Part shown: positions 1 through 64,000 of the stretch, piece after piece
How positions within the stretch are numbered: position 1 is the first letter of the stretch
Layout: each line of letters starts with the position of its first letter
NCBI RefSeq assembly: GCF_024198235.1
Contig: NZ_JAKCFB010000004.1
Span: 310,001-374,000 of the forward strand
Reading direction: 5' to 3'
DNA: 64,000 nucleotides
Source of the DNA: Myxococcus dinghuensis
GTDB lineage: Bacteria; Myxococcota; Myxococcia; Myxococcales; Myxococcaceae
Notes under the pieces: model-generated
What the model saw: the letters and a program-made list of their open reading frames with translations, nothing else
Told to the model about the DNA's origin: nothing
The model's database searches: none
Made by a program: the position numbers and the translations under genes

Positions 1-63
1 ACGCGCCGCCTGCGTGCCGAGGCTCTGGTTGTTGTCGTCGAACTTCTTCGAGTCGTTGGACAT
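1..63 (-). CDS. Probable family 2 encapsulin shell protein, N-terminus only (partial)
   Basis: Only the first 21 codons lie in the window; the gene runs off the left edge. The ATG at 61-63 is preceded on the minus strand by a purine-rich ribosome binding site (complement of 70-80, GGAGAAGGGTG). The visible residues end in NQSLGTQAAR. A polar N-arm followed by SLGT-x-AAR is the way family 2 (SrpI/EshA-type) encapsulins start, and family 2B encapsulins are known to sit beside terpene cyclase genes. The complete gene upstream in the same direction is a geosmin synthase, 53 bases away, so the two are probably co-transcribed. The assignment rests on about ten diagnostic residues plus context; a catalase or an unknown protein cannot be excluded from so little sequence. 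Confidence 0.55.
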   Translation of the reverse strand, partial: MSNDSKKFDDNNQSLGTQAAR

Positions 64-85
64 GGGTCACCCTTCTCCAGGTTGA

Positions 86-99
86 AGCTTCGAAAAGCT
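86..99 (-). other. Small hairpin between geosmin synthase and the shell gene
   Basis: AGCTT (86-90) and AAGCT (95-99) form a perfect five-base stem with a four-base CGAA loop in the 53-base spacer between the two genes. It is too short to be a convincing terminator; it could be a processing or stability element within a two-gene transcript. Confidence 0.25.
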
Positions 100-116
100 C
101 CGGATTGCGGTTGAAC

Positions 117-2468
<2,352 letters not shown>

Positions 2469-2609
2469 TCATCCGACAAATAAGGCTTCGCGGGGATTTC
2501 CCCTGACCCACCGTTCGACAGCGGATGAGAAGAAGAGAAGCCCTCGCGCGGGGAGGTCCGCGGCGCGAGCGGGCCCCGCGCCAACACCTCACGACGCGGC
2601 GCGAGATGC

Positions 2610-3479
2610 TCAGCGCCGCCGACCGGGAGCCCCCGCGCGGAACGTGTCGCACGCCGCCAAGGTGCCCTGCGTCATGCCCCGGCGGAACCACTCCACCCGT
2701 TGGGCCGACGAGCCATGGGTGAAGGACTCGGGCACGACGTAGCCCTGGGTGCGTCGCTGGAGGGTGTCGTCGCCGATGGCGGAGGCCGCGGCCAGCCCCT
2801 CCTCGACGTCGCCCTTCTCCAGGACGTTCCGCTCCTGCTGCGCATGGTGGGCCCAGATGCCGGCGAAGCAGTCCGCCTGGAGCTCCTGGAGCACGGACAA
2901 CGCGTTGGCCTCCTCGGGCGACGCGCGACGTCGCGCGGCGAGCACCTGGTCGGAGATGCCCAGCAGGTTCTGCACGTGGTGCCCCACCTCGTGCGCCACC
3001 ACGTAGGCGCGAGCGAAGTCGCCTGGGGCGCCGAAGCGGCGCTCCAGCTCGTCGAAGAAGTCCAGGTCCAGGTACACGCGCTGGTCGAGCGGGCAGTAGA
3101 AGGGCCCCACCGCGCTCTCCTGCATGCCACAGGCGGACCGCACCGCGCCGGTGAAGAGCACCAGCCGGGGGTCCACGTAGCGCACGCCCTCGGGCCGCAG
3201 CAGCTCCGGCCAGGTGTCCTCCGTGTCCGCCAGGATGACGGACACGAAGTCCTTCATCTCGTCCTGGCGCGGGTCCACCGGCTGACCGGAGCCGCCCATG
3301 CCCACGTCGCGCGCGCTACCGGACCGCGACGTCACCACGGAGGGGTCGCCGCCCAGCAGGAGCACCAGCAACGCCACCACCAGCGAGGCGGCGCCACCGC
3401 CCACCGCCAGCGGCCGACCGAACCCCTGCCCCCTGCGGTCCTCGATGTTCGAGCTGCGACGCCCTCCCTGCCAGCGCAT
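2610..3479 (-). CDS. Neutral zinc metallopeptidase, YpfJ family
   Basis: A 289-residue protein of the YpfJ/Zn_peptidase family (PF04228). It begins MRWQGGRRSSNIEDRRG, the usual start of this family, followed by a single hydrophobic segment (about residues 26-44) that should anchor it in the inner membrane with the peptidase domain outside. HEVGH (163-167) is the gluzincin/metzincin-like zinc motif, and paired cysteines (118, 129) match the family. The frame stays open upstream to 3590, but the ATG at 3479 fits the family N-terminus. It is downstream of the M16 peptidase gene, from which it is separated by a terminator-like hairpin, so it is probably its own unit. The natural substrate of YpfJ proteins is not established. 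Confidence 0.88.
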   Translation of the reverse strand: MRWQGGRRSSNIEDRRGQGFGRPLAVGGGAASLVVALLVLLLGGDPSVVTSRSGSARDVGMGGSGQPVDPRQDEMKDFVSVILADTEDTWPELLRPEGVRYVDPRLVLFTGAVRSACGMQESAVGPFYCPLDQRVYLDLDFFDELERRFGAPGDFARAYVVAHEVGHHVQNLLGISDQVLAARRRASPEEANALSVLQELQADCFAGIWAHHAQQERNVLEKGDVEEGLAAASAIGDDTLQRRTQGYVVPESFTHGSSAQRVEWFRRGMTQGTLAACDTFRAGAPGRRR

Positions 3480-3591
3480 GCGTCCTGCCCTCCCGACGGG
3501 CGCCACGTCCCGTCGGGAGAAGGTAGTCAGCGTCGCCCGGCGAGGGCGCGGACTCCGCGTCCCCCGCCCGGCCCGGGAGCGACCGGGCAAA

Positions 3592-3607
3592 GGGGCGCTC
3601 GCGCCCC
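3592..3607 (-). terminator. Rho-independent-type terminator after the M16 peptidase gene
   Basis: GGGGCGC (3592-3598) and GCGCCCC (3601-3607) are a perfect seven-base inverted repeat with a two-base centre (in practice a six-pair stem with a four-base loop). Read on the minus strand it starts 12 bases after the M16 stop codon and is followed by TTT. A second dyad, GCCCGG/CCGGGC, lies just beyond it (3571-3588). Confidence 0.6.
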
Positions 3608-3618
3608 GCCGCGACGGC

Positions 3619-6375
3619 CTACGGCGCCGACAGCGCCTGGAGGGCGGTGCGCGCCTGCCCCTCGTCCGCGACGACCCCCACGACGAGCCGCTTGCGGCAA
3701 TCGTCGAACTCCTTGCGCAGCGCCGCCGGCGTCACCGCCTGGAGGTACGCGGGCCGGTTGGCCAGGTCCTCCGGGGAGAAGCCCCGCCGCCGCGCCGCCA
3801 GGAGCGCGTCCACCCACGCCTCGGAGGAGATGTAGCCGACGGCCTGACGGGCCAGCAGGCGCGAGCGGGCCTGGGCCAGCTCCTCCTCGCCCAGGTTCGC
3901 GGCGAACGACGACATCATGTCCTGGACGAACTTCGCGCCCTCGGCCATCCGCCGCGCATCCACCAGGCCCTCGACCATGAGGTGCGACGCGCCGCCACGG
4001 GCGATCCACGGCTGCGCGCCGAAGCCATACGAGGCGCCCGTCTGGGCGCGCATCTTGTGCGTGGCGCGCAGCTCCACCAGCTCCGCCATCAAGGCATAGC
4101 GGGCCTCCGCCGCGGGCGTGGCCGTGGGGAGACGGCAGGCCAGCTCGAGGTGGCCCTGCGAGGCCCCGGGGCGCGCCATGACGAAGGTGCGCGGGTTGGC
4201 GGAGGGCGCGGGCAGCTCCGGCGCGGGCGGCGTCGTCACGGCGGTGGTCGGCCCATGCTTCCAGCCCCCGAGGTACTCGCGCACCAGCGGCTCCACCGTC
4301 TTCACGTCGAACTCCCCGGCGATGACGACCACGGCGTTGCCCGGGCGGTACACGTCGCTGATCCACGCCTGGGCCTCGGACAGGGACACCTGCTCCAGCT
4401 CCGCGCCGGTGGCGTCGCGGCCGTAGGGGTGGGTGCCATAGAGCGCCTGGTGCATCGCGCGCTCGGCCTGGACCTCCGGGTGCAGGTCCGTCGCCTTGCG
4501 ACGCGGCAACACCTGCTCACGCAGGAAGCGGACCACGTCCTCGCTGGTGCGCGTGCTGGACAGCCACTCGGTGAGCATCGCGAGCATGTTGCCCACGTTG
4601 CCGGCGGTGCCCGCAACGGCGAAGCGGGTGTTGTCGCGCGACATCCGGGAGCCCGTATGCAGGCCCCAGTGGCTCGGGTGGCCCTCGAACCACGCCTCAC
4701 GGAAGGCCCCGGAGGACGCCAGCTCCGCCACGCCGTTCTTCTCGCCGTAGGTCGAACCGCCGCCCAGCATCGCGCCCACGCGCACCACGGGCAGGCCGGG
4801 CCTGGGGACGAGCAGGACCTCCATGCCGTTGTCCAGCTTCATCACCTGGACCGGCGACGTCAGCGCCGACAGCATGGACGGCGTCACCCGACGCGACGGC
4901 GCCACGTTGGAGGTGTCCTCCGGCAGCGCCGCCGGAGCGGCGACGGCGGCCCCCGCCTGCTCCCCGGGCCGCACCAGGATGACGCGCGCCCGGTCGCGCT
5001 GGAGCCACTTGTAGGCGAAGTCCGTCACCCGGCCCCCGTCGATGGCCATCAGCGCCATCTGCGACCGGGAATAGCCGCGCACGTCGAGCATGAAGTGCGT
5101 CAGCTCCGCCCGGCGGATGGTGCGCTCCAGCAGGTCCTCCGACTCCAGCACCATGCCCGTGATGACGTTGCGGCGCAGGGCCTGGAAGTCGTACTCGCGC
5201 CCCAGCACCTTGCCCGCGTCGATGTCCTGCTTCCACGTCTGCATCACCTGGTCCAGCACCTTGTCCGCGGAGCGACGCGGGTTGGCGCCCGTGGAGAGCT
5301 CCACCCGGATGACCAGCAGCGACGCCCGTGTGCCGGCAATCAGGTGCGAGGAGAAGCCGGCGATGTCCCCGTCGTTGCGCTGGGAATCCGTCACCGACTC
5401 GCGGAGGTTCACGCGCACGAAGTCGTGGATGGCGCTGGCCTCGTCGAAGCCACGCGGCAGCACCCAGGAGATGTACAGCTCGGGCGCGGCGACGGAGGCC
5501 TGGAACTCCGGGATGGTGGCGGGCGCGGGCCGGACCGGGGGCTCCGGCACCTGCGGCAGGCGCGTGCCCACCGCCAGCGGCGCGCCCGTGCCCACCCAGC
5601 TCGGGGGCAGGTTCTGCGTCAGCACCGCCTCCACCGCCGCCAGGTCCACGTCACCCGCGATGACGAGGGTCATGTTCTCCGGCCGGTAGTGGCCCCGCGC
5701 GAAGCGCTGCGCGTCCTGGAGCGTCAGCGCGGACAGCGACTCGTGCGTGCCGATGACGGGCCGCGAGTACGGGTGCTCGGCGGGGAACGCCGCCGCGTGC
5801 ATCCAACTGAAGACCTGGCCGACGAAGCCCGTCTCGTTGCGCTGGCGCAGCTCGTTGCGGACCACCTCGCGCTCCACCGCGAAGACCTCCGGGGAGATGC
5901 CCCCCAGCGGGGCCATCAGCCGCTGACCTTCCATCTTCAGGAGCTCGGGCAGCGACTCCTTCGGGGCGAGCGTCTGGTACAGCGTGTAGTCCAGGCTGGT
6001 GAAGGCGTTGGCGTGGCCCACGCCCAGCTCCTCCTGACGGGTCAGCACCGAGGGCCCTCCCGCCGCGCGCGCGCGGAAGGCGAGGTGCTCCACCACGTGC
6101 GCCAGGCCCTCCTTGCCCTCGGGGTCGCTGGAGCCGCCGGCGCCCACCACCGCCACCACCGCCACCACCGGCGCGCGCCGGTCCTGCTCCACCACCACGC
6201 GCAGGCCGGAGGCCATCCTGAAGTCGCGCAGGGGGAAGGAGACATCACGCATCACCACCTGTCCGCGCGGCGGCAGCGACGCGCACGCGCACAGCAGGGA
6301 AGCGAAGAGGACCAGTCCCCCGCGCCACCACCGGTGACCGGCGGAGGGGGGACGAAGCAGGCGCTGGGATTTCAT
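3619..6375 (-). CDS. M16 family zinc metallopeptidase, lipoprotein
   Basis: A 918-residue pitrilysin/insulinase-family protein with two M16 halves, the fused two-domain layout typical of bacterial M16 peptidases. The inverted zinc motif HxxEH is present at 93-97 (HVVEH), with the third ligand glutamate at about 175 in VEREVVRNE, at the spacing seen in pitrilysin. The second half has no such motif, as expected for the non-catalytic half. The N-terminus carries a hydrophobic signal with a lipobox LCAC (Cys31), so it is predicted to be an exported lipoprotein that degrades peptides in the periplasm or at the outer membrane. ATG 6375 was preferred to a start 34 codons upstream because it places the signal peptide at the N-terminus. 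A terminator hairpin follows. Confidence 0.92.
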   Translation of the reverse strand: MKSQRLLRPPSAGHRWWRGGLVLFASLLCACASLPPRGQVVMRDVSFPLRDFRMASGLRVVVEQDRRAPVVAVVAVVGAGGSSDPEGKEGLAHVVEHLAFRARAAGGPSVLTRQEELGVGHANAFTSLDYTLYQTLAPKESLPELLKMEGQRLMAPLGGISPEVFAVEREVVRNELRQRNETGFVGQVFSWMHAAAFPAEHPYSRPVIGTHESLSALTLQDAQRFARGHYRPENMTLVIAGDVDLAAVEAVLTQNLPPSWVGTGAPLAVGTRLPQVPEPPVRPAPATIPEFQASVAAPELYISWVLPRGFDEASAIHDFVRVNLRESVTDSQRNDGDIAGFSSHLIAGTRASLLVIRVELSTGANPRRSADKVLDQVMQTWKQDIDAGKVLGREYDFQALRRNVITGMVLESEDLLERTIRRAELTHFMLDVRGYSRSQMALMAIDGGRVTDFAYKWLQRDRARVILVRPGEQAGAAVAAPAALPEDTSNVAPSRRVTPSMLSALTSPVQVMKLDNGMEVLLVPRPGLPVVRVGAMLGGGSTYGEKNGVAELASSGAFREAWFEGHPSHWGLHTGSRMSRDNTRFAVAGTAGNVGNMLAMLTEWLSSTRTSEDVVRFLREQVLPRRKATDLHPEVQAERAMHQALYGTHPYGRDATGAELEQVSLSEAQAWISDVYRPGNAVVVIAGEFDVKTVEPLVREYLGGWKHGPTTAVTTPPAPELPAPSANPRTFVMARPGASQGHLELACRLPTATPAAEARYALMAELVELRATHKMRAQTGASYGFGAQPWIARGGASHLMVEGLVDARRMAEGAKFVQDMMSSFAANLGEEELAQARSRLLARQAVGYISSEAWVDALLAARRRGFSPEDLANRPAYLQAVTPAALRKEFDDCRKRLVVGVVADEGQARTALQALSAP

Positions 6376-6605
6376 GCGGCTCCGGAACACGGGGGCCAGC
6401 ACGCGCAAACCCACACGGCCAGCCCGACCTCTAGTGGTTTCGAGACAAACGACCCGCCCCGCCAAAGACTGACACACCCTCCAGGTGGCTCGACCCGACG
6501 GAGCAGGACGCGGCGAGAGGAGTTAGCACGGCGTCAGTCGCCAGGCCAAGCGTTCCCGGGGACGAGCCGCGACGATGACGTGACTTCCACGCGGACCTGA
6601 TTGTT

Positions 6606-8162
6606 TCATGCCTTGACACCCACGGCCGCGGCGACGTGCTGGCTGCCCCACCGGGCGACGCCGAGGATGGTCTCCATGGGGTTGACGCCCAGGGCGGTGG
6701 GGAACACGGAGCCGTCCACCACGAAGAGGTTGTCCGCGTCCCAGTAGCGCAGCGTGCTGTCCACCACGCTGGTGTCGGCGCTGCCGCCCATGGCGCAGCC
6801 GCCCATCTGGTGGGCGCTGAGGACGCGGCACATGAGCGGCGCGTAGGGGGCGTCGTCCAGCTTCGCGATGTCCTTCTCCTCGCGGATGAGCACCGCGTCC
6901 GAGTGGGGGCTGATGACGAGCTCCGCGCCGGCCGCCAGTTGGATGCGCGCCGCGACCTTCAGCGCTTCCCGGAAACCCTCCCAGTGGAATGCCTTCAGCG
7001 GATAGTCCAGCCCGAGCCGCGAATATCCACCGTCGCGCAGGGCCACCGTCCCGCCCGGGTCGCCGTGTACGCCATCCAGGCAGATGGAGAGGACGGCATT
7101 GGCGTACGGGAGCCGGGCCATCAGGTCCTGGTGCGCCGGACCAAACCCAGACAGCGTCACCGCGCCCAGCAGGGGGAGGATGGGTGGCACCTCGATGAGC
7201 CAGCCCAACCGGCCCGGTCCCCGGTCGATGAACTGCCGCGAATACACGGTGAGCGGGGCGCCCATGTACGCCTCCACGCGCTCGGGGAAGCGGGCGTTGG
7301 AGACGACGACGGGGTGGAGGAAGAGGCGCTTGCCCACGTGGCCACGCCCGGTGAGCCCGCTGCGCAAGAGGAGCGCGGAGGAGTTGATGGCGCCCGCGCA
7401 GACGGCCGTCACCCGGGCCTTCACCGTCAGCCGCTTGCCGCTGGGGCGGTCCGTCCTGGGGTCGAGGACGTCCGCGTGCACGGCCGTCACGCGCGAGCCC
7501 GACATCTCCAGCCGTCGCGCGGTGACGTTGGCATACAACCGCAGCCCGAGCGTCACCGCCTCCGGGATGAGCGTCACCAGCGTGGACTGCTTGGCGTCCG
7601 TGGGGCAGCCCAGGCCACACGCGCCCAACGCCGCGCAGGCCTTCACGTTGCGCTTCACCGTGCCGCGCGAGTAGCCGAGCCGGCCCAGTCCCTCCCAGAG
7701 AATCTGGTTGTTGCGGTTGGCGCGCTCGATGGGCCAGTCGCGGATGGTCAACCGCTCCTCCAGCCAGTCCCAGTGGGGCGCGAGCGCCTGCGTGTCCAAG
7801 CCCTTCACGCCGTGGACGTCCCGCCAGCGGTCCAGGATTTCGGGCGGCGTGCGGAAGCTGGCGCACCAGTTGACGGTGGTGCCTCCGCCCACCGTCCGCC
7901 CCTGGAAGATGCCCACCGACAGGTCGTCCGTGGCCCGGTTGCCCTGCTCCTGGTAGAGCGTCGTGTAGGCGCGCAGCTCGTTCGAGTCGAAGTCGCGGCG
8001 CGTGTGCAGCCCGCCCTCCTCCAGCATCACGACGTCCAGGCCGCGCCGGGCCAGCTCCAGCCCCAGCACGCCACCGCCCGCGCCGCTGCCGACGATGCAC
8101 ACGTCGCAGGTGAGGACGCGGTCCTCGGTCAGCTCGTCCCCCGTGAAGATGCGGCCGCTCAT
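6606..8162 (-). CDS. GMC family FAD-dependent oxidoreductase
   Basis: A 518-residue glucose-methanol-choline oxidoreductase. The N-terminus has the FAD-binding Rossmann motif GSGAGGG (25-31) followed by an acidic strand end (MLEEGG). The C-terminal domain has the active-site region SAHQMGGCAMG and the closing segment DGSVFPTALGVNPMETI, giving the His/Asn pair of the family. No signal peptide is visible. Its ATG overlaps the stop of the upstream gene by four bases (ATGA), so the two are translationally coupled. That upstream gene encodes a Tat-exported small subunit, which suggests the pair forms a periplasmic sugar or alcohol dehydrogenase in which the flavoprotein is carried out by its partner. 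The substrate is unknown; no cytochrome subunit is next to it. Confidence 0.9.
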   Translation of the reverse strand: MSGRIFTGDELTEDRVLTCDVCIVGSGAGGGVLGLELARRGLDVVMLEEGGLHTRRDFDSNELRAYTTLYQEQGNRATDDLSVGIFQGRTVGGGTTVNWCASFRTPPEILDRWRDVHGVKGLDTQALAPHWDWLEERLTIRDWPIERANRNNQILWEGLGRLGYSRGTVKRNVKACAALGACGLGCPTDAKQSTLVTLIPEAVTLGLRLYANVTARRLEMSGSRVTAVHADVLDPRTDRPSGKRLTVKARVTAVCAGAINSSALLLRSGLTGRGHVGKRLFLHPVVVSNARFPERVEAYMGAPLTVYSRQFIDRGPGRLGWLIEVPPILPLLGAVTLSGFGPAHQDLMARLPYANAVLSICLDGVHGDPGGTVALRDGGYSRLGLDYPLKAFHWEGFREALKVAARIQLAAGAELVISPHSDAVLIREEKDIAKLDDAPYAPLMCRVLSAHQMGGCAMGGSADTSVVDSTLRYWDADNLFVVDGSVFPTALGVNPMETILGVARWGSQHVAAAVGVKA

Positions 8163-8776
8163 GGCGTGGCCCCTCCCTCGCTCGTGGTCGTCGTGTCCTT
8201 CGCCTCGCGCCAGACGGGGGCGTTCGGGTCGTGGAAGCCCTCGGAGGCGACGAAGCCCGTGGCCGCGATGGCGGCGGGGTGGGCGTAGTAGGCGGAGTAG
8301 ATGAGCGCGCGCAGCGCGTGATAGCCCGAGCGCCGGAACACCAGCCGGGAGGTGCGCCAGCCCTCCAGCACCACGTCCTGCGCCCCGGGCTCGAGCAGCG
8401 AGAAGGGCGTGACGTGGCCGGTGAACAACAGGCCGGCGAGCGCGTTGTCGAACAACCCCAGCAGCGCCTTCACCTCCTTCGCGGCGGACGGGTCCGCGCG
8501 CGCCAGCAACCCATCCGCCGTGGAGGCCACGCGCGCCACGTCCGCGTCCGGCCACCCCGGACGCGGGGGGAAGGCCCGCCGCGCCACGGCCTGGAGCGTG
8601 GCGTACTCCCGAGGCCCCAGCACGCGCAGCCCCTCCTCGGGGAGCGGCAACACGAGCCCTTCGCGGAAGGCGAGCACGCCGCTGCCGCCCAACGCCAGCA
8701 AGGCCCCGCCCGCCAGCCCCCGCTGGAGTAGCCCCCGGCGCGACAGCGAGGCCGGTCCGACGTGAGACACGGTCAT
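8159..8776 (-). CDS. Gluconate 2-dehydrogenase subunit 3-like protein, Tat-exported
   Basis: A 205-residue protein with an N-terminal twin-arginine signal, SRRGLLQ (residues 12-18), followed by an alanine/glycine/leucine hydrophobic stretch. The mature part resembles the small subunit (subunit 3 family) of membrane GMC dehydrogenases such as gluconate 2-dehydrogenase. It is coupled to the GMC oxidoreductase by an ATGA overlap at 8159-8162. Family knowledge says these small subunits bring the flavoprotein through the Tat system and link it to an electron acceptor. ATG 8776 was chosen because it puts the twin-arginine motif close to the N-terminus. The family call is from pattern and context, not from a search. 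Confidence 0.75.
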   Translation of the reverse strand: MTVSHVGPASLSRRGLLQRGLAGGALLALGGSGVLAFREGLVLPLPEEGLRVLGPREYATLQAVARRAFPPRPGWPDADVARVASTADGLLARADPSAAKEVKALLGLFDNALAGLLFTGHVTPFSLLEPGAQDVVLEGWRTSRLVFRRSGYHALRALIYSAYYAHPAAIAATGFVASEGFHDPNAPVWREAKDTTTTSEGGATP

Positions 8777-8893
8777 TGCATCCTCCGAACCCCGGACGGG
8801 CCCCGCCAGGAACACAACGCGCTGCGAGTCGGCCCGGAGTCTATTCCTCTCCACCCCGCCGAAGGCAACCTGTCAGGGGATGCACACGCCCGC

Positions 8894-9787
8894 TCAGGGC
8901 GGCGGCGCGGACGCGGGCACGAGCGCGTCCCGGAGGACGACTCCGGGTGGCTGCTCGCGCGCCGTGGCGTCCTCGTAGCCACGCGCCACCAGCTCGCTCA
9001 GGGCGAAGGGGACTCCGCGCTCCCCCTCCTTCGCCCGCGCGCGCGCCTCCAATGCCTTGCGCGACTGCTTCTCCGCAGAGGGCACGCCCACCAGGATGCG
9101 ATTGGCGCTCCCCTCCACCTCGAATGTATAGAGTTGGGTGAAGGCCGCCTGCCAGGTGCGCGCCATGGAGCCATAGCGGGAGTTGGGAGGGTCCGCCCAG
9201 ACGTTGCCCACCGCCGCGCCCCGGCCGGTCAGCCGCGCGCGGACCGCCGCGAGGAACTCCACCGTCGCCAGGTGCTCCGGGATGCTGTCCGGGCCATACG
9301 CGTCGAGGAAGACGAGGTCGTACGCGGGGCGTTGGGCCTCGATGAAGGCCCGGCCATCCGCGACGTGCGCCACCAGCCGCGAGTCCTCGTGGAAGCCGAA
9401 GTAGCGCCGCGCCACGTCCACCACCACGGGGTCGATGTCCACCACGTCGATGCGGGCGCGCGGCAGCACGGCGCGCAGGAACATGGGCATCGCGCCGCCC
9501 CCCAGCCCCACCACCAGGATGCGCCGGGGCTGGGGCACGAACGCCAGCCCCACCATGGCCACCCGCGTGTAGGCCAGCTCGAGCCGCCGGGGCGCTCCCG
9601 GCTTCACCACGCTCTGGAGCGCGCCCGAGTCGTCGAACTGGAGATAGCGCAGCCCCGCGCCGTCCTCCTGGACGGAGACACGCGCATAGGGTGACTGCTT
9701 CTCGAAGAGGACGACGCGCGAGCCGTCCGCCGCGCACGTCAACAGGGCCAGCACCCACGGCGCCAGCCATGAACCCCAGCGCCGCAT
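8894..9787 (-). CDS. Secreted spermidine-synthase-like methyltransferase-fold protein
   Basis: A 297-residue protein of the polyamine synthase superfamily. It has the SAM/dcSAM-binding motif VVGLGGGAMPMFL, the acidic strand end VVDIDP and a VFLDAYG segment, all in the order of spermidine synthases. It starts with a short hydrophobic segment ending in cysteine (LALLTCAADG), so it may be exported or membrane-linked, as is common for the fused or stand-alone spermidine-synthase-like proteins of myxobacteria. Whether it makes a polyamine is uncertain; the gatekeeping residues cannot be judged by eye. It is divergent from the helicase gene at 9879, with 91 bases between. Confidence 0.75.
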   Translation of the reverse strand: MRRWGSWLAPWVLALLTCAADGSRVVLFEKQSPYARVSVQEDGAGLRYLQFDDSGALQSVVKPGAPRRLELAYTRVAMVGLAFVPQPRRILVVGLGGGAMPMFLRAVLPRARIDVVDIDPVVVDVARRYFGFHEDSRLVAHVADGRAFIEAQRPAYDLVFLDAYGPDSIPEHLATVEFLAAVRARLTGRGAAVGNVWADPPNSRYGSMARTWQAAFTQLYTFEVEGSANRILVGVPSAEKQSRKALEARARAKEGERGVPFALSELVARGYEDATAREQPPGVVLRDALVPASAPPP

Positions 9788-9855
9788 CCGTGCTCCTTCC
9801 GACGCCCCTCAAAGTAGCACTTCCTCCAAGAAAACCAATGGGTTGACCTGTGCAA

Positions 9856-9875
9856 CGCCAGGGTTCACCTTGGCG
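9856..9875. promoter_or_regulatory. Inverted repeat just upstream of the HelD-like start
   Basis: CGCCAGGG (9856-9863) pairs with CCTTGGCG (9868-9875) with one G-T wobble and a TTCA loop, ending three bases before the ATG at 9879. A TTGACC hexamer lies at 9843-9848. No Shine-Dalgarno sequence is visible in front of the ATG, so the transcript may be leaderless or have a structured start. It could equally be an operator for the divergent pair. Confidence 0.35.
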
Positions 9876-9878
9876 CGC

Positions 9879-12002
9879 ATGACCCACCCCTACGGCAACC
9901 TCCCGGAGGAGCTGCGCACCCTCGTCATGGAGGAGGAGGCGCTGCTGGCCCGCGTGCAGGCGACCCTGGAGGCCGCCCGGCGCAAGGCCGGCAAGGGCCA
10001 GGACACCCAGGGACTCATCGCCCAGCTCCAGGTGCTGCGCGACGACGCCTCCACGGCCGCCGAGGCGGACCTGCCGCACCTGTTCACGCAGATGCACTAC
10101 ACGCGCACGCTGCTGGAGCGGCAGGAGGCGCTGAAGCTGCCCGACGCGCAGGCGCCCTACTTCGCGCACCTGCGCCTGGAGGGCGAGGCGGGTCCACGTG
10201 ACTACCTGCTCGGCCGCACCACCTTCGCGGACGTGGGCGAGGGCGTGCGCATCATCGACTGGCGCTTCGCCCCCGTGGCCCGCGTCTTCTACTGCTACGA
10301 GGAGGGCGACTCCTACGAGGAGCAGTTCGGCGAGCGGCTGGCCGAGGGCACCGTGGCCACGCGTCGGCTGGTGGTCATCGAGCGGGGCGTGCTCACGCGC
10401 ATCATCTCCGGCGGCCGGGTGCTGGAGCGCGGGGCAGACGGGGCGTGGCGCAGCGTGGGGCGGGACGTCACCCACTTCCAGGCGGGTGGCGCGGGCACCG
10501 CGGCGCGGCCGGAGTTCCTGGGCACGGGCAAGGGCGCCCAGCGCACCGAGGACGCGTTCGGCGTCACCGCCCTGCTGGACGCCGAGCAGTACGACGCCGT
10601 CAGCGTGGAGTCCGAGCGCCCCCTCCTGGTGCTGGGGAGCGCCGGCAGCGGGAAGACGACGGTGGCGCTGCACCGGCTGGCGAAGATCGCCTTCGACGAC
10701 CCGGAGCGCTACCCGCAGTCGCGCATGAAGCTCATCGTCCCCGAGGAGGGCCTGGCCCGGCTGTCCCGCCGGCTGCTCGCGCCGCTGGGCCTGGGGCGCG
10801 TGTCGGTGGAGACGCTGGACCACTGGCTGCTCGCCACCGCGCGCTCGGCGTTCGACCTGCCGGGCATCAAGCTCAGCCCGGAGACGCCGCCCCTCGTCGC
10901 CCGCCTCAAGCGCCACCCCGCCCTGCGCCGGCTGCTGCTGGGGCGCATCGGCGCGCCGAAGACGGAGGCCGGCACCACGCTGGAGCGGCTGCACCGCCGC
11001 CTGGCGGACGCGTACCTGGACCGGCGCTTCCTGGAGGACGTGGTGCGCGAGGCGAAGGGCGAAGTGCCGCGCACCGCCATCGACGAGGTCCTGGAGCACA
11101 CGCGGCTGCAGCGCTCCACGCCCCTGGAGAAGGAGCTGAGGGACATCACCGACCCGGAGCGGCTCATCACCGTCGACGGGCGCGCCATCGAGGCCGACAC
11201 GCCCTACGCGCTCGCGGGGACGGTGGACCTGGAGGACCTGCCCATCCTCATGTTCCTCAAGGCCCAGCACGGCCCGCTCGGCCTGGACCGGCTGGCCCAC
11301 ATGGTCCTGGACGAGGCGGAGGACTTCTCCCTCTTCGAGCTGTTCGTCGTGCGCAAGCTGCTGGGCAAGGGCAGGAGCTGCACGCTCGCGGGGGACGAGA
11401 TGCAGCAGACGGAGGCCGGCTTCGCGGGCTGGACGGCCGCGCTCGACGAGCTGGGCATCCGCGACGCGGCCACGTGCCGACTCCAGGTCTCCTACCGGTG
11501 CCCCGCGCCCGTGGTGGAGCTGGCGCGGCGGGTGCTCGGCGACCAGGCGCCGGAGGCCTCCTCGCGGCCCGCGCGCCCGGGCGCGCCGGTGGGCTTCCAC
11601 CACTTCCCGGACGAGGCGCAGGCCCAGCTGTTCGTCGGCGAAGCCCTGCGCGACCTCGTGGAGCGCGAGCCCCATGCGTCCGTGGGGGTCATCGCCAGCA
11701 GCCCCGAGGCCGCGGACGCCGTCTACCGCGTCGTGGCGGACCAGTCCTGGGCGCGCCGGGTGAAGGACGGCGAGTTCTCCTTCGAGCCCGGCGTGGACGT
11801 GACGGACGTGAGCAGCGTGAAGGGGCTGGAGTTCGACTACGTCATCCTGTCGGACGCCACCGCGCGGGCGTGGCCGGTGGACGACGAGTCGCGCCGGCGC
11901 CTGCACGTGGCCATCACCCGCACGTCCCACCAGTTGTGGGTGGTGTCGTCCGGCGCGCGCTCGCGCCTCATCCCCGCGGAGGGCGCGGCAGCTCCACGGT
12001 GA
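9879..12002 (+). CDS. HelD-like superfamily 1 helicase (UvrD/Rep type)
   Basis: A 707-residue SF1 ATPase. An N-terminal region of about 100 residues rich in Glu, Leu and Ala is probably coiled coil. It is followed by a block with YFAHLRL, LLGRTTF and DWRFAPVARVFY, which is characteristic of HelD proteins. Walker A is GSAGSGKT (253-260), Walker B about VLDEAEDFS, and later motifs include QVSYRCP and the C-terminal SVKGLEFDYVILSD and VAITRTSHQLWVV. HelD proteins bind and recycle RNA polymerase. The start at 9879 gives the usual MTHPYGNLPEEL-like N-terminus; a TTG 12 codons upstream is in frame. The 3' end overlaps the convergent histidine kinase gene by 35 bases. Confidence 0.85.
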   Translation: MTHPYGNLPEELRTLVMEEEALLARVQATLEAARRKAGKGQDTQGLIAQLQVLRDDASTAAEADLPHLFTQMHYTRTLLERQEALKLPDAQAPYFAHLRLEGEAGPRDYLLGRTTFADVGEGVRIIDWRFAPVARVFYCYEEGDSYEEQFGERLAEGTVATRRLVVIERGVLTRIISGGRVLERGADGAWRSVGRDVTHFQAGGAGTAARPEFLGTGKGAQRTEDAFGVTALLDAEQYDAVSVESERPLLVLGSAGSGKTTVALHRLAKIAFDDPERYPQSRMKLIVPEEGLARLSRRLLAPLGLGRVSVETLDHWLLATARSAFDLPGIKLSPETPPLVARLKRHPALRRLLLGRIGAPKTEAGTTLERLHRRLADAYLDRRFLEDVVREAKGEVPRTAIDEVLEHTRLQRSTPLEKELRDITDPERLITVDGRAIEADTPYALAGTVDLEDLPILMFLKAQHGPLGLDRLAHMVLDEAEDFSLFELFVVRKLLGKGRSCTLAGDEMQQTEAGFAGWTAALDELGIRDAATCRLQVSYRCPAPVVELARRVLGDQAPEASSRPARPGAPVGFHHFPDEAQAQLFVGEALRDLVEREPHASVGVIASSPEAADAVYRVVADQSWARRVKDGEFSFEPGVDVTDVSSVKGLEFDYVILSDATARAWPVDDESRRRLHVAITRTSHQLWVVSSGARSRLIPAEGAAAPR

Positions 12003-13695
12003 AGGTGGAGCCCTTGCCCGGCGCGCTGCGCACGAGGATGCGCCCGTCCATGGCGTCGACGATCTGCTTGACGATCCACAGGCCCAGGCCCAGCCCGCCG
12101 TAGTGCCGCTCGCTGGCGAGCCGCTCGAAGCGCTGGAACAGCCGGTGCTGCGCCTCCGGCGCGATGCCCACGCCCTCGTCCGTCACGGACAGCCAGGCCC
12201 GCGTCTCGTCCGCCCCGACGCGCACGTCGATGGGGCGCCCGCGGCCGTACTTGATGGCGTTGGACAGGAGGTTCTGCAGCACCTGCTCCACGCGCAGCCG
12301 GTCCCAATGCCCCGGGGCGGGCTCGGACGCCTCCAGGCGCAGCGCGCAGCCGGCCCGCGCCAGCTCCTCCGCGAAGCGCGGCACCATCTCCCGCGTCAGC
12401 GCGGCCAGGTCCAGGTCCTCGCGCTCCAGCCGCAGCCGGCCCGCCGTGATTCGGGAGACGTCCAGCAGCTCGCGCACCAGGCTGGACAGGCGCGACAACT
12501 GCCGCTGCACCGCCACCACCTTCGCCGTGGTGGAGTCCGCGCCCGGCACACCCGAGTCGTGCCAGGGCTCCAACTGCTTGCGCAGCGCCTGGACGTTGAG
12601 CGTGAGCGAGGTGAGCGGCGTGTTCAGCTCATGGGACGCGACGGAGAGGAAGGAGTCCCGGGCGCGCACCGCCTCCTGCGCCTCCGTGTACAGCCGCCCG
12701 TTGTCGAGCGACGACGCCGCGCGCCGCGCCAGGTCCTCCGCCAGCCGCACGTCCGCCTGCGTGTAGCGCCGGCCCGGCGTGGTGTTGACGAGCGTCAGCG
12801 CCCCGAGCACCTGGCCCCGGGTCATCAACGGCACGCTGATGTACGCGGTGACGCCCAGCTCGCTCATCGCGAGCCCGTGGTCCGCGTCCCGCGCCAGTTG
12901 CGACACGTGCTCCGGGCGCAGCTCCGACACGAACTCCGTGACGCCCGTGCGCAGCACCTTGCCGATGCCCGCGGCGTCGTCGAGCCGGAGGGGATGGCGC
13001 TCGTGGAACACGCGCGTGCGCGCCACCACCTCCGGGCGGATGTGCGCCATGGCGACGCGGCGCACGCGCCCGTCCAGCATGGGCACGTCCACGCAGCACC
13101 CGTCCGCCAGCGGGGGGACGGCGAGGTTGGTCAGCCGTTGGAGGATTTCGTCGTGCTCCAGCGAGGACGCCAGCACCTCGCTCGCCTGGGCGAGGAAGGC
13201 CGCGTGGCGTTGGGCCCGCCGCGTCTCGTCATAGAGGCCCCGGAGGATGGCCTCCTGCTTCTTCTCCCCGGTGATTTCGCGCGAGATGACGTAGACGCGC
13301 CCGTGGCTGCGGAACAGGCGCTTGACGAACCAGCGCTCCCGCGGCGCGAAGTGCCACTCGAACTCCGCGGACTCGCCCGTCGCGGCCACGCGCAGGAAGC
13401 GCTCCTGGAGCTGGGGCTTGAGGGACTCCGGGAAGACATCCCACAACAGGCGACCCAGCAGCTCGCCGCGAGGCCGCCCGAAGCCGCGCTCCAGCGCGGG
13501 GTTCACGTACAGGCACACCCCATCCGCCGCGCAGAACGCGACACTCTCCGGGAGCTGCTCCCACAGGACGGTGTCGAGTCCCTCCGCGTCCGGAACGCAC
13601 GCGTCGTTGCTGCTGGCAAGCCCTTGTCCGGTCAAGAGAAGTGGTCCACGCGTCGGGTGCGGGTACGGGTCCAGACCCCCACTTCCGCTTAGCAT
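11968..13695 (-). CDS. PAS-GAF sensor histidine kinase
   Basis: A 575-residue soluble hybrid of a PAS domain (about 40-150), a GAF domain (about 165-335), a HisKA dimerisation domain with the phosphoacceptor box SHELNTPLTSL (His355), and a HATPase domain with N box LLSNAIKYG and G boxes DEGVGIAP and GLGLGLWIVKQ. No transmembrane segment is seen, so it probably senses a cytoplasmic signal. No response regulator is adjacent, so it is an orphan kinase. It converges on the HelD-like gene, and the last 35 bases of both reading frames overlap, which means read-through from either side would be antisense to the other. The first 25 residues are low in conservation and the start may lie slightly further in. 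Confidence 0.9.
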   Translation of the reverse strand: MLSGSGGLDPYPHPTRGPLLLTGQGLASSNDACVPDAEGLDTVLWEQLPESVAFCAADGVCLYVNPALERGFGRPRGELLGRLLWDVFPESLKPQLQERFLRVAATGESAEFEWHFAPRERWFVKRLFRSHGRVYVISREITGEKKQEAILRGLYDETRRAQRHAAFLAQASEVLASSLEHDEILQRLTNLAVPPLADGCCVDVPMLDGRVRRVAMAHIRPEVVARTRVFHERHPLRLDDAAGIGKVLRTGVTEFVSELRPEHVSQLARDADHGLAMSELGVTAYISVPLMTRGQVLGALTLVNTTPGRRYTQADVRLAEDLARRAASSLDNGRLYTEAQEAVRARDSFLSVASHELNTPLTSLTLNVQALRKQLEPWHDSGVPGADSTTAKVVAVQRQLSRLSSLVRELLDVSRITAGRLRLEREDLDLAALTREMVPRFAEELARAGCALRLEASEPAPGHWDRLRVEQVLQNLLSNAIKYGRGRPIDVRVGADETRAWLSVTDEGVGIAPEAQHRLFQRFERLASERHYGGLGLGLWIVKQIVDAMDGRILVRSAPGKGSTFTVELPRPPRG

Positions 13696-13809
13696 CTACC
13701 GACCCACGCCCCACCGCCACTGCCCGCACGTCTGCCCAGCATCGAACACTCGCGGACGCCCCCGAGGCCTGCCCGCCCGCCCCGAGGATGGGGACGGAGG
13801 GTGCGAGCC

Positions 13810-13837
13810 GACGCGGGCGCCCGGTGAAACCCGCGTC
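13810..13837 (-). terminator. Inverted repeat downstream of the membrane protein gene
   Basis: GACGCGGG (13810-13817) and CCCGCGTC (13830-13837) are a perfect eight-base inverted repeat with a 12-base loop, 33 bases after the stop codon of the minus-strand gene that ends at 13870. There is no T run, so it is only a possible terminator. Confidence 0.35.
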
Positions 13838-13869
13838 CCCCGCCGAGCAGGCCAGGCCCAGGGACACGC

Positions 13870-14553
13870 TCAGGGGGGCGACGGCTGCCCCTCGCGCCAC
13901 TGGGTGCGGAGCGCCTCCCGCTCGCGCCGGCGCGCCTGCGCCTCCTCTTCCTGGCGCGGGTACTCCGACAGGCGGGTGCGGTGCATGTTGATGCTCAGCT
14001 CGTACAGGCCCCGGTCGCGCTCCGGCAGCTCGCCGCCATGGTCCGCCATCACCGTCGTGGCGAACTGCACCATGTCTTCTGACACCTTGCGTCGGTGCGC
14101 GTAGTAGTCGCGGACCTCCTGCTCCGTGGCCTCGCCGGACTGGATGCGACCGAATGCGTCATTCCAACGCCGCGTGTCATCCTCGCGCTTCTTCAACACC
14201 TCCGCGTCCGTCGTCGGCGCCGCCAGCGACCAGTAGAGGTTGTCGGGCAGCTTCGCGCGCAGCTTCTCCAAATCGATGGGATAGGGCTTGGCGGGCCCGT
14301 CCTCCCCCTGCGCCACGTCGACGGTGGGAGGCTTGAGATAGTCTTTCATGACGCTCCCCGTCACGGGCGCGGCAGCGGGCGCCGTCGAGGGAGGCGTGGC
14401 GGGCGCCGCGGGCGCGGAGGGCGCCGCCGCGACGGGGGGTGTCTCGGATTCGGGCGTCGGCGCGATGAGCACGTATGCGAGCGCGGCGACGAGCACGAGC
14501 GCCGCCAATCCCACCAGCCATCCCAGGCGCGTTGCGCCAACGTTGTCGGACAT
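13870..14553 (-). CDS. Unknown single-span membrane protein
   Basis: A 227-residue protein I do not recognise. An N-terminal transmembrane helix (about residues 10-30, WLVGLAALVLVAALAYVLI) is followed by an Ala/Pro-rich linker (about 33-70) and a hydrophilic, probably helical domain rich in Arg and Glu (about 95-215), with its C-terminal part RQEEEAQARRRERE likely coiled coil. The topology suggests a periplasmic domain on a linker. ATG 14553 was chosen over one 34 codons upstream because it places the helix at the N-terminus. It is divergent from the PAE hydrolase gene. Confidence 0.7.
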   Translation of the reverse strand: MSDNVGATRLGWLVGLAALVLVAALAYVLIAPTPESETPPVAAAPSAPAAPATPPSTAPAAAPVTGSVMKDYLKPPTVDVAQGEDGPAKPYPIDLEKLRAKLPDNLYWSLAAPTTDAEVLKKREDDTRRWNDAFGRIQSGEATEQEVRDYYAHRRKVSEDMVQFATTVMADHGGELPERDRGLYELSINMHRTRLSEYPRQEEEAQARRREREALRTQWREGQPSPP

Positions 14554-14662
14554 TGCGTCCGAATACCGCGCGCCTCCCGCGGATGGCAACCAACGCCTGT
14601 CATGGCGCAATGCATCACAACGACGCGCAGGTGACCAAAACATGAAACAACACATTCTCCTC

Positions 14663-14691
14663 CTGACTCGCGTGTCAACGTGGGCTATAGA
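14663..14691 (+). promoter_or_regulatory. Sigma-70-type promoter of the PAE hydrolase gene
   Basis: CTGACT (14663-14668) and TATAGA (14686-14691) are separated by exactly 17 bases, with a strong ribosome binding site GGAGGAG (14712-14718) and the ATG at 14724. This predicts a leader of roughly 25 bases. Recognised by eye from consensus only. Confidence 0.5.
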
Positions 14692-14723
14692 ACCGATTTC
14701 CCCCCAAACCCGGAGGAGTCAGC

Positions 14724-16034
14724 ATGAAGCGCGTACTCTTGGCCTGCCTCGCGGCGGTGGCGCTGGTGCCCAGCGTCTCTCGCGCGGAGGTCATCGTCTC
14801 GACCATCGTCAGCGTGCTGGTGGACGGCGGTAACAACTACAACTGGCAGAAGGTGGAGCTGCCTGGGACGAAGTGTGGCAATGGCTCCCAGTTCAAGTTC
14901 TTCGTCCACAAGACCAACTCGCCCAACGTCATGATGCTGCTCGAGGGCGGCGGCGCGTGCTGGGACTACGACACGTGTAGCGGACGTGCGGGCATCCTGG
15001 GTGCCGCCAACCCCAACGGCATCGCCGACGACTACATCACCCAATTCACGGCGAAGTACGTGTCGCCGCTCGTCAACGGCGCGGACCCGGGCCTGCCGGG
15101 CCGCAGCAAGACGGACCTGGTGACGAAGGACTGGAACATCGTCTACGTGCCGTACTGCACGGGCGACGTGCACATCGGCAACAACGTGAAGACGTACGCG
15201 GACCCCACGGGCGCCAACCCCCCGCTCGTGTGGCACCACAACGGCTACAACAACACGCTGGCGGTGGCGAACTACGCCAAGACGCAGTTCCCCAACATCC
15301 AGAAGTTCCTGATGACGGGCTACAGCGCCGGCGGCACCGCGACGTCCGCGGGCTACTACTACGCGCGCAAGATCCTGAACCCGGCCCGTGGCTACCTGCT
15401 CAACGACTCCGGCCCCATCTTCCCGGCGCCCAACGCCAACTGGAAGTCGCGCGCGCTGCACGACAAGATCCGCACCTCGTGGAACCTGGACTCGTCCTTC
15501 GCCGCCCTGCCGGCGTCGTTCGACCGCAATGACTTCGGCACCATCAACCGCATGGTGGCGCAGGAGTTCCCCAACGACCAGCTCGCGTACACGGGCTATA
15601 CGCGCGACTACAACTACTCGCGCTTCTCCTACGAGCGCTTCCACACGCCGAACGACGAGGAGTCCGTGCACGGCTACTGGAAGGTGGACCAGGACGCGAT
15701 GGTCGCGCAGCTGAACCAGTACAACAACTTCAGCTACTTCATCCCGCACCACCGCGCCATCAACGCCAGCCACTGCAGCACCATCATCACCTTCATCGGC
15801 TCGCACGCCTGCCAGCAGATGGAGAAGAAGCGCTACTGGTACGAGTACCTGGAGATGCCGTGGGGCCAGACGTACAAGTGCTACAGCGAGATGGTGGGCA
15901 TGGACGTGTTCCTGTCCCGGTGGATCAACGGCAACCAGCGCGTGCGCATCTACGAGCCGGTGAACTGGTACAACAACGAGGACCCGGGCATGCAGATCGT
16001 CGCGCCGCTCATCAACGGCGCGCTCGGCGGGTAG
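14724..16034 (+). CDS. Secreted pectin-acetylesterase/Notum-family hydrolase
   Basis: A 436-residue exported alpha/beta hydrolase of the PAE family (PF03283). The N-terminus [21 protein letters not shown] is a cleavable signal peptide. Family landmarks are [16 protein letters not shown] (the oxyanion region), the nucleophile elbow GYSAGG, and late Asp and His in [12 protein letters not shown]. Paired cysteines suggest disulfides. PAE proteins remove acetyl or acyl esters from polysaccharides or, in Notum, from lipidated protein; the bacterial substrates are mostly unknown. A good ribosome binding site (GGAGGAG) and a promoter are present. It is a single-gene unit likely to act outside the cell, in keeping with a predatory or saprophytic lifestyle. 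Confidence 0.85.
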
Positions 16035-16140
16035 CCCGGCACCTGTCTCGTTGAAGTCGTCCGACTGGCGGCGGGGCGAGGGACCTCTTTCGCTCCGCCG
16101 CTGGTCCTCGTGAGGTGGAAGCGCTAGACGCATCCAGCGC

Positions 16141-17193
16141 ATGGACAACCTCACCCACGGCCTGCTCGGGCTGGCCATCGGCGCGCTGCGCCGCCCGGAC
16201 GTGTCCCCCGGCGCCCCCGCGCGCCCCTCCGCCACGGACCGCGCCACGCTGGTGGCGAGCGTGCTCGCGGCCGAGTTGCCGGACCTGGACACCCTGTTGG
16301 CGCGCGGCGACGCGGTGACGGTGGCCCTGCACGCGCACCGGGGCCTCTCCCACGCGCTCGTCTTCGCCCCGGTGGTCGCGCTCGTCGCCACGCTTACCGC
16401 CAAGGCCCTCTTCCGGGGCGCGCGGTGGGGCCCCCTCCTCCTGACGAGCCTCGCCAGCACGCTCTTCGCGCACCTGCTCCCGGACCTGTGGACGGGCTGG
16501 GGCACGCGTGTGCTGCTGCCCTTCTCCGACGCGCGCCTCAGCCTGGACTGGACGGTGGTGGTCGACCCGTGGGTGACGCTGCCGCTCGTCGTGGGCACCG
16601 CGCTCGCGTGGCGCTGGCGCGCCTCCCTCCGCGCGTGGTGGGCGCTCCGGGTGGGGCTCGCGGGCTCGGCGGCCTACGTGGGCGCGCGCGTCGTGGTCTG
16701 GGCGCTGCTGACGCAACGGGTGGCCGCGGCCCACCCCCAGGCCGAGCAGGTGCGCGTCTTCCCCGCGCCGCTCGCCTTCGGGACGTGGCGCTACGTGGCC
16801 CGACTGCCCGGGGACCTGCTGGCCGCGGGCGACGTGACGCTGACCGGGCAACCCCAGGAGGCGCGCAGGGTGCACGCGCCGGCCGCCGCCCTCCCCCGGG
16901 AGCTGGGCGAGGTCCCCACGGTGCGCGAGGCGCTGGCCTGGGCGCGCTTCCCCGTGGTCACGGTGGCGGCGGTGGAGGGCGGCAGCGAGGTGCGCATCGC
17001 CGACCTGCGCTACCACCTGCGCGGCGAGCCGACGCTCACCTTCGTCGTGCGGGTGGACGCCGCGCGGGCGGTGACGGACGCGCGGCTGGAGCGCGGCGGC
17101 AGCGCGTCCGAGCTGCTGCGCCGGTGGCGCGGCGGAGAGGAGCCCCCGCCGCGCCCGGAGGACGTCAGGTCAGGCCCGACAGCGGCCCCTTGA
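16141..17193 (+). CDS. YdjM-type membrane-bound metal-dependent hydrolase
   Basis: A 350-residue protein of the YdjM/DUF457 family (PF04307). It opens with MDNLTHGLLGLAIG, whose His, together with ELPDLD, HRGLSHAL and the HLLPDLWTGWG segment, supplies the His/Asp set thought to bind metal. About four transmembrane helices are visible between residues 75 and 185, followed by a soluble C-terminal domain of about 150 residues. The function of the family is not settled (it is called LexA-regulated in Escherichia coli). The last 29 bases overlap the convergent DUF1552 gene. No clear ribosome binding site is seen, but the start is fixed by the MDNLTH motif. Confidence 0.85.
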   Translation: MDNLTHGLLGLAIGALRRPDVSPGAPARPSATDRATLVASVLAAELPDLDTLLARGDAVTVALHAHRGLSHALVFAPVVALVATLTAKALFRGARWGPLLLTSLASTLFAHLLPDLWTGWGTRVLLPFSDARLSLDWTVVVDPWVTLPLVVGTALAWRWRASLRAWWALRVGLAGSAAYVGARVVVWALLTQRVAAAHPQAEQVRVFPAPLAFGTWRYVARLPGDLLAAGDVTLTGQPQEARRVHAPAAALPRELGEVPTVREALAWARFPVVTVAAVEGGSEVRIADLRYHLRGEPTLTFVVRVDAARAVTDARLERGGSASELLRRWRGGEEPPPRPEDVRSGPTAAP

Positions 17194-18616
17194 AGTCCGG
17201 GTGGCCGAAGGTGTTCACGTTCACCCCGAAGGCCTGGGCGATGGACACCAGCAGCTTGTTGTGGGCGACGGCGCCCGGCAGCGGCGTGCCGGGGCCACCC
17301 CAGCTGCCGAGCGGGTTGGAGTTGGCCGGACGCAGGCGCAGGAAGCGGCCCATGCGGAACTTCCCACCCGCGCCGCCCGCGAGCACCGTGGGCACGCGCA
17401 CGTTCATGTGGCCGGAGGCGTCCCCCAGCTCGTTGCCCCAGAGGATGAGCGTGTTGTCCAGGGCGGTGCCGCTGCCCTCGGGGATGGCCGCCAACTGGTT
17501 CATCAGGTAGGCCACCTGCTCGGCGTACCAGCGCTGGACCTTCACCATCTTGGTGCGGATCTCCGTGCGCAGCGGCTCGGTGGTCACGTCCAGGCGGTGC
17601 GCCAGGTCGTTGTGCGTGTCCTCGGTGATGCCCAGCCAGGGCATGGACGGGCCGGGGATGGTCATCGTCACCACGCGCGTCAAATCACACGCGAAGGCGC
17701 GGGCGATGAGGTCCATGTGGAGCTTGGTCAGCGTGGGCATGTTGGTGAGGTTGCCCAACTGGCCCACGTCGTACGCCGGCGGCGGCGTGCCGGGGGAGCA
17801 CTCGGCCTCCTGCATCGCGGAGACGGAGCCCTTGGCGGCGACGTGGGGGGTGCCCAGCCCCAGCGTCGTCAGGCGGCGCTCGATGTCGCGCAGCGACTCC
17901 AGGTGGGTCTCCAGCTTCTGCCGCTCGGCGCCCGCCAGCCGGTTCTGCAGGCGCGTGGCGTCCTTGATGAGGAAGTCCAGCACGCTCTTCTTGCGCGCGT
18001 TGTTGCGGGTGCCCTCTCCGGGGTCCGAACCGGGGGTGGAGGGGGCCGTGCCGAACAGGCGCGAGAAGACGCCCGCGGGGTCGCGCTCGAAGGGGACGCG
18101 GCTGCCGTTGGCCGTGAAGCTGATGCTGTTGTAGACGTGCTGGCCGCCGAACTGCTCCCATGCGTTGAGCTGCAGGGAGCGGAACTTGGTGGCCCCGCCG
18201 ATGCTCTGCGCCAGCACCTGGTCGAGCGAGGCGCTCTCCGGCAGGTCGTCACCGCTGGCGGTGTTCACCTTGCTGCCGGTGAGGAAGGTGACGGGGCCGC
18301 CCTCGTGGCCCGTCAGGCCGCGCTCGTAGAGGACCTGGTAGTCCAGGCCGTCCAGGATGAGCAGCTTGGAGCGCAGGTCCTGGAGCGGGCTGAGCATGGA
18401 GTTGGCGAAGTCGAGCGTGAAGCCCGTCTCCGTGCCCTGGGGGTTCCAATACTCCGGCAGGCAGCCGTGGGAGGTGAACAGCGCGATGAAGCGCAGCGGC
18501 GGCGTCGTGGCCTGGGCGTAGGCATCCGTGGTGCCCAGCAGGTTGGCCAACGGGAGCGCCGCGGAGGAACCAGCGAGCGCCTTGAGCAGGGAGCGACGGG
18601 AGAGTTCGCGAAGCAT
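17165..18616 (-). CDS. DUF1552 secreted protein, Tat signal
   Basis: A 483-residue protein of the DUF1552 family (PF07586). It starts MLRELSRRSLLKALAGSSAA, a textbook twin-arginine signal (SRRSLLK), so it is exported folded. The body has the family segments FTSHGCLPEYWNP, LDGLDYQ, GHEGG and a late VTMTIPGPSMPWLG and WGNELGD. DUF1552 proteins have distant similarity to sulfatase/DUF1501-type secreted proteins and are found next to DUF1592-type c-type cytochrome proteins in myxobacteria and planctomycetes; the function is unknown. It follows the DUF1592 gene with five bases between, so they form an operon. The 3' end overlaps the YdjM gene by 29 bases. The true start is fixed by the Tat motif; the frame stays open further upstream. 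Confidence 0.88.
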   Translation of the reverse strand: MLRELSRRSLLKALAGSSAALPLANLLGTTDAYAQATTPPLRFIALFTSHGCLPEYWNPQGTETGFTLDFANSMLSPLQDLRSKLLILDGLDYQVLYERGLTGHEGGPVTFLTGSKVNTASGDDLPESASLDQVLAQSIGGATKFRSLQLNAWEQFGGQHVYNSISFTANGSRVPFERDPAGVFSRLFGTAPSTPGSDPGEGTRNNARKKSVLDFLIKDATRLQNRLAGAERQKLETHLESLRDIERRLTTLGLGTPHVAAKGSVSAMQEAECSPGTPPPAYDVGQLGNLTNMPTLTKLHMDLIARAFACDLTRVVTMTIPGPSMPWLGITEDTHNDLAHRLDVTTEPLRTEIRTKMVKVQRWYAEQVAYLMNQLAAIPEGSGTALDNTLILWGNELGDASGHMNVRVPTVLAGGAGGKFRMGRFLRLRPANSNPLGSWGGPGTPLPGAVAHNKLLVSIAQAFGVNVNTFGHPDFKGPLSGLT

Positions 18617-18621
18617 GGTGG

Positions 18622-20238
18622 CTACTCGGGGGAAAGGGTGCGCCGGTGGACGAAGTACGGGGAGCGGACGAGGCCCACGAGGGCGTCGCCCAGCTTCAGA
18701 CGCGGGTCCGCGCGGAAGCGCGAGCGCATGTCGGCCAGCGCCGGCGCGTCGACGGTCACCTCGTCCCGGCCCATGACGTAGCGGAACAACTGGAGCGGCA
18801 CGCAGTCGGCCACCTCGGGGCTGTCGGCGAGGAAGCGCGCGAGCGCGGCGCCGCCGGTGAAGTTGAACGTCCCGCTCGAGTGCTCGATGGAGCCCGTGGC
18901 GTCCACCGGGAGGCCGTTCTCCGTCGCGCGCAGCTTGCCCACGCCGTCGTAGTCCTCCATGCCGAAGCCGATGGGGTCCAGGGTGCGGTGGCAGCCCGCG
19001 CAGGCCGGGTTGTTGGTGTGCGCGGCGAAGCGGGCGCGCGTGGTGCTGTCGGTGGTGACGGCGGGCGGGATGATGGGGATGGTGGCCGGCGGCGGCGGGA
19101 CCTCCTGGCACAACAGCCGGGTGAGGACGAACTTGCCGCGACGGATGGGGGAGCTGGAGTCGAACAGCGAGTACGTCGCCAGCAGCGCCGCGTGGGTCAG
19201 GATGCCCACGCGGGAGTCGGGCAACTTCACCTTGCCGATCCGTCCGTCCGGCGTCGTCTCCGTGCCGTAGAAGAAGGACATGCGCCCGTCCGCGAACGTG
19301 TAGTTGGCCGTCAGGAGTTCCTTGATGGAGGCCTCCTCGTTCTTGACCACGTGCGCGATGAAGGTGTTCGTCTCCGTGCGGCTGGAGTCCTTCCAGGGCT
19401 CACCGAAGTCGGTGAACACCTGGTTGTTCTTGTTCATGTTGGCCATGCCCGTGAGGCCCAGCCACTCGACGATGAAGCGCTGGAGGTAGGTCTGGGAGGC
19501 CGCGGTCTTCAGCAGCCGCCGCGCGTGGGCCTCGCGGTTGTCGGCCGACTTGAGCTCGCCGTTGGAGGCCGCCGCGAGCAGCTCCGCGTCCGGGGGGGCC
19601 CCGGAGATGGCATACGACAGCGCGGTGGCGATTTCATGCTGCGTCAGCCACACCACCTTGTTCGCGCCCGCGCCGGGCTCGCCCAGCTCCGTGCGGTACA
19701 GGAACGAGGCGGAGGTGATGACCGCCTGGACGACGAACTGGGCCGCCGTCTTGGGGTCGTATTCCTTGCGCACCCCCGACCAGAGCTCGAACAGGTCGGC
19801 CTCGTCCTCCGCCGTCACCGCGCGACGGAAGGCGCGCTCCGCCAGGCCGCGGATGAAGGCGCGCGCGCAGTCCTCCTCCTTCTTGCCGGCCGCGCACTCC
19901 CAATCGCTGGTCAGGTTGACCGCCGCGATGGGACCCCAGTTGCGCTCGGCGATGCCGTCGAGCTGGTCGGCGAACAGCGACGTCACCTGGAGCCGGTCGT
20001 GCGTCGTGAAGCCGAGGATCGCGTCCTCCGGCGCGAGAAGCTGCGCCATGGGCACCGGGGTGGGGTTCTTCACCACGCCATAGACGCTGCTGTCGAACTC
20101 CGCGCGGGTGATGCGACGCACGCGCGCCGCGGATGCCTCGGAGACCTCGGGAGGATCGCCTCCTCCCTGTGTGTTTCCAGAGCAGGATGCGGACACGAGC
20201 AGCAGTGCCGCGGGGATGACGGAACGAATCATTCGCAT
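18622..20238 (-). CDS. DUF1592/DUF1588/DUF1585 multidomain secreted protein with haem motif
   Basis: A 538-residue exported protein carrying in order a DUF1595-like segment (FRRAVTAEDEADLFELW), DUF1592, DUF1588 (SPIRRGKFVLTRLLC), and DUF1585 (CVPLQLFRYVMGRDE). The C-terminal third contains CAGCH, a single CxxCH c-type haem site within NPACAGCHRTLDPIGFGMEDYDG. The N-terminus MRMIRSVIPAALLLVSASC is a lipoprotein-like signal, though the lipobox (SASC) is not ideal. It is followed five bases later by the DUF1552 gene. In other genomes the pair is called a planctomycete-type cytochrome/DUF1552 system with unknown substrate; a periplasmic redox role is likely. ATG 20238 follows a GAGGGTG ribosome binding site; 20232 is a second ATG. 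Confidence 0.88.
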   Translation of the reverse strand: MRMIRSVIPAALLLVSASCSGNTQGGGDPPEVSEASAARVRRITRAEFDSSVYGVVKNPTPVPMAQLLAPEDAILGFTTHDRLQVTSLFADQLDGIAERNWGPIAAVNLTSDWECAAGKKEEDCARAFIRGLAERAFRRAVTAEDEADLFELWSGVRKEYDPKTAAQFVVQAVITSASFLYRTELGEPGAGANKVVWLTQHEIATALSYAISGAPPDAELLAAASNGELKSADNREAHARRLLKTAASQTYLQRFIVEWLGLTGMANMNKNNQVFTDFGEPWKDSSRTETNTFIAHVVKNEEASIKELLTANYTFADGRMSFFYGTETTPDGRIGKVKLPDSRVGILTHAALLATYSLFDSSSPIRRGKFVLTRLLCQEVPPPPATIPIIPPAVTTDSTTRARFAAHTNNPACAGCHRTLDPIGFGMEDYDGVGKLRATENGLPVDATGSIEHSSGTFNFTGGAALARFLADSPEVADCVPLQLFRYVMGRDEVTVDAPALADMRSRFRADPRLKLGDALVGLVRSPYFVHRRTLSPE

Positions 20239-20592
20239 ACGGAAGGCACCCTCGAACCCAGCAGCCCCTGAAAACCCCCTCTGAAGCGCTGGCGCGTCGA
20301 GCATTCTAACCGCGCGCGGCGACCACCACTGCCCCTTTTTGCCGCACCTCGTCGTCCGTCGCGACGTGCAGCCGCTTTGTAGAGATGGAGGCGCGATTGG
20401 GGGCTGCGCTCCACGTTCCTCCAGCCCCGTGAGAATCACGCCCGACAGCGGCCTACGTCTCCATCGACCTGCACACGCGCGATCACGCAAGTTCTGCGCG
20501 CGAGCGAGGTGTAGCGCGTGACCCACGCGACACACGCGCACTGACTCCAAGTGCAATTGCCAGCTCGGACAGAGAGCGGACGTGCGGGTCGC
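20239..20592. other. 354-base intergenic region upstream of the DUF1592/DUF1552 operon
   Basis: No gene is supported here. On the minus strand TAGAAT (complement of 20303-20308) is a good -10 candidate 65 bases upstream of the DUF1592 ATG, but no good -35 hexamer sits at 16-18 bases. A short low-GC run (around 20330-20342) and a TGGCAATTGCACTTGG element near 20552-20567 (minus strand) are visible; the latter resembles a sigma-54 promoter but lacks the GC at -12. Otherwise featureless. Confidence 0.4.
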
Positions 20593-21306
20593 TCACGCCG
20601 GGCGCGCGCGCATCACGAGTCCCTCGGGGCCGGACACGACGAGGTCGTGGACCATGTCGAGGAAGAGGCCATGCCCCACGAGGCCCGCGCGCGAGCACAG
20701 TCGCGAGGCCAGCGACGCCGCGTCTTCGATGGGGCCGAAGGCGCAGTCGAGCACGAGGTTGCCCTGGTCCGTGAGGAACAGCGCCCCGTCCACGCCGGGC
20801 CGGGGCGTGACGCGAGCGCCGAGCGACTCGAGGAACCGCCGCTGCGAGCGCCAACCGAAGGGCAGCACCTCCACGGGCACGGGCCAGTGCGTGCCCAGCC
20901 GAGGCGACAGCTTGGCGCTGTCCGCGACGATGACGAGCCTGCGACTGGCCTGGGCGACGATCTTCTCGCGCAGGAGCGCGCCGCCGCCGCCCTTGATGAC
21001 GGAGAGGTCCGGGGCCACTTCGTCCGCGCCGTCGATGGTCACCTCGAGTTCGGGGGCGTCCTCCAGCGTGGTGAGCGGCACGCCCAGCTCGCGCGCCAGG
21101 GCCTCCGTGGCCCGCGACGTGGGCACGCCGACGACGTCGAGCAGCAGGCCCTCCGCGCGCAGCTCCGCCAGCCTGCGCACCGCGAAGGCCGCGGTGCTGC
21201 CCGTGCCCAGCCCCACCCGCATCCCGGGCTGGAAGAAGCGGTCCACGGCGGCGGATGCCGCCTCGCGCTTGTAGCGGACCGTCTCTGCACTCGCGTCGCT
21301 TCCCAT
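20593..21306 (-). CDS. rpiA: Ribose-5-phosphate isomerase A
   Basis: A 237-residue RpiA, which interconverts ribose 5-phosphate and ribulose 5-phosphate in the non-oxidative pentose phosphate pathway in the cytoplasm. The phosphate-binding loop GLGTGSTAAF, the catalytic-aspartate segment TIDGADEV, and KGGGGALLREKI (with the catalytic Glu in REK) are all present, as is the ending LVVSGPEGLVMRAR. Length is normal (E. coli RpiA is 219). The ATG at 21306 gives a family-like start ahead of KREAASAAVDRF. It appears to be a single-gene unit, between the OMP gene terminator and the DUF1592 operon. Confidence 0.95.
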   Translation of the reverse strand: MGSDASAETVRYKREAASAAVDRFFQPGMRVGLGTGSTAAFAVRRLAELRAEGLLLDVVGVPTSRATEALARELGVPLTTLEDAPELEVTIDGADEVAPDLSVIKGGGGALLREKIVAQASRRLVIVADSAKLSPRLGTHWPVPVEVLPFGWRSQRRFLESLGARVTPRPGVDGALFLTDQGNLVLDCAFGPIEDAASLASRLCSRAGLVGHGLFLDMVHDLVVSGPEGLVMRARPA

Positions 21307-21489
21307 CACACCGCTCCTCGCGCCAGGGCCCTCGCGCGAAAGGTACATCCCTTCGCGGTGGGCGGGTGGAGACGACGAGCGGGGGGACCTTCGTCCGCCC
21401 AGCGCCCCTTCGGCGGCCCTCACGGGGGCACTCGCGCCAGGGGGCGGACGACGCGCGGGGCCCGGGGAGGGCTCGCCGCGCGCCTGACT

Positions 21490-21524
21490 CCCGGGAGCCC
21501 TGGATGGCGACCAGGGCTCCCGGG
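21490..21524 (-). terminator. Strong hairpin terminator after the outer membrane protein gene
   Basis: CCCGGGAGCCCTGG (21490-21503) and CCAGGGCTCCCGGG (21511-21524) are a perfect 14-base inverted repeat with a seven-base loop. It starts six bases after the minus-strand stop at 21531. No T run follows, which is common for terminators in very high GC genomes. Confidence 0.65.
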
Positions 21525-21530
21525 GAAGAC

Positions 21531-22298
21531 TCAGGGGTTCAGCGTGGCACGGAAGCCCAGCATGATGGCCAGGTTCGGGCCATTGTCCGCGTACGTCAGC
21601 GGGGACTCCGTGGACTGGTTCACCGGCGCGGGCAGCGACACCTTGGTGGTGCCGGAGCGCGCCGTGTAGCTGGCGTAGCCCGCGGTGAGGTACGGCCCGA
21701 AGGAGAGCGAGTTCCCCAGGCGCCACTTGCCACCCACCGTCACGTTGACGAACTCCGGGCCTCGCGTCTGGCTGTCGAGGTCGAAGCCCGCGTTGAGCGT
21801 GCCAGCGGGCGTGGGCACGGGGATGGTGCCGGAGTTCTTCACGTTCAGGATGGCGATGCCGAAGCCCAGGCCGACGAACGGGTCGAACGAGGCCTCCGGT
21901 GAGAAGTGATACTGCACATGCGGACCGAACCGCAGTTGCGTGGCCGTGCAGTCGAAGCCCGACGGGCACGAGTACGGGTTCTCCTTCGTGAGGATGTACG
22001 AGAACTGACCGTACGCGCCCACGAACCACTTCGGACTGAGCCGGTACCCCAGCTCCACGAGCACCGGCACACCGCCGTTGGCACCGTCGCTGAGCTTCAC
22101 GTCGCCCCGCGTGTTGTCCAACCGCTCTCCGTTCTTGTAGACGTAACCCGCGCCCGCCTGGAACCCCAGGCCCACGGTCAACTCCAAGCCGGTCGGATCA
22201 CTGAACTCCTGCTTCGACGTCTGGACTTCCTGCGCGCCTGCCACCGCGGAACCCAAGACAACCGCACCTGCCAGGGCCCAACACAGCCTTCGCGACAT
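21531..22298 (-). CDS. Outer membrane beta-barrel protein
   Basis: A 255-residue exported protein with a signal peptide (MSRRLCWALAGAVVLGSAVAGAQ) and alternating strands rich in Gly, Tyr and aromatic girdle residues, ending in LAIMLGFRATLNP. It resembles the OmpW/OmpA-type or opacity-like eight-stranded barrels, but its terminal residue is Pro rather than the usual Phe. ATG 22298 is chosen because GGAGGGG lies 5-11 bases upstream; the ATG four codons earlier overlaps that ribosome binding site. It is divergent from the LysR regulator and may be its target. A 14-base hairpin follows the stop. Confidence 0.75.
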   Translation of the reverse strand: MSRRLCWALAGAVVLGSAVAGAQEVQTSKQEFSDPTGLELTVGLGFQAGAGYVYKNGERLDNTRGDVKLSDGANGGVPVLVELGYRLSPKWFVGAYGQFSYILTKENPYSCPSGFDCTATQLRFGPHVQYHFSPEASFDPFVGLGFGIAILNVKNSGTIPVPTPAGTLNAGFDLDSQTRGPEFVNVTVGGKWRLGNSLSFGPYLTAGYASYTARSGTTKVSLPAPVNQSTESPLTYADNGPNLAIMLGFRATLNP

Positions 22299-22316
22299 AA
22301 ACCCCTCCATCGAGTG

Positions 22317-22328
22317 GAGTGTTCACTC
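22317..22328. promoter_or_regulatory. Dyad GAGTGTTCACTC at the OMP promoter
   Basis: GAGTG and CACTC flank TT as a perfect 12-base inverted repeat in the OMP/LysR intergenic region. On the minus strand it overlaps TAGAGT (complement of 22325-22330), a possible -10 box for the OMP gene, so a protein bound here could control it. Confidence 0.35.
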
Positions 22329-22368
22329 TAGGGCGTCGCGTGTTTCACATGTAAGTCGCGGCGCGTCA

Positions 22369-22383
22369 GAACCGACGCGGTTC
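22369..22383. promoter_or_regulatory. Palindrome GAACCG-ACG-CGGTTC upstream of the LysR gene
   Basis: A perfect six-base inverted repeat around a three-base centre, 54 bases upstream of the LysR ATG and about 70 from the OMP ATG. It is a plausible binding site for the LysR protein, which typically autoregulates and controls the divergent gene, although it does not show the T-N11-A core. Confidence 0.35.
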
Positions 22384-22436
22384 GTCGAAGCGCAGGTGGG
22401 TCCGCTCGGACTGTCAGGAGCGTGCACAATGTGCCC

Positions 22437-23327
22437 ATGAACGTCACGTTGGAGCAGGCCCGGGCGCTCGATGCGCTCGCCCGACACGGCACCTTCACCG
22501 CCGCGGCCCAGGCGTTGGGCAAGGGGCACACCGCGGTGCTGTACGCGCTGCGCACGCTGGAGGAGCAGACGGAGCTGGAGCTGCTCGACCGGCGCGGCTA
22601 CCGCACCCGGCTCACCTCCGCCGGGGAGCGCGTGTTGGAACACTGTCGAAAACTGCTGACAGCGGAACGCGAGCTGGAGGCCACGTGCGCGGAGATTCGG
22701 GCCGGCTGGGAGCCCACGCTGCGCATCGTGTTCGATGGCGTCTTCCCCGCGGAGCCTCTTTTGCGGGTGGTGAAATCGCTCCGGACGGAGGGAGCGGGCA
22801 CGCGCTTCCACGTGTCGTCGGAGTTCCTGGCGGGGGTGGAGGCGGCGTTCGTCCGGGACGAGGCGGACCTGATGGTGTCCGTGCTCCCGCCGTCGTTGCC
22901 GGGGCTGCGCAGCTACGCGCTGCCGGAGCTGAAGGCGCTGCTGGTGGCCCACCGCAGCCATCCGCTCGCGCGCAGGCGGCGGGGGGCGCTGAAGGAGGAG
23001 GAGCTGGCCGAACACCTGCTGCTCACCGTGCGCGGCTCCGACCCCCGGTTGCAACTGAGCACGGTGTCGCTGGAGCTGCGCTCCACCGTGCACCTCAACG
23101 ACTTCGCGGCGAAGAAGGCCGCCATCCTGGAGGGGCTGGGCTACGGCTGGCTGCCGGAGCACCTGGCGTCGCGCGAGCTGCGTCGGGGCGAGCTCAAGCT
23201 GCTCAAGCCCGCGAGCGGCTCCACGCACGCGTTCCTGCCCAAGCTGTACCACCGCTCGGGGGTGCGCCTGGGCCGCGCCGCGCGCCGGGTGGTGAAGGCG
23301 CTCACCGGCCTGGAGCCGCCCCAGTAG
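22437..23327 (+). CDS. LysR family transcriptional regulator
   Basis: A 296-residue regulator. The N-terminal winged helix-turn-helix is standard for LysR proteins: LEQARALDALARHGTFTAAAQALGKGHTAVLYALRTLE (about 4-41) followed by LLDRRGYRTRLTSAG. The substrate-binding domain (about 90-290) includes LRIVFDG and VSVLPPSLPG. It is divergent from the outer membrane protein gene with two palindromes in between, suggesting it controls that gene. AGGAG (22416-22420) lies 10 bases before a GTG (22431) and 16 before the ATG (22437), so the protein may start two codons earlier. The effector is unknown. The stop codon is inside a bidirectional hairpin. Confidence 0.9.
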   Translation: MNVTLEQARALDALARHGTFTAAAQALGKGHTAVLYALRTLEEQTELELLDRRGYRTRLTSAGERVLEHCRKLLTAERELEATCAEIRAGWEPTLRIVFDGVFPAEPLLRVVKSLRTEGAGTRFHVSSEFLAGVEAAFVRDEADLMVSVLPPSLPGLRSYALPELKALLVAHRSHPLARRRRGALKEEELAEHLLLTVRGSDPRLQLSTVSLELRSTVHLNDFAAKKAAILEGLGYGWLPEHLASRELRRGELKLLKPASGSTHAFLPKLYHRSGVRLGRAARRVVKALTGLEPPQ

Positions 23328-23364
23328 CGGGAGGGCTCCAGGCGCCGGCGCCCGGGTGCTACTG
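23322..23364. terminator. Bidirectional hairpin containing both convergent stop codons
   Basis: CAGTAGC (23322-23328) pairs with GCTACTG (23358-23364), and an inner GGCGCC/GGCGCC-rich segment strengthens the fold. The Gln-stop codons (CAG TAG) of the LysR gene and of the beta-helix lipoprotein gene lie in opposite arms of the same stem. It should terminate transcription from both sides. Confidence 0.5.
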
Positions 23365-24723
23365 CGCGGCCGTGGTGCAGTCTCCCGACACGTTCGCCGC
23401 CGCCTTGCCATTGGCGGTGTTGCCGGTGAACACGTTGTCCGTGGCCACCACGAGCTCCACGCCGCCGCTGCCCCGGTTGCACACCACCACGCCGCCGGAG
23501 CCCGCGCGGTTCGAGGTGAAGCGGTTGCCCCGGAGCGTGACGCCACGGGTGCCCACGTCCTCCACGTAGATGACGGACGCCGGTCCCTGCGTCACGAAGT
23601 TGCCCTCGAAGACGTTGTTCTCGATGAGGTCGTTGCTCGGCTGGAAGTAGTGCAGCGCGCCGCCGCCGCCCAGGTCGTAGGTGTTCTGCGGATTGGGCCA
23701 CGCCAGGATGGCCCGGGGCGTCAGGTGGTCCGTGACGGCGCCACCGAACGCCTCCAGCCCGTTGTTCCGGAAGACGTTCCTGCTCACCACCGAGTCACGA
23801 CCGTGTGTCACGCACATGGCCCCACCGCCCGCCATGGAAGACGTCCCCGTCTGGGCGAAGCGGTCGATCTCCGACGTGCGGTTGTTCTCGAAGGTCGAGT
23901 CCTCCACGTGCGAGGCCACCGTGAACATCAGGTCCAGCGCGCCGCACTTCGCCGCCGACACGTTGTCCCGGAAGAGCGCGTGGCGGATGGTCACCGGCCC
24001 CGGGTAGTAGGCCCACAGCGCGCCGCGCGTCCACTCGCGGGTGCCGTTGTATTCGTTCTTGCGCACCTTCTCGAAGATCATGTGCTCGAACACCGGGTCA
24101 CCGTCTCCCACGGAGTCGGCCCCGTAGAAGTTCAGGCCCCACCAGCCATACGGGTTGGTGGAGGTGAACACCACGGGCGCCTCCGCGGTGCCACGCACCT
24201 GGATGGCGCCGTACACGCGCATCTCCACGCGCCCCTTCTGGTGGTTCATCACGCTGTTGGGCGCCTGCGCCTCCACGTCCGCCTCCGTCACGTCCGGGCG
24301 ACCCACGAAGTCGATGACGACGCCGGGCTGCACGGTGAGGACCTGGCGCTTGGGGATGACGACGATTCCGTTCGCATCGCCGATGACGCGGTAGGGAGAG
24401 CCCGCCACCGTCAGCGTGCCGGCCAGCGTCCCGGTGACGACAGTGCCACCGTCCCCGGGCACGACGATGATGGGGCCGCCGTCCCCGGCGTCGGAGACGC
24501 CTCCGTCTCCCGGGTCGGGGTCGCCGCCGTCGCCCGGGCCCGGGTCGCCGCCATCGTCCGGGGGCGGGCGGCCGCCATCGCCCGCGTCGGGCAGGCCACC
24601 ATCCCCCGCGTCGGGCAGGCCACCGTCGTCGACGCCGGGCTCGTCTGGCGAGGAGGAGCAGGCGACGACGAGTGCGACGAGCGCGAACGACAGCACCACG
24701 GACCTGGAGCGGAAGAAGACCAT
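23359..24723 (-). CDS. Right-handed beta-helix lipoprotein
   Basis: A 454-residue lipoprotein. The signal ends in the lipobox VVAC (Cys22), followed by an Asp/Gly/Pro linker made of DGG and DAGDGG units (residues about 27-93). The rest has parallel beta-helix features: repeated short strands with Asn/Asp turns such as IRHALFRDNV, VEDSTFENNR, VSRNVFRNNG, IENNVFEGNF, LRGNRFTSNR and ATDNVFTGNT, matching the PbH1/NosD type repeat. Such proteins bind or cleave polysaccharides, but no catalytic set can be named. It should sit on the cell surface or outer membrane. ATG 24723 begins MVFFRSRS with the signal peptide directly after it. Single gene, divergent from the ArsC-like gene. Confidence 0.85.
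   Translation of the reverse strand: MVFFRSRSVVLSFALVALVVACSSSPDEPGVDDGGLPDAGDGGLPDAGDGGRPPPDDGGDPGPGDGGDPDPGDGGVSDAGDGGPIIVVPGDGGTVVTGTLAGTLTVAGSPYRVIGDANGIVVIPKRQVLTVQPGVVIDFVGRPDVTEADVEAQAPNSVMNHQKGRVEMRVYGAIQVRGTAEAPVVFTSTNPYGWWGLNFYGADSVGDGDPVFEHMIFEKVRKNEYNGTREWTRGALWAYYPGPVTIRHALFRDNVSAAKCGALDLMFTVASHVEDSTFENNRTSEIDRFAQTGTSSMAGGGAMCVTHGRDSVVSRNVFRNNGLEAFGGAVTDHLTPRAILAWPNPQNTYDLGGGGALHYFQPSNDLIENNVFEGNFVTQGPASVIYVEDVGTRGVTLRGNRFTSNRAGSGGVVVCNRGSGGVELVVATDNVFTGNTANGKAAANVSGDCTTAAQ
24445..24645 (-). repeat. Repetitive DGG/DAGDGG linker-coding tract
   Basis: About 200 bases coding residues 27-93 of the beta-helix lipoprotein consist of degenerate 12-24-base units encoding DGG, DAGDGG and DPGPGDGG. 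Such Asp-Gly linkers right after the lipobox are common in myxobacterial surface lipoproteins. The tract is prone to length change by slippage. Confidence 0.7.
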
Positions 24724-24789
24724 GGAAACGCGCGCTAGCACGGCGTCCCTTCCGCTCGCAAACGACGTCCGGCTTGATAGAAGCGCTCC

Positions 24790-25158
24790 ATGTCGAACGA
24801 AGTCCTCGTCCTCGCGTATTCGGGATGTTCCACCTGCAAGAACGCCCTGAAGTGGCTCCAGACCCAGGGCATCTCCGCCCGGGTGCGCCCCATCGTCGAT
24901 GAGCCCCCGACGGAGGCGGAGCTGGCGCAGTGGATCGACCGCAGCGGCCTGTCCGTGCGCAAGTGGTTGAACACCAGCGGCATGAGCTACCGCGCGCTCG
25001 GGAAGGCCAAGGTGGACTCGGCGACAGACGCGCAACTGCGCCAGTGGCTCGCGGCGGACGGCAAGCTCGTCAAGCGCCCCGTCCTGGTCGATGGACAGAA
25101 GGTGCTGGTGGGCTTCAAGCCCGAGGCGTGGGCCGGACACTTCGGCTCGCGCGGCTGA
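24790..25158 (+). CDS. ArsC/Spx family thioredoxin-fold protein (YffB-like)
   Basis: A 122-residue protein of the ArsC/Spx/YffB family. The N-terminal CSTCKNALKWL segment has a C-x-x-C pair (YSGCSTC) and the middle shows SVRKWLNTSGMSYRALG, the family signature. The length fits. Members include glutaredoxin-dependent arsenate reductases and the RNA-polymerase-binding regulator Spx; a true arsenate reductase would need more evidence, and no other ars gene is nearby. It starts 66 bases from the divergent lipoprotein gene and is followed by the MshEN protein gene on the same strand. Confidence 0.85.
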   Translation: MSNEVLVLAYSGCSTCKNALKWLQTQGISARVRPIVDEPPTEAELAQWIDRSGLSVRKWLNTSGMSYRALGKAKVDSATDAQLRQWLAADGKLVKRPVLVDGQKVLVGFKPEAWAGHFGSRG

Positions 25159-25215
25159 GGAGCGGGCGACGGAGCGGGCGGCCCGGCGGTCGCCCCTGGC
25201 GGAACGCGCCACAGC

Positions 25216-26118
25216 GTGAAGATTCATTCTTTCGCGATGGAATCTGGCGCCAGGAGACCGCTCGGGGAAATCCTCGTGGAGATGGGGGTGCTCAACCGCG
25301 CCCAGCTCCGGCTCGGGCTGGTCCACCACCACGAGACCCACGTGCCGCTCGGGCGAGCGCTGGTGCGGGAGGGCGTGTGCTCGGAAGCGGACGTGCTCCG
25401 GGGCCTCGCCGTGCAGTTGGGCGTGGAGGCGGTGGACCTGGAGCGTCAGGTGCTCGACCCGGCCATGGCCGCGCTCATCCCCGCCCGCATCGCCCGGCAG
25501 TACCGCGCGGTGCCGCTGCGCATCGAGCACGTCGCGCTGGAGCAGGGGGAGCGCGAGGTGCTGCACATCGCCCTGCCCGCCCCCGTGTCGCTCGAGGCCG
25601 TCGATGCCGTGCGCGCCGTCACCGGCAAGCCACGCGTCGAGGCCCACGTCGCGTCCGACACGGCGCTGACCCACGCGCTCGCGCGGCTGTATGGCATCGA
25701 CGAGCCCGCGGAGCCCAGCACGCCGGCGGCGCCCTCACCGGGCGGACCGCTCCTGCTCTACGGCTGGCCCCCCGTCACGGCGGTGCTCATCTCCCGGCAG
25801 TTGGCGCGACACGGCTATCAGGCCCGCGTCGCCACACCGCTCGACGTGCTCCACACGCGGCCGGAGGACGTCGTGCTCGCGCCCATCCAGGCCATGGAGG
25901 GACTGCTGGCCGGGGAGGTCCGCATCGAGGGCGCGCTCATCGTGCATGGGACGTCGGATGACGAGGGCTTCGAGCGGGCGCGGCAGTTGGGGGCCCGGGG
26001 CTTCCTGGCCAACCCGCGCGACGAGGAGCTGCTGCTGCGCGCCGTGCGCAGGCTGCGGGGACGCGGTCCCGGCTCGTCGCTGGCGGGCGACTCCGACTCC
26101 TCACACCACTCGCCCTGA
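25216..26118 (+). CDS. MshEN-domain protein with degenerate receiver-like C-terminus
   Basis: A 300-residue protein. Residues about 14-150 are an MshEN/GspE N-terminal domain: RRPLGEILVEMGVL and, after a spacer, VPLGRALVREGVCSE give the two LGxxL-V motifs that bind cyclic di-GMP in MshEN proteins. After a Pro/Ala linker (about 158-175) the C-terminal part (GGPLLLYGW to LLLRAVRRLRGR) has the shape of a response-regulator receiver but lacks a clear phosphoacceptor Asp and the conserved Lys. It lacks the ATPase domain of GspE/PilB. It could be a c-di-GMP reader tied to motility or secretion. GTG 25216 is used; ATG 25237 is an equally reasonable start. Confidence 0.7.
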   Translation: MKIHSFAMESGARRPLGEILVEMGVLNRAQLRLGLVHHHETHVPLGRALVREGVCSEADVLRGLAVQLGVEAVDLERQVLDPAMAALIPARIARQYRAVPLRIEHVALEQGEREVLHIALPAPVSLEAVDAVRAVTGKPRVEAHVASDTALTHALARLYGIDEPAEPSTPAAPSPGGPLLLYGWPPVTAVLISRQLARHGYQARVATPLDVLHTRPEDVVLAPIQAMEGLLAGEVRIEGALIVHGTSDDEGFERARQLGARGFLANPRDEELLLRAVRRLRGRGPGSSLAGDSDSSHHSP

Positions 26119-26136
26119 GGCGACGCGGCCCGCGCC

Positions 26137-27159
26137 CTACCCTTGCGCCAGGCCGAGCGCGCCCAGCACCTCCGGGTACACCTTGCTCGCGAAGTACCGC
26201 CCGCCCGCGATGGTGAAGTGGACGCCGTCGTCCATGCGCAGCTTCATGGGTTTGCGGAACCCCTCCACGCGCGCGTGCAGCAGCGCGCGGCCCTGGGCGT
26301 CCGTGAAGAAGGCCCGCGTGTCGACGTAACGCGCGTCCGCGCGCGCGCCGATGACCTCCCGCTGGAGGTCCCGGATGACGCCCAGCTTCTGCTCGAAGCG
26401 CTTGAGGCCCGTCGCCGGCAGCTCCAGCCAGACGATCTTCCGTCCTGGCGCGGAGATGACGCTCGCGAAGGAGTCGAGGCGCCGCCGGTAGGCCTCCTCC
26501 CACTCGGGCTTGCCCCAGTGCACGGGCTTGCCGCCGCTCCGCTCCAGCAACGACTGTCCGTCGTTGCCCCCGAGGATGACCACCACCACGTCCGGCTGAT
26601 GGCGCTTCACCTCTTCCTCGCCCACCGCCATCCAGTCGAAATAGTCCGGCCGCGCCAGCCCCGTGGAGGAGCGCGCCCGACGCGAAGCGCGGATGAGGGG
26701 ATGCGCCTCCAACCTCGCCAGGAGGTAGTCACCGAAGCCCGTCGCGATGAGGCTGTCCCCCAGCAGGAGCACGGAGTGCGGACGCTCCGCTGGAGCGGCG
26801 GGCGCGGAGGTGGGTGCAACACCGGCGGTCGCCGAGGGCGTTGGCTGTTGTGCCGTGACCGGTGCAGCACCGGTGGCCGACGAGGGCGCTGGCTGTGCCG
26901 GGACCGGTGCAACGCCAGCGGGCGCCGAAGGCACGGACTGCGCGGGGGCGGCTGCAACGCCGGAGGAGGCCGACGGCGCTGGCCGTGCCGAAACGGGTGC
27001 AGCGCCGGCCGACGCCGAGGACACGGGCGCGGAGGTCCGCGCTTCAGCCTCGGGGCGCACCGGGGCGGGGGCAACGGACGCGTCCGGCGTCTGCGCGTGG
27101 ACGGACGCGGTGGACAGGACGGCGAGGACGACGAGGGCACACGTGAAGCGGTTCTGCAT
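26137..27159 (-). CDS. Exported SGNH-hydrolase-like protein (DUF459 type)
   Basis: A 340-residue exported protein: signal peptide MQNRFTCALVVLAVLSTASVHA, then an Ala/Pro/Val low-complexity stalk (about 24-125), then an SGNH hydrolase fold. Block I is LLLGDSLIATG (catalytic Ser), block III ILGGNDGQS, and block V DGVHFTIAGG with the Asp/His pair. This order and the C-terminal DGVHFT fit the DUF459 family of SGNH hydrolases, which are thought to act on acylated surface glycans. The stalk suggests it stands off the membrane. It is on the same strand as the ABC transporter operon but separated by a hairpin (27202-27238). Confidence 0.82.
   Translation of the reverse strand: MQNRFTCALVVLAVLSTASVHAQTPDASVAPAPVRPEAEARTSAPVSSASAGAAPVSARPAPSASSGVAAAPAQSVPSAPAGVAPVPAQPAPSSATGAAPVTAQQPTPSATAGVAPTSAPAAPAERPHSVLLLGDSLIATGFGDYLLARLEAHPLIRASRRARSSTGLARPDYFDWMAVGEEEVKRHQPDVVVVILGGNDGQSLLERSGGKPVHWGKPEWEEAYRRRLDSFASVISAPGRKIVWLELPATGLKRFEQKLGVIRDLQREVIGARADARYVDTRAFFTDAQGRALLHARVEGFRKPMKLRMDDGVHFTIAGGRYFASKVYPEVLGALGLAQG
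26812..27020 (-). repeat. Degenerate ~60-base minisatellite encoding the Ala/Pro stalk
   Basis: Three to four diverged copies of a roughly 57-63 base unit (variants of GCCGAGGGCGCTGGCTGTGC and ACCGGTGCAAC) encode repeats like APVxAxPxPSAxxGVA in the SGNH protein stalk. The copies have drifted, so the array is old but could still vary in length between strains. Confidence 0.6.
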
Positions 27160-27201
27160 TCGCGGCGCACGCTACCGGGCCGCGACGGGCAGGTACATCC
27201 C

Positions 27202-27238
27202 CCCTTTCGTCCCCTTGCGCGTCACGCGGGACGAAGGG
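27202..27238 (-). terminator. Hairpin after the ABC transporter/hydrolase operon
   Basis: CCCTTTCGTCCC (27202-27213) pairs with GGGACGAAGGG (27228-27238), 11 pairs with one bulged T and a 14-base loop, beginning nine bases after the hydrolase stop on the minus strand. It separates the transporter operon from the SGNH gene. Confidence 0.55.
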
Positions 27239-27246
27239 CCCTCGCG

Positions 27247-28002
27247 TCATGCGACCGACACGCGTTCCTCCGTTGACAGCGCGCGGAGCCACGGCTCCAG
27301 CAGCGCCGCGCACTCGCGAGGATGCGTGAAGTAGGGGACATGACCCGCCCCACGCAGCAGGTGCCGGGGAGTCCCCTCGGGCAGCACCTCCGCCAGACGG
27401 TCCATCGTCACCGGGGGCACCAGCACGTCGCGAGCCCCCTGGATGCAGACGCAGGAGACGCTCAGGTCGCGCAGCGTCGGTGGCGGCGGTTCGGAGTGGA
27501 TGGCCCTCGCGCGGTGCCAGGTCGTCTCGCGCTCCAGGGGCGTCATGGGCACCACGTCCGGCGCCCGTCCCGAGGTCACGAGGCGCCACGCCGCGAGCCC
27601 CGCGGCGACGACCCCCGGCCGCCCCCACACCGCGATGGGCCCCATCATCCCGATGAGCCGCCCCCGCACTCCCAGTTGGGACGTGTGCGTGAACGAGCCC
27701 AGGAACGCGACCCCACGCGCCGCCCCCGCGGCGGCCAGGTGCGCCGCCACCATGCCCCCGAAGGAGCTGGCCACCACCGCGTCCATCTCCCGCGCCGCGC
27801 GCCACACCTGCCTCGCGAGCCCCGCAGCGCCCACCGCCGCGTGCCGCCCCTCCGGGTACTCGACGAGGACGGGACGGCAGACGTCCGCCAGTCGTTCGGC
27901 GAGCGCGCGGAAGCCCACACCCCGGGCGCCCAACCCTGGCAGCAGGAGGACCCTCGGTCCCCTGCCCTGCTCCCACTCCGTCAACTGGACTTCCGAGCGC
28001 AT
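27247..28002 (-). CDS. Alpha/beta hydrolase
   Basis: A 251-residue cytoplasmic alpha/beta hydrolase. The oxyanion segment LLLPGLGARG, the nucleophile elbow SSFGG, a late GARDVLVPP (acid region) and GAGHVPYFTHP with the catalytic His are in the right order. It is the last gene of a three-gene operon: one base separates it from the ABC ATPase stop. Hydrolases in such positions may process the transported compound or its ester or amide, but that is inference. The product resembles carboxylesterases/BioH-like enzymes; no specific substrate can be named. Confidence 0.82.
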   Translation of the reverse strand: MRSEVQLTEWEQGRGPRVLLLPGLGARGVGFRALAERLADVCRPVLVEYPEGRHAAVGAAGLARQVWRAAREMDAVVASSFGGMVAAHLAAAGAARGVAFLGSFTHTSQLGVRGRLIGMMGPIAVWGRPGVVAAGLAAWRLVTSGRAPDVVPMTPLERETTWHRARAIHSEPPPPTLRDLSVSCVCIQGARDVLVPPVTMDRLAEVLPEGTPRHLLRGAGHVPYFTHPRECAALLEPWLRALSTEERVSVA

Positions 28003-28003
28003 G

Positions 28004-28828
28004 TCATTCCCCCGCGGACGCGGCGGGAAACACCGGGGCCACGCCTGTTCTGCCCAACCCGAGCGACGGCACCACGCGCGACGGCGGGCTCACCTGCCCC
28101 AGCCCGAGGAAGGCGCGCGTGCGCTCGTGCCGAGGCTGGTCCAGCACCTGGTCGGGTGGCCCCTCCTCGAGGATGCGCCCGCCGTGCAGCACCAGCACCC
28201 GGGAGGCCAGCTCGCGCGCGAAGCGCATCTCGTGTGTCACCGCCACCAGCGTCAGGCCGTCGTCCCGCAGGCGCGCCAGCAGCGACACCAGCGAGCCCAC
28301 CCGCTCCGGGTCCAGCGCGCTGGTGGGTTCGTCCAGGAGCAGCGCCTCCGGCTCCATCGCCAGCGCCCGGGCGATGGCCACGCGCTGCTGCTCTCCGCCC
28401 GACAGCTCGAACGGGTACGCACCCTCGCGGTGCGACAGGCCCACCTTGTCGAGCAGCGCGCGCCCCAGCTCCGTCGCGTCCTTCACGCCCAGCCCCCGCA
28501 CGTGGATGGGCGCCTCGATGACGTTGCCCAGCGCGGTGCGGTGCGCGAAGAGGTGCCACTGCTGGAAGACGAAGCCCACCCGGCGCCGCAGCTCACATAC
28601 CCGCCCGCCTCCCGCGCGGACGCGGCCCGGCTCCAGCACGTCGTTCCCTATCCGGATGGAGCCTCCGTCGAAGGGCTCCAGCCCGTTGAGGCAGCGCAGC
28701 AGCGTGCTCTTGCCACCTCCGGACGGCCCCACGAGCGCCACCACTTCTCCCGTCTGGAAGGTCGCGTCGATGCCATCCAGCACCGTGCGCCCGTCGTAGC
28801 GCTTGCACAGGTCCTTCACTTCAATCAT
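28004..28828 (-). CDS. Polar amino acid ABC transporter ATP-binding protein
   Basis: A 274-residue ABC ATPase of the GlnQ/HisP class. Walker A is GPSGGGKST, the Q-loop FQQWHLFAH, the signature LSGGEQQRVAIARAL, Walker B LLLDEPTSALD and the H-loop THEM. An extended C-terminal tail of about 30 residues after RTRAFLG is not usual. The ATG at 28828 overlaps the stop of the fused binding-protein/permease gene by ATGA, and the alpha/beta hydrolase gene begins one base after its own stop, so the three are an operon. It should energise the neighbouring permease in the inner membrane. Confidence 0.92.
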   Translation of the reverse strand: MIEVKDLCKRYDGRTVLDGIDATFQTGEVVALVGPSGGGKSTLLRCLNGLEPFDGGSIRIGNDVLEPGRVRAGGGRVCELRRRVGFVFQQWHLFAHRTALGNVIEAPIHVRGLGVKDATELGRALLDKVGLSHREGAYPFELSGGEQQRVAIARALAMEPEALLLDEPTSALDPERVGSLVSLLARLRDDGLTLVAVTHEMRFARELASRVLVLHGGRILEEGPPDQVLDQPRHERTRAFLGLGQVSPPSRVVPSLGLGRTGVAPVFPAASAGE

Positions 28829-30336
28829 CCGCGTTCGAGCCTCGCTTCCAACCGCCGCGCCAAGCGGGACAGAGGGTAGCTCATCGCCAGGTAGAGCGCC
28901 GCGCACAACGCCCCCGGCAACAGCCAACTCCGGACGTCCACCGCCGTAATCGTCATCCGTTTGGTGAGCTCCACGACGGAAATCACGGAAACCAGGGAGC
29001 TGTCCTTCAACAATGCGATGAAGTCATTGGTCATTCCGGGCAGCGCCACGCGGAAGGCCTGGGGCATGACGACCCGGCGCAACGCCAGCCGCGTGTTCAT
29101 TCCCAACGCCAGCGCGGCCTCGAACTGTCCACGCGGCACCGACAGCACGCCGGCCCGATAGACCTCCGCCTCGTAGGCCGCGTAGTTCAGGCCCAGCCCG
29201 AGGATGGCGGCGCTGACCGCGTCCAGCCGGAGGATGCCCGCCAGGCCGTAGTAGAGGACGTAGAGCTGCAACAGCACGGGCGTCCCCCGGAAGAGCTCCA
29301 CGTACAGCGTGGCCAGCCGCCCCAGCCACGCCGGCCCGTACAGTCGCGACAGCGACAGCGCCATGCCCAGGGGGACGGCGAGCACCATGGCCCCCACCGA
29401 CACGAGCAGCGTCACCACCGACGCCTGGAGGAACAGCCACAGCTGGCCCCAGCCCAGCCGCGGCGCGCGCGTGGTGGACAGGAGTTCGCGCGTCTGCGCG
29501 TCCGTCCACTCCACCATCCGCTGCTCCGTCGGGTTGTCGATGCCCCAGCGCTGGAAGATGGCGCGCAGCTCACCCGAGCGGGCGATGCGCCCCAGCGCCG
29601 CGTCCAGCTCCTCGCGCAGGGACTCGTCACCCGGGCGCAGCGCGATGGCGTAGTAGCCCTCGCCCACGTCGCCCACCACCCGCAGCGCGGCGCGCGGCAT
29701 GCCGTAGCGCTGGGCGATGATGTCGTCCATCAGCACGGCGTCCAGCCGCCCCTGCTCCAGGTCGATGTAGGGCTCCTCCACGCCCTCGTACGGCACCGCC
29801 TGCACGCCGGCCCCCTGCAACTGGTCCCACGCCTGGGAGTTGGCCAGCGTGCCCACCCGCCGACCGCGCAGCGACTCCATCCCGGTGACGGTCGCGTCGT
29901 TCGCCCGCGCCATGAGCCGCAGGTGGAACAGGTAGTAGGGCCGCGTGAAGAGCACGCGCCCGCTGCGCGCGGGCGTCACCTCGATGCCGTTGAGCGCGAT
30001 GTCGAACGAGCCCCGCTCCAGCGAGGGAATCAGGTTGGACCAGTCGTTCTGGTAGAAGCGCGAGCGCACGCCCAGCTCCCGCGCCAACGCCTCCGCCAGC
30101 TCCACCTCGAAGCCGCGCATGCCCCCGGGCGCGTCCGGGTCCTCCATGGCGTAGGGCTCACCGCCCTGCGCGTCCGCGCCCCACGTCAACACCCCGGTCC
30201 GCCGCACACGTTCGGCGCCCGAGCCGCGCTGCTCCGCGACGCACGACAGCATGACGACCACGAGCGGCAGCCACATCCACCCAGGATTTCCGGGGAGCGT
30301 GGTCCGTCGTGGCGGTGACAGCGGAAGGTTTCGCAT
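28825..30336 (-). CDS. Fused substrate-binding protein/permease of a polar amino acid ABC transporter
   Basis: A 503-residue fusion. After a signal peptide or signal anchor (WLPLVVVMLSC), residues about 40-285 form a family 3 solute-binding domain (GVLTWGADAQGGEPY, GFEVELAEALARELG, DIALNGIEVTPARS, LDAVLMDD). Residues about 300-500 are a HisM/GlnP-type permease with several transmembrane helices and the EAA loop EAALALGMNTRLALRRVVMPQAF. Such fusions are known (for example in Firmicutes GlnP), so one polypeptide supplies capture and channel. The ATG at 30336 has GAGGGAC upstream; another ATG at 30405 would precede the signal and is less likely. It is followed by its ATPase (ATGA overlap). Confidence 0.9.
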   Translation of the reverse strand: MRNLPLSPPRRTTLPGNPGWMWLPLVVVMLSCVAEQRGSGAERVRRTGVLTWGADAQGGEPYAMEDPDAPGGMRGFEVELAEALARELGVRSRFYQNDWSNLIPSLERGSFDIALNGIEVTPARSGRVLFTRPYYLFHLRLMARANDATVTGMESLRGRRVGTLANSQAWDQLQGAGVQAVPYEGVEEPYIDLEQGRLDAVLMDDIIAQRYGMPRAALRVVGDVGEGYYAIALRPGDESLREELDAALGRIARSGELRAIFQRWGIDNPTEQRMVEWTDAQTRELLSTTRAPRLGWGQLWLFLQASVVTLLVSVGAMVLAVPLGMALSLSRLYGPAWLGRLATLYVELFRGTPVLLQLYVLYYGLAGILRLDAVSAAILGLGLNYAAYEAEVYRAGVLSVPRGQFEAALALGMNTRLALRRVVMPQAFRVALPGMTNDFIALLKDSSLVSVISVVELTKRMTITAVDVRSWLLPGALCAALYLAMSYPLSRLARRLEARLERG

Positions 30337-30479
30337 GGAGCGTCCGGCCTGTCCCTCGTTCACGAGCACTTCGGAGAACTCCCACCCTGGCGCAGGTGCA
30401 GGCATGACCCGCTATTCAGGTCCTGACACTTTCTCCGGGACCGCGACTAGAGTGCCGCGCCACAGGAGCCAAGGCCGTC

Positions 30480-31178
30480 ATGGAAGCATACAAGGTGCTG
30501 GTGGTGGACGACGAGCCGCAGGTGGCGCACGCGCTGCGGCGCCTGCTGCGGCGTGAAGGATTCGACGTCCAGCTCGCCTTCAACGGGGAAGAGGCGCTCG
30601 AGCGTCTCAAGGTGTTCAGTCCGGACATCGTGCTGACGGACTTCCGGATGCCGGGGATGACGGGCAGCGAACTGCTCCAGCGCGTCAAGCGCAGCCATCC
30701 CCTGGCGCTGCGGCTCATCATCTCCGGCTACGCGGACTTCAAGTCGGTGGTGGCGTCGGTGAACGAGGGGGAGATCTGCCGCTTCATCAGCAAGCCGTGG
30801 GATGACGCGGAGCTGGTGGCCTACCTGGTGGGCCTGCTGCGGCACCGCGAGACCCTCGCCCAGTTATACGCGCCGTTCCGCGCCGCGCCCCAGGGCGTCA
30901 GCGCGGAGGTGAGCCCCACGGACGCGGCGCTCGTGCTGAAGGTGCAGGTGGCGGACCCGTCGTTCCCGGCCGACCACGCCGTCTCCATCATCGAGCGCTT
31001 CGCGGGCCTGCTGGCCGACGACAGCATGAAGGTGGTGGGTGGCCTGCTGGAGCGCTTCGGCGGGCGGCTGTCGTTCGTGGCGGAGGTGGGCGGACCGCAG
31101 CGCCTGCGCCTGGAGCTGCCGGTGCGCGCCGAGACGGCCGCCGTTCCCCAGGCGCGCCCTGGAGTCGGCGAGGCATGA
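30480..31178 (+). CDS. Response regulator with unusual C-terminal domain
   Basis: A 232-residue protein. The receiver domain (5-125) has the acidic pair DDE (10-12), the phosphoacceptor Asp54 in VLTDFRMPGMTG, and Lys105 in ISKPWDDAEL, the KPW-type ending seen in RpfG/HupR-like regulators. The C-terminal ~100 residues are not a helix-turn-helix, GGDEF or HD-GYP domain; the end, LLERFGGRLSFVAEVGG...LRLELPV, resembles the last strand-helix of a histidine kinase ATPase, so it may be a remnant or a protein-interaction module. The ATG of the histidine kinase overlaps its stop (ATGA at 31175-31178), so they are a two-component pair. Confidence 0.9.
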   Translation: MEAYKVLVVDDEPQVAHALRRLLRREGFDVQLAFNGEEALERLKVFSPDIVLTDFRMPGMTGSELLQRVKRSHPLALRLIISGYADFKSVVASVNEGEICRFISKPWDDAELVAYLVGLLRHRETLAQLYAPFRAAPQGVSAEVSPTDAALVLKVQVADPSFPADHAVSIIERFAGLLADDSMKVVGGLLERFGGRLSFVAEVGGPQRLRLELPVRAETAAVPQARPGVGEA

Positions 31179-32533
31179 CGTCGGGCCCGTCCACGGGGGG
31201 AATGGACGCGCGGGCGGATGCGAGCTGGATGAACAGCCAGCTCAAGCGCTTCACCCTGTTGGCCTGCATCCTCATCCACGGGCTGCTCGTCTCCTCGCTC
31301 TGGGGACGCTGGCACGACATCGCCGTGCTGACGGTGGGCTTCACCACCGTGACGACGATCAACGTGGTGCTCGCCCGGGACTTCTTCTCCCGCCACTCGA
31401 AGGCCACGGAGTCGGCGCGCTTCGTGCTGAACATGGTGGCCACCGTCTTCTACGGCGTGGTCAGCGACTGGGAGCTGCCCATGTGGCTGTACCTGCCGCT
31501 CAACGCGCTGTGGGCGGACCGCTTCGTGGACCCCAGCGCTCGGCCCAGGCTGGTGTCGATGCTCGCGCTGGTGGCGGGCGCGGCCCTGCTGGACGGCTGC
31601 CCTCCGGAGGTGCCCATCAGCTTCGTGCTGCTGTCGCTGCTGACCTACTTCATCTCCGAGGGACGCGTGGTCCTCACCCACCACGCGATGCAGGAGCTGG
31701 CGCGTCAGCACGAGCAGTTGGCCCACGCCCACGCGCAGTTGGACCTGGCCCACGCGCGCGCCCGGGAGCAGGAGCGCCTGACCAGCCTGGGCATGCTGGC
31801 GGCGGGCGTGGCGCACGAAATCAACAACCCGATGAGCTACGTGAAGAGCAACGTCAACGCGCTCCTCATCGACCTGCGCGCCTGCAAGGAGCTGCCGCCG
31901 GAGCTGCGCGAGTACGTCGACGACGTGCTGCCCGCCACCGCGGACGGCATCCGCCGCGTCGTCTCCATCGTCGCGGACCTGCGGCGCTTCGCGCGCGGGG
32001 ACCCGGGCGCCATGGAGGAGTACGACCTCAACGAGGAGCTCGCCGTCGCGATGCGCATCACCCACAGCCAGCTCAAGCCCCGCTGCGAGGTGCAGATGGC
32101 GCTGGGCGAGCTGCCGCGCCTGCTGGGCCGGCCGGGACAGCTCGCACAGGTGGTGGTCAACCTGCTGATGAACGCGGCGCAGGCCATGCCGGACGGAGGG
32201 CGCATCACCCTGTCCACGCACATGGAGGGGGACGAGGCGGTGCTGCGGGTGAGCGACTCCGGCGTCGGCATGTCGCCCGAGGTGCTCGCCCGCCTCTTCC
32301 AGCCCTTCTTCACCACCAAGCGCGCGGGCGAGGGCACCGGCATGGGCCTGGCGGTGGTGCACGGCATCGTCACGTCCCACAAGGGGCGCATCGCGGTGGA
32401 GAGCCCGCCCACGGGCGGGACGACCTTCACCATCCACCTGCCCCGGATTCCCCCCCTGGACCTGCGCCTTCCGGACGCGCCGGATGGCGCCCTGCCGCCC
32501 CTGCCCACCCGCTCCCGGCCCGACGCCGCGTGA
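31175..32533 (+). CDS. Membrane sensor histidine kinase
   Basis: A 452-residue kinase with about five or six N-terminal transmembrane helices (residues ~25-170) and almost no periplasmic loop, so the sensing is probably in or at the membrane. A coiled coil (AHAHAQLDLAHARAREQERL) leads to the H box GVAHEINNPMSYVKSN, and the ATPase domain has VNLLMNAAQAMP (N box), DSGVGMSPE (G1), FQPFFTTK (F) and GTGMGLAVVHGI (G2). It is of the NtrB-like HPK4 type. It is coupled to the response regulator by an ATGA overlap and is followed 22 bases later by a cytochrome P450 gene on the same strand. Confidence 0.92.
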   Translation: MTSGPSTGGMDARADASWMNSQLKRFTLLACILIHGLLVSSLWGRWHDIAVLTVGFTTVTTINVVLARDFFSRHSKATESARFVLNMVATVFYGVVSDWELPMWLYLPLNALWADRFVDPSARPRLVSMLALVAGAALLDGCPPEVPISFVLLSLLTYFISEGRVVLTHHAMQELARQHEQLAHAHAQLDLAHARAREQERLTSLGMLAAGVAHEINNPMSYVKSNVNALLIDLRACKELPPELREYVDDVLPATADGIRRVVSIVADLRRFARGDPGAMEEYDLNEELAVAMRITHSQLKPRCEVQMALGELPRLLGRPGQLAQVVVNLLMNAAQAMPDGGRITLSTHMEGDEAVLRVSDSGVGMSPEVLARLFQPFFTTKRAGEGTGMGLAVVHGIVTSHKGRIAVESPPTGGTTFTIHLPRIPPLDLRLPDAPDGALPPLPTRSRPDAA

Positions 32534-32555
32534 GCGCCCCGAGTCCGGAGTCCCC

Positions 32556-33788
32556 ATGTCCGCCCCGTCCCCCACCTTCGTCAGCCGCTTCGAGCCCCCG
32601 TACGTGGAGGACCCGTATCCGCTCTATGCCCGCATGAGGGAAGAGGCGCCCGTCCAGTACAGCCCGGAGCTCCAGCTCTGGGTCGTCTCGCGCTACGAGG
32701 ACGTGAAGGCGGTGGTGCTCAACCCGGAGGACTTCCGCTCCGCCAACGCCTTCCGCAACCCGGTGCCGCCCGCGCCGGAGGTGCTGGCCGTCCTGGCGGA
32801 GGGCTCCCCGCAGGTCCCCGCGCTGGTGGATGACGACCCGCCCAACCACACGCGCATGCGCGCCATCGTCTCCAAGGCCCTGGCGCCCCACCGGCTCAGC
32901 GCGATGGAGACGCCCGTGCGGGCAATCGCCCGGGAGCTCATCGACGACTTCGCGCGCGACGGCCACGCGGACCTGGTGGAGCAGCTTTGCTTCCCGCTGC
33001 CCGCGCGGGTCATCGGCAACATCCTCGGGCTGCCGGACTCGGACCTGCCCCGGCTGAAGCGCTGGACGGAGGACCTGGCCACGCTGTCCGCGGGCAACGC
33101 GCCGGTGCCCCGGCAGGTGGAGTGCGCCCGGGGCCTCGTCTCCGTCCAGAAGTACCTGGCCAGCCACATCGCGGACCGGCGACGGCAACCGAAGGACGAC
33201 CTCATCAGCGCGCTCATCCAGGCGCGCCACGAGGACACGCCCCCGCTGAGCGACGTGGAGCTCATCAGCCTGCTGGCCATGCTGCACTTCGCCGGGCACG
33301 AGACGACGGCGAACCTGTTGGGCAACCTGCTCGCGTGGCACCTGCGCGAGCCCCAGCGGCTGGCCGCGCTGCGGGACGACCCGGCGCTGCTCCCCCGCAC
33401 CATCGAGGAGACGCTGCGCCTGGACGCGCCCGTGCAGGGGATGATGCGCACCACCGCGCGCGCGGTGACGCTGGGGGGCGTGGAGCTTCCCGAGGCCGCC
33501 CGCGTGCTCGTGCTCTTCGCCTCCGCCAACCGCGACCCGGCGGTGTTCCAGGCGCCCGACGAGGGCCACCCGCGTCGTCCGGACCAGGGCCGGCACCTGG
33601 GCTTCGGCATGGGGCTCCACTACTGCATCGGCGCGCCGCTGGCGCGGCTCGAGGTGCGCGTCGCCATGGAGCTGGTGCTGGAGAAGCTGCCCGGCCTGCG
33701 GCTGGCGCCGGACAGCCCCCTCCTCTACCTGCCCAACTTCCTGCACCGGGGCCCGCGGCGGCTGCGCGTGGAGTGGGACCCGGCCTGA
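32556..33788 (+). CDS. Cytochrome P450
   Basis: A 410-residue bacterial class I P450. The I-helix motif is FAGHETT, the K-helix ExxR is ETLR, and the haem-binding loop is FGMGLHYCIGAPLARLE with the axial Cys357. Residues PALVDDDPPNHTRMR and the final YLPNFLHRGPRRLRVEW fit soluble P450s of the CYP107-like group. ATG 32556 is preceded by GGAG. It lies 22 bases after the histidine kinase, likely in the same transcript, but no ferredoxin or ferredoxin reductase gene is nearby, so electrons must come from elsewhere. The substrate cannot be told from sequence. Confidence 0.95.
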   Translation: MSAPSPTFVSRFEPPYVEDPYPLYARMREEAPVQYSPELQLWVVSRYEDVKAVVLNPEDFRSANAFRNPVPPAPEVLAVLAEGSPQVPALVDDDPPNHTRMRAIVSKALAPHRLSAMETPVRAIARELIDDFARDGHADLVEQLCFPLPARVIGNILGLPDSDLPRLKRWTEDLATLSAGNAPVPRQVECARGLVSVQKYLASHIADRRRQPKDDLISALIQARHEDTPPLSDVELISLLAMLHFAGHETTANLLGNLLAWHLREPQRLAALRDDPALLPRTIEETLRLDAPVQGMMRTTARAVTLGGVELPEAARVLVLFASANRDPAVFQAPDEGHPRRPDQGRHLGFGMGLHYCIGAPLARLEVRVAMELVLEKLPGLRLAPDSPLLYLPNFLHRGPRRLRVEWDPA

Positions 33789-33800
33789 CGGCGCGCCGTC
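33787..33800. terminator. Perfect 14-base palindrome between convergent genes
   Basis: GACGGCGCGCCGTC lies immediately after the P450 stop and seven bases before the stop of the DsbA-like gene. It folds to GACGG-CGCG-CCGTC and may end transcription from both sides, though there is no T run. Confidence 0.4.
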
Positions 33801-33807
33801 TCCGGCC

Positions 33808-34443
33808 TCAGCGCGCCAGCTCCGCGTCGATGAGCTGGGTGAAGGTCTCCAGCGGCTGCGCCCCCATCACCGCGGCGCCGTTGACGAAGAACACGGGCGT
33901 GCCCACCACGCCCCGGCGCTGGGCCTCCACCACGTCCGCCTCCACGTAGGCGTCCCAGGCGCCCGTGTCGAGCGCGCGGCGGAAGCGCGGCAGGTCCAGG
34001 CCGAGCGTCCGGGCATGCTTCTCCAGCGACGCGCGGTCGAGCGCGCCCGGACTCGCGAAGAGCAGGTCGTGCATCTGCCAGAAGCGCCCCTGCTCGCTCG
34101 CGGCCATGGACGCGGCGGCGGCCAGGCGCGCGTCGCGGTGCGCGGGCAGCGGCTGGTGGCGGAAGACAATGCGCACCTGGTCTCCGTACCGCTCGCGCAG
34201 CGACGTCAGGAGCGTCGCGCCGCGCGCGCAGAAGGGGCACTGGAAGTCGGACCACACCTCCACCGTCACCCGCGCGTCGCGGGGCCCCAGCGTGGGCGCC
34301 TCCGCGCGCGGCGTGGCGGCGATGAACTTGCGCTCGGGGGGCTTGGGGCACGTCGGGTCGCCGGTGGGCTCGGCGGCGAGTGCGGCGGACGACGAAAGCA
34401 ACAGCAGGCCTGCCGCCACGTGGGCGGAGCGCAGGGGCTTCAT
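33808..34443 (-). CDS. Exported DsbA-like thiol oxidoreductase
   Basis: A 211-residue periplasmic protein with a signal peptide (MKPLRSAHVAAGLLLLSSSAALA) and a DsbA/thioredoxin_4 fold. The active site is CPFC (69-72) in WSDFQCPFCARG, and the family's cis-proline loop is seen as GVVGTPVFFVNG. An extra Cys32 precedes the domain. These proteins oxidise, reduce or isomerise disulfides outside the cytoplasm; the window also encodes a secreted protein with 18 repeat cysteines, although not close by. Single gene, divergent from AlaX with 141 bases between. Confidence 0.9.
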   Translation of the reverse strand: MKPLRSAHVAAGLLLLSSSAALAAEPTGDPTCPKPPERKFIAATPRAEAPTLGPRDARVTVEVWSDFQCPFCARGATLLTSLRERYGDQVRIVFRHQPLPAHRDARLAAAASMAASEQGRFWQMHDLLFASPGALDRASLEKHARTLGLDLPRFRRALDTGAWDAYVEADVVEAQRRGVVGTPVFFVNGAAVMGAQPLETFTQLIDAELAR

Positions 34444-34584
34444 GAGGGACCTCTTCGATGGATGGGAGCTGGGAACGCCGGGCCTCCCGCTCGGGGGGCT
34501 GGCGACACGGGGGACTTCCGCCCGCGCGCCAGGATGTGGCGCGAGCCGGGCACAAGTTTCAGCACGCCGTGCTATCCCCTGCCC

Positions 34585-35781
34585 ATGTCCACCGAGCGTC
34601 TCTACTTCGACGACCCGTTCCTCCACCGCTTCTCCGCGCGCGTCGTGGCCCACGGCGCCTGGGCTGGCGCGCCCTCCGTGGTGCTCGACCGCACGGCCTT
34701 CTATCCGGAGGCGGGGGGACAGATGGCGGACCACGGCGTGCTCGGCGGACTGCCCGTGCGCGACGTGCAGGTGGATGACGACGGCGTGGTCCACCACCTG
34801 CTCGCGCTGCCAGAAGGAGGCGCGCTGCCGGTGCCCGGCGCCTCGCTGGAAGGCGAGGTGGACCGGGCCCGCCGCCGCGTCCACATGGCGCTGCACACCG
34901 GCCAGCACATGCTGTCGCGCGCGCTGGTCGACGTGGCCGGCGCGGCCACGGTGTCCTCGCGGCTGGGCGCCACCTGCACCATCGACACGGACCAGGACGC
35001 GCTGGACGAGGCCCGGGTGGCGGAGGCCGAGGCGCTGGTGAACGCCGTCATCGACGACGACCTCCCCATCCGCGCCTTCTTCCCCACGCCCGAGGAGCTG
35101 GCCGCCCTGCCCCTGCGCCGCGCACCCAAGGTCACCGCGAACATCCGCGTCATCCAGATGGGGGACTTCGACGTCTCCCCGTGCGGCGGGACGCACTGCA
35201 CTCGCTCCGCCCAGGTGGGCCTCGTGCGCGTGCTGGGCGTGGAGCGCTACAAGGGCAAGGGCCGCGTCCTCTTCTCCGCCGGGCCCCGCGCCCGCAGGGA
35301 GCTGTGGGACGAGGCCGGCACGCTGCGCGCCATGGGCCGGGCCTTCACCTGCGGCGCCGCGGAGGTGCCCACCGTGGTGGACAAGCTGCGCCGGGAGCTG
35401 ACCGAGGCCCGCGAGTCCCTGGGCGCCGCCCGCGCGAAGCTGGCCGAGCACACCGCCCAGGAGCTGGCCGCGGCGCTGGACGCCTCCGCGGACAAGCACG
35501 TCGTCGCGGTGCTGGAGGGCGCCGGCCCCGAGCAACTGCGCGCGGTGGCCGCCCGCCTCACCGCCCAGCCCCAGGCCGTGGTGTTCCTGGCCGGGCGACT
35601 CCCGGAGGGCATGGCCGTGCTCATCGCCCGGGGCGCCGCCTCCGGCTTCGGTTGCGGCGCGTTCCTCAAGAAGGCCGCCGAGGCCGCCGGTGGACGGGGC
35701 GGAGGACGCCCGGAGCACGCCGAGGGCCGCCTCCCTCCCGGGACGGATTGGACCGCCCTCGTCGCCTCCCTTCGGGCCTGA
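34585..35781 (+). CDS. alaX: AlaX-type alanyl-tRNA editing protein with DHHA1 domain
   Basis: A 398-residue free-standing editing protein (AlaX-L type). The N-terminus resembles the beta-barrel of AlaRS (TAFYPEAGGQMADHG), the editing site has the zinc set HTGQH (104-108) and SPCGGTHC, and residues about 245-395 contain a coiled coil and a DHHA1 domain ending in GGGRPEHAEGRLPPG. It hydrolyses Ser- or Gly-tRNA(Ala) in trans in the cytoplasm. The ATG at 34585 gives a start without the alanyl synthetase domain. Family call secure. It converges on nothing; the sigma factor gene follows 114 bases downstream. Confidence 0.93.
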   Translation: MSTERLYFDDPFLHRFSARVVAHGAWAGAPSVVLDRTAFYPEAGGQMADHGVLGGLPVRDVQVDDDGVVHHLLALPEGGALPVPGASLEGEVDRARRRVHMALHTGQHMLSRALVDVAGAATVSSRLGATCTIDTDQDALDEARVAEAEALVNAVIDDDLPIRAFFPTPEELAALPLRRAPKVTANIRVIQMGDFDVSPCGGTHCTRSAQVGLVRVLGVERYKGKGRVLFSAGPRARRELWDEAGTLRAMGRAFTCGAAEVPTVVDKLRRELTEARESLGAARAKLAEHTAQELAAALDASADKHVVAVLEGAGPEQLRAVAARLTAQPQAVVFLAGRLPEGMAVLIARGAASGFGCGAFLKKAAEAAGGRGGGRPEHAEGRLPPGTDWTALVASLRA

Positions 35782-35787
35782 GTCTCC

Positions 35788-35817
35788 GGAAAGGTACGAC
35801 ACGGGTGGTGGCGTGAA
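35788..35817 (+). promoter_or_regulatory. Possible ECF-type promoter of the sigma/CHAT operon
   Basis: GGAAAG (35788-35793) and CGTGAA (35812-35817) are 18 bases apart, resembling the GGAAC...CGTC promoters used by ECF sigma factors, which usually autoregulate. It is upstream of two direct repeats and of the sigma gene. Pattern match only. Confidence 0.35.
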
Positions 35818-35842
35818 AATCCCGGCGAAGGGAAATCCCGGC
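35817..35842. repeat. Two 10-base direct repeats upstream of the sigma gene
   Basis: AAATCCCGGC occurs at 35817-35826 and 35833-35842, 16 bases start to start, between the putative ECF promoter and the sigma factor start. This could be an operator or part of a leader. Confidence 0.5.
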
Positions 35843-35895
35843 CTCCGTTCTGGACGCACGGAGGGGGCGCTCCACCGGTGGAACGACATGAGAAG

Positions 35896-36471
35896 ATGGG
35901 TGCGAGGATTCGCGCCACGATGGACGACGGGTTGCACCGCCAGTTCGAGGCATTCGCGCGCGCGCGGCGACCGGGCCTGCTGAGGCTTGCCCGGCGGCTG
36001 TGCGCGGGTGGCGGCGTGGATCCGGAGGACCTGGTGCAGGAGACCCTCGAGCGGGCGTTCCGCCATTTCGACCGGCTGGTGGCGGAGAACGCGGGCGCGG
36101 TGAGCGTGTGGTTGAGCACGACGTTGAGCAACCGGTTCCTGGACCACTGCCGGCGACGGCGCACGGAGGTGCTGGGGGCGCCCGCCCTGCGCGTGGTGCA
36201 GCCCCAGGAGGTGTCCGGGGAACCGGCGCCGCTGGAGCAGTGGACGCGGGTGAGCCGGGAGGACTTCCTCCACGCCATCGAGCAGCTCAAGCCCCCGCAC
36301 CTGCGGGAGGCGTACCGGCTGCACGTGGCGGGACTGCGATATCGGGCCATCGCGCAGCAGTTGGACGCGCCCGAGGGGACCGTCGGGCGATGGCTGAGCG
36401 AGGCGCGGCAGGCCCTCCGGGGGTTGCTGACCCCCGACGCCGCCTCGAGTGAAGGCAGGGCCAGACCATGA
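35896..36471 (+). CDS. ECF-type RNA polymerase sigma factor
   Basis: A 191-residue sigma-70 family protein of the ECF group. Region 2 includes LLRLARRLCAGGGVDPEDLVQETLERAFRHFDR with the DLVQETLER motif, and region 4 has the helix-turn-helix YRAIAQQLDAPEGTVGRWLSEARQALRG. Regions 1.1 and 3 are missing, as in ECFs. The final codons overlap the start of the CHAT/anti-sigma gene by four bases (ATGA), so production is coupled one to one with its likely regulator. Start codons at 35896 (ATG), 35920 (ATG, with GAGG 12 bases upstream) and an earlier GTG (35878) are all possible. It probably recognises its own promoter. Confidence 0.92.
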   Translation: MGARIRATMDDGLHRQFEAFARARRPGLLRLARRLCAGGGVDPEDLVQETLERAFRHFDRLVAENAGAVSVWLSTTLSNRFLDHCRRRRTEVLGAPALRVVQPQEVSGEPAPLEQWTRVSREDFLHAIEQLKPPHLREAYRLHVAGLRYRAIAQQLDAPEGTVGRWLSEARQALRGLLTPDAASSEGRARP

Positions 36472-39407
36472 GCGAGCTGTGCGACAGACTGGAGTCCTTC
36501 ATCGACGGCGAGCTGGCGCCGGTGGACGCGGAGAACTTCCGCCACCACCTGACCCGGTGCCACGCGTGCGAGACACGCATGAAGGAGCTGCTCGCCCTGG
36601 AGCTGCTCGCCGACGACGCGCTCAACGCCGCCGCCGTCGAACCGGCCTTCGTCGCGCCGCCGCCCTCGCCCTTCAAGCGCCGCAGGACCTGGATGATGGT
36701 GGTGCCGCTGGCGCTGGCCGCGGGCCTGGCGGCATGGGTCCTGGTGACGCGGCCCGCTTCGTCGACGGAGGCCTCCGAGCTCTGGCTGGGCCAGTCCCGG
36801 GGGCGCGTGCTGGAGGCCCGCCTGACACACCCGGGCGCCGACACGCACCGCCCCTACCAGGTCATGCGCAGCGGCGGCGACAAGCCCCGGGCGCTGTCCC
36901 TGCGCGAGCTGGCGAAGCTCGAGGAGGCCGGGGACGACCGGGGCATCGCCTCCGCCTATCTGCTGCGCGGGGACACGACGCAGGCGGGGGCGTTCCTGGA
37001 CAAGCTGCCGGATTCGCCGGACCAGGACTCGGACCGCGCGGCGCTCGCGTTGCAGAAGGGCGCCCCCGAAGAGGCGCTGGCGCTGGCGGACAAGGCCCTC
37101 AAGGCGCGGCCCGGCCATCCGCAGGCCCTGTGGAACCGGGCCCTGGCGCTCGAGACGCTGGGCCTGTCGCTCCAGGCCGCGGAGGCCTTCGACCAGGTGG
37201 CCGCGCAGAAGGAGCCGGGCTGGAGCGAGGAGGCCGCCGAGCGCGCCGGGGAGATGCGGCGCCAGGAGGAGGAGCGGCGCAAGGGCTGGAAGGGCACGAA
37301 GGAGGACTGTGACGGGATGGTGTCCGGTGGCGCGGTGCTCGCGTCCCGGCAGGTGGAGACCTGGCCGGGCCTGTCGCGCCTGTGCCTCTACGACGCCCTG
37401 CGCACGGCGCCCTCCGCCCAACGCGTACAGGCGCTGCGCCCGCTCGCCCTCCAGTTGGACCGCATCGACGGAGGCACGCACCTGGTGGACGCCGTGGACC
37501 GCGCCTCCCGGGCGGACTTCGCCGCGCGGCGGCCGCTCTCGGAGGCGTACCTCCGACTCACGCGGGGGGCGTTGAAACCTCCGGACCTCGCCCTCCTCAT
37601 CTCGAAGCTCCGCGACGCCCGGCAAGAGGACCTCCTGCTGGGCGCGCTGCTTTTCACCCCCGACGCGCGCCTGGAAGAGGCCACCTACCGCCAGCTCGCC
37701 CAGGCGACCCGGGACCCCTGGTTCGCCATGTTGGCCGAGGAGCGGGAGTCCCGCGCGGACCTCCAGCGCGGCCAGCCCTACCGGGCCCGGGAGCGACTGA
37801 CGGCGGCGCTCAAGGCGCACTGTGGTCCGGAGCGCGCCTTCAACTACCGCTGCGTCGAGCTGCAGCGGAACCTGTCCCTCGTGGAGCTGCAGTTGCACCA
37901 CCCCGTCGAGGCGCGCGCGCACGGCCTGGCGGCGCTGGAGCGGGCCCGCGCGGGCAACGAGTGGACCAAGGAGCTGCGGCTCATCCAGGAGCTGGGGCAG
38001 GTGGCCCGCGCCCACTCGGACCTGTCGCTGACGCGCGCATATCTGGAGGAGACGCTGCTGCGAATCCCGGAGCGCTGCCAGGACCACGAGCTGGCGTACA
38101 CGAACCTGGCGCTGGCGCACTACCTGGCCTTCGACTTCGCCGGAGCGCGGGAGCAGTTGGACCGCGCCGCGCGCTGTGGCCAGCCGCCCTCGCTGGCGCG
38201 CGCCTTCGTCATGGCGGACCTGGCGCACACCGAGGCCCGGCGCGACGACGACGCGGCCCTGCTGACGCGGGGTCTGGAGGAACTGCGCGCGTCCGCCTCG
38301 CTGGCGGCCGGAGAGGGCCCCATGCTGCGGCACATCGAGGGCCGCTTCGTCATCGAGCAGGACCGCGCCCGGGGGCAGGCGCTGCTCCGCCAGTCCATCG
38401 CCGAGGCCACGCCGCTGCTGGGCACGGACGTCGACTCGCGCAAGGCGCGCGTCTACAGCTTCACGTCGCTCATCCTGGACGCCGCGCGCCACGGCGAGCA
38501 CGAGCGGGCGCTCGCGTTGTTCGCGGAGGAGCGCGGCCTGCCCGTCCCCGGGCGCTGCGTGCTGGGCGTCACGGTGGACGACGAGCGCACGGCCCTGGTC
38601 GCGCGCGACGCGGGCGGACGGTTGCTGGGGTACTACGCGTCGGATCGCCGTCGAACGCTCACGAGCGTGGAGGGGCTGGTCCCCGCGCGCTTCGAGGACG
38701 CGCTGCGCGGCTGCGCCCAGGTCGACGTGCTGGCCCGGCCTCCGGTGCTCGGACAAGCGGGGTTGCTGGCCCCGGACATCGCGTGGACCTACCGGGTGAG
38801 TCCCCACGCCGAGCCCGGCTCGCCGCGTCCGGAGCGGAGGCTGGTGGTCGCCGACGTGAACACGCCCGTGGCCCTGCGGCTGCCCTCGCTGCGCGCCTGG
38901 CGCGGCGCGGACACCGAGGCGTCCCAGGTGTCGACGCTCAAGGGCGCGGCGGCCACGCCCACCCACGTGCTGGAGGCGATGCGCGACGCGACGGAGGTGC
39001 AGATCCACGCGCACGGCGTCATCGACCCGAGCGTGGCGGATGGCTCGCTGCTGGTGCTCTCCCCGGAGGAGGAGGACGGCAACTACGCGCTGACCGCCAC
39101 CGCCGTGCAGGCGCAGCGGCTGGCCGGCCACCCCGTGGTGTTGCTGGCCGCGTGCCACGCGGCCCACAGCGCGCGCTACTTCCACGAGACGTTCGGCCTG
39201 CCCGTGGCCTTCGTCGACGCGGGCGCGCGCGCCGTCCTCGCCGCCACCCAGGAGATTCCCGACGCGGAGGCCTCTGAGTTCTTCGAGCCCGTCCTCGCAC
39301 GCATCCGCGCGGGACTGCCCGCGGCCCTCGCCCTGCGCGACGCGCGTCAGGACTGGCTGCGGCGTCCGGGCGGCACCTGGGTGAGCCAGGTGCTGCTCTT
39401 CGAGTAG
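36468..39407 (+). CDS. Anti-sigma zinc finger / TPR-like / CHAT protease fusion protein
   Basis: A 979-residue protein with four parts. Residues 1-50 are a zinc-binding anti-sigma (ZAS) domain: Cys5, then HHLTRCHAC with His27, Cys31 and Cys34 (H-x3-C-x2-C). KRRRTW leads into one transmembrane helix (about 74-94). Residues about 120-720 are helical and TPR-like (ALAHYLAFDFAGAREQL). The C-terminus is a CHAT (caspase-HetF) peptidase: QIHAHG with catalytic His849 and LLAACHAAH with catalytic Cys896, 47 residues later. The N-terminus starts inside the end of the ECF gene (ATGA). By topology the CHAT part faces the periplasm. Likely role: it holds the sigma factor at the membrane until its own protease activity or a signal releases it. 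A lipoprotein gene follows in the operon. Confidence 0.92.
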   Translation: MSELCDRLESFIDGELAPVDAENFRHHLTRCHACETRMKELLALELLADDALNAAAVEPAFVAPPPSPFKRRRTWMMVVPLALAAGLAAWVLVTRPASSTEASELWLGQSRGRVLEARLTHPGADTHRPYQVMRSGGDKPRALSLRELAKLEEAGDDRGIASAYLLRGDTTQAGAFLDKLPDSPDQDSDRAALALQKGAPEEALALADKALKARPGHPQALWNRALALETLGLSLQAAEAFDQVAAQKEPGWSEEAAERAGEMRRQEEERRKGWKGTKEDCDGMVSGGAVLASRQVETWPGLSRLCLYDALRTAPSAQRVQALRPLALQLDRIDGGTHLVDAVDRASRADFAARRPLSEAYLRLTRGALKPPDLALLISKLRDARQEDLLLGALLFTPDARLEEATYRQLAQATRDPWFAMLAEERESRADLQRGQPYRARERLTAALKAHCGPERAFNYRCVELQRNLSLVELQLHHPVEARAHGLAALERARAGNEWTKELRLIQELGQVARAHSDLSLTRAYLEETLLRIPERCQDHELAYTNLALAHYLAFDFAGAREQLDRAARCGQPPSLARAFVMADLAHTEARRDDDAALLTRGLEELRASASLAAGEGPMLRHIEGRFVIEQDRARGQALLRQSIAEATPLLGTDVDSRKARVYSFTSLILDAARHGEHERALALFAEERGLPVPGRCVLGVTVDDERTALVARDAGGRLLGYYASDRRRTLTSVEGLVPARFEDALRGCAQVDVLARPPVLGQAGLLAPDIAWTYRVSPHAEPGSPRPERRLVVADVNTPVALRLPSLRAWRGADTEASQVSTLKGAAATPTHVLEAMRDATEVQIHAHGVIDPSVADGSLLVLSPEEEDGNYALTATAVQAQRLAGHPVVLLAACHAAHSARYFHETFGLPVAFVDAGARAVLAATQEIPDAEASEFFEPVLARIRAGLPAALALRDARQDWLRRPGGTWVSQVLLFE

Positions 39408-39436
39408 CTGTCCCCTTCCACCCGAGTCACCTTTCC

Positions 39437-39997
39437 ATGAAGAAATGTCTCCTGCTGCTTCCCGTGTTGCTGGGCCTCGTGGCCTGTGGACACACCAACA
39501 GGGTCCCCACGACGAAGGAAATCCAGCGCAAGGCCCCTCCAGGGGCGCTCGTCCACATCATCGCGCGTGATCGGGTGAACCCCCAGCGGGCCACCCTCTA
39601 CACGGTGGACGTGAGCCGCGACGAAATCGTGGCCCAGACGAACGACCCGGCGGAAATCGCGCAGGCCGAGGCGGAGAGCGGCTCCACCACCGCCCAGGCG
39701 TCCGGACACCACGCCAGCGCCACCTCCGGACAATTCCCCGGCGGACAGACGGTGGGCACGCTGACCATCCAGACCACCTGCGAGCCCAAGAACGAGCGGG
39801 AGGGCTGCCAGAACGTGGCGAACCTCACCAACGGCGACCCGCACGGGACGTCGGGCGGTGGCGGTGACCCCACGGGCCACGAGGAGTTCGTGAGGCGCAT
39901 CCGTCGGCTGGCCTCGCTGGTGTACTGGTCCACGCTGGAGGTCCAGATTCCCACGGCGACCAACGCGGCGATGCGTGGGGACGCCGCCCGCCAGTAG
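39437..39997 (+). CDS. Small lipoprotein of the sigma/CHAT operon
   Basis: A 186-residue lipoprotein. MKKCLLLLPVLLGLVAC is the signal with the lipobox LVAC (Cys17). The rest is hydrophilic, with a short TTKEIQRKAPPGALVHIIARD strand region, a Gly/Ser/His-rich flexible stretch (about 80-100), two cysteines (CEPKNEREGC) and a C-terminal helix. I do not recognise a family. It lies 29 bases after the CHAT gene and before a strong hairpin (40017-40055), so it should be in the same operon. It could be a substrate, sensor or inhibitor of the CHAT protein, since both would meet in the periplasm. No obvious ribosome binding site is present. Confidence 0.75.
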   Translation: MKKCLLLLPVLLGLVACGHTNRVPTTKEIQRKAPPGALVHIIARDRVNPQRATLYTVDVSRDEIVAQTNDPAEIAQAEAESGSTTAQASGHHASATSGQFPGGQTVGTLTIQTTCEPKNEREGCQNVANLTNGDPHGTSGGGGDPTGHEEFVRRIRRLASLVYWSTLEVQIPTATNAAMRGDAARQ

Positions 39998-40016
39998 GCG
40001 AGCCTGCGTGAGTGCC

Positions 40017-40055
40017 CGGGCCCGGGTGTCGCGATGGCCGCGACGCTCGGGCCCG
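40017..40055. terminator. Strong bidirectional hairpin between convergent genes
   Basis: CGGGCCCGGGTGTCGCG (40017-40033) pairs over all 17 bases with CGCGACGCTCGGGCCCG (40039-40055), allowing two G-T wobbles, around a five-base loop. It lies 19 bases after the lipoprotein stop and seven bases after the stop of the convergent helicase gene. It should end both transcripts and marks the end of the sigma/CHAT operon. Confidence 0.75.
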
Positions 40056-40062
40056 AGGTGTC

Positions 40063-43000
40063 TCAGGGCGAGGGCTTGTCCGCGTCGTCGGGGGTGGCGA
40101 GCCCGGAGAGTGTCTCCACGTACCGGGCGGCCACCCGCAGGAAGCGGGCGCCCCGGACCCCCGTGAGGTACTGGCGCTTCATGGCGCGGGTGGCGCCCAC
40201 GTAGAACATCGCGCGGCGGATGCGCTCGTTCTCCCGCGCGTTGCGCTCGCGGGCCCCGGCCATCCACTGCTCCACCGTGTCCAGCGCGTCCAGGCCGGCG
40301 AAGAAGACGATGGGGCACTCGTGCCCCTTGCAGGAGAACACCGTGGTGGCGCGCACGTGGTCCACGCCGCTGACGCGGAAGTCCGTCACGTCCCGGCCAC
40401 CCTTGCCGCCGTAGGCCTGCGCGGGCACGCCGGCGCGGTCCAGCGCCTGCGTGTACTGCGAGGGCATGACGGGGGCCACCACGAGGATGTCGCCGGGGTG
40501 CACGCCCTCCTCGCGGATGAGGCGGGCCACCTCCTTCGCCACCTGTCGGGCCTCGCTGGCGCCGGAGGCGAAGCCGCGCACCTGGGGCAACACGCCGCCG
40601 CGCTCCGTGGACTGGACGCGGTAGAGCCCCTCCAGCGTCTCCTCGGGCAGCCACAGGAGTCCCTCGCGCGCCAGCTCCCCGGCCTTCATGTACTCGCGCA
40701 TGCCGGGCTCCGTGGCGCCATGGACGCGCAGCGGGTCCAGCACCACGTTGAAGGCCACGTCGAGGATGTCGCGCGTGGCGCGGAACGTCTCCTTCAGGAT
40801 GCGGGTGCGCCCCCGGAAGGACAGCCCCTCCGGCAGTTGCTCCTTCAGCGAGTCGATGGGCACCTGGCCATAGACGTTCTGCGAGTCGTCCATGAAGAGC
40901 TGGAGGCAGCGCACCTCCTTCCCGTCCGACGCGAGGTGCGGCCGCACCAGCCCGTGGAGCATGGCCAGCGCGCGGGCGTCCATGTCCTGCGCCTCGTCGA
41001 CGAAGACGGCGTCGAAGCTGCCGGGCTCCACCCGCCGCAACGCGCCCACGTGCTTCACGGTGACGCGCGCGCGCAGGGGCCGGACCTGGAGCGTCCCCGC
41101 GCGTTGCGCGAGCGCCTCCACCAGAAGCTTCTCCACCAGCGGGGCCAGCGCCCGGTTGAAGAAGGACACGAGCACCTGGGTGTCCTCGTGCTCCAGCAGA
41201 TAGCGCGCCACCCAGTGCGCCAGCACGAACGTCTTCCCGCTGCCCGCCACGCCGCGCACCAGGTGGTGGCCGTCGTCGAAGCGCCGCTCGAAGAGGGACA
41301 CCTGCTCCTGGGTGAAGAGCGGGCGCGCCGGGCGGGCGCTCTCGATTTCACCGCCGAGCGTGGCCGGCGCGGCGGGCGGGGGCGGCGGCGGCGCGGGCGG
41401 CTGCTTGGGAACCGGCAACGGCTCCAGGCGCGGCGGAGAGCCGGGCTGCACGCGCAGGCGGGGCAGCAGCGACAGGAAGCGCTGGGGGATGGTGGCGCCC
41501 CGGGCCTCGTCGCGCGACGCCAGCACCAGCAGGTAGTCGCGCGCGCGGCTGGCGGCCACGTTGAGCATGGGCACCAGCGTGTGGGGCGGGAAGGGTCTCC
41601 CGCCGGCCACCGTGTCGACGAGCACGACGTCGTACTGCGTGCCCTGCTGCCGGTGGATGGTGGAGGCGCTGAAGACGTCGCCGCGCAGCCCCGCGGACGA
41701 GCCCAGCCGACGCAGGAGCGCGGCCTGCGCGCGGTAGGGCGTGACACACAGCACGCTGAGCCCGGAGCGCACCGCCTCGCGCGCCAGGGACACGGCCAGC
41801 TCCGCGGACAGCTCGCGCTGGTAGCCCGAGCCCGTCTCCCCCCGCCCATGGGTGAGCCGGCGCGCGTCGCGGCTCAGGCCGTCGAGCACCACCCAGCCGG
41901 CGCGCGAGGACGCGAAGGCCGCCACGGGCGCGGGCTTCTGCGCGCGGGCCTTGACGACCTCGCCGTCCTCCAGCGCGCCGCCGTAGCAGAAGTGGCTCAC
42001 CACGCGCGCGATGTCCGGGTGCATGCGGTGCTGGGTGCGCAAGAGCAGGACGTCCGGGCGCGCGGAGGCCTTCACCGCGTCCTCCAGATGCGACAGGCCG
42101 CTGGCGCGCAGCCACTTCTGCGTGTTCCGTCCCGCGCCCTCCGCGGCGCGGCTCACCGGGCCGATCTGCTTGGGGTCGCCGGCGAGCGTCACGCGCTCGG
42201 CCAGTGGCGCCAGGAGCGCGGTCGCCGCGCGCGTCACCATGCCGGCCTCGTCCACCACGAGCCGCGCGAAGGTCTGCTTGCCCTCCAGCTCCGACACGAG
42301 GCGCAGGGCCCGGTGCACGGTGAGCACCATCAGCGGACAGTCGCCCTTCTCCGCCTCCTTGAGCGTGGGGTCCTTCATCTTCCCGCGCAGGCCACGAAGC
42401 TCCGCCTGGAGCTTCGCCAGCTCGTGCGCGGGGCCCCCCCGGACACGCTGGAGGTACAGCTCCCGCTCGCGCTCCTCGATGGACGCGCGCAGCTTGCCGC
42501 CCTGGGTGTCCTCCAGCATGACGGTGGGCAGCTTCGCCAACGCGTCGCTCGCGCCCGTGCCGCCCCGGAAGATGCTCCGGCCCAGCGGACGCAGGGGGAT
42601 GGGCGCGCGCTCCAGCAGGGCGCTGACGCGCATCACCAGCTCGTCCGCGGCCCGGTTGGTGGGCGCCACCGCGAGGATGCGCTCGCCGGGGTACGCGCGC
42701 AGGGCGCGGGCGATGAGGTCGGCGACCGCCGTCGTCTTGCCCGTGCCGGGAGGCCCCCAGATACAGCCCCACGGCTGGGCCCACAGCCGGTCCGCGGGGA
42801 GCAGCTCCGCGTCCTGGGCGCGCGCGACGACGGACGGAGGCTCTCCACAGGCGCGGTCCATGGCCACCGCGAGCGCGGGCTGACGCTCCTCGTAGGCCGA
42901 GGCCGCCGCGCACAGCGCCTCCGCGAAGTCGTAGGGCCGGTAGCACCAACGCTCGGCGGACAGGGCGCGGCGGTCCACGTCGTCGCCGTGCTCAGGGGCG

Positions 43001-43632
43001 GCGAAGACGCGCCCGGACTCGAAGTCGAGGTGGACGACGTCGCCGCCGAAGACACACTCCTCGCCGAGGAACCCCAGCAGCGAGCCACCGGACCAGTCCG
43101 GGTCCGCCGCGGGGACGGGCACGAGGGAGAGCACCCCGGGGCCCTGGAGGCTGACCTGGCGCACGTCCTGGAGCAGCTTCGCGCGGTACTGGCTGCGCTC
43201 GGCCAGCAGCGCGTCGCGCAGGTCCTCCGGCAGGTACGCGGGCGGGGTCCAGGCCTCGCGCCGCTTGCCGGTCGCCACGGCCGCCTGCATGACCTCGCGC
43301 TGCGACGCCGTGACGTCCGAGGTCGCGGCCACATCCCTCGCCGGGGCCTCGTCGCTCGACGGCGCCGCCCCCCGCGCCACCGCCGCGCGCGCGGGCCCCG
43401 AGGCCTTCCCCCCCGCTCGGGCCAGCGCCAGCAGCGGATTGGGCGAGCGCGGGATGTCGTCCGAGGTGTCCCGGGGCGGCAGGTCCTGCTCGGCCTCGGG
43501 CGCCGGGCGGACACTCGCGGGGGGTGCGGAGGGAGGGGCGTCGTCGTACTCGACGTGAAGCTCGCGGACGGAGGCGCCCTCCGGGGGCGGAGCGCGCCCA
43601 TCGGAGACCTCGTTGTGCGTCCGGTGCGTCAT
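40063..43632 (-). CDS. Tandem SF1 helicase fusion (Upf1-like plus UvrD-like)
   Basis: A 1189-residue protein with two separate SF1 motor cores. The N-terminal ~260 residues are poorly conserved, with an Ala/Pro/Asp-rich start. The first core is of the Upf1/Dna2 type: Walker A WGPPGTGKTTAVADLIARAL (about 290), Walker B VVDEAG, ALAGDPKQ, RTQHRMHP, and a late VVLVDTVAG and NVAASRARDYLLVL. A Pro-rich linker (VPKQPPAPPPPPPAAPA) joins a UvrD-like core: Walker A GVAGSGKT (about 792), VFVDEAQDMDA, and FSCKGHECPIVFFAG and FYVGATRAMKRQYL. Both ATP sites look intact. It probably unwinds nucleic acid in repair or RNA metabolism. It is divergent from YgiQ. The start at 43632 is the first ATG with a conserved-looking region behind it and is somewhat uncertain. 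Confidence 0.85.
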   Translation of the reverse strand: MTHRTHNEVSDGRAPPPEGASVRELHVEYDDAPPSAPPASVRPAPEAEQDLPPRDTSDDIPRSPNPLLALARAGGKASGPARAAVARGAAPSSDEAPARDVAATSDVTASQREVMQAAVATGKRREAWTPPAYLPEDLRDALLAERSQYRAKLLQDVRQVSLQGPGVLSLVPVPAADPDWSGGSLLGFLGEECVFGGDVVHLDFESGRVFAAPEHGDDVDRRALSAERWCYRPYDFAEALCAAASAYEERQPALAVAMDRACGEPPSVVARAQDAELLPADRLWAQPWGCIWGPPGTGKTTAVADLIARALRAYPGERILAVAPTNRAADELVMRVSALLERAPIPLRPLGRSIFRGGTGASDALAKLPTVMLEDTQGGKLRASIEERERELYLQRVRGGPAHELAKLQAELRGLRGKMKDPTLKEAEKGDCPLMVLTVHRALRLVSELEGKQTFARLVVDEAGMVTRAATALLAPLAERVTLAGDPKQIGPVSRAAEGAGRNTQKWLRASGLSHLEDAVKASARPDVLLLRTQHRMHPDIARVVSHFCYGGALEDGEVVKARAQKPAPVAAFASSRAGWVVLDGLSRDARRLTHGRGETGSGYQRELSAELAVSLAREAVRSGLSVLCVTPYRAQAALLRRLGSSAGLRGDVFSASTIHRQQGTQYDVVLVDTVAGGRPFPPHTLVPMLNVAASRARDYLLVLASRDEARGATIPQRFLSLLPRLRVQPGSPPRLEPLPVPKQPPAPPPPPPAAPATLGGEIESARPARPLFTQEQVSLFERRFDDGHHLVRGVAGSGKTFVLAHWVARYLLEHEDTQVLVSFFNRALAPLVEKLLVEALAQRAGTLQVRPLRARVTVKHVGALRRVEPGSFDAVFVDEAQDMDARALAMLHGLVRPHLASDGKEVRCLQLFMDDSQNVYGQVPIDSLKEQLPEGLSFRGRTRILKETFRATRDILDVAFNVVLDPLRVHGATEPGMREYMKAGELAREGLLWLPEETLEGLYRVQSTERGGVLPQVRGFASGASEARQVAKEVARLIREEGVHPGDILVVAPVMPSQYTQALDRAGVPAQAYGGKGGRDVTDFRVSGVDHVRATTVFSCKGHECPIVFFAGLDALDTVEQWMAGARERNARENERIRRAMFYVGATRAMKRQYLTGVRGARFLRVAARYVETLSGLATPDDADKPSP

Positions 43633-43803
43633 GGCGGCGAGCCCGGGTCCCTTCGGTCCCTCGCCGGGCGCGGGGGCGCGAAGGTAGGGGACGCATGGAT
43701 CCACGTCAATGCGCGCCCGGAGTGAGCCGACCGACAGGACCCGACACACCGGGGACGCCCGCCCTGTCGCCTTCCCACCGGGAAGGTAGGTGTCCAACCC
43801 CGG

Positions 43804-43819
43804 CCCGGTGTACACCGGG
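43804..43819. promoter_or_regulatory. Perfect 16-base palindrome CCCGGTGTACACCGGG
   Basis: It lies in the 228-base region between the divergent helicase and YgiQ genes, 57 bases before the YgiQ GTG and 172 before the helicase start. All 16 bases are symmetric, making it a good candidate repressor operator. No regulator gene is adjacent. It does not match the myxobacterial LexA box known to me. Confidence 0.5.
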
Positions 43820-43822
43820 GCT

Positions 43823-43844
43823 CCGCCCTGTTTGCTTCGGGCGG
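43823..43844 (+). promoter_or_regulatory. Hairpin in the leader of the YgiQ gene
   Basis: CCGCCC (43823-43828) and GGGCGG (43839-43844) with a ten-base loop, just downstream of the 16-base palindrome and 17 bases before the GTG start. It could form a structured 5' leader. Confidence 0.3.
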
Positions 43845-43860
43845 CACGGGGTGTTTAGGA

Positions 43861-45921
43861 GTGACGCCCCCAGCAGCCCGCCCCACCGTCATGGCCCCTC
43901 AGACCCGCTACGCCCATCCCTTCCTTCCCATCACCCGCGCCGACATGCAGGCCCGGGGCTGGGAGCAGTGCGACATCATCATCGTGACGGGCGACGCGTA
44001 CGTGGACCACCCGGCCTTCGGGCCGGTCCTCATCGCGCGCTTCCTGGAGGGACGGGGGTTCAAGGTGGGGCTCATCCCCCAGCCTGACTGGCACTCGGCC
44101 GAGCCCTTCAAGGCGCTGGGGCCGCCGCGCCTGTTCTTCGGGGTCGCCGCGGGCAACCTCGACTCGATGCTCAACCGGCTGACGGCGCAGAAGAAGAACC
44201 GCTCCGAGGACCAGTACAGCCCCGGGGGCCGCACCAACTGCCGGCCGGACCGCGCCACCATCGTCTACGCCCAGCGCTGCCGCGAGGCGTACCCCGAGGT
44301 GCCCATCATCCTGGGCGGCATCGAGGCGAGCCTGCGGCGCATCGCCCACTACGACTACTGGAGCGACAAGATCCGCCGCTCCATCCTCTTCGACTCCAAG
44401 GCCGACCTGCTCGTCTTCGGCATGGGCGAGCGCCCCATCATGGAGGTCTCCGACCGCATGCGCCGGGGCGAGCGCATCGAGGACATCCGCGACGTGCGCG
44501 GCACCGCGTACCTCATCAACGACGAGCAGATGCGCGCGCACGAGGCCGACCCGGCCCGCCGCGCCGTGGACCGCAAGACGGTGGTGCTCCCCTCCTACGA
44601 GGCCGTCGTCGCCGACAAGCAGGCCTTCGCGGTGATGAGCCGCGACTTCCAGATGGAGACCAACCCGGGCAACGCGCGCGCGCTCGCGCAGCGCCACGGC
44701 AACCGCGCCATCTTCATGAATCCCCCCGCCCTCCCGCTCGAGGACGGCGTGGGAGACCCGGCCAACGAGGGCCGGTCCGTGGCGATGGACGAGCTGTACG
44801 ACCTGCCCTTCAACCGCGTCCCCCACCCCCTCTACAAGGACGAGGGCATCCCCGCGTACGAGACGGTGAAGCACTCCATCGTCCTCATGCGCGGCTGCTT
44901 CGGCGGTTGCACCTTCTGCTCCATCACCGAGCACGAGGGCCGCGTCATCCAGAGCCGCTCCGCGGAGAGTGTCCTGCGCGAGGTGCGCGCGCTGCGCCGC
45001 ATGGGCGACTTCCGGGGCACCATCACCGACCTGGGTGGCCCCACCGCCAACATGTACAAGCTCAAGTGCAAGAGCGAGGACATCGAGAAGCGGTGCCGCA
45101 AGCTGTCCTGCGTCCACCCCGGCGTCTGCGAGAACCTCCAGACGGACCACGGGCCGCTCATCGGCCTGATGAAGGAGGTGCGCAAGGAAGAGGGCGTCAA
45201 GCACGTCTTCATCGCCAGCGGCGTGCGGTACGACCTGGCGGAGCGCTCGCCGGAGTACGTGAAGGAGCTGGCCGCGCACCACGTCGGCGGACAGTTGTCG
45301 GTGGCGCCGGAGCACGTGTCTCCGCGCGTGCTGGAGAAGATGAAGAAGCCCGGCATCGAGAGCTTCGAGCGCTTCCAGCAGATGTTCGCGTGCGCCAGCG
45401 AGGAGGCGGGCAAGGAGCAGTACGACATCCCCTACTTCATCAGCGGCCACCCCGGCTCCACGCTGGAGGACATGGTGGACCTGGCCCTCTGGCTGAAACA
45501 GAACGGCAAGCGCCCCCGTCAGGTGCAGGACTTCATCCCCACGCCCATGGCCATGGCCACCGCCATGTACTACTCGGGCATGGACCCGCTGAAGATGGAG
45601 CCCGTCTACACGGCGCAGGGCCTGCGCGAGAAGCGGCTCCAGAAGGCGCTGCTGCTCTACTGGAACCCCGAGCACTGGCCCCTGGCGCGCGAGGCGCTGA
45701 AGCTCGCGGGTCGCGCGGACCTCATCGGCCGTGGCCCGCATGCGCTGGTGCCCGCGGAGACCCCCGCGGAGGCCGCGCGTCGCCAGCGCACCGACCGCGA
45801 GGACGATGACGCCCCGCGCGAGACGCGCCCCGCCACCTCCAAGCCCCCACAGGGTGGGTTCCGGGGCCCGGGTCGTCCTGGCGCGCGGCGGCCGAACCCC
45901 TCCGGCACCCGCTCCCGCTGA
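43861..45921 (+). CDS. YgiQ family radical SAM protein
   Basis: A 686-residue member of the YgiQ family. N-terminal family segments are [31 protein letters not shown] and [17 protein letters not shown]. The radical SAM cluster motif is CFGGCTFC (C-x3-C-x2-C) in [19 protein letters not shown], followed by SVLREVRAL and a C-terminal [11 protein letters not shown] and [18 protein letters not shown]. The last ~50 residues are a low-complexity Arg/Pro/Asp tail. The reaction of YgiQ proteins is not known. GTG 43861 follows AGGA with no spacing; ATG 43891 ten codons later is an alternative start. It is divergent from the tandem helicase. Confidence 0.93.
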
Positions 45922-45971
45922 AGCCCAGCCTGGGCGTGAATAAATCGCGGGGACTTTCGTCGGGGGGCACC

Positions 45972-46643
45972 ATGCTCCCCATCATCGCCCTGTGGCTGTT
46001 GACGAGCGCGCCCACCACCGCCCGCCCGCCCGTGCCGTCGCGAACGCCTCCATCCCAAGTCGTGGAGGTCGAGGCTCCCAAGCCAGTCGTGCTCCCCAGG
46101 CCCGAGTGCGTCGACTCCAACGGGCGAACCGTGTGCGGCTTCCAATGCAAGACGTTCGGCCCGCACACGGCCTGCGCGCAGACCCCCTACGGCGTCTGTC
46201 AGGTCCTCGTGGGCCGCGTCTATTGCTGGGACCCGCCGCGCGTGGCCATCTTCCACCCACCTGGGGCCGTGTTCATCCGCCCCGAGTGCAAGGAGGTCCG
46301 GGGCAAGGTGACCTGCGGCTTCAACTGCCGCATCTACAATGGCGAGGTGCGCTGCAACAACACGCAGTACGGCGTGTGTGTGAGCCACTTCAACGAGCTC
46401 GTCTGCTGGGACCCACCGGAGAGTGTCATCCACGAGCTGGGAGGGAACACCCCCCGTCCGGAGTGCCTCGATGCCTCCCAGGCCATCGGCTGTGGCTATC
46501 ACTGCAAGGCCCTGCGGACACAGGTGAGCTGCGCCAGCACCCCCAACGGCCGCTGCGAGCAGAACAACGACCGGCTCACCTGCTTCGACCCGCCCGTCCT
46601 GCTGCACTGCGACCACAGCGGGCCGCCCCTCCCCCCTCCCTGA
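45972..46643 (+). CDS. Secreted protein of three six-cysteine repeats
   Basis: A 223-residue protein with a signal peptide (MLPIIALWLLTSAPTTA), a short Pro/Val linker, and three consecutive ~50-residue repeats with the pattern PEC-x8/9-CG-x2-C-x8/9-C-x5/6-C-x8/9-C(W/F)DPP. Each repeat has six cysteines at the same positions (18 in all, plus one near the C-terminus), strongly suggesting three small disulfide-bonded domains. I do not recognise the family. The start at 45972 has GGGGG upstream; a GTG at 45936 would add 12 residues before the signal peptide and is unlikely. It follows YgiQ with 50 bases between and might be co-transcribed. Confidence 0.75.
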   Translation: MLPIIALWLLTSAPTTARPPVPSRTPPSQVVEVEAPKPVVLPRPECVDSNGRTVCGFQCKTFGPHTACAQTPYGVCQVLVGRVYCWDPPRVAIFHPPGAVFIRPECKEVRGKVTCGFNCRIYNGEVRCNNTQYGVCVSHFNELVCWDPPESVIHELGGNTPRPECLDASQAIGCGYHCKALRTQVSCASTPNGRCEQNNDRLTCFDPPVLLHCDHSGPPLPPP

Positions 46644-47067
46644 CCGCCGGAGAGCACCGCTCCCGAGCGTCCACGCGAAGGGCGCGCTACCCGCCGGGGG
46701 TGGCACGCTCGGCCTTCGTCGACCGATGTGCCGGGTTGGAACGTGCCACCGCCCCGTGAGTCGAGCCCGCTGGCGACGACCCCACGAGACCGGCGAGCGC
46801 AAGGTCCCCGGATGAAGCGGCCCTCCCGTCGGGTGTGGCCAGACACGCACGACGAGGAACCCGAGCACGCGGGGGACCCCGCTCGCCCGTCCGCTCGCTT
46901 CCCGGCGCGCGGCGCTCGCATCGTGAGAACTCCAACGGGTCTCCCGTGCGTGGCGACAGCGCGCGACGGAGACAATCTCGTGGGCCCGGGTGTGGCACCA
47001 TGTCGACACACCGGACCTGGGAGCCGTGCTCGAAGCACTTCGTCCCGCTCGCGCCCGGTGGTCCGTC
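46644..47067. other. 424-base intergenic region
   Basis: No gene can be supported. The open frames here have no ribosome binding sites, no recognisable products and poor codon use. It contains a nine-base inverted repeat (46699-46707 with 46742-46750). A stretch around 46741-46790 superficially resembles a tRNA T-arm but does not fold as a tRNA. Promoters for the DUF3142 gene should lie near the right end. Confidence 0.4.
46699..46750. terminator. Long hairpin downstream of the six-cysteine repeat gene
   Basis: GGTGGCACG (46699-46707) and CGTGCCACC (46742-46750) are a perfect nine-base inverted repeat around a 34-base loop, with further G and C pairing outside, 55 bases after the stop codon. 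It may be a terminator or a structured RNA end. Confidence 0.4.
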
Positions 47068-48195
47068 ATGCGCAGGCCCTCTCCGCTCCATCCGCCGTCC
47101 ATCACAAGCGTCGTAGGCGCCGTGGTGTGCCTCTGGGTCGGCCTCGCTTGCACACGCGCGCCGCCGCCAGCGCTGAGCCACGAGGCCTACGTGTGGCAGC
47201 GCGACTGGAGCCCGGAGCTGACGCGGACGTTGCCCCAAGCCCCCGTGGAGCTGACCGCGCTGCGCGTGCTCGCGAGGGAGCGCTCCGGCGCGGCGCGCAC
47301 GCCCGTGGACGTCGCGGTGGACGTCGGGGCGCTGGCGCGCTCGGGCCGCGAGGTGGTCGCCGTCATGCGCGTGGAGGGCACCGCGCCCCTGGACGGCGTC
47401 TCCCTCCAGGAGGTCACCACCCTCGCCCGGCGCTGGCGCGACAGCGGCGTGCGCGTCCGCGGCGTGGAGCTGGACCACGACTGCGCGACGCCCTCCCTGC
47501 CGGCCTATGCGGACTGGCTCGCGCGCGAGAAGGCCTCGCTCGGGGACCTGACGCTCTCCATCACCGCCCTGCCCACCTGGGCCTCCTCCCCCGCTTTGGA
47601 GCGACTGACCGCCCTCCCCGACGACCTCGTCGTCCAGGTCCACGCGGTGCGCGCCCCCACGCTCTTCACGCCCGAGGAGGCGCGCGGCTTCGTCGAGGCC
47701 TGGGCGAAGGCCTCGCGGCGCCCCTTCCGGGTGGCCCTGCCGACCTACCGGGTGACGCTGCGCGAGGGGACGCGGCTGACGGCCGAGCCCCGCGAGGTGG
47801 CCCGGTTCCTTGCCCTGCTGCGCGAGCACCCCGTCCCCGGCATCACGGGCATCGTCTGGTTCCGCCTGGGCCACCCCGGTGACCCGGATTCGTGGAGCGT
47901 CCAGACGCTGGCCACGGTGCTGCGCGGTGAGTCCCTGGCGCCGCGACTCACCTCCCGGCTGGTGGACGCGGGGGGCGGTGCGTTGGACGTCGTCATCGAG
48001 AACACGGGCGGCGTGGACGCTCCGGCGCCCGCGCGCCTCACCCTGAATGGAAACCTCGAGGTCCTCGACGGCGTGGGCGGCTACGCCCCGCGGGGGAGCT
48101 CACTCGTGGCGCCCAGGCCTCCCCACCTGCGCGCCGGCGAGCGACGTGTCATCGGCTTCGTGCGGGGAACCGAGGTGTCTCTTGTGGCTCCGTAG
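47068..48195 (+). CDS. DUF3142 lipoprotein
   Basis: A 375-residue exported protein of the DUF3142 family (PF11340). The N-terminus MRRPSPLHPPSITSVVGAVVCLWVGLACTRA ends in a lipobox-like GLAC. The body has the beta/alpha-barrel-like segments of the family: SHEAYVWQRDWSPEL, VRGVELDHDCATPSLPAYADWL, ALPTWASS, VQVHAVRAP and TGIVWFRLG. Its function is unknown. Its end overlaps the TTG start of the next gene by 14 bases, so the two are coupled. ATG 47068 gives a proper signal; the frame is open further upstream but without one. Confidence 0.82.
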   Translation: MRRPSPLHPPSITSVVGAVVCLWVGLACTRAPPPALSHEAYVWQRDWSPELTRTLPQAPVELTALRVLARERSGAARTPVDVAVDVGALARSGREVVAVMRVEGTAPLDGVSLQEVTTLARRWRDSGVRVRGVELDHDCATPSLPAYADWLAREKASLGDLTLSITALPTWASSPALERLTALPDDLVVQVHAVRAPTLFTPEEARGFVEAWAKASRRPFRVALPTYRVTLREGTRLTAEPREVARFLALLREHPVPGITGIVWFRLGHPGDPDSWSVQTLATVLRGESLAPRLTSRLVDAGGGALDVVIENTGGVDAPAPARLTLNGNLEVLDGVGGYAPRGSSLVAPRPPHLRAGERRVIGFVRGTEVSLVAP

Positions 48196-50296
48196 CCTGT
48201 CCGCGTCCCTGGTCATCCTCCTGCTGTCGTTGGCTCCCACGCGCTCCGCGGACGCGTGCGGCCCCGACTTCCCGGCGAGCCGCGTGAGCGAACGCGTGGG
48301 AACCCTGGCCGAGATGCCGGACGGGTCCTTCTTCCTGGAGGCCACGCGACTGGTCCCCAAGCCCGCCGACACCTTCGTCGTCGCGGAAGGCCTGGAGCCG
48401 GAGGGCGCGCGCACGGGCGGGGGCGAGCGCGAGACGGCGCTGTACGCCGCGGGCGCGAAGGCGTTCGAGCGCGGGGACGCGATGCAGGCGCGAGCGCGCT
48501 TCCTCGAGCTGCTCTCGCTCCCCGCCGAGCAGCGGCGGCGCTTCTCCACCTTCGCGGCGTACATGCTGGGGCGCAACGCCGGCGCGGGCCTCGAGCAGGA
48601 CGCACCCGACGGCTTCTCCCGGACGCGCGAGCTGGCGCGTCAAGGCTTCGATGACCCGCTGGGCCTCGCCGTGGCGAGCCTCGGGGAGGAGGCCCGCCTG
48701 CTGCTCGCGAAGGGCGACGACCTGGGCGCCATCCGGCTGTACGCGGAGCAGGCGGCGCATGGCAGCACCTCCGGCCAGGTGTCGCTGCTCATCGTCGCGC
48801 GGGCGCTGGCCCGGGACGAGGCCCGTCTCCGGGCGGTGCTCGTGGACCCCTTGGGTCAGCGCCTGATGACCACCTTCCTGTGGACGCGCGGGCAGGAATG
48901 GTACTGGCACGAATCCCCCGCGGAAGGGGGCGCGGCGCGCGCGCTGGAGCTGCTCGCGACGTGGGACACGCTCGCGGGCGCGGACAGGCTCGCGGCGGCG
49001 GCGTGGCGCGCGGGACGCTTCGACCTGGCGGAGCGCTTCGCCCAACAGGAGCAGACCCCGCTCTCGGCCTGGGTGAAGGCGAAGCTGGCGCTGCGCAAGG
49101 GAGACCGCGCCTCGGCGGAGGTGCTGTTGGCCCAGGCCGCGAAGGGGCTCCCGGAGGCGGAGGACTGGCGCATCGACGCGTCGCGCGAGCCCCTGCGGCC
49201 CCTCGGGCGGGTGGAGGCGGAGCGCGGCCTGCTCGCGCTGGTCCGAGCGGACTACGCGGGCGCGGCGGAGCACATGCTGGCGAGCTGCAGCTGGCCGGAC
49301 CTGGCCTACGTGGCCGAGCGCGTGCTGACCGCGAGCGAGCTGACGACGTTCATCGCGGCCCATCCTCCCGCGGAGAAGGACCGGTGCGAGCCCGAGCTTC
49401 GCTGGATGCGGTACGGCAACGAGGTGGTGCGCGACGACGGCACCCCGGACGAGGAAGCCCAGGTGGCCTGGGAGGAGGAGCGGAACATCAAGGTCGTGGG
49501 CATGAATCCCCGCCTCCGCCTGCTGCTGGCGCGTCGGCTGTTGCGCGACGGTCAGGAAGCCCAATCCCTGGAGTACTTCCGGGGGACGGCGTGGGAGGAG
49601 GAGGCGCGGCTCTACGTCGGCTCGCTGGAGCAGTCCCGACGCGCCGAGGACCCGGTGGACAAGGCCCGGGCGCTCTACACCGCGTCACGCGTCGCCCGCC
49701 GGCACGGCATGGAGCTGCTGGGGACGGAGGTCGCGCCGGACTGGGCCTGGCTGTCCGGCTTCTATGACTTCAGCGACTACGAGGCCTGGGGCAGCGACGA
49801 GGAGCGGCTGCGCGAGGAGCTGTCCCCCGGGGCGTTCGCCGCGCGGGAGGCGGTGGGGAGCCCGCCGCTGCTCGCGGTCGCGGAGCAGCGGCGCGTCGCC
49901 GGACATGCGCCGCCCCATGCCATGCGCTACCACTACCGCGCCACGGCGGCGGACCTGGCGCAGCGGGGCGCGGCCCTGCTGCCTCCCCGCAGCCATGCCT
50001 ACGCGATGATGCTCTGCCACGCGGCGCGCTACATCTGGAACACCGACCCGGACCACGGGCAGCGCCTGTACCAGCTCTACGTCCGGACGGGCGCGGCCAT
50101 CGCCGACGAGCCCTGGAGCTTCGGACATGAGTGCCCCGAGCCGAACTTCGACCGCGTCCAGGAGCAGCTCCGGGCCCAGCGCTCCTGGCGGGGCCTGCCC
50201 ATGCACGTGCGCATCGCGTGGGTGGGCAGCGGCCTCCTGCTGCCGGGGCTCGCGGCCATCCTGCTGTACCGCAAGCGCAAGTCCGCGCGGGGCTGA
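48182..50296 (+). CDS. Unknown large exported protein with C-terminal membrane anchor
   Basis: A 704-residue protein I do not recognise. A TTG start at 48182 begins WLRSLSASLVILLLSLAPTRSADACG, a signal peptide; the frame is open for 45 codons upstream, but that part overlaps the DUF3142 gene and is not signal-like. The long middle is helical and Ala/Leu/Arg/Glu-rich with repeat-like pairs (FEARFLELLSLPAEQRRRF, YAEQAAHGSTSGQ, AYVAERVLTASELT), suggestive of TPR or Sel1-like helical repeats. The C-terminus WVGSGLLLPGLAAILLYRKRKS is a transmembrane helix with positive residues after it, so the helical part faces the periplasm. Partner of the DUF3142 protein by operon. Confidence 0.72.
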   Translation: MWLRSLSASLVILLLSLAPTRSADACGPDFPASRVSERVGTLAEMPDGSFFLEATRLVPKPADTFVVAEGLEPEGARTGGGERETALYAAGAKAFERGDAMQARARFLELLSLPAEQRRRFSTFAAYMLGRNAGAGLEQDAPDGFSRTRELARQGFDDPLGLAVASLGEEARLLLAKGDDLGAIRLYAEQAAHGSTSGQVSLLIVARALARDEARLRAVLVDPLGQRLMTTFLWTRGQEWYWHESPAEGGAARALELLATWDTLAGADRLAAAAWRAGRFDLAERFAQQEQTPLSAWVKAKLALRKGDRASAEVLLAQAAKGLPEAEDWRIDASREPLRPLGRVEAERGLLALVRADYAGAAEHMLASCSWPDLAYVAERVLTASELTTFIAAHPPAEKDRCEPELRWMRYGNEVVRDDGTPDEEAQVAWEEERNIKVVGMNPRLRLLLARRLLRDGQEAQSLEYFRGTAWEEEARLYVGSLEQSRRAEDPVDKARALYTASRVARRHGMELLGTEVAPDWAWLSGFYDFSDYEAWGSDEERLREELSPGAFAAREAVGSPPLLAVAEQRRVAGHAPPHAMRYHYRATAADLAQRGAALLPPRSHAYAMMLCHAARYIWNTDPDHGQRLYQLYVRTGAAIADEPWSFGHECPEPNFDRVQEQLRAQRSWRGLPMHVRIAWVGSGLLLPGLAAILLYRKRKSARG

Positions 50297-50304
50297 CCCC
50301 GCCC

Positions 50305-50973
50305 TCACCGACGGCGGAGGATGGCGCGCGCCGGGGCGCCGTCCCCCTTCTCCAGTCGCAACGGCAGGCAGACGAGGTCGTACGTCCCCGGCTCGATGGC
50401 GGACAGGTCCAGCCCCTCGATGATGACGATTCCCGCGCGCAGCAGCGTCTGGTGCGTGGGAGCGCCCGCCTCCGGACTGCCGATGGAGAGATAGTCGATG
50501 CCCACCGTCCGCACGCGCCGCTCCGCGAGGTAGCGCGCGCCCTCGACCGACAGGCAGACGAAGTCGGGCCGGAACGGCGCGCTCGCCCAATGGCGCGACG
50601 AGTTCGCCGTCTTGAAGAGGAGGCGCTCTCCGGCCTGGACGTCCGCGCGCCGCAGCGCCTCCACCGAGATGGCGCGCGCGTCCTGGATGGCGAGGACGCG
50701 CGCCACGCCGACGGTGGCCTCGAGCGGCAGCGCGTCCACCCCCACGCCCTCCGGGATGAAGTGGATGGGGGCGTCCACGTGGGTCCCCGAGTGCGCGCCC
50801 AGCGAGAGGTGCGAGACGTTGGCCGCGTCACCGCGCGCCATGTCCTGGGCCCGCGTCACCCGTATCTCCGGATTGTCCGGCCAATGCAGCATGCCGTCGC
50901 GCAGCGGCACGGAGACGTCCACCCACCCGTGCCCTCCTTCGCGCATCTCAGCCCCCGTCGCAGCGGTCTCCAT
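50305..50973 (-). CDS. Cyclase family protein (kynurenine formamidase-like)
   Basis: A 222-residue metal-dependent hydrolase of the cyclase family (PF04199), similar to KynB arylformamidase. The metal site motif HSGTHVDAPIHF is intact, and a second conserved part HLSLGAHSG precedes it. The C-terminal part has VRTVGIDYLSIGSPEAG and the GIVIIEGLDLS motif. It is cytoplasmic. KynB function would fit tryptophan breakdown, but no other kyn gene is nearby, and other members act on different cyclic amides or isatin. It converges with the unknown gene at 48182, eight bases away. Confidence 0.85.
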   Translation of the reverse strand: METAATGAEMREGGHGWVDVSVPLRDGMLHWPDNPEIRVTRAQDMARGDAANVSHLSLGAHSGTHVDAPIHFIPEGVGVDALPLEATVGVARVLAIQDARAISVEALRRADVQAGERLLFKTANSSRHWASAPFRPDFVCLSVEGARYLAERRVRTVGIDYLSIGSPEAGAPTHQTLLRAGIVIIEGLDLSAIEPGTYDLVCLPLRLEKGDGAPARAILRRR

Positions 50974-51178
50974 GTCGCTTCATCGTGCGCATGGCTCGCG
51001 ACGAGGCCCGCCTTCTCGTCCGGGCGACGGAGGACAAGGCGTGCGCTCGCTTCCAGTCCCGCTGAACCCGGAAGTGGCGCGCTGGCCAGGACACCCAGGT
51101 GGCTTTCCTCTACCTGGTCGCTCGGTTAGGGTGCGCCGCCTTTCATTCCCCCACGGTTCACGCGGAGCTTTGAAGACC

Positions 51179-51664
51179 ATGGCCAGGACCTCGCAGGAGC
51201 AGACCCAGGAGCGCCACGCGTTCCTGCTCACCCTCTTCCGCCAGCAGCCGGACATCAGCAGCAAGGAGGCGCTGGACGCCTTCAAGACGAAGTTCGGCTC
51301 CACCATCAACCTGAAGACCTTCAACCAACTGCGCGCCGAGGCCGAGGAGGCCGCCGCGGCCACCGCTCCCGCCGAGGAGCCCGAGGTCGAGGTGGAGAGC
51401 GCCCCCGAGCCCGTCGTCGATGACGCGGCCGCCCAGCTCAAGGCCGCCGCCTCTCCCGAGGCGCTCAACGGTGGCGGCGCCGCCCCCGCGAAGAAGCCGA
51501 AGGTCAAGGGCAACGGCCCGAAGAACATCTTCGTCGACGCGCCGAAGGAGCACCTGACGTTCCTCGAGGGCATCGTCCAGCAGCTCCAGGAGGCGGGCGC
51601 CGGGAACGTGCGCATCGACCACTCCACGGACCGCTGGATGGTCCTCGTGGTGGACGCGAAGTAG
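51179..51664 (+). CDS. Small unknown protein with two conserved ends and a variable linker
   Basis: A 161-residue soluble protein. The first ~55 residues (ARTSQEQTQERHAFLLTLF to NLKTFNQLRAEAEEAA) and last ~48 (NIFVDAPKEHLTFLEGIVQQLQ to MVLVVDAK) look like folded helical domains; between them is an Ala/Glu/Pro/Val linker (about 55-105). No family recognised. The start is at ATG 51179; the upstream sequence has GGAG. It lies alone and ends just before a strong hairpin. It looks like a small myxobacterial conserved protein. Confidence 0.7.
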   Translation: MARTSQEQTQERHAFLLTLFRQQPDISSKEALDAFKTKFGSTINLKTFNQLRAEAEEAAAATAPAEEPEVEVESAPEPVVDDAAAQLKAAASPEALNGGGAAPAKKPKVKGNGPKNIFVDAPKEHLTFLEGIVQQLQEAGAGNVRIDHSTDRWMVLVVDAK

Positions 51665-51670
51665 TCCCCG

Positions 51671-51703
51671 CGCGCCCGGGCCCCACGACGTGGCCTGGGC
51701 GCG
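51671..51703. terminator. Bidirectional GC-rich hairpin
   Basis: CGCGCCCGGGCCCCAC (51671-51686) pairs with GTGGCCTGGGCGCG (51690-51703) with one bulge, one wobble and a GAC loop. It fills nearly all of the 39 bases between the convergent stop codons of the small unknown gene and the RluA gene. Confidence 0.65.
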
Positions 51704-52621
51704 TCAGCCGCGCAGCAACGCCAGCGCGCGCTGGAAGTCCTCGGGCAGGGGCGCCTCGACGCGCACCTGCCCCTCGGCCACGAGCGCCGGCAGCTCCAGC
51801 CGCGCCGCGTGGAGCGCCTGTCGCCCCAGCGCCCTCGCCGCGGGATGCTCGCGCGCGGGCCCGGTGCCGTAGAGCGAGTCCCCCAGCACGGGGAAGCCCG
51901 CCTCCGAGAGCTGCACGCGAATCTGGTGCGTGCGCCCCGTGTCCAGGTCCACCTCCAACAACGCCACGTCGCCCCACCGCTCGAGCACCTCGAAGGAGAG
52001 CGCGGCCCGGCGCGCCGAGGGCACGCGCGTGGTGAAGCGACGCGGGTCCGCCGGGTCGCGCGCATAGGGCCCCTCCAACCGCCCACTCGCGGGCGGCCCG
52101 CCCAACACGAGCGTCCGGTAGCGCTTGTCCACGCGCTTCTCCTGGAACGCGCGCAGCAGCGCCGCGGCGGCCACGTCCGTGCGGGCGAAGGCGAGGCAGC
52201 CGCTCGTCTCGCGGTCCAACCGGTGCACCACGCCCGGGAGCATCTGCCCCTCCACGTCGAAGGGCGGTCGCTGCGCGGCGAGCAGGTCCACCACGGAGGC
52301 GGCGCGGCCCTCCGGCTCCACCACGAGCCCCGCGGGCTTGTCCACGATGACCAGCGCCGCGTCGTCATGGAGGATGGTGAGCGCCGGTCCCGTGACGGCG
52401 GGCCGCTGCGCCTCGCGCGGCGCGGGCCGGTCGATGTCGATGTCCTCGCCGCCCCACAGCTTGCGCGTGGGCTGGCACTTCTTGCCACGGATGCGGACGG
52501 CCCCCGCGTCGATGAGCGCCCGCGCGCGCTCCAGGGAGAGCCCCGGCACGTGCTTGGAGAGGAAACGATCCAACCGCTCGCCAGCGGCCTCGCGGGGGAC
52601 GGACACCGTCTGCTGCGCCAT
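51704..52621 (-). CDS. RluA family 23S rRNA pseudouridine synthase
   Basis: A 305-residue RluA-family enzyme. An S4 RNA-binding domain at the N-terminus (about 14-70: ERLDRFLSKHVPGLSLERARALI) is followed by the catalytic domain with the aspartate motif PGVVHRLDRETSGCLAFA, plus LEVDLDTGRTHQIRVQL and LGDSLYG. It isomerises uridine in RNA, most likely 23S rRNA (as RluC or RluD). ATG 52621 was chosen; the open frame continues 19 codons upstream without a ribosome binding site. It converges on the small unknown gene. A divergent promoter region separates it from the Hint protein gene. Confidence 0.92.
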   Translation of the reverse strand: MAQQTVSVPREAAGERLDRFLSKHVPGLSLERARALIDAGAVRIRGKKCQPTRKLWGGEDIDIDRPAPREAQRPAVTGPALTILHDDAALVIVDKPAGLVVEPEGRAASVVDLLAAQRPPFDVEGQMLPGVVHRLDRETSGCLAFARTDVAAAALLRAFQEKRVDKRYRTLVLGGPPASGRLEGPYARDPADPRRFTTRVPSARRAALSFEVLERWGDVALLEVDLDTGRTHQIRVQLSEAGFPVLGDSLYGTGPAREHPAARALGRQALHAARLELPALVAEGQVRVEAPLPEDFQRALALLRG

Positions 52622-52731
52622 GGCCCTACCCGTCCCCCATGCGAAGCGCCGAGTCAATCGGCTGGAGACATGCGTCATGACGCATCAGGGGGTGTCGTCT
52701 TTGACCAGCACCCAATGCCAGACGCCGCTTG

Positions 52732-52758
52732 TTGACTTTCTCACACATTGCGTATGAC
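52732..52758 (+). promoter_or_regulatory. Possible promoter of the Hint lipoprotein gene
   Basis: TTGACT (52732-52737) and TATGAC (52753-52758) with a 15-base spacer lie in an AT-richer stretch 42 bases upstream of the ATG at 52800. The spacer is shorter than ideal, so this is weak support. Confidence 0.35.
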
Positions 52759-52799
52759 AGTATTCTCGGGACCCGAAAGTCCCGTCCTGAGGGGGAAAC

Positions 52800-54725
52800 A
52801 TGAAAAGTCTCAACGGTCGCTCCGCGACCCGAGTGCTGTTCGTCGCGGCGTGGGCGTGTCTGATGCCGGGCTGCGACTGGATTCTCCGTCCGCCACCGAA
52901 GCCGACGACGACCGAGGATCAACACTCGGCGGTGCTCGAGCACTTCAACAAGCGCCTGCCGCACGAGGACTTCGTCCGGCTGGACCTGGCGAACAACGAC
53001 CACTACGAGTACGCGAAGTTCCGCATCATGGAGGCCGCCGCCGCGGAGGCCGCCACGACGCAAGGGGTGCAGGCCCAGGCCCAGCAACAGCCCGTCCCGC
53101 GCCGGGACTTCGCCAAGGCCCTGGCGACGCTGGAGCGGGCGCGCGCGAAGGCGCTCCAGCAGGTCCCGGGCAAGAAGCCCACGGAGTGGCACTGCGACCA
53201 CTTCCTCCAGGTGGAGCCCGTCACCAAGAGGCCGGGGAACGACGGCCCCCGGCCGCTCCCCAACGAAACACCGGCCGCCTACCGCGTGGGGCCCTACGCC
53301 ACCTGCGCGGGCGGCGCCACGCACGTCTTCGCGGACGTCACCGCCTATGCGACCGACCTGTCCGGCCAGAAGAAGCAGGTGCTGGCGAAGACGGCCAGCG
53401 AGGAGCATGACGACGGCACCACGTTCGACGACGTCGCGGTGGCGGTGAAGACGCCGGTGGAGAAGAACCAGAAGCTGGTGGTCGAGTCGATGATGATCGC
53501 CAGCAACGAGAAGACCGGCGAGGAGCACGTCACCTTCGCCACGCTGGACTCGGCGTTCGCCGCGGCGCCGGTGAGCTACACGCTGGCGCACCCGCGCTAC
53601 GCCGGCACGGCGCCCTCGACGCTCAACCTCACCACCTGTCAGCTCCGCGGCGGCGGGGACTGCGACTACGCCATGGTGAGCAACAACGGCGGGACGCTGG
53701 TCCCCTTCGGTGCCGCCGCCCCCGCGGGCAGCGCGCTGCGCAAGACGAGCACGCCGAGCTGGACGGGAGATCCGGACAACTTCTTCCCCATCGCGACGGG
53801 CACGCCCTACGACGCCAACATGATCTACGTGCCCACCGACCTCACGTTCGACGCGGGCGCCAACGACACGGGTGACTGCCTCATCCAGACCGTCAACCCG
53901 ACGCTCACGCGCCTGCGCCTCATCAAGACCATCACCGGCGGCACCTGCACGACGCGCGCGGACCTCTCCGCCGCGTTCGTCCTCCCCCCGGTGGGACAGC
54001 CCCGCCCCCGCACCATGTCCATGCGTCAGCTCGTCGTCGTCACCTCGACCACCCCGGACGCGTCCGGCAGCGGCGCGGACTGCACGATGGCCCGCATCGT
54101 CAACGAGCCGGTCATCCTCTCCGCCACCGTGCAGACCACGGCCATCTGCGGCACGAGCCCCGCGGCCATCCCGCGCCTGGTGACCTTCACCAGCAACTCC
54201 ATGCCGGTCAGCCCGTTCAAGCTGAACGTCCTCAACAGCTGCATGGCCGAGGGCACGCGCATCACCCTGCCGGACGGCACACGGGCGCCCATCGAGACGC
54301 TCAAGGTCGGTGACAAGGTCCGCGCCAGCGCGAATGGCCGCGTGCTCACCATCCAGGACGTCATCTTCGGCCACGAGAACAAGCCGCTGGTCCGCCTCGA
54401 GGATGACCAGGGCCACGACGTGCGCCTCACGGAGCAGCACCCCGTGCTGCTCTCCTCCGGGCTCGTCGTCACCGCCGACAAGGTGCAGGTGACGGACAAG
54501 GTGCGCACCGAGAAGGGCACGTCCACCATCGTCGCCATCGAGCGGCTGCCCTACACGGGCAAGGTCTACAACCTCAAGCTGGGCACGCCCCAGGAGCTGG
54601 AGTCGCTGAGCCCCAGCGAGCGGACCATGTTCGCCGAAGGGCTGCTCGTCGGTGATGACTCCATGCAGCGCGAGCTGACGACGCCGCGCCGCGCTTCGCT
54701 GGAGACCTCCGCCGCGAAGCCGTGA
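52800..54725 (+). CDS. Lipoprotein with C-terminal Hint (hedgehog/intein-like) domain
   Basis: A 641-residue exported protein. The N-terminus MKSLNGRSATRVLFVAAWACLMPGC ends in a lipobox-like MPGC. Residues about 30-475 are an unknown secreted region with cysteine pairs. From Cys481 a Hint domain starts: SCMAEGTRITLPDGTRAPIETLKVGDKV (block A), VRLTEQHPVLL (block B with Thr544 and His547), and VYNLKLGTPQELESL and MFAEGLLVGD (block F). The usual C-terminal His-Asn of inteins is replaced by GD, and ~30 residues follow. Such domains can self-cleave at the N-terminal Cys by an acyl shift. The gene ends at a strong hairpin (54737-54760). Confidence 0.85.
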   Translation: MKSLNGRSATRVLFVAAWACLMPGCDWILRPPPKPTTTEDQHSAVLEHFNKRLPHEDFVRLDLANNDHYEYAKFRIMEAAAAEAATTQGVQAQAQQQPVPRRDFAKALATLERARAKALQQVPGKKPTEWHCDHFLQVEPVTKRPGNDGPRPLPNETPAAYRVGPYATCAGGATHVFADVTAYATDLSGQKKQVLAKTASEEHDDGTTFDDVAVAVKTPVEKNQKLVVESMMIASNEKTGEEHVTFATLDSAFAAAPVSYTLAHPRYAGTAPSTLNLTTCQLRGGGDCDYAMVSNNGGTLVPFGAAAPAGSALRKTSTPSWTGDPDNFFPIATGTPYDANMIYVPTDLTFDAGANDTGDCLIQTVNPTLTRLRLIKTITGGTCTTRADLSAAFVLPPVGQPRPRTMSMRQLVVVTSTTPDASGSGADCTMARIVNEPVILSATVQTTAICGTSPAAIPRLVTFTSNSMPVSPFKLNVLNSCMAEGTRITLPDGTRAPIETLKVGDKVRASANGRVLTIQDVIFGHENKPLVRLEDDQGHDVRLTEQHPVLLSSGLVVTADKVQVTDKVRTEKGTSTIVAIERLPYTGKVYNLKLGTPQELESLSPSERTMFAEGLLVGDDSMQRELTTPRRASLETSAAKP

Positions 54726-54735
54726 TGCACCGTGC

Positions 54736-54761
54736 GCCGGCTGGCCCCGTGGCCAGCCGGT
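54736..54761 (+). terminator. Hairpin terminator after the Hint lipoprotein gene
   Basis: CCGGCTGGCC (54737-54746) and GGCCAGCCGG (54751-54760) are a perfect ten-base stem with a CCGT loop, 11 bases after the stop codon. No T run follows. Confidence 0.65.
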
Positions 54762-54926
54762 GCCTCGCCTCGAGGGAGAAGCATGCCCAGCCGCCGGGGC
54801 CTCGGCACTGGCGAAGCATGCGCGTCCTCGACCGTGGACCCGTGGGAGCTCCCGCGTCGGCGGCAACGCGCGGGACTCGCACCCCAGCCGGGGCACGGGC
54901 CAGTGTCTGCGCCAAGAGGCCACGAA

Positions 54927-55316
54927 CTACCACGCCACCCGGACGCGGCTGTACGACTCGCGCTGATGACGCGCGGGACGTCGCGCGCTCTTGCCGAAGG
55001 CGCGACGCTTGGACTTGCGGCGGATGAACTGGTTCGCATCCGCGCGGCGGTAGCAGGTGATGAGCCGCTCATCGTCGCTCACCAGGAGGATCCACCCGCG
55101 CGCCTGGCGCGCCAGTGACGAGCCCTGGTGCCCACGCGGCAGGTCTCGCTCCAGCACCGTGACGTGTGTCATTCCGCTGGCCCGGACGCGGTTGCCGAAA
55201 TCGAGGATGAAGTCGAGCACCTCCTGGCGAAGCTGCCCGAGCGCCTTTCGCTCGGAGAACGTGAAGGTGGCGAAGCACTTCGCGGAATCGACCGGACGCG
55301 GACGGCACTGAGACAT
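54927..55316 (-). CDS. Small unknown protein with a strong ribosome binding site
   Basis: A 129-residue protein. AGGAGG (complement of 55325-55330) lies eight bases upstream of the ATG, one of the best ribosome binding sites in the window. The first ~105 residues look like a compact alpha/beta fold (FATFTFSERKALGQLRQEVLDFILDFG, GWILLVSDDERLITCYRR) followed by a basic Arg/Lys/Ser tail, so it may bind nucleic acid. I do not recognise the family; the overall layout brings to mind small toxin- or nuclease-like proteins, but this is a guess. No partner gene is adjacent. Monocistronic. Confidence 0.7.
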   Translation of the reverse strand: MSQCRPRPVDSAKCFATFTFSERKALGQLRQEVLDFILDFGNRVRASGMTHVTVLERDLPRGHQGSSLARQARGWILLVSDDERLITCYRRADANQFIRRKSKRRAFGKSARRPARHQRESYSRVRVAW

Positions 55317-55514
55317 GGCGATGACCTCCTGGCGCCCTGTTGCCTTTCAACCGCCGTTCCAGGAGCACTCCCTCCGGAATCCGAGGGCTTGCGCGGCCCC
55401 CCGCGCCCGTCCGCACGACAAATCGTCAAGGTCGCGCGAGCGGCGTGACACCGCGACGCAAGGCCGCGCCGTCCCCACCGGGCGCCCGGCCCGGCTCGCT
55501 TGTCCGAGGCCTCG

Positions 55515-56414
55515 TCACGGAGGGGCGCCGGGCGCCAGCTCCGGGCGCGCCTCGCGCACGCGCCGCCGGGTGTCCCACCACGCCCACACCTTGGGGTGGA
55601 GCACCTTGAAGGCCAGGAACCACGCCGCGCCAGCGAGCAGGTCCACCGCATAGTGGTAGCGAAGGACCAGCGTGGAGAGGACCAGGAGCACCGCCACGGG
55701 AAGAAGGAGCCGGAAGCGAAGCGGGTGAGACACGCGGTCGTGCGCCAGCAACACCAACGTGATGTAGACGTGGAGGCTGGGGAAGACGTCGTAGGTCGAC
55801 GAACCGTGGGACACGACCGCCGCGTTGAGCCCCGTCCACCATCCGCCCTCGACAGGTGAGGAGAAGAGCGCCGGGAACGCCACCTCGGGCCCCTGGGCGG
55901 GCACCAGGTAGTACCCCACGAGGCCCAGGACATAGGCCGCGAAGACGTGACCGAAGAAGCGCTCGGCCCGCGCCCGTGGCCCCATGACGGCCCACGCCAT
56001 GGCCAGGTGCAGGTAGGCGTGGAAGGACAGGTAGCTCGCGCTGAAGAGGTCGTACACCCAGGGCGCGCTCCAGCGCTGGAGCCAGACGGACGGCGTGCTC
56101 CCCCCGAACAGCCACGCATCCATCCGCAGCAACGCCGCGTCGCGCACGGGGAGGCCGAGCGCGGGCACGGCGTCCTTCACCGACGCATAGAAGAAGAACG
56201 TCGCCACGTAGGCCAGCAGCAGCCGGGCCCGGAAGACGTGCGGCACCGCGTCCAGTCGCGCGCACGACGCCACCGCCAGCGCGAAGAGCCCCGTGGCCGC
56301 GAGCACCTGGAGCGTCACGGAGGCCCCCCACCCCGTCACGAGCCCGAGCGCCACCGACAGCACCAGCCCGAAGGCCGTCAACGCCACTTCATGGAGGTGG
56401 AGCCGCTCAACCAT
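55515..56414 (-). CDS. PAP2-superfamily membrane phosphatase/inositol phosphotransferase-like
   Basis: A 299-residue integral membrane protein with about six helices. The C-terminal half has the PAP2 (phosphatidic acid phosphatase 2) signature: FPSLHVYITLVLL and RYHYAVDLLAG, i.e. the second and third catalytic motifs, while the first (K-x6-RP) is not seen. This matches the PAP2_3 subgroup (Aur1/Ipt1-like inositolphosphotransferases) in which only SLH and H-x3-D are strong. It probably transfers or removes a phosphate-containing head group on a lipid. ATG 56414 overlaps the desaturase gene by eight bases, so the two are coupled. Confidence 0.8.
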   Translation of the reverse strand: MVERLHLHEVALTAFGLVLSVALGLVTGWGASVTLQVLAATGLFALAVASCARLDAVPHVFRARLLLAYVATFFFYASVKDAVPALGLPVRDAALLRMDAWLFGGSTPSVWLQRWSAPWVYDLFSASYLSFHAYLHLAMAWAVMGPRARAERFFGHVFAAYVLGLVGYYLVPAQGPEVAFPALFSSPVEGGWWTGLNAAVVSHGSSTYDVFPSLHVYITLVLLAHDRVSHPLRFRLLLPVAVLLVLSTLVLRYHYAVDLLAGAAWFLAFKVLHPKVWAWWDTRRRVREARPELAPGAPP

Positions 56415-57333
56415 CCGTGGAGGTCCGCCGCGCCTCCAGCGAGAGCCTTCCGGAGAGGACGCCCACCACGAACGACACATAGGACGGGATGAAGGGCGCG
56501 CCCTGGGCCAGCAACCCCGCGCGCAACTCCCGATGGAGGTGGGGGAGGTTGTACCAGGGCACGCGCGGATAGAGGTGGTGCTCGAGGTGGTAGTTCTCGT
56601 TGCACATGAAGAAGCGCGTCACCGGGTTGGAGAGGATGCTGCGCGAGCCCCGCACCGGGTGGTCGCTCTCCGGCAAGAAGGTGTGCTGACTCATGCCCCG
56701 GATGTTCACCAGGGTGTTGATGATGGCCATGGGGATGAGCCAGCCGTGCAGGAGCACGGGCCAGGACAGACACACCGTGGCGAGCACGCCCCCCGTCACC
56801 ACCGCCACCACCTCGAAGGCCACCCAACGCCGCTCGGAGGCGGTGCCATGCTTCCAGCCCAGGATGGGAATCAGGGTGATGTAGGCGGGATAGCCCAGCA
56901 GCAACCTCCCCCAATGCATCAGCACCTCCAGCCAACGCCGCCCCGTGTAGTTGGCGTAGTGGTCCGGGTCCTGCCCCCGCCCCAGGTCCCGATGGTGTCG
57001 CAGGTGGAGCACCTTGTAGGCCGCGAAGTCCTGGAGCACGGGCCACGCGCAGAGCATTCCTCCCAGGCGGTTGAGCCACGGGCGCCGTGACAGTCCTCCG
57101 TGGACCGCCTCGTGCGTGAACAGGCTGATGCCGTGCAGTGACGCCGCCGCGAGGACATAGAGGAGGCCCCGCGCGAGCCACGTCCCGGGGGTCGACGAGG
57201 CCTGCGCCACGTGGAGCCCCAACCCCGTCGCGCCGAGCCACAGGACGACGAAGACGACGAGCCTGGGAACATGGCGGGCGTCCACGTGTTCGAGCTCACG
57301 CAGTCGCTGGGGTGTCAGCAGCTCGGATGACAT
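56407..57333 (-). CDS. Membrane fatty acid desaturase
   Basis: A 308-residue membrane desaturase with four helices and three His boxes in order: HEAVHGG (74-80), HLRHH (110-114) and HLEHH in NENYHLEHHLYP. The last resembles beta-carotene-ketolase/FA_desaturase proteins (PF00487). It introduces a double bond in acyl chains in the membrane. It shares an eight-base overlap with the PAP2 gene downstream and is divergent from the DUF3419 gene. Family secure; regiochemistry unknown. Confidence 0.92.
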   Translation of the reverse strand: MSSELLTPQRLRELEHVDARHVPRLVVFVVLWLGATGLGLHVAQASSTPGTWLARGLLYVLAAASLHGISLFTHEAVHGGLSRRPWLNRLGGMLCAWPVLQDFAAYKVLHLRHHRDLGRGQDPDHYANYTGRRWLEVLMHWGRLLLGYPAYITLIPILGWKHGTASERRWVAFEVVAVVTGGVLATVCLSWPVLLHGWLIPMAIINTLVNIRGMSQHTFLPESDHPVRGSRSILSNPVTRFFMCNENYHLEHHLYPRVPWYNLPHLHRELRAGLLAQGAPFIPSYVSFVVGVLSGRLSLEARRTSTDG

Positions 57334-57410
57334 CGTCGGAGGGTCTCTTTCTGTGGTGGCACCCCTGGCTTAAGTTGACGGCATCACCGACGCAACCCTC
57401 GCCCCGACCG

Positions 57411-58391
57411 GTGCCTTTGAGTTCCACGCCCTTTCGCCTGAAGTTCGCCGTCGTCCGTGAAGACCCCGAGCTGGAGCAGGTCCTCCTCGAGCACACCCGC
57501 GCACGCGCCCTCCTCGCGGTCGCCTCGGGCGGCTGCTCGCTCCTCACGCTGGCGAACCGCCATCCCACCCTGGACGTGGTGGGCTTCGACTTCAATCCGA
57601 GGCAGCTCGACCATGTGCGGGCGAAGTTGGACGGGCTCGGCGCGAAGCCCCTCGCGCGCTACAACGTCCGGGACACGGCGACCACCGGCCTGAACCAGGG
57701 CGGAGAGTTCGAGGGGCTCTTCCGCACCCTGCGCCACTTCATCGAGGAGTTCGTCGCCCCCGCTCCGGAGCTCGCCCGCTTCTTCGAGCCGGAGACCTCC
57801 GAGCATCAACGCGAGGCCCTGCGCGCGCGCTGGTTCGCATCACCCTACTGGCCGGTGGCGTTCGCGCTCGCGTTCGCGGACGACTTCCTGCACGCCATGT
57901 TCGGCCCCGCGGCCACGCAGCACGCCACGCCGGGTTCGTACCCCGGCTACTTCCGGGCCACCTTCGAGCGGGGGTTGCGGCGCGAGGACGCCGCTCGCAA
58001 TCCCTATCTCCAGCATGTGCTGCTGGGCGCCTATCGTGAGGAGGACGCGCCCGGGTATCTGCGTGCGACGAAGCCGCCCTCCGTGACGCTCGTCCAGGGC
58101 TCCCTGCCGGACGTCCCGGAGCTGGGACGCTTCGACGTCATCTCCCTGTCCAACATCTTCGACTGGTCCGACGACGCGCTCGTCGGTGACTGGGCCGCGG
58201 TGTTGGCGAACCAGGCCAAGCCGGGCTGCGCCGTACTCCTGCGGCAGCTCAACAACCGCCGGGACCTGCGGCGCTTCTTCGGCGCGGCCTTCACCTTCGA
58301 CGACGCGCTGGGGCGCCGGTTGCAGAGCCAGGACCGGAGCCTCTTCTACGAACGCATCGAGGTCGGCTTCCGCCGGCCCGCCTCGTCATGA
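57411..58391 (+). CDS. DUF3419/BtaA-like S-adenosylmethionine aminocarboxypropyl transferase
   Basis: A protein of about 326 residues of the DUF3419 family, which includes BtaA (adds the 3-amino-3-carboxypropyl group of SAM to diacylglycerol for betaine lipids). The segment VREDPELEQVLLE, the SAM-binding AVASGGCSLLTL, then VVGFDFNPRQLDHVRAKL and DVISLSNIFDWSDD match the family. The start is uncertain: GTG 57411 and TTG 57417 leave room for divergent promoters; an ATG at 57327 would sit inside the desaturase start. A TTGACG hexamer at 57375-57380 may be the -35 box. The next gene overlaps its stop (ATGA). A BtaB methyltransferase is not present. Confidence 0.8.
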   Translation: MPLSSTPFRLKFAVVREDPELEQVLLEHTRARALLAVASGGCSLLTLANRHPTLDVVGFDFNPRQLDHVRAKLDGLGAKPLARYNVRDTATTGLNQGGEFEGLFRTLRHFIEEFVAPAPELARFFEPETSEHQREALRARWFASPYWPVAFALAFADDFLHAMFGPAATQHATPGSYPGYFRATFERGLRREDAARNPYLQHVLLGAYREEDAPGYLRATKPPSVTLVQGSLPDVPELGRFDVISLSNIFDWSDDALVGDWAAVLANQAKPGCAVLLRQLNNRRDLRRFFGAAFTFDDALGRRLQSQDRSLFYERIEVGFRRPASS

Positions 58392-59308
58392 ACGAGGTCC
58401 GCTACGCCGTCCTCCGCCCCGACACGCTCGGGCCCTACGTCGAGCGGCTGCGTCGGCTCGAGCAGGGCATCGAGTACCCCATCGCGGATGGCGCCGACCA
58501 CTTCTTCATCGACCACGGCCCCGTCTACCACCCGTTCTTCTCGACCCTGGGTGAGGCCTACTTCCTGCTCGCGCTCCAGGGCGACACGCTGCTGGGGTCC
58601 GTGACAGGTGTCGCACGCAAGGTCTCCCGCGGGACACGCGCCATCGACGCGCTCTACATCTGCGACCTGAAGGTGACACCGTCCGCGCGCGGCACCGGCC
58701 TGGCGCGCAGGCTCATCCTCCAGGGCCTGACGTACCTCTTCCGGATCCCCGCGCTGCGCGGCACCCGGTTCCTCTACGGCGCGGCCATGCGCGGCTCACG
58801 CGGGGACGTGATGCACTCGGTCCGGGGCTGGAACCCGTTGAAGCTGGGGCGCCCGTCCAGCCGTCAGGCGCTCTTCTTCGTTCCACCCGCCCGCCTCGCC
58901 GGCGTCGACCCGGCGCGCGCACCCGAGGTTCCTCGCGGAGACGTCCTCCGGCTGGGCCCAGCCCCGTCGCGGCCCCTGGAGGGCACGGGCTGGTGCTCCA
59001 CCCGTGGCAGCAAGGACTTCCAGCTCCGCTCCACCGGTCGGCCCTGGCCCCTGGTCCACCTGGCCGCGCCGCCCGAGGCCTGGACCCACGGCTGGGCACG
59101 CTACGTGCGCGACTGCGGCCGGGAGCTCGCCGACCGGGGCGGAGACGTCCTCGCCTGCTTCGGCCTCGACGAGCGACTGGGGCCACAGCTCGACTGGCTC
59201 CGCGCCGAGGGGCTCGTGCCCGACGCCACGTGCACCCTCTATTCGCTCGACCTCACCCTTTCCTCGGGGGCGCCATCATGGGTGCATCTTCCCTCGTCCG
59301 AAATCTGA
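58388..59308 (+). CDS. GNAT family acetyltransferase
   Basis: A 306-residue protein with a GNAT fold in the first ~165 residues: ICDLKVTPSARGTGLARRLI contains the acyl-CoA-binding RGTGLA, and TRFLYGAAMRGS follows. The C-terminal ~130 residues have a second, more divergent half. It should N-acylate an amine or amino acid. It is coupled to the DUF3419 gene by ATGA and its last 31 bases overlap the start of the di-iron protein gene, forming a three-gene operon. A likely substrate is the amino group made by the upstream enzyme, but that is inference. Confidence 0.85.
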   Translation: MNEVRYAVLRPDTLGPYVERLRRLEQGIEYPIADGADHFFIDHGPVYHPFFSTLGEAYFLLALQGDTLLGSVTGVARKVSRGTRAIDALYICDLKVTPSARGTGLARRLILQGLTYLFRIPALRGTRFLYGAAMRGSRGDVMHSVRGWNPLKLGRPSSRQALFFVPPARLAGVDPARAPEVPRGDVLRLGPAPSRPLEGTGWCSTRGSKDFQLRSTGRPWPLVHLAAPPEAWTHGWARYVRDCGRELADRGGDVLACFGLDERLGPQLDWLRAEGLVPDATCTLYSLDLTLSSGAPSWVHLPSSEI

Positions 59309-59991
59309 GCCTCCGGAACCACGTCTCCGCGCTGAAGACGCAATGGAACGTCCTGGAGTCCTCGGACTACCTGCGCGCGCTGCGCGACGGCGCGTTCGAG
59401 CGGGACGACTTCGTGGAGACGCAGCTCCAGTTCTTCGCCGCGGTGGCGCACTTCCCGCGACCGATGGCGGTGCTCGCCAGCCGGCTGCCGCGTCCCGAGC
59501 AGCGCCTCCCCCTGGTGGAGAACCTCTTCGACGAGCATGGCCGCGGCTCGCTCGCCCACGGCCACGAGAGCACGTTCCGCCTCCTGCTGGAGCGGCTCGG
59601 CGCCGACACGGGACGTCTGGACCGGGGCGACTTCGGCCCCGCCGTGCGCACGTTCAACGCCGCCCTGTCCGGCATCGGCACGTGCGAACCGCCCCACGTC
59701 GGGCTGGCGGTGTTCGGCATCATCGAGGACCTGTTCAGCGGCATCTCCCTGGCGCTGGGCCGCGGCATCGTCGCTCGCGGTTGGCTCGCCTCCGACCAGA
59801 TGGTCCACTACCCCACGCACGCGACGCTGGACGAGGAGCACGCCGACGGCTTCTACCGGCAGCTCGACGCGCCCCACGCCTCCGACACGCGCATGGCGCG
59901 GGACATCGAGCAGGGCCTCGCGCTCGGCGGACACCTGCTCCTCGGCCTCTACGAAGGCCTGTACCGGGCACGGCGCGAGCGGGGTGGCTGA
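59278..59991 (+). CDS. Haem-oxygenase-like di-iron (HDO/PqqC-like) protein
   Basis: A 237-residue all-alpha protein of the TenA/PqqC/HDO superfamily. Family segments are VETQLQFFAAVAHFPRPMA, ENLFDEHGRGSLAHGHESTF, and HATLDEEHADGFY, where Glu, His and Asp residues would bind two irons. Such proteins catalyse oxidative cleavage or oxidation of fatty acids, amino acids or headgroups. The start overlaps the GNAT gene by 31 bases. It closes the DUF3419-GNAT-HDO operon and converges on the MBL hydrolase gene nine bases away. Assignment is by pattern, moderately sure. Confidence 0.8.
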   Translation: MGASSLVRNLSLRNHVSALKTQWNVLESSDYLRALRDGAFERDDFVETQLQFFAAVAHFPRPMAVLASRLPRPEQRLPLVENLFDEHGRGSLAHGHESTFRLLLERLGADTGRLDRGDFGPAVRTFNAALSGIGTCEPPHVGLAVFGIIEDLFSGISLALGRGIVARGWLASDQMVHYPTHATLDEEHADGFYRQLDAPHASDTRMARDIEQGLALGGHLLLGLYEGLYRARRERGG

Positions 59992-60000
59992 CCCACGCCT

Positions 60001-60843
60001 TCAGGCCGCGGTGGCCAGGGAACGGGCCTGGAACCGGTCCATCTCCGTGGCGCAGTGGGCGGAGAAGACGGTCACCTCGTCGGCGTGGTCCCGGCTGAGC
60101 TGGCGCAGCCGCTCCTGGTTCTTCACTCGCGCGGCGTTGTTCGTCGAGCGCATCCGCTGGAAGAGCGCCAGGCCCATGGGGCTGCGGGGTGACACCGGGT
60201 CCATCTCCCGGTGGGAGAAGTACGAGTCCCCGGCATGCAGCAACCACCGGCCCTCCGTCTTCACCGCGACGCCGCAGTGCCCATCCGAGTGGCCCACCAG
60301 CGGCACCAGCAACACCTCCGAGGACAGGCCGGGAATCACCCGCACCGACTCGAACCCGAACCAGCGCTCGCCCTCCACCGTGTAGGGCCGCCACTGCACG
60401 CCGTGGGACCACTGTTGGGGCCGGTAGCCGTAGGTCTTGCTGCGACCGACGGGCTTCATCGCCGCCGTGTGCTCGTCGCGGAACACGTGCACCTGGGCCT
60501 GCGGGAAGTCCGCGAGCCCGCCGATGTGGTCCAGGTCGAGGTGCGTCGGCACGACGTGGCGCACGTCCTCCCGTTTGAAGCCCAGCCGCTCCACCTGGGA
60601 CACGGCCGCCTCGCGCGGGTCCAGCGCCGGCGCGCTGCGCGAGAGGAAGCTGGAGCCCAGTCGGGCCTTGTTCTGGATGTCGTGCATCCCCAGGCCGGTG
60701 TCCACCAGCACGAGGCCCTCGTTCGTCTCCAGCACCAGGCAATGGCAGACCATCCGGGCGCGGGAGAAGAGGCCTCCCTCGCCCAGGACGAAGCGGGAGC
60801 TGGCGGGGCACATGGTTCCGCAGTTGATGTGGTGGACTCGCAT
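60001..60843 (-). CDS. Metallo-beta-lactamase fold hydrolase
   Basis: A 280-residue MBL-fold protein. The metal motif is THLDLDHIGG (H-x-D-x-D-H), further ligands are HSDGH, AGDSYF and SAHC. The N-terminus MRVHHINCGTMCP and the general layout resemble AttM/AidC-type N-acyl homoserine lactonases and glyoxalase II, so it could hydrolyse a lactone or thioester. It is divergent from an AraC-type regulator, with 76 bases and a hairpin between, suggesting that regulator controls it. Cytoplasmic. Confidence 0.87.
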   Translation of the reverse strand: MRVHHINCGTMCPASSRFVLGEGGLFSRARMVCHCLVLETNEGLVLVDTGLGMHDIQNKARLGSSFLSRSAPALDPREAAVSQVERLGFKREDVRHVVPTHLDLDHIGGLADFPQAQVHVFRDEHTAAMKPVGRSKTYGYRPQQWSHGVQWRPYTVEGERWFGFESVRVIPGLSSEVLLVPLVGHSDGHCGVAVKTEGRWLLHAGDSYFSHREMDPVSPRSPMGLALFQRMRSTNNAARVKNQERLRQLSRDHADEVTVFSAHCATEMDRFQARSLATAA

Positions 60844-60899
60844 CGGAAGACCTCGGGGATGAGCGGTGATGGCCCACAAGGTAGGAAGGTGGGTCCGGA

Positions 60900-60918
60900 G
60901 CCGATTGGAGAAATCGGC
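60900..60918. promoter_or_regulatory. Inverted repeat with the ribosome binding site in its loop
   Basis: GCCGATT (60900-60906) and AATCGGC (60912-60918) form a perfect seven-base inverted repeat; the five-base loop GGAGA contains the Shine-Dalgarno sequence of the AraC gene, whose ATG is at 60920. It may be an operator for the regulator or a switch for translation. Confidence 0.5.
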
Positions 60919-60919
60919 C

Positions 60920-61771
60920 ATGGCGCCTCGCCTCCGGGTCCGTCGCGTTGAATGCGACGGCGGCCTGGGTGATTCTCGGGAGGTGACGTCCTCCTCGTTC
61001 CAGCGCGCGCCCACGGGGCCACTCTCCAGCTTCATCCGGGGAATCCGGGCCATGGCGCGCGGCCCTCGGAGTGACGGCTCGTACGTCCGCCTGCCGGATG
61101 GGGAGGCGGAGCTCATCTTCCGCTTCACGCCCACGCGCGGCGACGCCTACGTCGTGGGGACGCGGCAGAGCGTGTTCCACAAGCAGGGGGACGACGTGCC
61201 GCCAGAGGCCATCGCCGTGCGCTTCAAGGCGGGCGGGGCCTATCCCTTCTTCGGCGTCCCCATGTCGACGCTCAACAACCGCGTCGTGTCGCTCGACACG
61301 CTGTGGGGGCGAGAGGGCGCGCTGCTGCGCGAGGCCCTCTGCGAGACCTCGGACATGACCGAGCGGGTCCGGCAGGTCGAGTCGACGCTCGCCGCGCGCC
61401 TGCGCTCCGGTGAGGTGTTCGAGCCCGCCTCCGCGCACGTGGTGCGGCGGGCCGTGCGCACCCTCACCCAGGCCACGGAGCTGCCTCGCGTCGACGCGCT
61501 CGCGCGCGAGCTGGGCGTCAGCGAGCGTCAACTGCGCCGCGCCTTCGACGACGTGGTGGGCATGGGCCCCAAGGCCTTCGCGCGCATCGTCCGCTTCCAG
61601 CGCGCGGTGCGGGCCTCGCGGCGCACGTCGTCCCCGGACTGGGGCGCCATCGCCGCCGCCACCGGCTACTACGACCAGGCCCACCTCATCACCGAGTTCC
61701 GCGACCTGACGGGCGTCACGCCCCGGGCCCTGCTGCGCGCGGAGGCGTCCACCGCGTCGCTGACCGGCTGA
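60920..61771 (+). CDS. AraC family transcriptional regulator
   Basis: A 283-residue regulator. The N-terminal ~150 residues are a DUF6597-like sensing domain (GPLSSFIRGI, LPDGEAELIF, VVGTRQSVF) and the C-terminal ~100 are an AraC DNA-binding domain with two helix-turn-helices (VDALARELGVSERQLRRAFDDVVGMGPKAFARIVRFQRAV and WGAIAAATGYYDQAHLITEFRDLTGVTP). ATG 60920 is preceded at nine bases by GGAG; a GTG at 60983 is a possible shorter start. It is divergent from the MBL gene, its likely target, and ends six bases from the convergent AlkZ-like gene. Confidence 0.9.
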   Translation: MAPRLRVRRVECDGGLGDSREVTSSSFQRAPTGPLSSFIRGIRAMARGPRSDGSYVRLPDGEAELIFRFTPTRGDAYVVGTRQSVFHKQGDDVPPEAIAVRFKAGGAYPFFGVPMSTLNNRVVSLDTLWGREGALLREALCETSDMTERVRQVESTLAARLRSGEVFEPASAHVVRRAVRTLTQATELPRVDALARELGVSERQLRRAFDDVVGMGPKAFARIVRFQRAVRASRRTSSPDWGAIAAATGYYDQAHLITEFRDLTGVTPRALLRAEASTASLTG

Positions 61772-61777
61772 GTTGGA

Positions 61778-63037
61778 CTACAACGAGCGGATGAGCGCCG
61801 CGCGCTCGGCCACCGACGCCTCGGTGTCCAGCGTGAAGGAGCGCGCGTGGCCCACCTCCTCCTCCAGGAAGGAGGCCACCTCCGCCGCCCGCGCCGCGAA
61901 CTGCTTGCGCCGCTTGGGCGACAGGGGCTCGAAGGTGTGGAAGAGCACCTCGCCCTCCTCCGCGTCGAACTCCCAGAAGCCCGCCAGCCGGTCCCCGTCG
62001 AGCACCCCGCGCAGGGACATGTGCGCGACCTCGCCCAGCGTGCCGTCCTTCGCGCTGCCCCAGCGGGGCACCTGGAGCGAATGGTGCCTGGGGTCCGTCA
62101 CCCGACCCGGCCCTCCGCGCGCGGCGAAGTAGAGGTCTCCCGCCGGCAGGAAGGACACGGAGGTGGCGGGCGGGACCTCCACCCCCAGCGCCGCCACCGC
62201 GTCCTCGGGGACGAAGGCCGCGGCCCCCAGCCCTTCCACCTCCACGGGCACCAGCGCCGCGCGCTCCACCGCCGCCTTCGCCTCGCGCTGGGAGAACCCC
62301 GCCCAGGCGGCGAAGTCCGCCACCGTGGCCGGGCCGAACTGGCGGAAGAAGAGGGCCGCGAGCCGCGCGTTGCGCTCCTCCACGTCGGCCGGGACCTTCG
62401 CGCCGGCGAACGGACTCCTCGCGGGCAACCGCCACAGGTATCGCTCCGTGTCGAGCCGCCCGCCCTCCAACGAGCGCTCCACCTTCCCCTCGAACTCGAG
62501 GTGGCGCAGCGCCGGCGGCAGCGTGGAGGAGATGCCCGCCTTCTTCCCCGCCTCGCCCAGGCTGCGCACCACGCCCGCGGGCAGCGCCTTGCGCAGCGCG
62601 TCCGTGGACAGCGGGCCCTTGCGCAGCGCGACGAGCACCGCCTCGCCCACGTCCACCAACTCCCGCGGCTCGATGCCGGATTGCGCGTGCTCGCGCTCGG
62701 CGCGCTTGCGGTACTGCGCCTCCGCCACCCGCAGCGTCAGCGCGACCTCCGAGCCGGGCACCAGGTAGATGCAGCCGCGCACCGCGGGAATCACCTGGAG
62801 CCGAGAGGCCTCCACCGCGCGGTCCAGGTCCGCCCGCTTCATGTCGGGCGCACGGGCCGCGAGCGCCAGATACACGTCCGCGCCCCCGAGCGTGCGCACC
62901 CAGCCGGTGGCGCCGACGAGCGCCTCCAGGGACAGCGACAGCGGCTCCGCCAACCCCTGCGTCCGCAGCCAGTGAGCGCGGGCACGGTCCAGGGAGATGC
63001 GAAGCGCGACGGCGGGGGCGGCGTTCTTGCGGGGCAT
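61778..63037 (-). CDS. AlkZ/YcaQ-like winged-helix DNA glycosylase
   Basis: A 419-residue protein of the winged-helix DNA-binding family HTH_42 (PF06224), which includes AlkZ and YcaQ, monofunctional DNA glycosylases that excise bulky alkylated bases and interstrand cross-links. Family-like segments are VYLALAARAPDMKRADLDRAV, RGCIYLVPGSEVALTLR and the C-terminal AGFWEFD. The catalytic QxQ or QxD motif was not identified by eye. It is cytoplasmic. It may defend against DNA-alkylating compounds, which myxobacteria make. The start at 63037 has the sequence MPRKNAAP. It is divergent from the phosphoglycerate mutase. Confidence 0.75.
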   Translation of the reverse strand: MPRKNAAPAVALRISLDRARAHWLRTQGLAEPLSLSLEALVGATGWVRTLGGADVYLALAARAPDMKRADLDRAVEASRLQVIPAVRGCIYLVPGSEVALTLRVAEAQYRKRAEREHAQSGIEPRELVDVGEAVLVALRKGPLSTDALRKALPAGVVRSLGEAGKKAGISSTLPPALRHLEFEGKVERSLEGGRLDTERYLWRLPARSPFAGAKVPADVEERNARLAALFFRQFGPATVADFAAWAGFSQREAKAAVERAALVPVEVEGLGAAAFVPEDAVAALGVEVPPATSVSFLPAGDLYFAARGGPGRVTDPRHHSLQVPRWGSAKDGTLGEVAHMSLRGVLDGDRLAGFWEFDAEEGEVLFHTFEPLSPKRRKQFAARAAEVASFLEEEVGHARSFTLDTEASVAERAALIRSL

Positions 63038-63168
63038 GGACTCCTCCGTGCGGGAGGTCTAGGCCGGAAGGCCCTCCCCGCGCCACGAGCCCCCGGAGTG
63101 CAGGGGTCCTCCCGGAGTCGGCCCTCCCCCCTTGGCCGGGACCTCTCCCCTGGGCTAGCAGGGAGTCC

Positions 63169-63777
63169 ATGCCCCTCCTCGCCCTCGTCCGTCACGGCCA
63201 GTCCTTGTGGAACCACGAGAACCGCTTCACCGGGTTCGTGGACGTGCCCCTCACCGAGCAAGGCCGCAACGAGGCCCGCCTCGCCGCGCGCGCGCTCCAG
63301 GGACTCCAGTTCGACGTGGCCTATACCTCCGCGCTCACCCGCGCCCAGGAGACGCTGGCCATCATCCTGGACACGCTCGGCCAGCACCCGCCCGTCATCC
63401 GCGACGCCGCGCTCAACGAGCGCCACTACGGCGACCTCCAGGGCCTCAACAAGGCGGACGCCGCGAGGGAGTTCGGCGAGGCGCAGGTGAAGCTGTGGCG
63501 CCGCTCCTACGACGTGCCGCCCCCCAACGGCGAGTCATTGGAGATGACCGCCCGCCGGGTGCTCCCCTTCTACGAGCGCGCCATCTCCGGCGACCTGCGC
63601 CTGGGCAAGAACGTCCTCGTCGTCGCCCACGGCAACTCCAACCGTTCCTTGGTGATGAAACTGGACCAGCTCACGGGCGAGCAGGTCGTGGGGCTGGAGC
63701 TGGCCACGGGAGTCCCCCTCGTCTACGAGCTCTCCACCGAGGGCGCCGTGCTGTCAAAGCGGACCCCCGGTCCTTGA
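63169..63777 (+). CDS. gpmA: Phosphoglycerate mutase, 2,3-bisphosphoglycerate-dependent type
   Basis: A 202-residue histidine phosphatase family protein. The phospho-His motif is VRHGQSLWN (His9), followed by FTGFVDVPLTEQG, TSALTRAQETL, ERHYGDLQGLNK and the second His in VVAHGNSNRSL. This matches dPGM, which interconverts 3- and 2-phosphoglycerate in glycolysis. It is shorter than the 230-250 residues of typical dPGMs, so it belongs to the short group. GGGAG (63161-63165) is its ribosome binding site. The symbol is by homology; a phosphatase role cannot be excluded. Confidence 0.88.
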   Translation: MPLLALVRHGQSLWNHENRFTGFVDVPLTEQGRNEARLAARALQGLQFDVAYTSALTRAQETLAIILDTLGQHPPVIRDAALNERHYGDLQGLNKADAAREFGEAQVKLWRRSYDVPPPNGESLEMTARRVLPFYERAISGDLRLGKNVLVVAHGNSNRSLVMKLDQLTGEQVVGLELATGVPLVYELSTEGAVLSKRTPGP

Positions 63778-63888
63778 GACAAAAAGAATGCAACGACCGG
63801 ACGAGGCCCCCCTCTTGTGAGCAACGGGAATGAATGTCATGAGCCCGGCCCCGTCTGAAGTGTCGAGTACCTCAACAAGGACGCCACA

Positions 63889-64000
63889 ATGAAGGCCCTC
63901 GTCGTCGCCGTCGCATTGCTGTCCGCCGCCTCCTCCTTCGCCCAGGACTCGGCCAACGAGAAGTTCCGTGGCCCCCCGCCGGGCCGGCCCGTCCCGCAGC
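63889..64000 (+). CDS. Secreted protein, N-terminus only (partial)
   Basis: The first 37 codons of a gene that runs off the right edge. ATG at 63889 is preceded by AAGGA. The visible part is a signal peptide (MKALVVAVALLSAASSFA) followed by QDSANEKFRGPPPGRPVPQ, so it will be exported, with a Pro-rich start of the mature chain. No family can be assigned from this much. Confidence 0.65.
   Translation, partial: MKALVVAVALLSAASSFAQDSANEKFRGPPPGRPVPQ

Follow-up and report, generated by a model that had tools for sequence, protein, structure and literature searches.

The window, i.e., the whole 64,000-nt stretch of Myxococcus dinghuensis DNA analyzed here, encodes a putative sigma/anti-sigma switch in which a transmembrane anti-sigma factor carries its own CHAT domain. 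By homology and tree position, this sigma/anti-sigma pair is an uncharacterised paralogue of DdvS/DdvA from Myxococcus xanthus. The sigma, anti-sigma-CHAT, and lipoprotein genes follow one another on the forward strand, and comparison of the orthologous loci shows that they form a conserved, predicted three-gene operon (27/27). The corresponding features are as follows (positions within the window):

35826..35849, + strand: promoter-like motif CGAAGRGA-N12-CGTT, candidate autoregulatory ECF promoter
35896..36471, + strand: ECF sigma factor gene, 191 aa, with Pfam and NCBIfam matches
36468..39407, + strand: gene for a transmembrane anti-sigma factor with TPR-CHAT, DdvA family, 979 aa
36480..36569, + strand: zinc anti-sigma (ZAS) domain, residues 5–34, zf-HC2, with ligands C5, H27, C31, and C34
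36693..36749, + strand: transmembrane helix, residues about 76–94, from hydrophobicity and charge bias
36900..38537, + strand: TPR-like helical solenoid, residues about 145–690, from AF2 and TPR_16; predicted periplasmic, with three Cys pairs
38556..39404, + strand: CHAT domain, residues about 697–979, from Pfam CHAT and alignments, with Cys pair 697/749
39012..39014, + strand: catalytic-type His849 codon, 49/49 members
39153..39155, + strand: catalytic-type Cys896 codon, 49/49 members
39437..39997, + strand: small lipoprotein gene, third in the operon, 186 aa, with lipobox LVAC

The first gene product matched Pfam Sigma70_r2 (E 2e-13) and Sigma70_r4_2 (E 3e-9) and scored above the TIGR02937 (ECF) cut-off, with an in-frame ATG at 35920 as a possible alternative start. 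Its orthologues were 73–92% identical and occupied the equivalent position in orthologous loci. An ATGA overlap joins the sigma stop to the anti-sigma-CHAT start (ATG 36468), as the first-pass annotation of this DNA had stated. The lipoprotein gene begins 26–36 nt past the anti-sigma-CHAT stop in 27/27 orthologous loci, and its product is fast-evolving; the lipobox Cys and one additional Cys pair are invariant across these 27 loci. Most other paralogues are without an adjacent lipoprotein gene. Convergent to the operon, a gene at 40063–43815 (− strand) encodes a protein of 1250 aa that carries one AAA_11/12-like and one UvrD-like helicase unit, and is kept at the same place in orthologous loci (79–86%).

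Within the anti-sigma-CHAT protein, Pfam placed zf-HC2 at residues 5–34 (24.9 bits vs. a cut-off of 22.2) and CHAT at residues 818–966 (64.2 bits vs. a cut-off of 24), and a TPR_16 match at residues 190–247 fell just under its cut-off. The AF2 model displayed a helical solenoid over residues ~145–690 with pLDDT mostly 80–93; for the CHAT active-site region, pLDDT was about 30–50 in both the whole protein and the domain alone, and the model of CHAT alone was left out of the fold search because its confidence was too low. The first-pass annotation had described a complete zinc anti-sigma domain (C5/H27/C31/C34) joined on one polypeptide to a transmembrane helix, a TPR-like region, and a CHAT domain with intact His849 and Cys896. 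Each of these elements was recovered, including zf-HC2 above its cut-off, the helix, TPR, and CHAT from Pfam, hydrophobicity, and AF2, and all named residues at the positions it had given. Conservation of the dyad in homologues, which had been set as a test beforehand, also held: His849 and Cys896 were invariant in 49/49 family members at 35–45% overall identity, ZAS-less ones included. H27, C31, and C34 were kept wherever the zinc domain was present among the aligned members, and in one paralogue pair (L044:6418-9849 and L053:6933-10424) the first zinc ligand C5 is changed to His (HHCC). At the level of sequence, the CHAT His-Cys dyad is intact; a competent active-site geometry and proteolysis are putative.

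Searches against the PDB linked this protein to DdvA over its full length. The profile search returned a full-length match to DdvA 8rot_B/8rw5 (E 2e-180), the single-sequence search a colinear one with about 35% identity (E 2.4e-131), and the ZAS domain matched 8rlz (‘Antisigma factor DdvA’, E 1.4e-6). In the fold search, the AF2 model, the TPR part of which is good, aligned to 8rw5 with a structural Z of 36.5 over 651 residues; the DdvA matches (8rot/8rw5) covered about 650 residues with Z 36.5 and 30.3, vs. 15.6 for the next unrelated row. Cryo-EM structures exist for M. xanthus DdvA (8rot, 8rw5), in which the protein is titled transmembrane anti-sigma factor. Along their full length, the two proteins share the order ZAS, transmembrane helix, TPR, and CHAT; both have the dyad His and Cys, pair with an ECF sigma, and come from Myxococcaceae. 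The 2024 DdvA abstract is said to describe a periplasmic TPR-CHAT of the separase/craspase type in a dimer, with an incomplete His-Cys site, and reportedly raised autoproteolysis in trans before RseP cleavage as a possibility. Since DdvA is published and homologous over its full length, a system of this form was already known, and the earlier claim that no such system had been characterised is contradicted by M. xanthus DdvS/DdvA (8rot, 8rw5, 8rlz).

However, the M. dinghuensis protein is not a DdvA orthologue. This candidate assignment was rejected because a maximum-likelihood tree placed DdvA, although on a long branch, in a different clade (100/100) from the 27-row clade that holds the M. 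dinghuensis protein (100/100), consistent with an identity of about 35%; the long branch leaves the exact neighbours of DdvA unsure, while the two-clade split is firm. Unlike DdvA, the M. dinghuensis protein has a lipoprotein gene in its operon and extra Cys pairs, 281/306 and 537/570, that are missing in DdvA. PMC12288465, which cites the DdvA structure paper, presents DdvS as the M. xanthus ECF sigma factor controlling an antiphage CBASS/CRISPR island, whereas no such link was found at the M. dinghuensis operon. PADLOC gave no defence match to any of the three operon proteins, and for the convergent helicase it returned partial helicase-domain matches only.

The predicted topology places the ZAS and CHAT domains on opposite sides of the membrane. 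Residues 76–94 have a hydrophobicity of 2.17, with no other stretch above 1.35, and the helix is preceded by KRRR, with four Lys/Arg on its N side vs. one on its C side; the same N-side excess was seen in 43/47 members, with 4 ties. Past the helix lie nine Cys, i.e., the catalytic one and eight that act as four pairs. C281/C306 was found as both in 27 members, neither in 21, and mixed in 0, while pairs 452/462, 537/570, and 697/749 gave 46/1/1, 41/5/2, and 48/0/0 (both/neither/mixed), although these counts come largely from close orthologues and do not represent independent events. Pairs were also kept or lost jointly between paralogues, and ZAS-less members begin with a hydrophobic signal or anchor. 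From the positive-inside charge, the co-conserved Cys pairs, and the N-terminal signal or anchor of ZAS-less members, we infer with good support that TPR-CHAT is periplasmic, disulfide-bonded, and across the membrane from ZAS.

The anti-sigma domain is consistently paired with a sigma factor: in each of the 41 full-length ZAS members, an ECF sigma gene lies ≤30 nt upstream. Across 18 paralogue pairs, sigma and ZAS identities were correlated (r 0.81, permutation p 2e-4), which speaks for co-inheritance rather than binding, since sigma and ZAS share a phylogeny. Binding of the paired sigma factor by ZAS is a well-supported prediction; inhibition of the sigma factor and dimer formation by the anti-sigma-CHAT protein are putative, and the r of 0.81 is no more than consistent with such binding.

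We next consider how widely this architecture is distributed. The first-pass annotation had proposed a search across myxobacteria, and the architecture indeed recurs, with full-length orthologues (59–84% identity) in 25/26 other Myxococcus genomes searched and conserved neighbours (lipoprotein 27/27). An M. xanthus orthologue (L069 type) is 61% identical. Together with the invariant dyad, this recurrence argues that the architecture is not due to chance. Most genomes of the genus contain about 4–14 family members, and 67/195 phylum genomes sampled have a match, all but one in Myxococcaceae and the remaining one in the same order; no relative was found in the viral contigs searched. One locus from an assembly titled Comamonas sp. 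KCTC 72670 (L072, BNCN01000001.1) is of Myxococcus type and nests securely within the genus in the tree, so that this assembly is likely mislabelled or contaminated. In L042:6410-14166 and L050:5274-17657, two sigma/anti-sigma-CHAT pairs stand near each other, which suggests expansion via local duplication. A paralogue match at G020:C5:948987-951701, spanning query residues 1–884 with one in-frame TGA, is possibly a pseudogene.

Some members depart from the fused form. Four stand-alone TPR-CHAT paralogues (L047:6619-9408, L052, L057:6098-8890, and L058:6457-9228) have an N-terminal hydrophobic signal or anchor and an intact dyad but lack ZAS, and no sigma gene was found near them within the stretches examined. 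At two further loci, from two species, a ZAS-TM-TPR anti-sigma protein of the 530-aa class without CHAT lies beside an ECF sigma gene (L046:7502-9516 and L051:3796-5792), and an exported ZAS-less TPR-CHAT protein is encoded nearby (L046:10994-13741 and L051:7298-10048), with an opposite-strand Cupin_8/JmjC gene between the two. Based on these CHAT-less anti-sigma proteins, CHAT is not required in cis by every member.

Upstream of the operon, the motif CGAAGRGA-N12-CGTT, which resembles an ECF promoter, was found 42–47 nt ahead of the sigma start in 26/26 orthologous loci (1/5200 shuffles), the same loci from which it had been derived. Across six genomes, one to three copies were detected in each, and only the operon copy was recognised as common to all. 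When 2 mismatches were allowed, a whole-genome search yielded 25 matches vs. 7 in the control, with the operon copy alone exact, and for this reason no regulon is claimed. The distribution of the motif suggests autoregulation and a narrow regulon, although the motif may be over-strict.

Taking these observations together, the reading that we favour, with moderate confidence, is that of a DdvA-family anti-sigma factor from which sigma would be released by a periplasmic CHAT cut followed by RseP-type cleavage, leading to transcription of its own operon. The N-terminal ZAS would hold sigma in the cytoplasm, and the single helix would link it to a periplasmic TPR-CHAT that may sense an envelope signal, perhaps with the operon lipoprotein. 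On signal, the CHAT His-Cys site would cut the periplasmic stalk of the same chain or of a partner subunit, after which a site-2 protease of the RseP type would cleave inside the membrane and the freed sigma would transcribe its own operon. Both cuts, the triggering signal, and autoregulation are thus putative, as is the protease gating of the switch. A periplasmic CHAT would indeed need a periplasmic cut and then intramembrane proteolysis, and the genome encodes two RseP-family proteins above cut-off; RseP being nearly universal, their presence is weak support for two-step cleavage. As in RseA/RsiW-type anti-sigma factors, a cytoplasmic sigma-binding domain, one transmembrane helix, and a periplasmic signal-receiving part are combined, but in those systems the site-1 protease is another protein, whereas the M. 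dinghuensis anti-sigma factor has a protease-type domain built in. The main rival, possible though rather unlikely in our view, is that TPR-CHAT is instead a non-proteolytic scaffold for ligand binding or dimerisation. In this case, the signal would alter its shape or open the stalk to an ordinary site-1 protease of the housekeeping kind, with a structural or vestigial role for the His-Cys pair. The DdvA site is reportedly incomplete, CHAT-less anti-sigma proteins exist beside their sigma (L046, L051), and in RseA/DegS-type systems, site-1 cleavage falls to a separate protease (cited in PMC10028731), all of which would fit a scaffold; however, the invariance of H849 and C896 in 49/49 members at 35–45% identity fits retained catalysis better than decay.

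Two other readings appear less probable. The CHAT domain could mainly cut another periplasmic substrate, e.g., the operon lipoprotein, with the sigma arm only tuning operon expression to protease occupancy, and the fast-evolving lipoprotein encoded directly after it in 27/27 orthologous loci, along with the exported ZAS-less members with no sigma nearby, are compatible with this. Yet the lipoprotein is tied to CHAT by gene order only and is absent beside most other paralogues, and we consider this improbable. We give even less credence, to the point of near dismissal, to the model drawn from the first-pass annotation, in which the anti-sigma factor would be directly cut by the craspase-like protease to which it is fused, in the cytosol. 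In its favour are the domain fusion, the intact dyad, and the cutting of a sigma inhibitor by Csx29 in type III-E CRISPR (PMC10028731). Like the craspase system (Csx29, Csx30, CASP-sigma), the M. dinghuensis protein belongs to the TPR-CHAT fold family, has a His-Cys dyad, and is putatively linked to freeing an ECF sigma from inhibition. In craspase, however, protease and inhibitor are separate and the protease is RNA-activated on Cas7-11, whereas here they are fused in one membrane-spanning protein with a CHAT domain predicted to be periplasmic. The charge bias and co-conserved Cys pairs behind that prediction, the hydrophobic signal or anchor retained by ZAS-less members, and the title of the solved relative as a transmembrane anti-sigma factor all argue against a cytosolic protease, and the predicted topology thus revises the analogy with craspase: with CHAT and ZAS on opposite sides of the membrane, CHAT would not cut ZAS directly as Csx29 cuts Csx30. 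PDB sequence searches returned no Csx29 match to the anti-sigma-CHAT protein, and Csx29 was not among the Foldseek rows listed, an absence that we do not count as evidence. Membership in craspase was rejected because the M. dinghuensis protein is one polypeptide and is predicted to be periplasmic, the argument on the Cas7-11 complex resting on this topology.

Extending the favoured periplasmic CHAT switch to the whole family is more speculative, and we hold it as an unlikely though specific proposal that the paralogues are parallel switches, each an anti-sigma factor with its own site-1 protease, lipoprotein-gated in the M. dinghuensis branch, while at L046/L051 the exported TPR-CHAT would cut the CHAT-less anti-sigma in trans. 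Where DdvA provides a single worked case, the searches performed here reveal a large paralogous sigma/anti-sigma-CHAT family that is almost wholly Myxococcaceae. New elements include the three-gene operon, the promoter motif, the ZAS/sigma linkage (41/41), the ZAS-less exported paralogues, and the split anti-sigma/CHAT loci. For DdvA, the role of a built-in site-1 protease was reportedly left open in the 2024 paper. The ZAS-less and split natural versions would allow direct tests of whether a caspase-type fold serves membrane signalling as an in-built site-1 protease, and, together with the lipoprotein gene and the family view, may take such tests beyond the single case of DdvA.

Follow-up and report, generated by a model that had tools for sequence, protein, structure and literature searches.

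A DUF3419 (BtaA-like) enzyme, a haem-oxygenase-like di-iron oxidase (HDO) and a double-GNAT acyltransferase almost certainly constitute a functional unit, which is encoded by adjoining genes in several bacterial lineages. It is tentatively proposed, from the sequences and predicted models, that this cassette may direct the self-contained synthesis of an oxidised, N-acylated amino acid lipid, an assignment that we regard as possible though somewhat short of probable. In the Myxococcaceae, the trio is accompanied by a divergent unit encoding a desaturase and a PAP2-type protein. The locus lies in a window of 64,000 nucleotides, the whole stretch of DNA that was analysed, and comprises the following features:

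55515 to 56414, minus strand: PAP2_3-type membrane phosphatase/phosphotransferase (PF14378, 1.6e-16); the ORF is open from 56480 and Met 56414 is the likely start
56407 to 57333, minus strand: membrane fatty-acid-desaturase-like di-iron protein (PF00487, FA_desaturase, 9e-48)
57334 to 57416, no strand: divergent intergenic region, in which most relatives keep the short stretch CATGCC(A/C)TA
57417 to 58391, plus strand: DUF3419 (BtaA-like) SAM enzyme, predicted 3-amino-3-carboxypropyl transferase (PF11899, 4e-23)
58388 to 59308, plus strand: predicted double-GNAT N-acyltransferase of the N-myristoyltransferase (NMT) type (PF00583, 9e-5, barely above cut-off)
59278 to 59991, plus strand: HDO (Haem_oxygenas_2, PF14518, 7e-19)

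Linkage and spread of the trio

The preliminary description had placed five genes in two divergent units, with overlaps of 4–31 bases inside the units and no BtaB methyltransferase. All five ORFs are present with the stated Pfam domains, and domain annotation places no BtaB-like methyltransferase in the five-gene locus. From the ORF table and translations, the overlaps measure 8 bases for desaturase and PAP2, provided that PAP2 begins at the internal Met 56414, 4 bases for DUF3419 and GNAT (58388–58391) and 31 bases for GNAT and HDO (59278–59308). The true DUF3419 start is probably TTG 57417, because homologues start right before LKFAVVRED, and this start would therefore leave approximately 83 bases between the two divergent units; a start at ATG 57327 would overlap the divergent desaturase start by 7 bases. 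The downstream metallo-lactamase and AraC genes (60001–61771) were rejected as locus members, since they adjoin the trio only in L036, L043, L044 and L060, some of the close relatives among the loci read.

Linkage was counted over 49 DUF3419 loci, gathered by sequence alone. GNAT adjoins DUF3419 in 47 of these and HDO does so in 45. Contig ends explain the missing partner in L053 and L086, the HDO gene of L064 sits on a separate contig, and L091, with neither GNAT nor HDO, is the single true miss. Four gene orders occur: DUF-GNAT-HDO (24 loci), DUF-HDO-GNAT (18), HDO-DUF-GNAT (2) and one with HDO divergent. Across 195 Myxococcota genomes, DUF3419 is strongly matched in 39, GNAT in 38 and both in 37, and the 37 co-occurring GNATs adjoin the trio-type DUF3419. 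Genome G057 (locus L091), which has DUF3419 only, and G187, which has a distant GNAT only, are counted against the amino-lipid reading. Furthermore, pairwise distances among the three trio proteins correlate across 39 loci (r 0.82–0.91), and 0 of 999 shuffles gave correlations as high.

The trio is hosted by Myxococcota, Poribacteria, one betaproteobacterium and other MAGs, as well as by a Mycobacterium plasmid, where an MmpL-type transporter (MMPL) gene adjoins it. No neighbour family other than the trio members recurs widely among the trio loci, and no precursor gene, siderophore receptor, transporter or methyltransferase recurs among their neighbours. A viral-contig scan confirmed none of 18 stretches. 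A literature search, mostly without full texts, found no published description of a DUF3419-HDO-GNAT cassette.

All five genes are kept in the same order in 27/27 genomes of the genus, which is far beyond chance. The desaturase is encoded in 21 of 86 family genomes and adjoins the trio in all 21. PAP2 gives 24 matches at E<=1e-15 in the 86 family genomes, 21 at the locus and three weak ones (62–64 bits) elsewhere, and it adjoins the desaturase in 27/27 genus genomes and in three genomes of two other genera. The desaturase carries the His boxes HEAVH, HLRHH and HLEHH, identified by eye, alongside its PF00487 domain; against NCBIfam it gives weak partial matches only, the best being GntB at 75.6 bits, where the cut-off is 380. 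One ancient unit of all five genes was rejected, because the desaturase and PAP2 are confined to Myxococcaceae loci among those read; these two genes are a lineage add-on of the Myxococcaceae. A functional unit is supported, with the trio as its core and the other two genes added in one family. Trio loci outside the Myxococcaceae mostly have no lipid gene alongside, which counts against the amino-lipid reading.

Another myxobacterial genus has a second GNAT-HDO-DUF3419 locus (nine loci in eight genomes), with HDO in 9/9 (one cut) and GNAT in 8/9, the ninth locus lying at a contig end. Judged from sequence, this second locus is an independent assembly from other subfamilies. Its GNAT is labelled FeeM (31.9 bits, with the cut-off at 27), a label treated as weak because 80 of 195 genomes have FeeM matches at E<=0.001.

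The three core enzymes

BtaA transfers the aminocarboxypropyl group of SAM onto diacylglycerol, forming a homoserine ether head group, and BtaB is a methyltransferase. The trio DUF3419 resembles BtaA in its DUF3419 domain, its glycine-rich SAM motif and the D-x-N-P strand that follows, whereas it lacks a BtaB companion, is partnered instead by HDO and a double GNAT, and falls in a separate clade. PF11899 is present in 39/39 aligned members, and the family has invariant motifs. The predicted model (pLDDT 95.8) has a class I SAM Rossmann core (Z 12.6) with methyltransferases as its nearest structures; a PDB sequence search gave no significant match, the best value being 0.052 using a profile. 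In the tree, trio DUF3419s form their own clade (support 100/98 for 23 rows), and Sinorhizobium BtaA (L095) is placed outside it on a long branch. A relative of the latter, L093, has BtaA followed by a BtaB-like gene. Trio DUF3419s have approximately 320 residues, against 391 for Sinorhizobium BtaA, and no DUF3419 gene other than the locus copy was found in the genome. On the side against an amino-lipid, the PF11899 family has no assigned function, and the trio clade may consist of ordinary methyltransferases.

N-myristoyltransferase was long held to be eukaryote-only. The GNAT model is a predicted double GNAT (pLDDT 90.7) that matches NMTs end to end (Z 16.2–17.0). The best 50 matches listed are all NMTs, and other double GNATs therefore score below 16.2 or were unranked. 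In the structural alignment of the predicted model, its end aligns with the NMT C-terminal residue (HsNMT1 496), which acts as the catalytic base in NMT. The window protein ends in SSEI, and the terminal residue is Ile in 47/48 sequences; the C-terminal residue of DUF3419 varies over 11 residue types and that of HDO likewise over 11. The 31-base HDO overlap was rejected as the cause of this invariant end, because Ile is also kept where GNAT is the last gene or is non-overlapping.

In its predicted model, the trio GNAT shares with eukaryotic NMT an end-to-end double-GNAT fold and an invariant terminal residue aligned with the catalytic C-terminus, whereas it is approximately 10% identical, shorter and sited in a metabolic operon; none of 37 GNAT members matches the Pfam NMT models at E<=0.1. 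A PDB search with a single GNAT sequence gave no match. In Foldseek, the first row is 9emd (HisAT; TM-score 0.52), and the NMT and histidine acetyltransferase folds are close to each other; both points, like the absence of Pfam NMT matches and the short acyl-CoA preference of HisAT, count against the amino-lipid reading. HisAT/NAT16 is likewise a double GNAT acting on an amino-acid amine, but PMC12219266 describes its chain as stopping directly after the last strand and HisAT as most active with short acyl-CoA, whereas the trio GNAT has an invariant end aligned with that of NMT. The OlsB/GluB/FeeM synthases join an acyl chain to an amino acid through an amide bond, as described in PMC11631085. 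The same chemistry is predicted for the trio GNAT, but those synthases belong to separate GNAT families (PF13444 and PF21926, aminolipid/N-acyl amino acid synthases), which 0/37 GNAT members match at E<=0.1.

PF14518 is present in 36/36 HDO members. The 3H/3C ligand set comprises residues E86, H96, E150, H181 and D185, present in 47/47 sequences, and H188, present in 46/47; these align with the CADD ligands. The HDO profile matches CADD, HrmI and BesC, with BesC and HrmI among the nearest solved relatives; BesC is an HDO acting on amino acids, and RohS is an N-oxygenase. Trio HDO has the fold family and ligands of CADD, BesC and HrmI, but low identity to them and other operon partners. Counted against the amino-lipid reading, the HDO family also occurs without DUF3419 or GNAT, for example beside an EF-hand gene on Streptomyces plasmids; those plasmids that are annotated have no DUF3419 adjoining the HDO.

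Proposed pathway and competing products

From its family and SAM fold, DUF3419 would use SAM as the donor of a 3-amino-3-carboxypropyl group, so that the modified acceptor would carry a free amino acid head. HDO, whose ligands are conserved, would, with O2 at its di-iron site, oxidise the amino-acid part by desaturation, cleavage or N-oxygenation, in the manner of BesC/HrmI. GNAT would acylate the amine from acyl-CoA, its predicted fold and invariant C-terminus suggesting that its own terminal carboxylate may serve as base; the last two steps could occur in either order. In the Myxococcaceae, the desaturase and PAP2 might further shape the acyl chain or provide a dephosphorylated acceptor. The reactions, acceptor and acyl length are all inferred.

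N-acylation, as the preliminary description had suggested, remains the best guess for GNAT, with the model and the invariant C-terminus pointing to NMT-type double GNATs. Two further observations fit a lipid product: the desaturase and PAP2 are tied to the locus, and an MMPL gene adjoins the trio in Mycobacterium; MmpL proteins are lipid exporters. The core of the undescribed amino-lipid envisaged earlier has gained support from trio linkage, the NMT-type GNAT and these lipid hints, but the five genes are not of equal standing.

Such a pathway would join three poorly assigned families, namely non-BtaA DUF3419, the HDO clade and bacterial NMT-type double GNATs. Bacterial folds of the last type had been noticed earlier, with no function assigned (PMC12219266) and no context. 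The presence of the cassette in every genome of a well-studied genus makes it experimentally tractable, and, if true, the proposal would mean a further class of lipid or signal for myxobacteria, for sponge symbionts and for a Mycobacterium plasmid. The broader joint claim is doubtful: that in a phylum-crossing pathway, assembled twice from different subfamilies, a bacterial NMT-type enzyme, by means of its own terminal carboxylate, attaches a fatty acyl group to an amino acid that derives from SAM and has been oxidised by HDO, and that the resulting oxidised N-acyl amino-lipids of myxobacteria, sponge-symbiont Poribacteria and a mycobacterium represent a new class.

A rather unlikely alternative is that the product of the trio is small and water-soluble, such as an amino acid in acetylated or N-hydroxylated (hydroxamate-like) form, which DUF3419 would build, HDO would N-oxygenate and GNAT would extend by a short acyl group. 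The HDO relatives HrmI and RohS are N-oxygenases, and lipid genes are absent near most loci. HisAT-type double GNATs also favour short acyl-CoA, but the GNAT C-terminus is of the NMT type and not the HisAT type (both from PMC12219266). The accompanying desaturase and PAP2, the Mycobacterium MMPL gene and the lack of a recurring siderophore receptor or transporter among the neighbours also argue against a soluble product. It is improbable that DUF3419 is a true BtaA acting on diacylglycerol from PAP2, with HDO and GNAT modifying the head group that BtaB would otherwise methylate. The common Pfam family, the adjoining PAP2 and desaturase genes and the missing BtaB are consistent with such a betaine-like lipid, but the DUF3419 protein is shorter than BtaA and of a different clade from the Sinorhizobium enzyme, and most lineages have the trio without PAP2 or desaturase.

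The NMT-like architecture of GNAT would also suit protein modification, in which a bacterial NMT attaches acyl groups to the N-termini or lysines of proteins, and DUF3419 and HDO prepare the residue that is modified. This is highly improbable, as the neighbours include no recurring precursor gene and the nearest solved HDO relatives include the free-amino-acid enzymes BesC and HrmI. It is very unlikely that DUF3419 is an ordinary methyltransferase within a trio that modifies a pre-existing metabolite. The class I SAM fold, its nearest structures and weak Methyltransf_12/25 matches among DUF3419 members point in that direction, but in the window protein those matches fall below the Pfam cut-offs, whereas PF11899 lies well above its own.

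The five-gene locus and its three-gene core

The preliminary description read five genes at 55515–59991 as a possible amino-lipid pathway. Their arrangement in two divergent units of coupled open reading frames is present, with overlaps of 8, 4 and 31 bases:

Minus strand: PAP2_3 protein
Minus strand: fatty-acid-desaturase-like protein
Plus strand: DUF3419 protein (BtaA-like SAM enzyme), start preferred at 57417
Plus strand: GNAT
Plus strand: haem-oxygenase-like protein (putative di-iron oxidase, HDO)

The DUF3419 start at 57417 is better than that at 57327 because homologues begin just upstream of LKFAVVRED, and the divergent units therefore lie ~83 bases apart. Strong DUF3419 occurs as one copy in each of 27/27 genus genomes (G011 also carries a second, short fragment), with the same order of the five genes in 27/27 loci. 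Just 3′ of the trio, at 60001–61771, lie genes for an AHL-lactonase-like metallo-hydrolase and an AraC regulator, which adjoin the trio in only a few close relatives. A lipoprotein-like protein at 52800–54725 has a C-terminal Hint (intein-like) domain, with Pfam Hint matches under the cut-offs.

A DUF3419 peptide-pattern scan, which ignored neighbours and took one genome per species (84,980 species), returned 49 loci; for those titled as MAGs, the usual binning doubt applies to the titles. GNAT adjoins DUF3419 in 47/49 loci and HDO in 45/49. Among the exceptions, L053 and L086 stop at contig ends, and L064 has GNAT, with HDO on a separate contig (seen in G159). L091 lacks both partners and instead has an overlapping PlsC-type acyltransferase ORF (PF01553; read on L034); the L034/L091 DUF3419 is the closest relative of the trio clade. 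The order is DUF3419-GNAT-HDO in 24 loci, DUF3419-HDO-GNAT in 18 (including 11 titled Poribacteria and the complete chromosome of Betaproteobacteria bacterium UKL13-2) and HDO-DUF3419-GNAT in two; HDO is divergent in one. No further recurrent neighbour family was found among the 49 loci outside closely related ones, the others being antisense shadows of the trio or common mainly to Poribacteria. The core is three genes. One record, L047 (BNCN01000001.1), titled Comamonas sp. KCTC 72670, is probably a mislabelled Myxococcus.

Outside the 49-locus set, a plasmid of Mycobacterium riyadhense proved, by tblastn against plasmids, to carry the trio, with the Pfam domains in all three proteins. There the order is DUF3419, HDO, GNAT, followed 106 bases downstream by an MMPL-family transporter (PF03176, 1e-116).

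Inheritance of the trio and its lineage-specific partners

Among 195 Myxococcota genomes, strong DUF3419 (>300 bits) was found in 39, GNAT (E ≤ 1e-8) in 38 and both in 37; the two are adjacent in all 37, with HDO adjoining in 36. The contig of G161 stops 16 bases past its DUF3419 match, G057 has DUF3419 without partners, and G187 has a lone, distant GNAT (L139, on G187:C267; 200 bits, C-terminal Val) with neither DUF3419 nor HDO adjoining. In genera g5, g29 and g33, some species have the whole set and others none; the set is therefore gained or lost as a unit. Pairwise protein distances of the trio members correlate (r = 0.905, 0.818 and 0.832; 39 loci, 0/999 shuffles as high), which shows that the cassette members share their descent and is not evidence of function.

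The desaturase (E ≤ 1e-25) was found in 21 of 86 family genomes and adjoins the trio in 21/21. Strong DUF3419 is present in 28/86, and the desaturase occurs in 21 of these 28 versus 0/58 others. PAP2 tracks it in the same 21 genomes, with three weak matches elsewhere. Three of the 21 belong to other genera; they retain the divergent arrangement, at 66–69% desaturase identity. As the desaturase is found only beside the trio and PAP2 tracks it, both are part of the system in this lineage, outside the core.

Predicted folds and candidate catalytic residues

In Pfam, the window GNAT has only a weak N-terminal GNAT match; Acetyltransf_1 was matched in 32 of 37 members and Pfam NMT (N-myristoyltransferase) in none of the 37. 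In the AlphaFold2 model (37 sequences; mean pLDDT 90.7), residues 138–152 are poorly defined. Foldseek ranked histidine acetyltransferase (HisAT, 9emd) first and NMTs next, at TM-scores of about 0.5–0.6. In VIA-align 2, NMTs fill the best 50 rows (Z 16.2–17.0; 252–261 residues at 3.6–4.2 Å), and nearly all these matches span model residues 1–306 and end on the NMT C-terminal residue (HsNMT1 496). The C-terminal carboxylate of Gln496 is described as the catalytic base of human NMT (PMC7048800), a trait termed unique to NMT among GNATs (PMC4964394). Of 48 complete GNAT sequences, 47 end in Ile and one in Val, with S-E or S-D before the last residue in 43; the M. riyadhense GNAT likewise ends in Ile. 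Unlike this end, the DUF3419 and HDO C-termini are variable. Gene overlap does not account for this constancy, since the end is kept where GNAT overlaps no downstream gene. Certain double GNATs of bacteria and archaea are reported to have NMT-type ends (PMC12219266), so the NMT-type fold is not new in bacteria; the literature search found no publication on a double GNAT in this operon context. As HisAT illustrates, acetyl may be the preferred group of a double GNAT.

Profile searches with HDO matched CADD (4e-12), HrmI (7e-9) and BesC (4e-8). Residues E86, H96, E150, H181, D185 and H188 align with the CADD ligands; over 47 sequences the first five are invariant and H188 is replaced by N in one. 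A possible extra ligand, E47, is retained in 43/47. Reactions reported for HDOs include C–C cleavage, N-oxygenation and desaturation (PMC13108848, PMC13185094). Streptomyces plasmids carry HDO homologues (L096–L098) ~60% identical to that of M. riyadhense; in the three annotated regions read, an EF-hand gene precedes HDO, and neither DUF3419 nor GNAT lies directly beside it.

The DUF3419 model (pLDDT 95.8) combines a class I SAM core and a large helical insert; Foldseek gave no match below 0.001, and VIA gave Z up to 12.6 across 150–200 residues. In a 40-row tree, in which M. riyadhense forms a long branch of unsure placement, the trio members are one group, apart from Sinorhizobium BtaA and from clades adjoining PS decarboxylase, AMP ligase plus MMPL, or squalene/phytoene synthase.

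A second assembly and the proposed pathway

Eight genomes of genus g31 hold GNAT, HDO, DUF3419 and an Asp/Asn hydroxylase (Asp_Arg_Hydrox) in a row, at nine loci:

L159–L167 (G117, G118, G120, G121, G122, G123, G127, G131): second assembly, of other subfamilies than the trio

One locus is truncated at a contig end, with part of HDO and no GNAT visible, and the hydroxylase was not found within the stretch covered of the diverged copy L167. The g31 DUF3419 falls in a different clade from that of the trio (support 100/100), and the g31 GNAT is short (244 aa), with FeeM, an N-acyl amino acid synthase family, as its best, weak Pfam match. A common substrate line for the three enzyme kinds is hinted at most strongly by their having been assembled twice.

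The trio pathway may thus combine aminocarboxypropyl transfer from SAM with oxidation and N-acylation. The desaturase, PAP2 and MMPL genes tip the balance toward a lipid, as the preliminary description had proposed. Loci L147, L146 and L149, in which DUF3419 of other clades adjoins AMP ligase with an MMPL transporter, PS decarboxylase, or squalene/phytoene synthase, are further uncharted DUF3419 pathways.
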